From a virus, in IMG/VR virus record IMGVR_UViG_3300021475_000056, positions 1 through 23,625 of that record: DNA of 23,625 bases; one strand, given 5' to 3'. This document shows, one piece after another, positions 1-23,625 of the stretch. The notes beneath the pieces were generated by a model that was not told where the DNA came from, made no database searches, and was given only the letters and a program-made list of their open reading frames with translations. Made by a program: the position numbers and the translations under genes. Position 1 is the stretch's first letter. Every line of letters starts with the position of its first letter.

Positions 1-189
1 CACACTCCCCTCCCCCCTCCCCCCCATGTTCATGGAGTGAACAAAACGAGTTCCCAAATAGGCAGACGTCTGATCAATTTCGCCGAGTCCCCCCCGATGC
101 TTAGCTGGGGGCTTGACAAGGCAATGCCGCATAGCTTGCACTACGCGCGCGCGGCTTCTAAGAGGGTGAAAGCCCCAAGGAAGCAAGCC

Positions 190-672
190 ATGCCTCCCCA
201 AAAGCGCACAGTGTTCCCCACACGGCAAGCCGTCGAAGCACAAGGCCGCTCCGGAAGGCTCCATGTCAGCGGCAAGCTCAAAAACGCCCTCGATAACATG
301 GTGTGGCACGGCTCACGTAGGCCTAAAGCCGCCGAAGAAGCCGGAATGAGTGACCACGGATTGCGGGAGGCACTCAGAAAGCCACATGTAAAGGCGTACT
401 ACCTCGGACAATTGGAGGTGCTTCGACTTAGCGAACGGCCGCGCAATATCCACGCGCTTGCCGACGTTCGCGACCAGACCATCAACCAGATGGCGCGCGT
501 CAACGCGATCAAAGCGCTCGAAGCGCTCGATGATGACACGCCCGCGGCCGGTCGGCAGATGATGCCCGGGTTGGCCATCGTGGTCACGGCAACCGAGGCC
601 AAGCCGGTGACCATAGACGTGTCGCCGACTTCCCCAGGCCTTCCCAGCGACGACGCAAGCGATACAGAGTAA
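190..672 (+). CDS. HTH protein, possible small terminase subunit
   Basis: A 160-residue soluble protein. The frame is open back to a GTG at 37, but I chose ATG 190 because AAGGAAG lies just upstream and the first 51 codons of the longer version are low-quality, basic sequence. Residues of about 25-65 read as a helical DNA-binding unit (A-x-E-A-G-M-S-x-x-G-L-R-E-A-L-x-K-P-x-V), the style of phage TerS and Nu1-like proteins in which an HTH is followed by a helical oligomerisation region. The tail after residue 125 is acidic and Ser/Pro/Thr-rich. If it is TerS it would recognise the packaging site for the large terminase encoded about 6 kb downstream; that distance is a weakness. It could instead be a transcription factor. 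The HTH reading is moderate and the terminase role is inference. Confidence 0.55.
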   Translation: MPPQKRTVFPTRQAVEAQGRSGRLHVSGKLKNALDNMVWHGSRRPKAAEEAGMSDHGLREALRKPHVKAYYLGQLEVLRLSERPRNIHALADVRDQTINQMARVNAIKALEALDDDTPAAGRQMMPGLAIVVTATEAKPVTIDVSPTSPGLPSDDASDTE

Positions 673-711
673 GCCACAAGCCGCTGCGGCACAGGCACTT
701 GCTGACTTGGT

Positions 712-736
712 ACTCTCGGTATGTATAGCCGAGAGT
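712..736. repeat. inverted repeat (hairpin)
   Basis: ACTCTCGGT (712-720) and GCCGAGAGT (728-736) face each other across a 7-nt loop. Eight of the nine pairs are Watson-Crick and the innermost is a G-U wobble in RNA. No T-run follows on either strand, so it is not a standard intrinsic terminator. It could be an operator, or a 3' end stabiliser for the upstream gene that ends at 672. Confidence 0.5.
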
Positions 737-1087
737 GGTAAAAGGCGGCACGGCAGTGGCCGCCCGACGGCAGTCGGAAATGTGCAACGCCGATGCGGTC
801 CAGCACACTGATACGCCCTTCCCACCGTCCACTTGGCAAGCACATCCCTTGGTGCCGCGCGCGAGGCCACCCGGGGGGGAAAAACGCGACGCGACTGCCG
901 CGCTGGTACCCTCCGCATATGCATGTCCTCTGGAATATCGGGCTCTCCGAAAAATTGGGGGGTCTGGAACATCGGGCCCTGTTGCGAGAGTTGCGGGTTG
1001 GTCTGGAGTTGATTGCTGGTTTTGTCCGGGTTGTTGGCACGTCGTCGCGCTTGCGCTCCTCGTTGTCCTCGCTCCGCTGCGGGGAGA

Positions 1088-1115
1088 GCGTGCAAGAGCA
1101 CGCATTTTTTTCTTT
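1088..1115 (+). terminator. intrinsic terminator
   Basis: A perfect 6-bp stem GCGTGC/GCACGC with an AAGA tetraloop is followed by A, seven T, C and three T. This is a canonical Rho-independent terminator for rightward transcription. It sits immediately before the ribosome-binding site of the gene starting at 1136, so it insulates that operon or acts as an attenuator for it. Confidence 0.75.
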
Positions 1116-1135
1116 AGGGAGGAAGGGGCTCGGCG

Positions 1136-1360
1136 ATGGAGGACGGCATGACGGCTGCGGAGCGTCGGGCGATGGAGTCTTTGGACATCCTTGATCGGCT
1201 GCGTGCTGCGCAGTGGATCGGGCGTCGGCGGAAGGCGGTTTTGCTGTTGGGGGGCGCTTCGACGGGGATATTGGGGCGCCTGATCGACGATGCGTACGGG
1301 GAGATTTTTCGGCTGCGTGCCGAGCGCCGGGCTGGAAACAAGGAAGGGGCTCGGCGATGA
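1136..1360 (+). CDS. small phage protein of unknown function
   Basis: A 74-residue basic protein, first of the rightward small-gene run. Start ATG 1136 follows GGAAGGGG; ATG 1148 in the same frame is a possible alternative that would remove four residues. A helical, charged N-terminus is followed by a short hydrophobic Gly-rich stretch (about residues 34-47: AVLLLGGASTGILG) that is too short and polar-flanked to call a membrane segment with confidence. Its stop overlaps the next start in an ATGA junction, indicating translational coupling. I do not recognise the family. Confidence 0.6.
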   Translation: MEDGMTAAERRAMESLDILDRLRAAQWIGRRRKAVLLLGGASTGILGRLIDDAYGEIFRLRAERRAGNKEGARR

Positions 1361-1518
1361 AGAGCGGTCGGCGCGTTATTCAGATTGTGCCGATTGGTGA
1401 GACGATTGCATGCCTGTGCGACGATGGCTCGATGTGGCTGCTTCGTATTGCATTTGATGAGGGGTGGAAAGAACGAACATGGATGCGGTTGCCGGACATT
1501 CCGCAGGGTAAGAGTTGA
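1357..1518 (+). CDS. small phage protein of unknown function
   Basis: A 53-residue protein translated from ATG 1357, which lies inside the stop of the upstream gene (ATGA) and carries the second copy of the GGAAGGGGCTCGGCG start cassette. The sequence alternates beta-like stretches (VIQIVPIGETIACL, then MWLLRIAF) with a Trp-rich end, so it is probably a small beta-sheet fold. It has two Cys but no metal-binding arrangement. The longer open frame running back to 1213 is only read-through of the neighbour in another frame. Function unknown. Confidence 0.6.
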   Translation: MKSGRRVIQIVPIGETIACLCDDGSMWLLRIAFDEGWKERTWMRLPDIPQGKS

Positions 1519-1573
1519 GTAAAGGGGTGGGGGAGTTGCTCACGGAGGGGCTTGGCGATGGAGGAAGTGAGTG

Positions 1574-1951
1574 ATGGCGAAGAAGCGTGAACGAGCGGAG
1601 GCCGCTCTCATTAGGTACCTGACGATGCTGGAGCATGGCGACGTACTTGAGCGCTGGCTGCTTGCGCGGTGGCCTGATGCGAAGGACTTTCTCCCCAGGG
1701 AAGAGATTGATCGCGCGATTGACGAGAAGATGGCTCAGGGGCGGGGCACCGAGGAGAGCAGGAGAATGGCGGTGGAGGCGGCGCGCCAGCGGGCGCTGCA
1801 GAAGTTTGCCGTGATCCGCGAGCATCCCGAGATAATGCGAGAGTTGTTGCCGAGGATCAGGGGCCACCGGGCCGGTGGAGGCGTGCGCTACACGCCCGAG
1901 GACTATGCGATGTTCGAGGCGCGGCTGCGGCCCTACATCGCCGAGCACTGA
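1574..1951 (+). CDS. helical phage protein of unknown function
   Basis: A 125-residue, highly charged and mainly helical protein. Start ATG 1574 is preferred over GTG 1571 because GGAGGAAG lies 9 nt upstream. The middle (residues of about 45-95) is rich in Arg, Glu and Ala and may be a coiled coil; the C-terminus ends in a YTPEDYAMFEARLRPYI segment. No catalytic motif is visible. It is separated from the next small membrane gene by only 3 nt, so the two are probably co-translated. Confidence 0.65.
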   Translation: MAKKRERAEAALIRYLTMLEHGDVLERWLLARWPDAKDFLPREEIDRAIDEKMAQGRGTEESRRMAVEAARQRALQKFAVIREHPEIMRELLPRIRGHRAGGGVRYTPEDYAMFEARLRPYIAEH

Positions 1952-1954
1952 CGC

Positions 1955-2119
1955 ATGGCGCGCCTGGCGTTGCATTGCTCGGCCTATGCCGGCTTGGCGC
2001 TGGTTCTGGCGGTGCTCCTGCAGGTTTCTGGGGTCGAGGCTGTCTGGGGGATCCCGGTCATCGTGGTATGTTTGAGCGTTGTTCAGCTGATCTTCTGGGT
2101 GAGGTGGGGCCGCAGATGA
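1955..2119 (+). CDS. small two-helix membrane protein
   Basis: A 54-residue protein that short-gene filters would miss. It starts at ATG 1955, 3 nt after the upstream stop, and ends with a basic tail (RWGRR). Two hydrophobic helices are clear: residues of about 10-27 (AYAGLALVLAVLLQV core) and about 30-48 (IPVIVVCLSVVQLIFWV). Two helices joined by a short acidic turn and ending in a basic tail fit a class II holin-like protein, but no endolysin is next to it and the ribosome-binding site is weak, so the lysis role is only a possibility. It could also be a superinfection-exclusion or other small envelope protein. Confidence 0.55.
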   Translation: MARLALHCSAYAGLALVLAVLLQVSGVEAVWGIPVIVVCLSVVQLIFWVRWGRR

Positions 2120-2137
2120 ACGGATGAGGAGGATCGC

Positions 2138-2278
2138 ATGCCGTTGAGGAAGGGAAGGTCGCAGAAGGTTGTGTCGCAGAACATCCGCACCGAGATCAAG
2201 GCGGGGCGGCCGCAGAAGCAGGCGGTTGCGATCGCGTATGCGGTTGCCCGCAGGTCTGGTAAGGGGAAGAAAAAATGA
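2138..2278 (+). CDS. conserved small basic phage protein
   Basis: A 46-residue basic protein preceded by GAGGAGGATCGC, a strong Shine-Dalgarno. The pattern K-G-x-S-Q-K-V-V-S-x-N-I-R-T-E-I-K-A-G-x-P-Q-K-Q-A-V-A-I-A, followed by A-x-R-S-G-K, is a recurrent small protein of many phages (similar to DUF6496-type proteins), usually annotated as hypothetical. Its charge suggests nucleic-acid binding, which is inference. Its stop overlaps the next start by ATGA. Confidence 0.75.
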   Translation: MPLRKGRSQKVVSQNIRTEIKAGRPQKQAVAIAYAVARRSGKGKKK

Positions 2279-2649
2279 ATTTGGCTTATGCCGGCATGAC
2301 GAAGCGCAAGAGGCTGAGGCATTTGCCGAACGAGGCCACTCACGTCCCGCACACGCCTGCGGTAGATATGCTTCCTGACGTTATTGAAGTTTGGTTTGCT
2401 TACATGTGGGCGCCTGCTGAGGACGGTTGTGGTGGCCCTGCGGTAACCGACCCGGCCATGCTTTATGTTGGCCTTCCCCGGCACGATGGAGGCAACGCCA
2501 CGCAGTTTTCCGTTTCATTGGAGGCCGCTGTCGATGATCTGATCGACATGGGACCGGATGATGATAGCGTTATTCCTGCCGTTGCGGCGAGGCTTCGCGA
2601 ATTGGCGGAGAAGCTGGAGATCGAGGCGGGCAAGGCGAGGAAGAAGTGA
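2275..2649 (+). CDS. hypothetical phage protein
   Basis: A 124-residue protein starting in the ATGA junction with the previous gene. The N-terminal 25 residues are basic and the middle is mixed. The last 50 residues form an amphipathic helical region (SLEAAVDDLIDMG, then AARLRELAEKLEIEAGKARKK) that may be a coiled coil. No signal peptide or membrane segment is visible and I do not recognise a family. The next gene begins 1 nt after its stop. Confidence 0.6.
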   Translation: MNLAYAGMTKRKRLRHLPNEATHVPHTPAVDMLPDVIEVWFAYMWAPAEDGCGGPAVTDPAMLYVGLPRHDGGNATQFSVSLEAAVDDLIDMGPDDDSVIPAVAARLRELAEKLEIEAGKARKK

Positions 2650-2650
2650 G

Positions 2651-2836
2651 ATGACCGAGGCCGAGGCTGCGACGAAGTGGTGTCCGATGGTGAGGCTGCT
2701 GCCTGGCACGCCGCCGGAGTCGAACCTTCCGAACGGCGTCACCACCTGCATCGGGTCCGAGTGCATGGCGTGGCGCTGGAAGTCGGGCTCGCAGGACGAC
2801 GGCTATTGCGGGCTGTGTCTGGGGGCGGGACCATAG
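2651..2836 (+). CDS. small Cys-rich phage protein
   Basis: A 61-residue protein with Cys at 11, 33, 38, 53 and 56, arranged as WCP, CIGSEC and YCGLC, probably a small zinc-binding knuckle. The combination of an N-terminal KWCP, C-I-G-S-x-C-M-A-W-R-W and a C-terminal G-Y-C-G-L is a pattern I associate with conserved phage proteins of unknown role. The start at 2651 directly follows the upstream stop, and the upstream gene's purine-rich end AAGGCGAGGAAG supplies the ribosome-binding site. Confidence 0.7.
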   Translation: MTEAEAATKWCPMVRLLPGTPPESNLPNGVTTCIGSECMAWRWKSGSQDDGYCGLCLGAGP

Positions 2837-2854
2837 GGGGCGAAGGAGATCCAG

Positions 2855-3370
2855 ATGTGCTGCTTGACGTGTAGTTATTTCCAAGCGATCGAGCCGCCCG
2901 AGCACAAGGCGGCGCGCGAGGCCGGAAGGTGTGAGGGCAGCTGCGGCAAGGAATGGAATTGGCGCACCGCCATTCTGTACGTGCGGAATCACAAGGAGCC
3001 GCTGAAGGGTTTCTGCCGGTTCAATCCTCTCGCTGTGGAAACATCGCCGTGGGGCGCTTGCGGGCAACACCGGCCGGTGCTGGGCAAGGATAATGGGTGG
3101 GGCATCCGCGCTTTTGATGGTGAGCGCGATTGCGGCTTGATGGAATGGGCAATCAAGGGGTATCGCGACTTGATGCGGGGCGACTCTGGCGATTGGAGTA
3201 GCAGACGGCTCAACTATCTCGAAGAGATGAACGGCCAACTTCGCCAGCAATTGGCCGCCGCGCGCAAGCGTTCTGCGAGCCGTTTGGCGAGATTGCAGAA
3301 GAACAAGAAGCCGAGACCAGAGCCCAAGCTGCCGGAGCCCAGCATGTTGAGGTTGGTGGCGGCGGAATAA
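2855..3370 (+). CDS. Cys-rich protein with basic coiled-coil tail
   Basis: A 171-residue protein from ATG 2855, which follows AAGGAG. Cys at 2, 3, 6, 26, 30, 54, 69 and 93 suggest one or two metal sites in residues 1-95, starting with MCCLTC. Residues of about 117-150 form a charged helix (LNYLEEMNGQLRQQLAAARKR) likely to be a coiled coil, followed by a Lys/Pro-rich tail. It looks like a nucleic-acid- or protein-binding adaptor, but I do not recognise it. It follows the other Cys-rich gene by only 18 nt. Confidence 0.65.
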   Translation: MCCLTCSYFQAIEPPEHKAAREAGRCEGSCGKEWNWRTAILYVRNHKEPLKGFCRFNPLAVETSPWGACGQHRPVLGKDNGWGIRAFDGERDCGLMEWAIKGYRDLMRGDSGDWSSRRLNYLEEMNGQLRQQLAAARKRSASRLARLQKNKKPRPEPKLPEPSMLRLVAAE

Positions 3371-3388
3371 TAAGGGGGGGCCGATCGA

Positions 3389-3481
3389 ATGGCTGGGGCT
3401 CACGACCCTGGCGGATCGTGGAAATACCGCGCCATGACCGCGGCCGAGCGAGCCGACCACGACGACATGATGGCGATATGA
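3389..3481 (+). CDS. possible 30-residue peptide gene
   Basis: A 30-codon frame from ATG 3389 to TGA 3481, with a G-run upstream that could act as a weak Shine-Dalgarno. The sequence reads as a Gly-rich start, SWKYRAMTAAERADHDD and MMAI. Its stop overlaps the next start (ATGA at 3478), which fits the joining style of the whole run and is the main support. It could be a chance frame; the alternative is that the next gene starts upstream at GTG 3418. Confidence 0.4.
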   Translation: MAGAHDPGGSWKYRAMTAAERADHDDMMAI

Positions 3482-4113
3482 ACGCCCAGGCGATATTCGA
3501 GATCCCGGACGTGTTCGTGGACGCGTACCGGTCCGCGCTGATGGAGTGGGCGGTGGCGGGGACCCCGACGCGCCGGGTCGCGCTGTTGCGGATGCCTGGG
3601 GTGGAACGGATCGGCTTCGACCTGGTGGACGAGGTCGAGCTGGCGGCGGCGAAGTTCCGGCATCCGGTGAGCGGGGAGCATCGGGTGGTGGTGTCAGGGG
3701 CGAGCGCGTTCGACGTCGAGGTGATCGAGTGGCATTGCGCGCGGCTGCCGGTGATCAAGGCGGCGCGGCGGGCATTCGCGCGGCGGTGTCGTGAGGAGAT
3801 GGTGCGCAATGGCGGCCGGCGGTATTTCTGCGAGGGGATGCCGCGGGAGTTCGCCGAGCATTACCGGGACGCGTTCGAGAATTGGATGAGGACATCGCGG
3901 TGGCGTGGCGGGCGGTGTGCCGTTCCGTTCGACGTCCCTGGCGGGGTTCGCGGGCGCGACGCCGAGGGGCGCGAGATCTGGGCGGGGGCCTGGTTCGACG
4001 GGGAGTGGGACGAGAGCGTTTATGGCCCGCGCTTTGTGATCCGGCCGGCGAGCGAGGCCGAGCGTGACCTGGTGGAGCGGCACACGGCGGCGATGCGGGG
4101 GTGGCGGCAATGA
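3478..4113 (+). CDS. hypothetical phage protein, 211 aa
   Basis: A 211-residue soluble protein. ATG 3478 is chosen over GTG 3418 because of the ATGA overlap with the 30-codon frame before it. The protein is GC-rich in codon use, mixed alpha/beta, with many Arg, Trp and acidic residues and conserved-looking stretches such as ALMEWAVAGTPTRR and FDVEVIEWHCARLPVIKAAR. No catalytic signature or membrane segment can be seen. It is coupled to the next gene by another ATGA junction. Function unknown. Confidence 0.65.
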   Translation: MNAQAIFEIPDVFVDAYRSALMEWAVAGTPTRRVALLRMPGVERIGFDLVDEVELAAAKFRHPVSGEHRVVVSGASAFDVEVIEWHCARLPVIKAARRAFARRCREEMVRNGGRRYFCEGMPREFAEHYRDAFENWMRTSRWRGGRCAVPFDVPGGVRGRDAEGREIWAGAWFDGEWDESVYGPRFVIRPASEAERDLVERHTAAMRGWRQ

Positions 4114-4448
4114 AGTCTGTCAGGCGCATACCGGGCACGGTGACCAAGGTCGATCTTGAAACAGGCGAGGAGACGCACGAGGCAGCTGCGTGGTCCGTGT
4201 TGCCACCGCCTGCGGGCATGTGCCAGATCTGCGCCGCGAAACACAGCCTCGCCGAGCCGCACAACGCGCAGTCGCTGTACTACCAGATGACGTTCGAGGG
4301 CATGATCGGCCGCCCTCCGACGTGGGCGGATGCCATGGCGCATTGCGATGAGGAGACGAAGCGCCGGTGGGAGGCCGAGGTGCGTCGGCGGGGCCTGTGG
4401 ACAGAGCCGTCCGACGGTGAGCTGCCCGTCATTGATCACGGGGTGTGA
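4110..4448 (+). CDS. conserved phage protein with CxxC motif
   Basis: A 112-residue protein beginning in an ATGA overlap. It has an N-terminal beta-hairpin-like segment (GTVTKVDLETGEETHEAAAW), then LPPPAGMCQICAAKH with a Cys-x-x-Cys at 38/41 and His at 45 and 51, then a helical part (SLYYQMTFEGMIGRPPTWADAMAH). This whole arrangement recurs in many siphovirus and podovirus genomes as a protein of unknown function. The CxxC/His cluster suggests a zinc site. Family recognition is from memory of the pattern, not from a search. Confidence 0.75.
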   Translation: MKSVRRIPGTVTKVDLETGEETHEAAAWSVLPPPAGMCQICAAKHSLAEPHNAQSLYYQMTFEGMIGRPPTWADAMAHCDEETKRRWEAEVRRRGLWTEPSDGELPVIDHGV

Positions 4449-4471
4449 TCACCCCGGTCCCGCGGAGCTCG

Positions 4472-4882
4472 ATGGCGACAATTCTGACGGCCGCCGAAGT
4501 TGAGAAGGCCATTCGTGCCCTCATTGCGGCGGAAAAGACCAATCTCGGCATCGAGGTGACGTTGCCTGTCGCCTACGGTGGCGGTGAGCTTGTGTCTGTT
4601 GTCGTAGAGCAAAAGGCGGACAGTTTGATTGTGCACGATGCTGGTTCCAGCGCCATGCGCCTCAGTGGTGCGGGCGTCTCCTTGTCTCGCAATGTTGTTC
4701 AAAGGCTCAATGAGCTGAGCCAGCGATATCGCTGCACGTTCGCCGAGGGGCGCGTATCGGCGCCGGCTACGCTTGATGACCTTCCCCAGGTCGCCTGCCT
4801 GGTGGCCAATGCGTCGCGATCGGTCGCCGATTACGTTTATGAGCTGCGACAGCAGACGGAGACGAGCTGGATTGACATCTAG
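4472..4882 (+). CDS. DUF1828-like protein
   Basis: A 136-residue protein. ATG 4472 follows GCGGAG; GTG 4445, overlapping the upstream stop, is an alternative adding nine residues. Residues of about 28-60 (VTLPVAYGGGELVSVVVEQKADSLIVHDAGSS, read in two parts) resemble the beta-rich, DAG-containing start of DUF1828 proteins, and the rest is helical. Those proteins are of unknown function and often occur in phages and mobile elements. It is the last rightward gene of the run and faces the leftward gene ending at 4900. Confidence 0.55.
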   Translation: MATILTAAEVEKAIRALIAAEKTNLGIEVTLPVAYGGGELVSVVVEQKADSLIVHDAGSSAMRLSGAGVSLSRNVVQRLNELSQRYRCTFAEGRVSAPATLDDLPQVACLVANASRSVADYVYELRQQTETSWIDI

Positions 4883-4899
4883 ACCAAGAACCGGTGACT

Positions 4900-5130
4900 C
4901 TAGTTCCAGTCGACTGGAAAGCTGTCCGGAAAGATTTTCTTCTCGTTGCAGGGAACGAGCGCACGGACGCAGTCGAACAGCAGATCGAGGGTGTCATCAC
5001 GCACGGCCGGATGGTGGCCGGCGATGAAGGTGGCGACCAGGTCGGCGAGAACGATCCCCTGGACCTCCGGCGGGTGGCCGACGAGCAGGGGCCTGATGCC
5101 GTTGGTGATCTGCTGGGCCAGGTTGGTCAT
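4900..5130 (-). CDS. small conserved rhizobial-phage-type protein
   Basis: A 76-residue leftward protein with a strong GGGGGAGG ribosome-binding site upstream of ATG 5130. The sequence MTNLAQQITNGIRPLLVGHP, then V-L-A-D-L-V-A-T-F-I-A-G-H-H-P and a C-terminal VRALVPCNEKKIF, is an all-helical type I associate with alphaproteobacterial phages, usually hypothetical. Its last codons lie inside a perfect 16-bp palindrome. It is downstream of and probably co-transcribed with the winged-HTH gene at 5210-5899. Confidence 0.7.
   Translation of the reverse strand: MTNLAQQITNGIRPLLVGHPPEVQGIVLADLVATFIAGHHPAVRDDTLDLLFDCVRALVPCNEKKIFPDSFPVDWN
4904..4919. repeat. perfect 16-bp palindrome
   Basis: TTCCAGTCGACTGGAA is an exact palindrome with no spacer. 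It sits at the convergent junction of the rightward gene ending at 4882 and the leftward gene ending at 4900, and encodes the last residues (PVDW) of the leftward protein. With no T-run on either side it is more like a protein-binding site than an intrinsic terminator. Confidence 0.6.
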
Positions 5131-5164
5131 GTGCCCTCCCCCGGGTTCACCGGTTTCTTCCTCG

Positions 5165-5192
5165 CCGAGCCTCTCGGTCCCGCGTCTCGCGG
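5165..5192. repeat. two tandem perfect small hairpins
   Basis: CCGAG-CCT-CTCGG (5165-5177) and CCGCG-TCT-CGCGG (5180-5192) lie 2 nt apart between the two leftward genes. Both have 5-bp perfect stems and 3-nt loops. There is no T-run, so they are more likely intercistronic mRNA processing or stability elements than terminators. Confidence 0.45.
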
Positions 5193-5209
5193 TGACTGCT
5201 GGCCGAATC

Positions 5210-5899
5210 TTAGGTGCGGCGGCGGGTGTCTACCACCCTGCCCCAGCCCTGGAGGGCATTTTCCAGTGGACTAGTTCCTCCGGTCGGTTCTATCCTACCG
5301 GCAGCTTCTTCTTTCTTACTTGTATCCGTGGTGCTCAATTTTTTGGATTGAGTGTGTTTTGAACCCACCCCCTGGCCGGGCCAGCGAGGTCCCTTGTTGA
5401 GCCAGCTCCACCATTCCTTCGAGACGATCTTGATGATGTTGGTGAGACTGCGCTGACCGGGGCGGCGGCGCTCTTGCACCGTGATGATGGGGGCACCGGG
5501 CACATCACCCTTGCCCTGCGCCTCCCGGAGCGCGTTCTGCACCGTGGTCCGGTGGACGCCGGCTCTGGCCGCGATAGTGTCGATATGCAGGAAGCAGCAT
5601 CCGTGCGCGCGGCATTCGTCGCCGATGATGCGCATTACCGCGACTTCTCCCCAGGTGAATCGAGCAGCCAGGGGAGGTGGTAGCGGGCCGGATGCAACGA
5701 GAAGCCGACGGCGCTGGATCGAAGCCTGGCGATCCGGGCTGCGAGGGGGCCGGTATCTGGGGAGGCTAGGCTTTGGCTTTGCAGGTCGAGCCTGGGGCCC
5801 ATCGATGGCTTCCCATCGGCGCTGGTATTCGTCTTCGCTGATTGTTTCGTTTGCATATTCCAACGACAGAGCAGATAAGAGTTGAGATTTCCTTAACAT
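5210..5899 (-). CDS. winged-HTH regulator/replication-type protein
   Basis: A 229-residue leftward protein. Start chosen at ATG 5899 with GGAGG just upstream; the frame is open for 100 more codons but that part is poor sequence overlapping a terminator-like hairpin. Residues of about 63-125 (RRRLLVASGPLPPPLAARFTWGEVAVMR, read in parts, then HIDTIAARAGVHRTTVQNALREA) form a winged helix-turn-helix with recognition helix near 112-125, followed by a wing-like QERRRPGQRSLTNIIKIVS. I recognise this arrangement as a common HTH protein of Bradyrhizobium-type genomes and mobile elements. The linker (35-60) and C-terminal 60 residues are Pro/Lys/Thr-rich and disordered. Likely a DNA-binding control or replication factor. 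Confidence 0.75.
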   Translation of the reverse strand: MLRKSQLLSALSLEYANETISEDEYQRRWEAIDGPQARPAKPKPSLPRYRPPRSPDRQASIQRRRLLVASGPLPPPLAARFTWGEVAVMRIIGDECRAHGCCFLHIDTIAARAGVHRTTVQNALREAQGKGDVPGAPIITVQERRRPGQRSLTNIIKIVSKEWWSWLNKGPRWPGQGVGSKHTQSKKLSTTDTSKKEEAAGRIEPTGGTSPLENALQGWGRVVDTRRRT

Positions 5900-5901
5900 C
5901 T

Positions 5902-5918
5902 GGCCTCCGATCGAGGCC
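5902..5918 (-). promoter_or_regulatory. hairpin covering the ribosome-binding site
   Basis: On the leftward mRNA, GGCCUC-GAUCG-GAGGCC forms a perfect 6-bp hairpin ending 2 nt before the AUG of the winged-HTH gene. The only good Shine-Dalgarno (GGAGG) is mostly inside its 3' arm. This arrangement would hold translation low until the stem is opened, for example by a protein, temperature or ribosome coupling. Confidence 0.55.
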
Positions 5919-6032
5919 GAAAGGACCAAATTTTTCCCCATGCCCGGAAAGATCGAAGTTGACTCCGGGGACCAAATCAGTGTGTATGGGGATTGTGATA
6001 CTAGTGACTTGGGTCCTTTCCGACCCACCAAG

Positions 6033-6067
6033 AACCCTGGTGCTCGATACACCGGGGTTTTTATTTT
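6033..6067 (+). terminator. intrinsic terminator (rightward)
   Basis: A 10-bp stem AACCCTGGTG/CACCGGGGTT with one G-U pair and a 7-nt loop is followed by TTTTTATTTT on the plus strand. A smaller GGGTC/GACCC hairpin (6011-6026) lies just before it. It points rightward although all genes around it run leftward, so it would stop rightward read-through from the early run, or antisense transcripts, before they reach the terminase control region. Confidence 0.65.
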
Positions 6068-6102
6068 GTTGTGATTCGCGCGGTTTACACAACCGCTACG
6101 GG

Positions 6103-6441
6103 TTACCTCCCGGCGGCCCACTTTTCGAGCAAAGCATCGAGCGCAAGCTCCAGCAGCTCCCCGTATGCGAACCGATGCTCGTCGGCGACGTCGACCCACC
6201 GCGCCCAGACCTCATGAGTGACCTTGATGTTGATCTGAACGTTGCGGCCGGTGAACCGGTAACGCGCCGGTAGATGCGCCGGCATCTTGCTGCGGCCTGG
6301 AAAGCCCGCCGACGCGTGCATGGCCTCCAACAGACTTGTACGGCGGCTCGGGCTCCTGCTCTTCTCGAACTGGGCAAGGTTCATGTCTCCCGCCGTCGGA
6401 TCGGCGCGTCCTGAGCTTGGGTCGATGGGTGCGTTGGTCAT
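6103..6441 (-). CDS. ribbon-helix-helix-like regulator
   Basis: A 112-residue leftward protein with an excellent AGGAGG site before ATG 6441. The N-terminal half is polar and probably flexible. Residues of about 67-110 (NVQINIKVTHEVWARW, then DEHRFAYGELLELALDALL) show the strand-helix-helix order of ribbon-helix-helix DNA-binding or partition-type proteins. It is divergently arranged with the large terminase, with two perfect palindromes between them, so it may control the packaging/head operon and itself. The fold is read from sequence pattern; the operator link is inference. Confidence 0.65.
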   Translation of the reverse strand: MTNAPIDPSSGRADPTAGDMNLAQFEKSRSPSRRTSLLEAMHASAGFPGRSKMPAHLPARYRFTGRNVQINIKVTHEVWARWVDVADEHRFAYGELLELALDALLEKWAAGR

Positions 6442-6480
6442 GCTGCCTCCTGTTTGCAGTCTCGGAGGCTATGCCGGAAA

Positions 6481-6551
6481 TCGTTAACGATCCGCTAATC
6501 CGCGTTTCCTCGGGGAGCCGGCTACCGGTAGCCAGCGATAGCCGGTATCAT
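6481..6551. promoter_or_regulatory. divergent control region with two palindromes
   Basis: Between the leftward regulator (start 6441) and the rightward terminase (start 6580) lie TCGTTAACGA (6481-6490, perfect 10-bp palindrome) and GGCTACCGGTAGCC (6520-6533, perfect 14-bp palindrome). The half-site TAGCC occurs at 6529-6533 and again at 6539-6543, exactly 10 bp on. TATCAT at 6546-6551 matches a -10 box at five of six positions, and the 14-bp palindrome would cover its -35 position, where no good -35 sequence exists. This looks like an operator-controlled promoter for the terminase. Confidence 0.5.
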
Positions 6552-6579
6552 TTGCAACGCAGCTTTTAGGAGTGAGCCC

Positions 6580-8097
6580 ATGGCGCAGGCGCCAAAACAG
6601 CCGGACACCAGACGCGTGTTCAGGGTCGCGCCCAACACCCAGCTCGCGAAGTTCCTGCTCAGCGACCGCCCGGTCGACGTCATTTGCGGACCATTGGGAT
6701 CGGGCAAGACCCAGGCGATGTGCGCCAGAGTCATGCGCCACATCCAGCAGCAGCGCGTCTCCAAGCTCACCGGGCGGCGGATGTCGCGCTGGGCCATCGT
6801 GCGCAACACCTACACCGAGGTGAAGACGACCACGATGAAGACGTGGCGCGAGATCGTGCCCGAGGAAATCTACGGCCCCATCACCGGCAACCCGCCGCCG
6901 ACCCACCGGCTGCGGTTCGGCGATGTCGACGCCGAGGTCATCTTCATGGGGCTGGACCGCGAGGTCGACCTGCACCGGCTGAGATCCATGGAATTCACGG
7001 GACTGGCCTGGAACGAATTGGCGTTCATCCCGAAGATCCTGTTCGACGAGGGCATGGGCCGCCTGCGCTGGCCGGGGCCCGACCATGGCGGCTCCGAGTG
7101 GCATGGCATGATCGCCGACACCAATGCGCCCGACGAGGACCACTGGCTGGCGATCATGACGGGCATGGTGCCGATGCCGGCGAACCTGACCGACGAGGAG
7201 CGGCGCGAATATGTGTGGCCGGACTTCTGGGGTTTCTACAAGCAGCCGCCCGCGGTGCTGGAGGTGCGCGACGGCGCCGGCATGTTCACGGGATATAAGG
7301 TCAATCCGGACGCGGAGAACCTCGCCAACTTGCGCGCGGAGTACTACCCGGAAACCTGGCACGCCAAGAAGAAGTCATGGATCGACTCGCGGCTGCGCAA
7401 TGAGATCGCACTGGTGGTCGACGGCTCGCCGGTATGGCCGCAGTTCTCGATCGACGCCCACGTATCGCATATCCCGCTGCGTCCGATTCCCGGCCACACC
7501 GTGGTGGTAGGTCTCGATTTCGGCCGGCAGCCGGCGGCGGTGTTCATGCAGGAAATCAACAACCGCGTCATGGTGCAGTACGAGCTGCTCGGGTTCAACG
7601 AAGGCGCAGTGACATTTGCTCCCAGGGTCAGCCAGTTCATCGCCACCCACTACGACGGATATGCCGTCGACTATTACGGCGATCCGAAGGGCCAGGATAA
7701 GGGGCAGGCCGATGAGCGGACCGCATACGACATATTCAATGCCAACGGCATGGCGGTGCGGCCGCCGCCGGGCCTGAAGCACAACATGATCGCGACCCGG
7801 GTCGAGGCGGTGACGAGCCTGCTCACCTCGATGTACGACGGCCGGCCGCGGTTCTGTCTATCGCCGCTGTGCCGGACGCTCAAGCTCGCCATGGCTGGCC
7901 GCTATCATCTGGAGCGCGAGGAGGACGGCGAGCTGACGCCGAAGAAGGACAAATTCAGTCATGTCTGCGACTCCTTGCAATATGCCTGTCTTGGCCTCGG
8001 CGAGGGCCAACGCATGGTCGGCCAGACCGCGCTCGGCGCGATGAAGCCGATCAAGGTCTATGCTGGCAGGAAGAGCATGCGGAGGATCAGCGCGTGA
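6580..8097 (+). CDS. terL: terminase large subunit
   Basis: A 505-residue packaging motor that cuts concatemeric DNA and pumps it into the prohead through the portal. The ATPase domain has Walker A GPLGSGKT (residues 37-44) and a Walker B-type FTGLAWNE (139-146) with the catalytic Glu at 146. The RNase H-fold nuclease domain shows GLDFG (Asp 313), YYGDPKGQ (Asp 368) and HVCDSLQYAC (Asp 464) as probable metal ligands. Start ATG 6580 follows TTAGGAGTGA. The last codons (MRRISA) are part of a 21-bp start cassette repeated twice downstream, and its stop overlaps the GTG start of the next gene. Length is normal for podovirus-type TerL. Unusually, about 5.6 kb separate it from the portal gene. Confidence 0.95.
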   Translation: MAQAPKQPDTRRVFRVAPNTQLAKFLLSDRPVDVICGPLGSGKTQAMCARVMRHIQQQRVSKLTGRRMSRWAIVRNTYTEVKTTTMKTWREIVPEEIYGPITGNPPPTHRLRFGDVDAEVIFMGLDREVDLHRLRSMEFTGLAWNELAFIPKILFDEGMGRLRWPGPDHGGSEWHGMIADTNAPDEDHWLAIMTGMVPMPANLTDEERREYVWPDFWGFYKQPPAVLEVRDGAGMFTGYKVNPDAENLANLRAEYYPETWHAKKKSWIDSRLRNEIALVVDGSPVWPQFSIDAHVSHIPLRPIPGHTVVVGLDFGRQPAAVFMQEINNRVMVQYELLGFNEGAVTFAPRVSQFIATHYDGYAVDYYGDPKGQDKGQADERTAYDIFNANGMAVRPPPGLKHNMIATRVEAVTSLLTSMYDGRPRFCLSPLCRTLKLAMAGRYHLEREEDGELTPKKDKFSHVCDSLQYACLGLGEGQRMVGQTALGAMKPIKVYAGRKSMRRISA

Positions 8098-8390
8098 CAG
8101 AGATGAGATGCGATACGTGCACCTATTGGGTGCGTTCTTATCTGCAGCGGCGCCAGCAAGGAACCTGTCACCATAGATCGCCAATGGCGATGCCCAACGC
8201 TGTGCGGCAATCAAGCGAAGCCGCTGCGTTGTTGCTGTGGTGGCTCGTCAGGGAAATTGCCGATGAGGAAACCGCAAATAGGGAAGAGGCAAACTATAGC
8301 ATCGATCCTGAAATGGATGAGCCGTTCGAAGCCCACTGGCCTATAACGCTGAACGAAGATTGGTGCGGCGACTGGAAGGAAAAACAGTGA
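8094..8390 (+). CDS. small zinc-ribbon-like protein
   Basis: A 98-residue protein starting at GTG 8094 within the first copy of the repeated start cassette, overlapping the terminase stop. The N-terminus MRCDTCTYWVRS, then GTCHHRSP, gives Cys 6, Cys 9, Cys 25 and His 26/27, a plausible single zinc knuckle. The middle contains a hydrophobic helix (AAALLLWWLV, about residues 44-53) that is too short for a clear membrane span. The C-terminal third is acidic, with WCGDW near the end. Function unknown. Confidence 0.65.
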   Translation: MTEMRCDTCTYWVRSYLQRRQQGTCHHRSPMAMPNAVRQSSEAAALLLWWLVREIADEETANREEANYSIDPEMDEPFEAHWPITLNEDWCGDWKEKQ

Positions 8391-8425
8391 GTCGAGGCTA
8401 ACAAGTCGATGCGGAGGATCAGCGC

Positions 8426-8509
8426 GTGAAGGACGAGTGGAAGGTGGAATTGAAAATAGAAATAGCGCTCCTGCTGATCCTGCTGGCTTGCTTCGTTCTG
8501 CTGCGATGA
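8426..8509 (+). CDS. 27-residue single-span membrane peptide
   Basis: A 27-codon gene with its own copy of the GGAGGATCAGCGC start cassette. It starts at GTG 8426, has a charged N-terminus (KDEWKVELK) and then a purely hydrophobic helix IEIALLLILLACFVLL ending in one Arg. The hydrophobic segment of about 16 residues can just cross a membrane. The strong, duplicated translation signal is the main reason to believe it is expressed. Possible roles are a small membrane effector, an exclusion peptide or a toxin-like peptide; none can be chosen. Confidence 0.6.
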   Translation: MKDEWKVELKIEIALLLILLACFVLLR

Positions 8510-8522
8510 GGAGGATCAGCGC

Positions 8523-8777
8523 ATGAAGAAAGACGATGACACCGGCCTTGTTTGCATGCGCGTCGCCGATATGCCGATCCCCTCTGCCGCGTCCGTAATC
8601 GGCCGCTGCGACGAATGCGACGAACGCATCTGGATCGCGCATACGAGCCCCAGGACGGACAAGCGCTTCTGCGTCGCGTGCGCGAAGGCCATGTATGGCA
8701 AGCCGAAAATGGAGGTCACCAAGCGCTCATTGGCCGAGGCCGTGGACTACCTGCGGCGCAAGGGACAGATCGTATGA
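8523..8777 (+). CDS. small zinc-ribbon protein
   Basis: An 84-residue protein from ATG 8523 with the third copy of the start cassette. Cys 29-x-x-Cys 32 (RCDEC) and Cys 50-x-x-Cys 53 (FCVAC) form a classical four-Cys zinc ribbon spaced by 17 residues. The C-terminus is helical (KRSLAEAVDYLRRKGQIV). Such small ribbons in phages often bind DNA, RNA or host proteins; the target is unknown. It is coupled to the next gene by an ATGA overlap. Confidence 0.7.
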   Translation: MKKDDDTGLVCMRVADMPIPSAASVIGRCDECDERIWIAHTSPRTDKRFCVACAKAMYGKPKMEVTKRSLAEAVDYLRRKGQIV

Positions 8778-8980
8778 TGGGACATCGGGAGCGGCTCAGC
8801 GGCGGCGATGAATGGGATGCGTTCAGCCGGCGCGCCAAGCGTTATCTCCACTGGCGCCCCGGTGAGCGCGCCCGTATCAAGCGCAAGTTCAACAAGAGGC
8901 AGCGCAAGGAGAATGCGCATGACGATCGGCGAGACGAGAGTGCGGCTCACCTTCAATCCGGAAAGTCACTCGGCGGTTGA
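8774..8980 (+). CDS. small basic conserved phage protein
   Basis: A 68-residue, very basic protein from the ATGA junction at 8774. The pattern G-G-D-E-W-D-A-F-S-R-R-A-K-R-Y, then H-W-R-P-G-E-R-A-R-I-K-R-K-F-N-K-R is a small protein type common in alphaproteobacterial phages and usually unannotated. The last 20 or so residues overlap the next gene (start 8919) in a different frame and look less conserved in character, so ancestral versions may have ended near residue 48. Probably nucleic-acid binding, by charge only. Confidence 0.7.
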   Translation: MMGHRERLSGGDEWDAFSRRAKRYLHWRPGERARIKRKFNKRQRKENAHDDRRDESAAHLQSGKSLGG

Positions 8981-9116
8981 CATCATCAAGCGGAGGACGG
9001 CCGACCTGATCGACTTCTGCGAGGCGAACAAGGACAAGGACCCGCGGCTGGCCGAGCTGGCGATGACGGCCTACGAGGAAGCCGCCATGTGGGCCGTGAA
9101 GCTTGCTACGGCCTGA
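8919..9116 (+). CDS. Acb2/Tad1-type hairpin protein (anti-defence candidate)
   Basis: A 65-residue helical protein. ATG 8919 is chosen because AAGGAG ends 7 nt before it; ATG 8913 in the same frame is too close. It has R-V-R-L-T-F-N-P at residues 7-14, then a helix with DIIKRRTADLIDF, a short charged turn, and a second helix LAMTAYEEAAMWAVKLAT (48-64). The small helical hairpin ending in E-x-A-M-W-A-V-K matches what I know of the Acb2/Tad1 hairpin domain, whose characterised members bind cyclic nucleotides or glycocyclic ADP-ribose and block CBASS or Thoeris signalling. The family call is from pattern recognition; ligand and activity are inference. Confidence 0.7.
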   Translation: MTIGETRVRLTFNPESHSAVDIIKRRTADLIDFCEANKDKDPRLAELAMTAYEEAAMWAVKLATA

Positions 9117-9129
9117 TGGGGGTGATCGT

Positions 9130-9348
9130 ATGATCACGAGAACCATCAAGGACCTCGAGATCGAGCGCAGCTGCATCCGCGAGCGCATGCTTCGGAGAGA
9201 AACCGACATCGTCCTGACTCGCATGAAGCGCTACGTGACCGAGTATTTCGGCCCGCGCTGCGAGGAGTTCGATGCGGGCTGCGCCTGCTGCGGGGCGTGG
9301 AAGCATTACGACGCGTTTGAGAAATACGTTCGCGGTGTGTGGTCCTGA
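9130..9348 (+). CDS. small Cys-containing phage protein
   Basis: A 72-residue protein starting at ATG 9130, where GGGGGTGA serves as a modest ribosome-binding site. The N-terminal half is a charged helix (IKDLEIERSCIRERMLRRE). The second half has Cys 44, 51, 53 and 54 (RCEEFDAGCACCGAWKHYDAFEKYV), possibly a metal knuckle. It is the last gene before the promoter region of the A/T-richer insert. Function unknown. Confidence 0.65.
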   Translation: MITRTIKDLEIERSCIRERMLRRETDIVLTRMKRYVTEYFGPRCEEFDAGCACCGAWKHYDAFEKYVRGVWS

Positions 9349-9385
9349 CCAATGCCCGCTATGTGATTGAGTTGACTCGTAAACC

Positions 9386-9409
9386 ACATTTTGTGACATA
9401 ACATTTTGT
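9386..9409. repeat. direct repeat ACATTTTGT x2
   Basis: ACATTTTGT occurs at 9386-9394 and 9401-9409 with a 15-bp period. The second copy lies inside TAACATTTTGTTA, an inverted repeat with 5-bp arms and a 3-nt centre. The repeats sit 20-40 bp upstream of a promoter and a ribbon-helix-helix gene, and ribbon-helix-helix repressors typically bind short tandem sites, so these are candidate operators. Confidence 0.5.
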
Positions 9410-9427
9410 TATCGTTGAAGGTTTTCG

Positions 9428-9462
9428 TTGACGTTCTTGCTATGTCCTCATAGCATCTGCGG
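9428..9462 (+). promoter_or_regulatory. sigma70-type promoter, probable leaderless start
   Basis: TTGACG (9428-9433), a 17-bp spacer and TAGCAT (9451-9456) match five of six and four of six consensus bases. Transcription would begin about 7 nt after the -10 box, which is at or next to ATG 9463. The ribbon-helix-helix gene would therefore be read from a leaderless mRNA. No Shine-Dalgarno precedes that ATG, which agrees. Confidence 0.55.
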
Positions 9463-9645
9463 ATGCCAGCACCAGCCGGAAGCGATCACCTGAAGAGCGC
9501 GGGACGCACCAAGCAGATCGTTCTGCGCGGACATGTGACGTTGATCGAAAAGGTCGACGCTTGGCGCGCTGCGCAAGAAGACGAGCCCTCACAGGCGGAA
9601 GCTATCCGCCGACTGGTGAAGCTGGGACTGCAGACCGATCAATAA
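9463..9645 (+). CDS. ribbon-helix-helix transcription regulator
   Basis: A 60-residue Arc/CopG-type protein. The DNA-contacting strand is about residues 16-23 (TKQIVLRG), helix A about 26-39 (TLIEKVDAWRAAQED) and helix B about 44-56 (QAEAIRRLVKLGL), the classical order and spacing for a dimeric repressor. It is preceded by a promoter that appears to start at its ATG and by a direct repeat likely to be its operator. It heads the A/T-richer block with the DUF3102-like, GHKL ATPase and zinc-ribbon genes, so it probably controls them as well as itself. Confidence 0.85.
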   Translation: MPAPAGSDHLKSAGRTKQIVLRGHVTLIEKVDAWRAAQEDEPSQAEAIRRLVKLGLQTDQ

Positions 9646-9660
9646 ACAGTGTGAACTGCA

Positions 9661-10254
9661 ATGGGCATGGCGATCAAGGTGACGAAATTGCCAAACACCC
9701 GCTCCCGCGCCGATTGGGCCGCGCTGATCAGCTGCGCGTGGCGCGAGCAGCTGCCGAGCATCTTCGAAACCGGAAACCTGCTGGAGGCGGCAAAGGCCGA
9801 ATTGCTACACGGCGAATGGGAGCTGATGTTCAAAAATAATGAGGCGCCATTTTCAAAGCGAATGGGTAACATGCTAATTAAAATAGCTGACGACGAAAGG
9901 CTCCGAAATGGGAAACATGCTTCCCATTTGCCGGTGCACTGGTCCATCCTCCATGAACTAACCAAACTCACCGCCGCTCAGTTCGAGAACGGCATCGCGT
10001 CAGGCGCCATAAACCCAAATATGCAGCGCAAGGACGTGCGAAAATTACGTGGGATAGAACCGAAGTCTGTTAAAAAAAAAGCAGCAGCCAGCGCGGCTCC
10101 TCAGTCGGAATCAAAAAATCTAGTGGAATGGATCAGGACAATAGGTCCTCAGATAGAATTCGCCTACCGGGAACTACCAGAGGAAGATAAGGGCGCGCTA
10201 CTCGCTGGCTTGATGCAGACATTCGCCATTTTGGAGCCGTCGTATGCAGAATAA
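9661..10254 (+). CDS. DUF3102-like phage/plasmid protein
   Basis: A 197-residue protein starting at ATG 9661, 15 nt after the regulator gene and without a clear Shine-Dalgarno. Residues of about 35-100 (GNLLEAAKAELLHGEWELMF, then FSKRMGNMLIKIADDERL) resemble the L-x-E-A-K-x-x-L-x-H-G-x-W...S.R.A..... pattern of DUF3102 and related replication or partition proteins. A Lys/Ala linker near residues 130-150 includes an A9 run (10072-10080). The C-terminus is helical. Codon use (ATA, AAA, TTA, AAT) differs from the head genes and suggests recent acquisition. It overlaps the GHKL ATPase gene by 11 nt, so the two proteins probably work together. Confidence 0.6.
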   Translation: MGMAIKVTKLPNTRSRADWAALISCAWREQLPSIFETGNLLEAAKAELLHGEWELMFKNNEAPFSKRMGNMLIKIADDERLRNGKHASHLPVHWSILHELTKLTAAQFENGIASGAINPNMQRKDVRKLRGIEPKSVKKKAAASAAPQSESKNLVEWIRTIGPQIEFAYRELPEEDKGALLAGLMQTFAILEPSYAE

Positions 10255-11644
10255 TTACGATGAGGAGGGCGTTCCGAGCACTCATCTAATTGACGCTATC
10301 CGCGCGGAGCCGTCTGAGTTCTGGCAGTGGGCCGGGGAAGCGATAGACAATTCATTCGATGCAAGCGCGACAAAGGTCGCGCTGATCATGAATGCCGGTG
10401 AGTTGACTTGTTGGGATAATGGCGAGGGGATCACTAAGGATCGGGACCATGCGCTCACGCGTCTTTCCGTGCACGGAGCTATGGTGGGCACGAAGCTGGG
10501 CCGCTATGGGGTCGGCATCAAATCCAAGGCAATTCAACACGGGCAGTGCATAAAATTCGAAAGCGTATCAATAGACGGAAAGATGGTCCGCTTTTGGGAC
10601 TGGAGCACAGTCCGCACCTCGGGTCGGTGGCTTTTCCCGAAGCCCAACAGATTCCCAGCTCATGGCAAGTCGACCTACACCCGTGTGCAGATATTGGAGC
10701 TTTTCCGTAAACCAAAAGAACGAGATATTGTAAAAACAGCCAACATAATACAGCGGCTGTATTACCCCGCTATGCTGTATGGCCGCACTGTGACGCTAAA
10801 CGGCGCCGATATTCAACCCATACCATTGCCAGCCATGACCGACGTAGTCGAGGGCGAGATCGATCTAGGAGAAGGAAATAAAGCCAGCGTTATCGCCGGC
10901 ATGCTGGTCGACCACAAATCAAAATTGAAGCAGGTCGATGTCTCCTATGCGTGGCGCCTCATCAAAAAGGAGAGCGCTTTCGCTTGCGACGGATATGCCG
11001 GCATATCCGCTATGTATTGTCGGGTCAGCCTCGAAGGCGGCTGGCACTTGGCCAAGTTCAAGGACGAGCTGTTCGACAAAAACGAATACGATCAGCTGGA
11101 GGATGCGGTCGCGGAAATAATCGCTCCGGTGCTGGAGAAGTGTCACTCTGCGTCCCTCAAGCTCAGGACGAACCGCATCGTGCAATTGCTGAACGACATG
11201 ATCCCGGACCATATGAAGATTTCGCGGCCCGTAAAAAAGGACCCCCAGGGCAGACAGGGTCCCAAGGGCGGTGATAAGCGCGTGAAGCCTGCGCCAGATA
11301 CAGACCCAACTCCGACAGGGCCGACCAGCGGGAGAAAACCCCCGCGTGGTCTCTTGATCGAATTTTCCGATGGTCTGCATGAGACCGAGGGATTTGGCAG
11401 AGCGCTGATCGAGAAAAAGTCAGCACGAATACAGCTGGCGAGCGACAATCCTCACATCGCCAAGCTGCGCGCGGGCCGCGATGAGGAACTGTGCGTCATC
11501 GCCCTCTATGACATCGCCATGCTTTTGTACGAGGGTCAAAATTCGGAGCAGCTGCTCTTCGATCTCGGAGACAGAGACCATCTCGGGCTGCGCGCATGGA
11601 AAAAGGTGGCTGATCATTATCAACAGGCGGAGGCAGCCGAATAG
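10244..11644 (+). CDS. GHKL-type ATPase (Hsp90/MutL/MORC-like)
   Basis: A 466-residue protein with a complete Bergerat ATP-binding fold near its N-terminus: N-box E-A-I-D-N-S-F-D-A (residues 32-40), G1 box DNGEGI (58-63) and G2 box GRYGVGIKSKAI (87-98), followed by a T-x-V-x-I strand near 146-150. The order and spacing fit Hsp90, MutL and MORC proteins rather than sensor kinases, since no His-phosphotransfer domain or membrane segment is present. Residues of about 190-325 form a transducer-like middle, 328-367 is a basic Pro/Gly/Thr linker and 368-466 a separate C-terminal domain. Related stand-alone ATPases occur in several defence and DNA-handling systems. ATG 10244 follows TTTTGGAG and overlaps the upstream gene. 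Substrate and partners are unknown. Confidence 0.85.
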   Translation: MQNNYDEEGVPSTHLIDAIRAEPSEFWQWAGEAIDNSFDASATKVALIMNAGELTCWDNGEGITKDRDHALTRLSVHGAMVGTKLGRYGVGIKSKAIQHGQCIKFESVSIDGKMVRFWDWSTVRTSGRWLFPKPNRFPAHGKSTYTRVQILELFRKPKERDIVKTANIIQRLYYPAMLYGRTVTLNGADIQPIPLPAMTDVVEGEIDLGEGNKASVIAGMLVDHKSKLKQVDVSYAWRLIKKESAFACDGYAGISAMYCRVSLEGGWHLAKFKDELFDKNEYDQLEDAVAEIIAPVLEKCHSASLKLRTNRIVQLLNDMIPDHMKISRPVKKDPQGRQGPKGGDKRVKPAPDTDPTPTGPTSGRKPPRGLLIEFSDGLHETEGFGRALIEKKSARIQLASDNPHIAKLRAGRDEELCVIALYDIAMLLYEGQNSEQLLFDLGDRDHLGLRAWKKVADHYQQAEAAE

Positions 11645-11656
11645 TTAGGGGCCACT

Positions 11657-12484
11657 ATGAATGAGAAGCTGTTCAGGCCCACAAACGTCATCATCGACCA
11701 CAAGCCGCTGCGGGCCTTTGAGATCAAGTGTGGGAAGTGCGGAACAACGCAAACAGAGCGTATGAACACCTTCAAAGGCGCCAAGTCGGGCGCAAGCGAC
11801 CAACGGGAATTTCAGGCGGTTGCGCTCAAGTTCCACCGCGCTGGATGGCAGGTAGGATTGATCCCATCACAACACAGATGCTTCGTTTGTAGGCCCCCTG
11901 CCAAGCCGCTCTCCAATGCCGATCTACGGCAGACGGCTGCCGTAATAAATCTCCCGACGCAAGCTCATATGGGGCGAGAGCAAATGCCGACGCAACAATC
12001 AACCGCTAATGGCGCCAACGCGGTTCTCAACCTTGGCCCAAAATTGGCTGATCGCGACACAAAGCGCTTGATCATCATTACACTGCAAGAATGCTACGAT
12101 GAAAAAAATGGCTGCTACTGCGCTGGGCACACTGACAAGGTGGTGGCGCAGCGCCTTAATTGCCCGCAAGCGTGGGTCGCCGATATACGCGACGAAATTT
12201 TCGGTGATGCCGGCAGTAATCCAGAGCTGGATGGCGCGCTCACGGAAGCCAAGGATCTCGCTGCCGAAGTGCAGCGAGAAGTGGACAAAATGCGCAAGCA
12301 GATAGCTCAACAGACCAACGAAATTAAGGAGTGGCTCAACAAGATGAACGTGACACTCGACCGAATCGATCCAGAGAGCTGGGCCGGAGACCTGTATTTG
12401 AAGATAGACACCCTGCTGAGCCGAACACAGGATAACGAGAAACGGTTGATCGATATTCAAAGGGTTGTTCGCCCGGGGTCGTGA
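11657..12484 (+). CDS. zinc-ribbon, HTH-like and coiled-coil protein
   Basis: A 275-residue protein 12 nt after the GHKL ATPase gene, with TTAGGGG as ribosome-binding site. Order: a four-Cys zinc ribbon made by CGKC (25/28) and CFVC (75/78); a polar linker (80-130); a helical unit (136-185) with Cys 146, 153, 155 and 169 and an HTH-like HTDKVVAQRLNCPQAWVADI; a coiled coil (about 195-235, LAAEVQREVDKMRKQIAQQT); and a final helical stretch. This is a typical recognition-adaptor layout, and its position suggests it supplies nucleic-acid or partner binding to the ATPase. I do not recognise the family, and related Zn/HTH phage proteins also exist without the ATPase. Confidence 0.6.
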   Translation: MNEKLFRPTNVIIDHKPLRAFEIKCGKCGTTQTERMNTFKGAKSGASDQREFQAVALKFHRAGWQVGLIPSQHRCFVCRPPAKPLSNADLRQTAAVINLPTQAHMGREQMPTQQSTANGANAVLNLGPKLADRDTKRLIIITLQECYDEKNGCYCAGHTDKVVAQRLNCPQAWVADIRDEIFGDAGSNPELDGALTEAKDLAAEVQREVDKMRKQIAQQTNEIKEWLNKMNVTLDRIDPESWAGDLYLKIDTLLSRTQDNEKRLIDIQRVVRPGS

Positions 12485-12503
12485 AAATGAGAAGGTGGCC
12501 GCC

Positions 12504-12659
12504 ATGAGTAGGACGAGATCCTCAACAGCCAGTGTCGAGGCCGAGCGGCTGAAGGTGCTGATCATTCAAGTGTGCAAGCGCCTGATGAAATACGAACCCG
12601 ACGTGCAGGAAGTTCTCCAGGAACTTCTCGACCGGGAGAGGGACCATGATCACGCGTGA
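12504..12659 (+). CDS. small helical protein
   Basis: A 51-residue protein from ATG 12504 with AGAAGGTGG upstream. It is almost entirely helical (EAERLKVLIIQVCKRLMKY, then DVQEVLQELLDRERDHD) and could be a short coiled coil. It is 19 nt after the zinc-ribbon gene and overlaps the next gene by 14 nt. Composition returns towards the GC-rich type of the head genes. Function unknown. Confidence 0.55.
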   Translation: MSRTRSSTASVEAERLKVLIIQVCKRLMKYEPDVQEVLQELLDRERDHDHA

Positions 12660-12837
12660 ACTTATGGGGCACATCGAGTGGCTGAAACGAGGCTTGCTAT
12701 TTATTGCTGCCGGTAAAGCATCTGATCCGGCTGCATTGGCCCGACAAGTTCTCGCTGGGCACGTGTGGGCATCTGAATGGGAGGATGTTCCATCCATCAA
12801 AGTGGCGCGGCAAAGTGGGCCACCCGATCCCCACTGA
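12646..12837 (+). CDS. small protein of unknown function
   Basis: A 63-residue frame from ATG 12646 with GGGAGAGGG upstream, a good ribosome-binding site that lies in the end of the previous gene. The N-terminal 40 residues are helical and protein-like (HIEWLKRGLLFIAAGKA), while the last 17 codons overlap the next gene in another frame and look unstructured. It could be real or an accidental frame; the ribosome-binding site and the coupling favour real. Confidence 0.5.
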   Translation: MITRELMGHIEWLKRGLLFIAAGKASDPAALARQVLAGHVWASEWEDVPSIKVARQSGPPDPH

Positions 12838-13303
12838 CGCCAGCGGCTCCCCCACCCGCTGGCTGATCGTGTTTGACCGGCGCGCCGCAACCTGGTGGGC
12901 GAGCCTCGTCGCGCTCGGCCGTCACAAACACGCACGCTGTTTCGGCTACATCCACGCCTGTGATGCCTGGCTGTTCTACGACTGCCAATTTTTCCACACG
13001 ACCATCCAGGTTGCCCGCGGCGAGGAGGCCAAGCGCCTGATCGCGGAATGGACCGCCGACGCCGACGTGCTGGCGATGAACGCCGGAACAAGTGGCCGCT
13101 TTTGGCCGGGGTTATTCCGGCCAATGCTCTGCACCACCGCGGTCGCCCGCCTGCTCGGGCTGCCCTGCCGTGCGTTGCGGCCCGATGCGTTCCGCCGCCA
13201 GTGTCTGCGCCATGGTGCAACCATCGTCCAGATCGCGCGGGTGAGACATGGCGCTACTGACCATTACGATCAACGATCCGGGACTCGAAAAGAAGTCCTC
13301 TGA
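12785..13303 (+). CDS. conserved head-module protein upstream of portal
   Basis: A 172-residue protein. ATG 12785 best matches the usual start style of relatives (a short basic start, then P-I-P-T-D...TRWLIVFD), though its GGGAGG is too close to act as a normal Shine-Dalgarno. Residues of about 113-140 (PMLCTTAVARLLGLPCRAL) have the form C-x-x-A-V-x-x-L-L-G-x-x...P, which I recall from conserved proteins next to podovirus portal genes; the fold could be papain-like, but a catalytic triad is not certain. The last 18 codons overlap the next gene out of frame. Confidence 0.55.
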   Translation: MFHPSKWRGKVGHPIPTDASGSPTRWLIVFDRRAATWWASLVALGRHKHARCFGYIHACDAWLFYDCQFFHTTIQVARGEEAKRLIAEWTADADVLAMNAGTSGRFWPGLFRPMLCTTAVARLLGLPCRALRPDAFRRQCLRHGATIVQIARVRHGATDHYDQRSGTRKEVL

Positions 13304-13463
13304 GGTCGCCTTCGCCAATCACGCTCTGCAAATGGTGATGAAGGAGTTCGGCCGCGGCAACGGCCAGCTCTCTTCCGGCACTATCGTCGGCCAGAGCGCG
13401 AACGGGGCTACCAACACCGCGCTCGGCTCCTGGACCTATCTCAGCGTGGCCACCAAGCCCTAA
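13248..13463 (+). CDS. small head-module protein
   Basis: A 71-residue protein from ATG 13248 with GGGTGAG upstream. It is a mix of a beta-like start (LLTITINDPG), a helix (SEVAFANHALQMVMKEFG) and a Gly/Ser/Thr-rich end (LSSGTIVGQSANGATNTALG) that looks like a surface-exposed beta segment. It precedes the Gly-rich and portal genes, so a minor virion or head-completion role is plausible but unproven. Confidence 0.65.
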   Translation: MALLTITINDPGLEKKSSEVAFANHALQMVMKEFGRGNGQLSSGTIVGQSANGATNTALGSWTYLSVATKP

Positions 13464-13474
13464 AGGCCCGCCAG

Positions 13475-13714
13475 ATGGGCGCCCCCAAGCCCCCGCAGAT
13501 CCAGCCCGATCCGATGCTCCAACAGCTGGCGAAGACGGCGCAGCAGCAGCAGATCGCCGCGATGCAAACCGAGGCTGAGGGCGACACCGCGTCGCTGCTC
13601 GCCCGCTACGGCGCGCGCCTCGCGCTGTCCGGCACGTCCGGCGGCTCCACGCCATCTCCCATGTTCGGCGGCCTGTTTGGCGGCGGCGGGCTCGGCGGAT
13701 TTGGACGGCGCTGA
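13475..13714 (+). CDS. small Gly-rich pre-portal protein
   Basis: A 79-residue protein. The N-terminus is Pro-rich (GAPKPPQIQPDP), residues of about 15-45 form a Gln-rich helix, and the tail is a Phe/Gly-repeat (MFGGLFGGGGLGGFG). Similar short proteins with a helical middle and Gly-rich tail occur just upstream of portal genes in many short-tailed phages. The stop shares a base with the portal start (TGATG), so the two are translationally coupled. Confidence 0.65.
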   Translation: MGAPKPPQIQPDPMLQQLAKTAQQQQIAAMQTEAEGDTASLLARYGARLALSGTSGGSTPSPMFGGLFGGGGLGGFGRR

Positions 13715-15339
13715 TGCTCGCCCGCACACCATCCGGAGGCGGCGACGAGGGCCCCCGTGGCGGCTCTGGCGACCGCACGCTCGAAAAAGAAGTCCTGTCG
13801 CGCCTGGCAGCCGCGCGCACATGGAAAAGTTTCTTCGAACTCGACATGAAGGAAATGTACTTCATGACCGCGCCGCACCGGCAGCGGCAGATCTCCTCGC
13901 AGACTGCGCCCGGCACGGTGCGCTGGATGGACTATCCGGAGCTGCAGACCTCGGTCGGCTTCGACCTCGTCGGTGAGTTTGTGACCGAGGTCGTCAACAC
14001 ATTCATGCCCGAAGCGCAGCAGTGGTGCGAGCGCGGGCGCGGCATGTTCGTGCCGCAGCAGGTGTGGGACCAGGTCAAGGACCAGGTCTACGACGACGAC
14101 ATCCTGATCTTCGAGGCGATCAAGGCGTCGAACTTCTACAGCGAGATCCCGAAATCCTACGATCCCGACCTCTCGATCGGCCTGACTGGCATGTGGGTCG
14201 ACATCCCCTACGCCGGCGCGCCCATCACCTGCCAGGCCATTCCGATCCGCGAATGCGAGGTCAATCTCGGGCCTTACGGCGAAATCGACGACCGGTTCGC
14301 GGTGCGTTGGCCGCGCGCTCCCCATGTCCGCGCCGTGCTCGGCGAGGAGATCTGGGACCAGGTCGACTCCGAGCAGCGCCGCTCCATCGAGGATGGCAAC
14401 ATCAGCGACCGCCACCAGGTCGTGTTCGGCTATTGGCGCAAATGGGAGGAAACCGGCACCGAGACCTGGGAGCACACGGTCCTCCTGCGCAACAAGCTGG
14501 TCCATAGCACCGAACTCAAAGGCGAAGGCTGCTGTCCGCTGCTGATCACGCGGTTCAATCCGACCGCGGATTGGCCGTGGGGCATGGGTCCGCTGTTCAA
14601 GACGCTGCCGGACCTGCGCCAGATCGACGAGCTCGAAGGTCGCAAGATCGAAGGCGTCGGCCGCAATATCAATCCGCCGATTACCTATCCGAGCGACTCG
14701 TTCACCAACATCGAGCAGGGGATCGAGGACGGCATGGCCTATCCGATCCGCCAGGGCTCGGAAGGCGCCGTCAAGCCGATTTACCCGCCGATCAACATGG
14801 AGCCGGCCATCTACCAGCACGAGGAGATGGAGCACCGGATGCGGAAGCTGTTCTTCATCGACTTCCCGGAGCAGAGCGGCGACACCCCGCCGACGCTCGG
14901 CCAGTGGCTCGACCAGATGGCGCGCGCGCAGCGACGCATCGGCACCCCCGGCATGGCGTTCTGGCGCGAAGGGCCGATGCAGTATTTCAACCGGTTCAAA
15001 TATCTCCTGGAGCGGGTCGGCGCAGTGCAGCGCTTGGTCGGCCGCAACGGCTCGCTGATATCGACGCGCGCCATGAATCCAGCCCAGCGCGCCGCCGAGC
15101 AGCAGGAGATCGCCAAGACGGTGCAAGCGATCCAGATCCTGGGCCAGGCTTTTCCCGAGGAGTTCAAACTGCGGGTCGACGGTTTCGCCACCATGCAGGC
15201 CATTATCAAGAAGATGCGCGTCGACCTCATCCATTTCCGCAATGCCAATGATGTCCAAACCGCGCTCGACCAGATCAGCAAACTGACCGGCGGACAGGCG
15301 CCGCAGGGCCAGCCGCAGCAAGCGGCGGGTTTGCCGTGA
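13714..15339 (+). CDS. portal protein (head-to-tail connector)
   Basis: A 541-residue podovirus-type portal, which forms the dodecameric ring through which the terminase pumps DNA and to which the tail attaches. Typical stretches are visible: an N-terminal helical WKSFFELDMKEMYFM, a central beta-rich crown, RFNPTADWPWGMGP (about 287-300), LPDLRQIDELEGRKIEG (about 304-320) for the clip and stem, and a C-terminal Gln/Pro tail. The length fits T7-like and related portals. It begins in a TGATG overlap with the Gly-rich gene and its stop overlaps the GTG start of the next gene. Confidence 0.92.
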   Translation: MLARTPSGGGDEGPRGGSGDRTLEKEVLSRLAAARTWKSFFELDMKEMYFMTAPHRQRQISSQTAPGTVRWMDYPELQTSVGFDLVGEFVTEVVNTFMPEAQQWCERGRGMFVPQQVWDQVKDQVYDDDILIFEAIKASNFYSEIPKSYDPDLSIGLTGMWVDIPYAGAPITCQAIPIRECEVNLGPYGEIDDRFAVRWPRAPHVRAVLGEEIWDQVDSEQRRSIEDGNISDRHQVVFGYWRKWEETGTETWEHTVLLRNKLVHSTELKGEGCCPLLITRFNPTADWPWGMGPLFKTLPDLRQIDELEGRKIEGVGRNINPPITYPSDSFTNIEQGIEDGMAYPIRQGSEGAVKPIYPPINMEPAIYQHEEMEHRMRKLFFIDFPEQSGDTPPTLGQWLDQMARAQRRIGTPGMAFWREGPMQYFNRFKYLLERVGAVQRLVGRNGSLISTRAMNPAQRAAEQQEIAKTVQAIQILGQAFPEEFKLRVDGFATMQAIIKKMRVDLIHFRNANDVQTALDQISKLTGGQAPQGQPQQAAGLP

Positions 15340-15707
15340 TCACCGAAGAAACCATGCACGAAGCAATCGACCGCATCGGGCGCACGCCCGACGGCGAGCT
15401 GCTCTATCTCTACCTGCAACGACGGCTGATGGAGGTGAACAGATCAGGGCAGGTCCGTGCGTTGCGCGTCGAAAATGGCCAACGCATCTTCGCGTCCGAA
15501 TTGATGGGCTTGTTGTCCAAAGGACTCGAAGAGAGTGCCAGAATCCGCCGCAGCGACGCCGTCATTATCGAGCACGCCCGCAAGCACGCCGTCGCCGGCC
15601 CCGACTCCCGCCGCCGCGGCATCGCCGCCGCCATCGCCAGCGGCCGGCAGCCCTCCGAGTTCGACACCGACGACCCCCGCGGCCCCTACGGCTTCGGCCA
15701 GACCTGA
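15336..15707 (+). CDS. small head-module protein, dual-coded with scaffold
   Basis: A 123-residue protein from GTG 15336 overlapping the portal stop. Residues 1-67 (HEAIDRIGRTPDGELLYLYL, then RIFASELMGLLSKGLEE) are well ordered and of a type conserved between portal and scaffold genes in short-tailed phages. Residues from about 67 are Arg-rich and low-complexity, and are encoded by the same bases that specify the start of the scaffold protein in the +1 frame (15535-15707). The conserved half is likely the functional part; the tail may be a by-product of the overlap. Confidence 0.7.
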   Translation: MITEETMHEAIDRIGRTPDGELLYLYLQRRLMEVNRSGQVRALRVENGQRIFASELMGLLSKGLEESARIRRSDAVIIEHARKHAVAGPDSRRRGIAAAIASGRQPSEFDTDDPRGPYGFGQT

Positions 15708-16347
15708 CTGGGCGCCGGAAGCGTTCTGGGATGCCGCCAAGGGCGAGGTCAAGGGCGTTGAACTGGGCAAGTACATTAACGACCTGACCGCATTCAAGGC
15801 CGCCACCGATTCAGCCAAGCTCTCCACCCCCAAGCCCGGCGAATACAAGCTCGAATTTTCCAAGGACTACGTCCTTCCGCAGGGCACGCAGTGGGCTTGG
15901 AATGAATCTGATCCCCTCCTCGCCCAGGTGCGCGAGTTCGCTTCCGCCAGCGGGATGAGCCAGGACAGCTTCAGTAAGCTGCTCGGACTGCACGCAGCGT
16001 CCCGCATCGGCGAGGACCAAGCTATCGCCACCGCGAAGGCGGCCGAAGTTCAGAAGCTTGGCGAAAACGCCAATGCGCGGCTCGATTCCGTTCGTACGTG
16101 GCTCAAGGCCATGGGCGGCGAGCACTTCAACGACCTGGCCCGGGTGCTCGACATCGCGCCGACGGCCGCGACCGTCAAGGGCCTTGAAGTCCTCATGCAG
16201 CGCTACGTCAGCCAGGGCGGCGGCGCCTTCAACGGTGCGCACCGTGAGCCGGTCATTCCCGGGAAGATCAGCGACGCCGAGTACGGAAAGCTGACCTACC
16301 CAGAACGCATCGCCTACGCCTCCAAATTTCCCCAGCCGAATAGATAA
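15535..16347 (+). CDS. capsid scaffolding protein
   Basis: A 270-residue scaffold that would template capsid assembly and then leave or be degraded. Residues 1-56 are a Pro/Ala/Ser/Thr-rich flexible arm; from 57 the typical P-D-W-A-P-E-A-F-W-D-A-A start is followed by a mainly helical, acidic protein, with helices around 125-210. The GTG at 15535 is the only canonical start between the frame's last stop (15502) and the conserved region, so the arm is really encoded in overlap with the preceding gene. It ends 15 nt before the major capsid gene, the usual portal-scaffold-capsid order. Confidence 0.85.
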   Translation: MPESAAATPSLSSTPASTPSPAPTPAAAASPPPSPAAGSPPSSTPTTPAAPTASARPDWAPEAFWDAAKGEVKGVELGKYINDLTAFKAATDSAKLSTPKPGEYKLEFSKDYVLPQGTQWAWNESDPLLAQVREFASASGMSQDSFSKLLGLHAASRIGEDQAIATAKAAEVQKLGENANARLDSVRTWLKAMGGEHFNDLARVLDIAPTAATVKGLEVLMQRYVSQGGGAFNGAHREPVIPGKISDAEYGKLTYPERIAYASKFPQPNR

Positions 16348-16362
16348 GGAAGGGATGCAGAA

Positions 16363-17322
16363 ATGCCTGTCTCCAATCTCATCACGGTTGCGGAATACGC
16401 TAAAAGTTTCGCCAACGAGGACGTCAGACGTCCACCCATCGAGATGTTCGCTCGCTCGACCGACGTGTTCGAGGCGATGCCGTTCGAGGGCCTCAAGGGC
16501 TCGGTCTTCCAATATTACCGGCAGGCAGTGCTGGCCACGCCGCAGTTCCGCGCCATCAACGAGGCTTCGTCCTCCGGGCACGGCATCATCACGCCGTTGC
16601 AAGAGCACACCGCAATCATCGATCACGATGTCGATGTCGACCGCGCCATCGTCGACCGCCATGGCCCGGAAAGGCGCGCCTACGAGGAGCAGATGGGCCT
16701 GACCGCGTTTGGTCAGCTGTGGGCGACGACCTTTATCAAGGGCGATGAATCGACCAACGCCCGCGTCTTCAATGGCATGCAAATCAGGGCCAACAAGTAT
16801 TCGCGAGACATTCATAACTCGGCAGCGAGCGGCGGCGGCCCATTATCGTTGGCCAATTTGGATATTGCGATCAATGCCGTGAATAAACCCACCCATATTA
16901 TCGCGCCATACCTGTCGCGCCCCCTGTGGATTCAACTCGCCCGCACTCAGACCCTGTCTGGATTCGTGATGCAGGAATTCGACATCGGCGGCGACAAGGG
17001 CGTCGGCGGGCTCAAGGCGTCCTACGCCGGCCTGACGTTCCTGTGGGGCTACCCCAAGGACGATCACCCTTACATGCTCGATTTCAACGAGGTGGCGTCC
17101 GGCGGCGGCTCGCCGGTGACCGCGTCTCTCTATGTGGTGTCGTTCGGCGAGCAGCGCCTGCGCGGCCTCCAGCTGCGGCCGCTCGAAGTGCGCGACATCG
17201 GCATGCTGCAGGACGGCAAGACGTACCGCACGCACATCAACTGGGACGTCGGAATGGTCGACGAGCACAAGTACTGCCTTTCTCGGCTCGACAGCTGGAC
17301 CAACGCGCCGATCGTTGCATAG
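16363..17322 (+). CDS. major capsid protein
   Basis: A 319-residue protein of HK97-like type. Recognisable parts: N-terminal LITVAEYAKSFANEDVRRPP, followed by DVFEAMPFEGLKGSVFQYYR (40-60), a FRAINEA motif and the conserved helix-and-strand body, including a Gly-rich GGDKGVGGLKASYAG stretch near 200-225 and a final RDIGMLQDGKTYRTHINWDVG. No long N-terminal delta domain is present, so a separate scaffold (the upstream gene) is needed. AAGGAAGGG precedes ATG 16363. It should be the most abundant virion protein. Confidence 0.85.
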   Translation: MPVSNLITVAEYAKSFANEDVRRPPIEMFARSTDVFEAMPFEGLKGSVFQYYRQAVLATPQFRAINEASSSGHGIITPLQEHTAIIDHDVDVDRAIVDRHGPERRAYEEQMGLTAFGQLWATTFIKGDESTNARVFNGMQIRANKYSRDIHNSAASGGGPLSLANLDIAINAVNKPTHIIAPYLSRPLWIQLARTQTLSGFVMQEFDIGGDKGVGGLKASYAGLTFLWGYPKDDHPYMLDFNEVASGGGSPVTASLYVVSFGEQRLRGLQLRPLEVRDIGMLQDGKTYRTHINWDVGMVDEHKYCLSRLDSWTNAPIVA

Positions 17323-17331
17323 GAGGCCGGC

Positions 17332-17808
17332 ATGCCGTTCCCGAATGACCGCACTTATTCTTTCGACAAGAACCTGGAGCTTGCCGACGGCGCCGTGCCG
17401 CTGACCGCAACCGGCTTTGCGCAGTCCGGCGGCGCCAACGCGGTCCTCGACCTCGGCGGCAACCAGGGCACCAATCCGAAACAGCAGTCGCGCATCGACG
17501 CCGTCTGCGTCATCGATGTGGGCGCGCTCACCACGACCGGCGCCCAGACCTACAAGTTCATGCTGCTCGGCAGCAACGACGCCGGCATGGGCACCGGCAA
17601 TGTCGTTCTCGGCGAGATAGAGGCCGGGGTAGGCGGCTCCATCGCCGGCATCAACATGGCGACCAGCGGTCCCGGCCGTTACGAGCTGCTCTTCACCACC
17701 AACCAGGCCGGGCAGCTCTATGAGTTCGTCGCGCTGTACGTCATCGTCAGCGGCGCCACGCCGTCAGCCGCCTTCACGGCATTCGTCGCCGTTCTGCCGG
17801 AGCCGTGA
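17332..17808 (+). CDS. probable capsid cement/decoration protein (Bbp16-like)
   Basis: A 158-residue beta-rich protein directly after the major capsid gene, where decoration or cement proteins are usually encoded. The N-terminus reads D-R-T-Y-S-F-D-K-N-L-E-L-A-D-G-A-V-P-L-T-A-T, then SGGANAVLDLGGN and alternating strands to the end, much like the Bbp16 capsid-stabilising proteins. No enzyme motif is visible. The stop overlaps the next start in a TGATG junction. The Bbp16 link is from pattern only. Confidence 0.65.
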   Translation: MPFPNDRTYSFDKNLELADGAVPLTATGFAQSGGANAVLDLGGNQGTNPKQQSRIDAVCVIDVGALTTTGAQTYKFMLLGSNDAGMGTGNVVLGEIEAGVGGSIAGINMATSGPGRYELLFTTNQAGQLYEFVALYVIVSGATPSAAFTAFVAVLPEP

Positions 17809-18260
17809 TGAACCAGGAGATGGCAATCGCCGCGGTGCGCGACCGGACCATGCGCAACGGTCAGTGTCCGCTATGGGACCTCGGCCCGACGCGGCCGAAC
17901 GAGCCGATTGCTCCGACTGCGCCGGACAAGACCGGAAGCGCCACCGAGCAAGCTCTCGCGCAGATCCAGTACGAGGATGCGGTCGAGGACTACAAAAAGG
18001 GCCTGCGTGCATACGGCGCGCTCAAGCGGGAATACGACCACTGGCGCATGCAGATCGGCGGCCCGGTCAAGATTTACAACTGGACGGTCGAGGTCGTGCG
18101 AATAGTCGTCGCATTTCCGGAACGCTACGTCCTCGACCTGCCGCGCGGCATCAAGCCCGGCAAAGCGCAAATCGAAAATGAGGAGCGCGAGGCCAACGAG
18201 GAATACGAGCGCCTCGCCGCCAGGAAACAGGACCCGCAATTCGGAGGAGTCCGCGCATGA
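17808..18260 (+). CDS. hypothetical head-module protein
   Basis: A 150-residue soluble protein from the TGATG junction at 17808; GTG 17805 is a one-residue longer alternative. Residues of about 35-85 are helical and charged (EQALAQIQYEDAVEDYKKGL, then AYGALKREYDHWRMQIGGP), followed by a short beta-like VKIYNWTVEVVRIVVAF and a charged C-terminus. Position between capsid and tail genes suggests a minor structural or assembly factor. Family not recognised. Confidence 0.6.
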   Translation: MNQEMAIAAVRDRTMRNGQCPLWDLGPTRPNEPIAPTAPDKTGSATEQALAQIQYEDAVEDYKKGLRAYGALKREYDHWRMQIGGPVKIYNWTVEVVRIVVAFPERYVLDLPRGIKPGKAQIENEEREANEEYERLAARKQDPQFGGVRA

Positions 18261-18631
18261 CGACCGTTCGTGATAATGGCCCTCCTCAGGGAACGCCCGA
18301 GTATGAGAAATGGCAAAAGGAGCCCGCGTACAAGCTTTGGAAGAAGCAACATCCCGAAGCCAAGGTGTACGAGTGCGAGATGTCGCCGGTTGACGCCGTG
18401 CATGCCGTCGAGGCCGATCCCGAGCGATACGAGATGGTCCACAGCGACCAGGTCAATCTCTATGACATCGGCGCGCCCCGCCTGATGGAGCGCAAGGCGG
18501 CTGAAGCCTTGGTGGCGCTCGACAAGCACCGCTACTCCATCAAGGACCATGCACATCCCGATGCGCCGCCGGAAAAGCACGACCCGAAGCGTGACCCGCC
18601 GCCTCCCAGGGCCTCATTGCAACACAAGTAA
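18257..18631 (+). CDS. hypothetical protein, Pro- and charge-rich
   Basis: A 124-residue protein with GGAGGAG upstream of ATG 18257 and an ATGA overlap with the previous gene. The N-terminus holds GTPEYEKWQKEPAYKLWKKQ, a Trp/Lys-rich helix, and the C-terminal 35 residues are Lys/Asp/Pro-rich and disordered (HAHPDAPPEKHDPKRDPPPP). No signal peptide, membrane segment or enzyme motif is visible. It is 10 nt from the secretion-signal-bearing protein that follows. Confidence 0.6.
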   Translation: MTTVRDNGPPQGTPEYEKWQKEPAYKLWKKQHPEAKVYECEMSPVDAVHAVEADPERYEMVHSDQVNLYDIGAPRLMERKAAEALVALDKHRYSIKDHAHPDAPPEKHDPKRDPPPPRASLQHK

Positions 18632-18641
18632 GGAGCCGTCC

Positions 18642-19223
18642 ATGAATCGATTCCGCGCATGGGCGCTCGCCGCCCTAGTCGCCGTTCCATTTGTCGGCAT
18701 GGCCTCGCAAGCTCAGGCCGCTGCGGTCTGGCTGTGCGCGCCGGAAGCGGTCGCTTCCGCTGCCGCCCGCCGCGTCGTGAACCCGAACACCAATAATGCG
18801 TACGGTCTCAATGCCGCCGGCTGCGCGCTGATCCAGCAGGCCGACATCGGGTATTTCCAGACCCAGGGATTTACCAGCGGACCCGGCCAAAATGCGATCC
18901 TGTTCACCACCGGAGTAGCGACCGGCACCACCAATTTCGTGATCGGCACGCTGCCGGCCAAGTCCTACATCCAGCAGATCATCTTCTCGAATGCGGCTGC
19001 GGCTGCCGTCACTGGCGGCATCTCGATCGGGAACACCCCCAACGGCGTCAACATCGTCGCGGCGCAGCCTATGGCCCTGTCATCTGACGTGGCGGTGCCA
19101 CAGGCCAGCATCCTGTTGCCGGTGCCGTCGACGAGCGGCGCGGCCACGACGCTCAACATGGCCGCGGTGACGGCCTGGAACAACGCCAACGTCACCGTGA
19201 CAGTGATCTACGGCGCTTACTGA
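18642..19223 (+). CDS. beta-rich protein with Sec signal peptide
   Basis: A 193-residue protein from ATG 18642 (AAGGAG upstream). Residues 1-27 are a textbook signal peptide: basic start (NRFRAW), hydrophobic core (ALAALVAVPFVGMA) and an AQA cleavage site. The remainder is Ala/Thr/Val/Gly-rich with repeated short strands (NFVIGTLPAKSYIQQIIF, then NVTVTVIYGAY), suggesting a beta-sandwich exported to the periplasm or beyond. This is unusual between capsid and tail genes of a short-tailed phage: candidates are a surface-modifying or exclusion protein, a lysis helper, or a structural protein with a misleading hydrophobic start. Confidence 0.75.
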   Translation: MNRFRAWALAALVAVPFVGMASQAQAAAVWLCAPEAVASAAARRVVNPNTNNAYGLNAAGCALIQQADIGYFQTQGFTSGPGQNAILFTTGVATGTTNFVIGTLPAKSYIQQIIFSNAAAAAVTGGISIGNTPNGVNIVAAQPMALSSDVAVPQASILLPVPSTSGAATTLNMAAVTAWNNANVTVTVIYGAY

Positions 19224-19250
19224 AGCCTGTCTGTGGTTTCCTCCCCAAAC

Positions 19251-19282
19251 TGCCGCTGTCTCCGGGCAGCGGCACTTTTCTT
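19251..19282 (+). terminator. intrinsic terminator
   Basis: A perfect 8-bp stem TGCCGCTG/CAGCGGCA with an 8-nt loop is followed by CTTTTCTT. It lies 28 nt after the signal-peptide gene and just before the tail genes, so it should separate or attenuate the head module from the tail module. Confidence 0.7.
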
Positions 19283-19307
19283 GGAGGAGCGAACGAGAGT
19301 TTGATCC

Positions 19308-20015
19308 ATGGCTTTCGAATGGCCGGTAGACAAGCTCGCCCTCATCAACCGGGCCCTGCGCAAGACCGGCGACAACCAGGTCAATGCCGCGGACGATGGC
19401 TCGGAGGAGTGGGATTGCGCGTCGGCGGCCTATGAAACCTGGCTCGCCTACATCATCGAGGGCCATCCGTGGGCGTGGGGCAAGACAGTCGCGACGCTGC
19501 CGCCGGCTGCCAACACTCCGACCGACCCCCTGTGGGACACCGCCTACAATCTACCGGCCGACCTCGTCCACCTGATCTGGGTGCGGGTCGACGATCGTCC
19601 CAGCATCTACGCCCTGGCGATGGGGCCGACGACATCGGGACCGACACCGCAACAGCTCTATGTCAATGCGCAGGGCGGTCCGCCCCGCCCGGTGCCGCCA
19701 CAGGCGCCGGCTCCGCTCACGATCCAGTACATCTCGTCGATCACGAGCGATCCGACATTCGCTACGCCGACCCTGGTGCTGGCGCTCGAAGCGTTCGTGA
19801 TCTCCGGGATCTTCTCTGGCCTGCACAAAGACTACGCGCAGCACAAGGAGGCGATGCTCGCGGCCCGATCTTATCTCGCCGACGCCCAGACCCGCCACGA
19901 TCAGCAGATGCCGAAGCGCGCGCTGTACAATTCGCGCATGACCGCAGCGCGCCGCGTGCGCCGGCCGTGGCCTCCCGTGCCCGGCGGATGGGGCGGCACA
20001 GGTGTTCCGGGCTGA
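19308..20015 (+). CDS. tail tubular protein A-like
   Basis: A 235-residue protein of the T7 gp11 type, which binds under the portal and connects head and tail. It shows the expected helical start (DKLALINRALRKTGDNQVN), then WEW-like GHPWAWGKTVATLP, YNLPADLVHLIWVRVDD and a C-terminal helical region with LALEAFVISGIFSGL. A Pro-rich loop lies at about 125-145. GGAGGAGC lies 18 nt before ATG 19308, which is too far, and GAGAG nearer may serve; no better in-frame start is present. It is followed after 3 nt by the tail tubular B-like gene. Confidence 0.8.
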   Translation: MAFEWPVDKLALINRALRKTGDNQVNAADDGSEEWDCASAAYETWLAYIIEGHPWAWGKTVATLPPAANTPTDPLWDTAYNLPADLVHLIWVRVDDRPSIYALAMGPTTSGPTPQQLYVNAQGGPPRPVPPQAPAPLTIQYISSITSDPTFATPTLVLALEAFVISGIFSGLHKDYAQHKEAMLAARSYLADAQTRHDQQMPKRALYNSRMTAARRVRRPWPPVPGGWGGTGVPG

Positions 20016-20018
20016 TGA

Positions 20019-22274
20019 ATGGCACAGGTAGAAAATATCGTCACCCAGACCGATCTCTCGGGCGGTCAGGTCGACGTCACCATCAAGCGAAACGATCCGC
20101 ATCCGTTGCACAAGGCGGGCCTGCGCCAATGCATCAACTGGCGCATCCTCAATAGTCAGGGTCTCACCAACCGCGCCGGCCGTAGCGCCCAGTTCCTCGA
20201 TGGCCCTCGGGTCGACGAGATCATCATGGCGCCCGGCGTCGTGTTCCTGCTGTGCTTCAAGACCGGCACCATCACGATCCGCTCGATGTCTGGCGCCGTG
20301 GTTTTCACATCCAATACATTCCCGTGGACCGCCGCCAATGTTGGCCTGATCGTGTGGGCCATTTATCAGAAGCAGATCTTCATTACCTTTCCAGGCATGC
20401 AGCCCTTGGTGGTGACATGGGTGCCTCCAGCCACCTTCTCGATTGCCAACTTCACAGAGCTGATGTTCGGGGTGCAGAAGCGGACGCCGTTCTATCGCAT
20501 CTCGCCGCAAGGCATCACCATGGACCCAGCGGGTTACAAGGGCAGCACCACCATCGTATTCTCGGCTCCGGTGCTATCAGCCGGCATGGTCGGCACCCGC
20601 ATGCGTTACATCGGCCGGCAGATGCTGATCACCGGCGTCACCGACTCGACCCATGCCACTGTCACCATCGAGGAGCCGCTCTTCAAAGGGCTCGATATCA
20701 TCGTTGCAAATGTCCCCGACATCACCCTTGTCGCGAGCATTGGCGATGTTGCAATTGGCTCCGTCAGCGGCGCAAAGATCCAGATCACGGCCATCATCGG
20801 TCCGCATGAATTCCAGGGCCAGATGCTCAATGGGCTGATTTTCGGGGTGCCTCCATCTGGCGACAACATCGTTTGTCCGGGCGGCAACCTCGGGGTCACG
20901 CAGAGTTTCACCGACATTGGCGCGCAACCGGTGACGATATGGGATCAGGAGGTCATGAACTCGTTCCAGGGCTGGCCGGCATCTTGCTTCGTCGACCAGA
21001 ACCGGCTCGGCTTCTGCAACTTCAATAGCGTGCCGTCGGCTATCTGTTGGTCGGCGATCGGCGTCGTCAATGACATGTACGACGTGCCGACCCAGGTTAC
21101 GCCGGACTCGTCTATTTTCGAGCTGGTGCCCGGGAAAGGCCAGGTCCTCTACGTGCAGGCCGGCGCCGAGAGCGACGAATTCGTGTTCTGCGACAACGCG
21201 ACCTACGCCATCCCGATCAGCCTGCAGAACCCGCTGGCGCCAGGTTCCGTCGTCTTCAACCGCATCGATGAGGGCTGCGGGCAAATCCAGCCGCGCTTCT
21301 ACCGGGGCGCCATCATCTACATCAACGCGGGCGCCAACATGGTCCGCGCCATCGCCGCCACCGGAAGTCTGACCCGCCCCTACGAGGCGCGCAACCTGAC
21401 CGATTTCCACGCGGCACTATTCAACGGCATCGTCGCAATCGCAGCGCCAGACGGAGACGATCTCCTATTCCCCGAGCGGTACATCTACGTGCTCAACGGT
21501 GACGGAACGGCCGTCGCCTGCAAGGTTGAGATCCAGAACGGGCAGATCAAGGACGTGCCCGGCTGGACGCGTCACGTGGCCGGCGGCGGTGGAGCGATCA
21601 AATGGATTTCTGCCCGCCTCGGCCACGTATGGTTCGTGGTCAATTATCCTGGAGCGACCGGTCCGATGGCCGAGCTGCTCGACGCGAGCCAGTATCTCGA
21701 CGCCGCCATCACCGTCAATTCGCCGCCGGCTCAACTCACTCCTCCCGGCGGCAAGGGGCCACTGTACTGGGCGCCCGGCCAGCCGGTTTATCTGTTCGAC
21801 CTCGGTCTGCGCCAGATGGGCATTTATCAGACCGACAGCAACGGGTTCATCGTCCCGCAATTCATCGGTGGAGAGAACCTCGCCTCGCCCCAGCTGGTCA
21901 TGGGCTTTCCGTGGACCTCCACCGCCGAGCCGTTCATTCCGTCGCCGCCCGGCGGCCAGGACGTCCACCAGCGCATGCTGCGCCGACAGGTCGCGCAGAT
22001 GTGCGTTTACTTCATCAATTCCACTGGGTTTCTGTTTCAGAAGCTCTATGCCGAGCCGTTGCGGCCAGGCGGGCCGGCGCTGGGCGATCCGATGAACAAT
22101 CGCCGTGTCCCAGCCTATAATCAGGGTGACGATCCCACCCAGCCGGCGCCCTTGCGCGAGGGCACCGAGTTCTGGCGGCCATCGGGCTCTGATTACGATC
22201 CTCGCAACGCGATCATCAAGGACGTGCCCGGTCCAATGACCATATTGGAGATCGCGCAGGAAGTGACGGTGTAG
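20019..22274 (+). CDS. tail tubular protein B-like (tail nozzle)
   Basis: A 751-residue, mostly beta-strand protein next to tail tubular A, the normal place for the T7 gp12-like tail nozzle. The N-terminus (TDLSGGQVDVTIKRNDPHPL, then CINWRILNSQGLTNRAGRSA) has the characteristic G-G-x...R-x-D...G...c-x-N...G-g-l-x-x-R-x-G form of these proteins, followed by many short repeated strands with Gly and aromatic residues. It makes the lower part of the tail tube and anchors tail fibres. The size is typical of gp12. Confidence 0.85.
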   Translation: MAQVENIVTQTDLSGGQVDVTIKRNDPHPLHKAGLRQCINWRILNSQGLTNRAGRSAQFLDGPRVDEIIMAPGVVFLLCFKTGTITIRSMSGAVVFTSNTFPWTAANVGLIVWAIYQKQIFITFPGMQPLVVTWVPPATFSIANFTELMFGVQKRTPFYRISPQGITMDPAGYKGSTTIVFSAPVLSAGMVGTRMRYIGRQMLITGVTDSTHATVTIEEPLFKGLDIIVANVPDITLVASIGDVAIGSVSGAKIQITAIIGPHEFQGQMLNGLIFGVPPSGDNIVCPGGNLGVTQSFTDIGAQPVTIWDQEVMNSFQGWPASCFVDQNRLGFCNFNSVPSAICWSAIGVVNDMYDVPTQVTPDSSIFELVPGKGQVLYVQAGAESDEFVFCDNATYAIPISLQNPLAPGSVVFNRIDEGCGQIQPRFYRGAIIYINAGANMVRAIAATGSLTRPYEARNLTDFHAALFNGIVAIAAPDGDDLLFPERYIYVLNGDGTAVACKVEIQNGQIKDVPGWTRHVAGGGGAIKWISARLGHVWFVVNYPGATGPMAELLDASQYLDAAITVNSPPAQLTPPGGKGPLYWAPGQPVYLFDLGLRQMGIYQTDSNGFIVPQFIGGENLASPQLVMGFPWTSTAEPFIPSPPGGQDVHQRMLRRQVAQMCVYFINSTGFLFQKLYAEPLRPGGPALGDPMNNRRVPAYNQGDDPTQPAPLREGTEFWRPSGSDYDPRNAIIKDVPGPMTILEIAQEVTV

Positions 22275-22276
22275 CT

Positions 22277-22729
22277 ATGGGAATGCCAGCAGGAGCCGCT
22301 ACAGGCGCCTCGGTCGCCGCACTTGGACTGAAAGCCTATGGAGATGTCCTCAAGGGCCAGGGCGAGCAGGCAGGGGACATCTATCGAGCCCAGTCGCTGG
22401 AGAACGCGGCGGCTCGCGGACGGGTGGCCGCGGTCCAGACCGGCGCCGCGGAGAGCATCAAGATCGCCTCCGACCTCGGCAATGTCGATGCCATCCGTGC
22501 CGCTGCCCATACCGATCCGACTTCCCCGACCGGCGCCGCCGTGCGCGACTGGCACGAGCAGCTCGGGCTCACCAAGAAGTCGATCGATGTCGACAACATC
22601 ATCGCCCAGGCGCAGCAGCAGGAGGCGGACGCGGCCTACCTGCGCACCGCCGGCAAGGCCGCGCTCCAGAGCGGTTATCTTGGCGCCGGGGTCGATGTTC
22701 TCTCTGGATTAGCAAAGGCCATCCCGTAA
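22277..22729 (+). CDS. internal virion protein (gp14-like)
   Basis: A 150-residue Ala/Gly-rich helical protein directly after the tail tubular B-like gene. The N-terminus (GAATGASVAALGLKAYGDVL) is a hydrophobic Ala-rich helix that could enter a membrane, and the rest is helical with EQAGDIYRAQSLENAAARG and a C-terminal LQSGYLGAGVDVLSGLAKA. Position and composition fit the small internal virion proteins that help form the DNA-ejection channel (T7 gp14 type). The stop overlaps the next start in a TAATG junction. Confidence 0.65.
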   Translation: MGMPAGAATGASVAALGLKAYGDVLKGQGEQAGDIYRAQSLENAAARGRVAAVQTGAAESIKIASDLGNVDAIRAAAHTDPTSPTGAAVRDWHEQLGLTKKSIDVDNIIAQAQQQEADAAYLRTAGKAALQSGYLGAGVDVLSGLAKAIP

Positions 22730-23625
22730 TGCCGAAGCTTCTGCCCGATCCGGACAATTTCTCGGTCACCAAGCCGGTGACGACGGCTGTCAGCGCTGCC
22801 GATGTCGCCTCGCCCTACATGGCGATGGCCCACGTCCTCGACAAAAGCGGCGAGGGTCTCAACGAGTTTGCCATGGCCCAGGCCAAAAAGGCCGGCGAGG
22901 AAGCCGGACTGAAGGCGCGGGTCGACGACAACGGCCAAATTGTCATGGACCCGGCCCCGTTCCTGGTCGGGCCGGCAATGCCGGAGTATCGGCGTGCCGC
23001 CACCATGTCAGCTGCGATCAGGATGCAGCCCCAGATCGAGACCAAGATGCTGGAGATGCGCCTGGAGGATCCCGACCCGCAGGTGTTCCAGCGCAAAGCC
23101 ACCGCGTATGGCCAGGATCTGGTCCGTAACATCAGCGACCCGGCCCTCAAGGTCGGCATCACCAAGATGGTGTCGGAGTCCGGCGCGCATAACTACCGCA
23201 CCGCGTTGGTCGAGGCCGATAAGAAGAATGTCGCCGACGCATATCAAAATTACATGGATCAGATCGAGCAAAACAATAACCAAAAAGAACTCATTGCTCG
23301 TCAAGGCGGTGGCCCGACCAAAGAGAATCCGCAGGGCAGCGATGAATATCGCGGTCGCGAAGGCAGCAATATGCAGCTCGTGGAGGAGCTGGTCGGTGAC
23401 AAGCGCTTCGGCGTCACTCGGAGCCAAGGCGACGATCTCCTGAAGAACTCGATTGATCGCGACCGTATCCAGGGCGTCATCGGCGAGGTGGTGAGGAAGT
23501 ATAAGAGCAAGGCCAACGTCGTCGAGGCGCAGCGCGAACTAGAAGACAGGTTCCTCACCGGGCCAGAGGCGAGAGAACTCGGCCTGGGTGCCAAGAAAGG
23601 GGAGGCCGCAGTCGGCGAGGGCCTG
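22729..23625 (+). CDS. internal virion protein, partial at window end
   Basis: A frame open from ATG 22729 for 299 codons without a stop, continuing past the window. It is easy to overlook because it has no stop here. The protein is hydrophilic and helical, with stretches such as LDKSGEGLNEFAMAQAKKAG and IGEVVRKYKSKANVVEAQREL; it has no signal peptide or membrane segment. Placed after the gp14-like gene, it fits a large internal virion protein of the gp15/gp16 class; a lytic transglycosylase domain, if present, would lie beyond the end. Its start is coupled to the upstream stop. Confidence 0.7.
   Translation, partial: MPKLLPDPDNFSVTKPVTTAVSAADVASPYMAMAHVLDKSGEGLNEFAMAQAKKAGEEAGLKARVDDNGQIVMDPAPFLVGPAMPEYRRAATMSAAIRMQPQIETKMLEMRLEDPDPQVFQRKATAYGQDLVRNISDPALKVGITKMVSESGAHNYRTALVEADKKNVADAYQNYMDQIEQNNNQKELIARQGGGPTKENPQGSDEYRGREGSNMQLVEELVGDKRFGVTRSQGDDLLKNSIDRDRIQGVIGEVVRKYKSKANVVEAQRELEDRFLTGPEARELGLGAKKGEAAVGEGL

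What the first reader, a model, noticed from the sequence alone, without database searches (positions are those of the whole stretch)
9350..12484. A/T-richer cargo cassette with a GHKL ATPase between terminase and portal
Seen: a promoter, a ribbon-helix-helix regulator and three tightly spaced genes (DUF3102-like, GHKL ATPase with intact N, G1 and G2 boxes, and a zinc-ribbon/HTH-like/coiled-coil protein). Their base and codon use is visibly more A/T-rich than that of the flanking head genes. Known: GHKL ATPases of the MutL/MORC/Hsp90 type act as ATP-driven clamps and recur in several DNA-handling and defence systems. Inference: this is a mobile, self-regulated system, possibly anti-phage or superinfection-related, with the ATPase as effector or motor and its neighbours as adaptors. 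The arrangement is not one I know as a described system.
Basis: partly seen in the sequence, partly recalled or inferred. Interest (0 to 1): 0.78.

Follow-up and report, generated by a model that had tools for sequence, protein, structure and literature searches.

The report
Phage cargo cassette with clamp-like ATPase
An uncultivated phage carries, between its DNA-packaging and portal genes, an inserted set of optional genes built around an ATP-driven clamp-like protein; a mycobacterial phage carries a distant relative of that protein as an insertion too, which suggests a rarely seen phage module, perhaps for overcoming host defences, although its function is untested.

Summary
RHH-like, DUF3102-like, GHKL and zinc-ribbon-like genes lie at 9463-12484 and are AT-richer than 25 other ORFs (GC3 0.63 against 0.80), though other stretches of the same contig are as AT-rich. 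They sit inside a larger insertion, about 8098-12785: of 38 relatives that keep both flanking genes, 37 have at most 1.07 kb there. The exception, the closest relative, holds a different operon in opposite orientation, with a homologous RHH-like gene, a shared 17-nt upstream element and g9130.
The three genes are not a recurrent trio: among 14 phage records only the window's phage carries more than one. But the ATPase's nearest relative found, Bobby gp96 (26% identity), lies in a 3.5-kb insertion (1 of 50 related records) beside Cys-rich and ParB/HTH-like proteins. The ATPase is of the MORC/MutL kind, is not MzaB or Shedu, and is no specific relative of T4 rIIA. An Acb2-like gene shares the insertion.
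Best reading: an accessory module, an ATP-gated clamp with DNA-binding adaptors, most likely counter-defence. Insertion and exchange are shown; function is inferred.

The parts
8098..12785 (+). Insertion (cargo region) between TerL and the gene that starts at about 12785 (g12704), relative to other phages of the group
   Evidence: 37 of 38 relatives with both flanks have a gap of at most 1067 nt here; the window's phage (L014) 4691 nt, L015 4811 nt
8523..8777 (+). small ORF, 84 aa, Cys-rich by eye, within the insertion, ordinary composition
   Evidence: no match in the other portal-relative loci at E 1e-3 (weak test for a short ORF)
8919..9116 (+). Acb2/Tad1-hairpin protein, 65 aa (putative cyclic-nucleotide sponge)
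   Evidence: Pfam PF24729 E 2.1e-9, 37.9 bits, cut-off 27; matches in 152 phage records
9130..9348 (+). g9130, also present at this site in L015
   Evidence: 44% over residues 25-67 in L015
9396..9412 (+). AT-rich 17-nt element upstream of the RHH-like gene, shared with L015 (15 of 17); possible operator
   Evidence: 0 of 300 shuffles reach 15 of 17; positions
9428..9456 (+). sigma-70-like promoter match TTGACG-17-TAGCAT (not above chance in the region)
9463..9645 (+). RHH-like small regulator, 60 aa
   Evidence: 59% identical to L015 8766-8975 minus strand; weak PHROG repressor match
9661..10254 (+). Protein B, DUF3102-like; DNA-binding adaptor by inference
   Evidence: DeadP gp51 E 2e-16
10244..11644 (+). 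Protein C, MORC/MutL-type GHKL ATPase, with a less certain S5-like second domain, a low-confidence linker and a small C-terminal alpha/beta region that resembles the same region of three phage relatives
10337..10354 (+). N box EAIDNS with the predicted catalytic Glu (E32)
10415..10429 (+). G1 box DNGEG
10496..10516 (+). G2 box LGRYGVG
11657..12484 (+). Protein D: N-terminal Cys-containing (zinc-ribbon-like) domain, helical HTH-like middle, long C-terminal helices
   Evidence: phrog_21667 E 5.5e-28, phrog_12127 E 9e-16; model mean pLDDT 63, pTM 0.29
12504..12837 (+). two short overlapping ORFs (12504-12659, 12646-12837), AT-richer, may belong to the cassette
   Evidence: no match in relatives at E 1e-3 (weak test for short ORFs)

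Best explanation
An accessory operon was inserted, as part of a 4.7-kb exchangeable cargo region, between the large-terminase gene and the next gene of a phage's packaging and head region. It encodes an RHH-like regulator and three proteins: a DUF3102-like and a zinc-ribbon/HTH/coiled-coil-like protein, both probably DNA-binding, and a MORC/MutL-type GHKL ATPase. Shown here: the insertion, a different operon at the same site in the closest relative, the intact GHKL boxes, the GHKL fold of residues about 10-200 (the following domain is modelled with low confidence), and the insertion that carries the nearest relative in phage Bobby. Inferred: the ATPase dimerises on ATP and closes round DNA or a DNA-bound complex, recruited by its two neighbours, during infection; its use is most likely counter-defence (blocking or remodelling a host defence complex on phage DNA), under repression by the RHH-like protein at an upstream operator.
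For: Insertion: (37 of 38 relatives without it). Exchange with RHH-like gene, g9130 and upstream element in common. Composition. ATPase class. Nearest relative Bobby gp96 (26% over 393 aa; grouped with C at 96/95) lies in an insertion of 3487 nt, placed to within 14 nt, between flanks 96-97% identical to Redno2; of 50 records sharing the surrounding DNA one, Bobby, covers 80% or more of the stretch and gp96 matches no other phage record. Beside gp96 lie an HTH and ParB-like protein and two proteins that are Cys-rich by eye. Counter-defence: the same insertion holds an Acb2-like gene; L015's operon at the site holds a Dam-type methyltransferase; 30 of 36 bacterial loci fetched with the ATPase hold a Z1-type gene, as in MZA-like loci; no tyrosine integrase or serine recombinase was found in the 46.9-kb contig, which mildly disfavours a prophage-expressed exclusion role.
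Against: The trio occurs once only, so the partnership of B, C and D rests on one operon. No match of B, C or D to a known counter-defence family. The Acb2-like and Dam genes are neighbours in the site, not partners. The promoter match is at chance level. A D relative (L100) lies beside what look like early or replication genes by eye, which fits a DNA-metabolism role as well. The bacterial ATPase scan was biased, since alignment A2 included one MZA-like sequence. Bobby's insert has no neighbour of C in common with the window and no GC drop, and the branches of C and gp96 are very long.
Confidence: 0.4

Rival explanations
1. The cassette is an anti-phage (superinfection-exclusion) module: the ATPase is a sensor or effector directed against competing phages, with the RHH-like gene keeping it in check.
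For: Bacterial relatives of the ATPase occur in MZA-like loci, and MORC/paraMORC ATPases are placed mainly in restriction-modification loci (PMC2292703, passages); one viral-contig relative lies next to a DruA-domain protein; phages can carry defence cargo (PMC9122126, listing and start of abstract).
Against: No nuclease, helicase or toxin domain found in B, C or D; no PADLOC match but a partial MzaB hit, E 3e-4; no integrase found in the contig; Bobby's copy lies in the rightward gene run that starts next to the divergent immunity repressor, a position that I read as lytic.
Confidence: 0.22
2. The cassette serves the phage's own DNA metabolism or gene expression: an ATP-driven clamp that organises, segregates or protects phage DNA, with B and D as loaders.
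For: B and D relatives sit in early-region or replication-like surroundings in several phages (partly by eye); Bobby's ATPase sits next to an HTH and ParB-like protein; MORC2 structures with DNA are among the fold matches.
Against: Presence in one phage of the group and in one of 50 Bobby-like records shows that it is dispensable to these phages at large.
Confidence: 0.2
3. No system: B, C and D are independent accessory genes that happen to lie in one operon of a gene-acquisition site.
For: Each has relatives only singly in the 14 records searched; the site holds different genes in L015; D matches 29 phage records, 23 of Caulobacter and 4 of Rhizobium phages, none of which matches C.
Against: Tight spacing and overlap in one AT-rich block with similar codon use; the ATPase's nearest relative also lies among DNA-binding-type proteins in one insertion.
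Confidence: 0.18

Closest known systems
Mycobacterium phage Bobby gp93-gp97 (gp96 ATPase)
   Same: Nearest relative of the ATPase found (26% over 393 aa; grouped at 96/95), carried as an insertion absent from siblings, with DNA-binding-type and Cys-rich neighbours
   Different: Neighbours are of other families (HTH/ParB-like gp95; gp93, gp94 and gp97 without Pfam match); no DUF3102-like or D-like match in the record; no drop in GC
MzaB of MZA systems and paraMORC ATPases of restriction-modification-type loci (PMC2292703, passages seen)
   Same: GHKL ATPase; most bacterial loci fetched with C are of this type
   Different: No Z1, PD-(D/E)XK or AIPR match among the cassette proteins and neighbours scanned; Glu rather than the consensus Asp in the N box; NCBIfam MzaB 15.2 bits against a cut-off of 850; grouped with gp96 rather than with Z1-linked rows, which themselves do not form one clean group
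T4 rIIA and its orthologues (GHKL proteins called poorly understood counter-defence systems in PMC7824862, passage seen)
   Same: Phage-borne GHKL ATPase with a suspected role in conflict; rIIA-named models appear among viral fold matches
   Different: No sequence kinship with T4 rIIA beyond the superfamily (E 0.067 and 0.045 with our profiles); 466 against 725 residues; no rIIB-named match among the neighbours
VcSduA-type Shedu (GHKL plus DUF4263 nuclease; PMC12137116, passages seen)
   Same: GHKL ATPase domain in a phage-conflict protein
   Different: C has no DUF4263 or other nuclease match
Phage hot spots of exchangeable antiviral genes (PMC9122126, listing and start of abstract only)
   Same: Variable genes at one site between conserved phage genes
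   Different: Other phage group, other site, cargo function unknown

Membership tests
Accessory cargo inserted at a variable site | Absent at the same site in most relatives | tested here: met
   37 of 38 relatives with both flanks lack it; 8 of 47 loci could not be scored, and several loci are near-copies of each other
Accessory cargo inserted at a variable site | Different cargo at the same site in a close relative | tested here: met
   L015, portal 87%, holds an RHH-like gene plus five other ORFs on the opposite strand
MORC/MutL-type GHKL ATPase | Intact N, G1 and G2 boxes | tested here: met
MORC/MutL-type GHKL ATPase | GHKL fold | tested here: met
   SMCHD1 6mw7 Z 15.6 over 190 residues, rmsd 3.0; MORC2 5ofb Z 15.6 over 257 residues, rmsd 5.3; Hsp90-type chains follow at 14-15, so the subfamily is not told
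MORC/MutL-type GHKL ATPase | S5-like second domain | tested here: inconclusive
   Residues 222-307 have pLDDT under 50
Prokaryotic MORC (strict sense, PMC2292703) | GhXhhpXXRhl motif in the S5 domain | tested here: not met
   Best candidate in C is QVDVSYAWRLI, found with a pattern that I loosened: the Gly and one hydrophobic position are missing
MZA system | MzaB equivalog score | tested here: not met
   15.2 bits against 850; PADLOC match only over residues 28-114, E 3e-4
MZA system | Z1, nuclease and AIPR neighbours | tested here: not met
   Pfam scan of 10 proteins of the cassette and its surroundings found none
rIIA family | Sequence kinship with T4 rIIA | tested here: not met
   E 0.067 / 0.045 against profiles A5 / A7; no BLAST match between C and rIIA
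Shedu (GHKL type) | DUF4263 nuclease domain | tested here: not met
   no such Pfam match in C
DUF3102 (protein B) | Pfam gathering score | tested here: not met
   19.9 bits against 24.4, E 9e-4; called DUF3102-like only
Acb2/Tad1 hairpin family (neighbour gene 8919-9116) | Pfam gathering score | tested here: met
   37.9 bits against 27
Acb2/Tad1 hairpin family (neighbour gene 8919-9116) | Binding of cyclic nucleotides | not testable with these tools
   needs a binding assay; the PDB sequence search showed no chain named Acb2 among the 60 listed of 65
Self-regulated operon | RHH-like protein binds an operator before its own gene | tested here: inconclusive
   A 17-nt element is shared with L015 upstream of both RHH-like genes, 15 of 17, 0 of 300 shuffles; binding untested

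The most novel reading that the evidence does not exclude
A mobile phage module in which a MORC-type clamp ATPase, freed from the helicase, nuclease and methyltransferase partners of its bacterial relatives, is combined with interchangeable phage DNA-binding adaptors (DUF3102-like plus zinc-ribbon/HTH-like here, HTH/ParB-like plus Cys-rich proteins in Bobby) and used as an ATP-driven counter-defence machine, possibly one that poisons the very MORC-bearing defence systems it resembles.
Probability: 0.22. Interest if true: 0.8.

Novelty: new variant of a known kind. Interest (0 to 1): 0.55.

Why it matters
Phage GHKL ATPases with a suspected role in conflict are discussed mainly as rIIA orthologues, called poorly understood in the paper seen (PMC7824862, passage). 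A distinct lineage that lies in optional cargo of two unrelated phages, without nuclease or helicase, gives a small testable module: Bobby's recorded host is the laboratory strain Mycobacterium smegmatis mc2 155, and its insertion has a natural empty counterpart in siblings with flanks 96-97% identical, so presence and absence can be compared directly. The terminase side of the portal also appears, in two phages of this group, as a cargo site that holds genes of anti-defence type.

Tried and rejected
Trio conserved in Microcystis phage Mae-JY30: its annotation ('molecular chaperone', 'ATP-binding protein', D homologue) looked like the same trio, but in BLAST neither protein matches C or B, and the ATP-binding protein looks RecD/helicase-like by eye; the record has no match to profiles of C or B. 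Rejected.

rIIA orthology: rejected by profile scores; for fairness, rIIA itself hits a bacterial MZA-like ATPase (L076) at 3e-5 in that small set. MzaB: rejected; of other relatives, the plasmid ATPase, L060, L061 and L096 do match PADLOC MzaB (E from 1e-73 to 5e-15) and Bobby gp96 does not. Universal core gene: rejected.

More relatives of C: scans of viral contigs with C alone, A2 and A10 gave its own phage and three weak matches, two of them near-copies; plasmids one MZA-like hit; phages only Bobby; 0 of 398 Pseudomonadota genomes at E 1e-6, a search in which even G004, where a weak relative had been found (L077), stayed silent, so it shows little. A Parcubacteria ATPase (L096) matches the A5 profile over most of its length and is another possible relative. 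Host: the portal protein matched 0 of 398 Pseudomonadota genomes at E 1e-20, without a positive control; D matches in Rhizobium, Sinorhizobium and Caulobacter phages only hint at an alphaproteobacterial host.

Fold of D: model of mean pLDDT 63, pTM 0.29; no PDB match at E 0.001 or below. Fold of C: mean pLDDT 60.5, poor over residues 222-307 and 326-368. Paper searches on GHKL/MORC, rIIA, hot spots and phage GHKL counter-defence showed no title describing this cassette; the lists were capped (15 of 53, 7 of 7, 10 of 87, 10 of 114) and I read passages of three papers only.


Full report
What is there. The window is a whole 23,625-base virus record; the same phage is also held as a 46,905-base contig, 99.99% identical over the 20.5 kb compared. 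The ATPase has intact N, G1 and G2 boxes and a clear HATPase_c_3 match. Protein B is DUF3102-like but under the Pfam cut-off; DeadP gp51 is a clear relative, E 2e-16. Protein D matches two phage families of unknown function.

Insertion. In relatives found through the portal protein (46 loci, plus Mwe-JY08) the terminase gene is followed by g12704 and then the portal gene, often with g13475 between. Of these 47 loci 39 show both terminase and g12704; leaving out L014, which is the same phage, 38 remain, of which 37 have a gap of at most 1067 nt and one, L015, has 4811 nt (median of the 38: 118.5); the window's phage has 4691 nt. B, C and D have no match at E 1e-3 in any of the 47 but L014. The loci are not all independent (several are near-copies or fragments), and 8 of 47 could not be scored.

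Exchange. L015 is the closest relative (portal 87%, terminase 84%). At the same site it has a homologue of window gene g2855 (which in the window lies before the terminase), g9130, and then an operon on the opposite strand: an RHH-like gene 59% identical to the window's, an unknown protein (phrog_2615), a Dam-type DNA methyltransferase (Pfam E 4e-17), and three further ORFs. The AT-rich stretches before the two RHH-like genes share a 17-nt element, ACATAACA[AT]TTTGT[TG]AT, 15 of 17 identical; 0 of 300 dinucleotide shuffles reach 15, the largest being 14. The regulator and perhaps its operator are common while the operon behind them differs.

Composition. GC3 is 0.634 for B, C and D together against 0.804 for 25 other ORFs. 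The neighbours in the insertion, g8523, the Acb2-like gene and g9130, have ordinary GC3 (0.81-0.86), so the AT-rich block starts after 9348 and runs to about 12837. This is not unique: two other stretches of the contig pieces examined are about as AT-rich, and three upstream ORFs have similar codon use.

The ATPase. A profile of C with three phage relatives matches MORC and MutL chains best, over the GHKL region. The model (mean pLDDT 60.5) aligns with MORC2 and SMCHD1 at Z 15.6, with Hsp90-type chains at 14-15. Of 36 bacterial relatives fetched, 30 have a match to the plasmid's Z1 protein and 25 to its DUF4420-type protein within the locus, as in MZA-like systems (counted by me from the table; some loci are cut by contig ends). 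The query alignment contained one such sequence, which favours this outcome. The consensus of these ATPases has Asp (DLIDNS) where C has Glu (EAIDNS). In a tree of 30 rows C groups with Bobby gp96 (96/95) and not with the Z1-linked rows; but both branches are very long (3.96 and 3.38), the root is a midpoint, and the Z1-linked rows need two changes rather than one, so the grouping should be held loosely. T4 rIIA is not a specific relative.

The second insertion. Bobby is the only match of C among 50,697 phage records at E 0.01, and gp96 itself finds only Bobby at E 1e-4. Of 50 records that share surrounding DNA (some listed twice under two accessions, the weakest sharing only a short piece), only Bobby covers 80% or more of the queried stretch. 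Against Redno2 the flanks are 96.4% and 96.9% identical and 3,487 nt (L008 4338-7824) are extra, between the esterase stop and the next gene; the two matches overlap by 14 nt in Redno2, so the ends are placed to within 14 nt. The insert holds gp93 and gp94 (Cys-rich by eye), gp95 (HTH and ParB-like matches), gp96 and gp97. So in two unrelated phages this ATPase type is optional cargo next to likely DNA-binding proteins, although of different families, and in Bobby without any clear drop in GC.

Co-occurrence. Profiles of C, B and D (each built in part from some of these records) were run on the same 14 phage records: matches in 4, 5 and 5 records; only the window's phage is in more than one list. 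The trio as such is therefore not shown to be a system.

Function. Inference only. The insertion also holds an Acb2/Tad1-hairpin gene (above Pfam's cut-off), and the closest relative's cargo a Dam methyltransferase; both are of kinds used against host defences (recalled; sponge literature seen as a listing with abstract starts). No tyrosine integrase or serine recombinase was found in the 46.9-kb contig, while two of six searched relatives of the group, some of them fragments, have an integrase. Bobby's insertion lies in the rightward gene run that starts beside the divergent immunity repressor, which I read as a lytic operon. Together these favour a module used during infection, most likely counter-defence. 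The jumbo-phage paper calls systems centred on rIIA orthologues, also GHKL ATPases, poorly understood counter-defence systems (PMC7824862, passage); Iyer and colleagues place MORC and paraMORC ATPases mainly in restriction-modification loci (PMC2292703, abstract and passages).

Verdict. A real combination that I did not see described, as far as capped listings of open-licence papers reach; a new variant of a known kind (phage accessory cargo with a MORC-type GHKL ATPase), of moderate interest, with insertion and exchange shown and the function open.

Noticed in passing
window 8919-9116: Acb2/Tad1-hairpin protein inside the same insertion, ordinary composition; matches in 152 phage records, 146 of them Flavobacterium phages; the 12 shown are annotated hypothetical.
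   Followed up: partly
L015 5058-8975: Alternative cargo operon at the same site, opposite strand, with RHH-like gene, Dam methyltransferase and a protein with two copies of the phrog_1081 domain.
   Followed up: partly
L060 5968-9408 (97-kb viral contig): GHKL ATPase followed by a DruA-domain protein (Pfam 1.5e-32); a further GHKL match lies just upstream in the same record.
   Followed up: partly
L104 533-1597: A protein-B relative continues into a second domain that looks like an MT-A70-type adenine methyltransferase (by eye, not searched).
   Followed up: no
L010 9232-11983 (Mwe-JY08): The only record of the phages collection matching the portal has about 2.7 kb of other sequence between g12704 and portal, including a 446-aa protein: perhaps a second variable site.
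   Followed up: no
L079 1910-3232, L080 2209-3519, L083 2259-3563: In three Micromonosporaceae loci a further GHKL ATPase gene lies near the MZA-like genes.
   Followed up: no
L108 2690-4407: RecE-like exonuclease gene (phrog_434) followed by a 279-aa ORF, in the same phage contig outside the window.
   Followed up: no
window 2855-3370 and L015 4260-4784: The same gene (64% identical) lies before the terminase in the window and just after it in L015.
   Followed up: no
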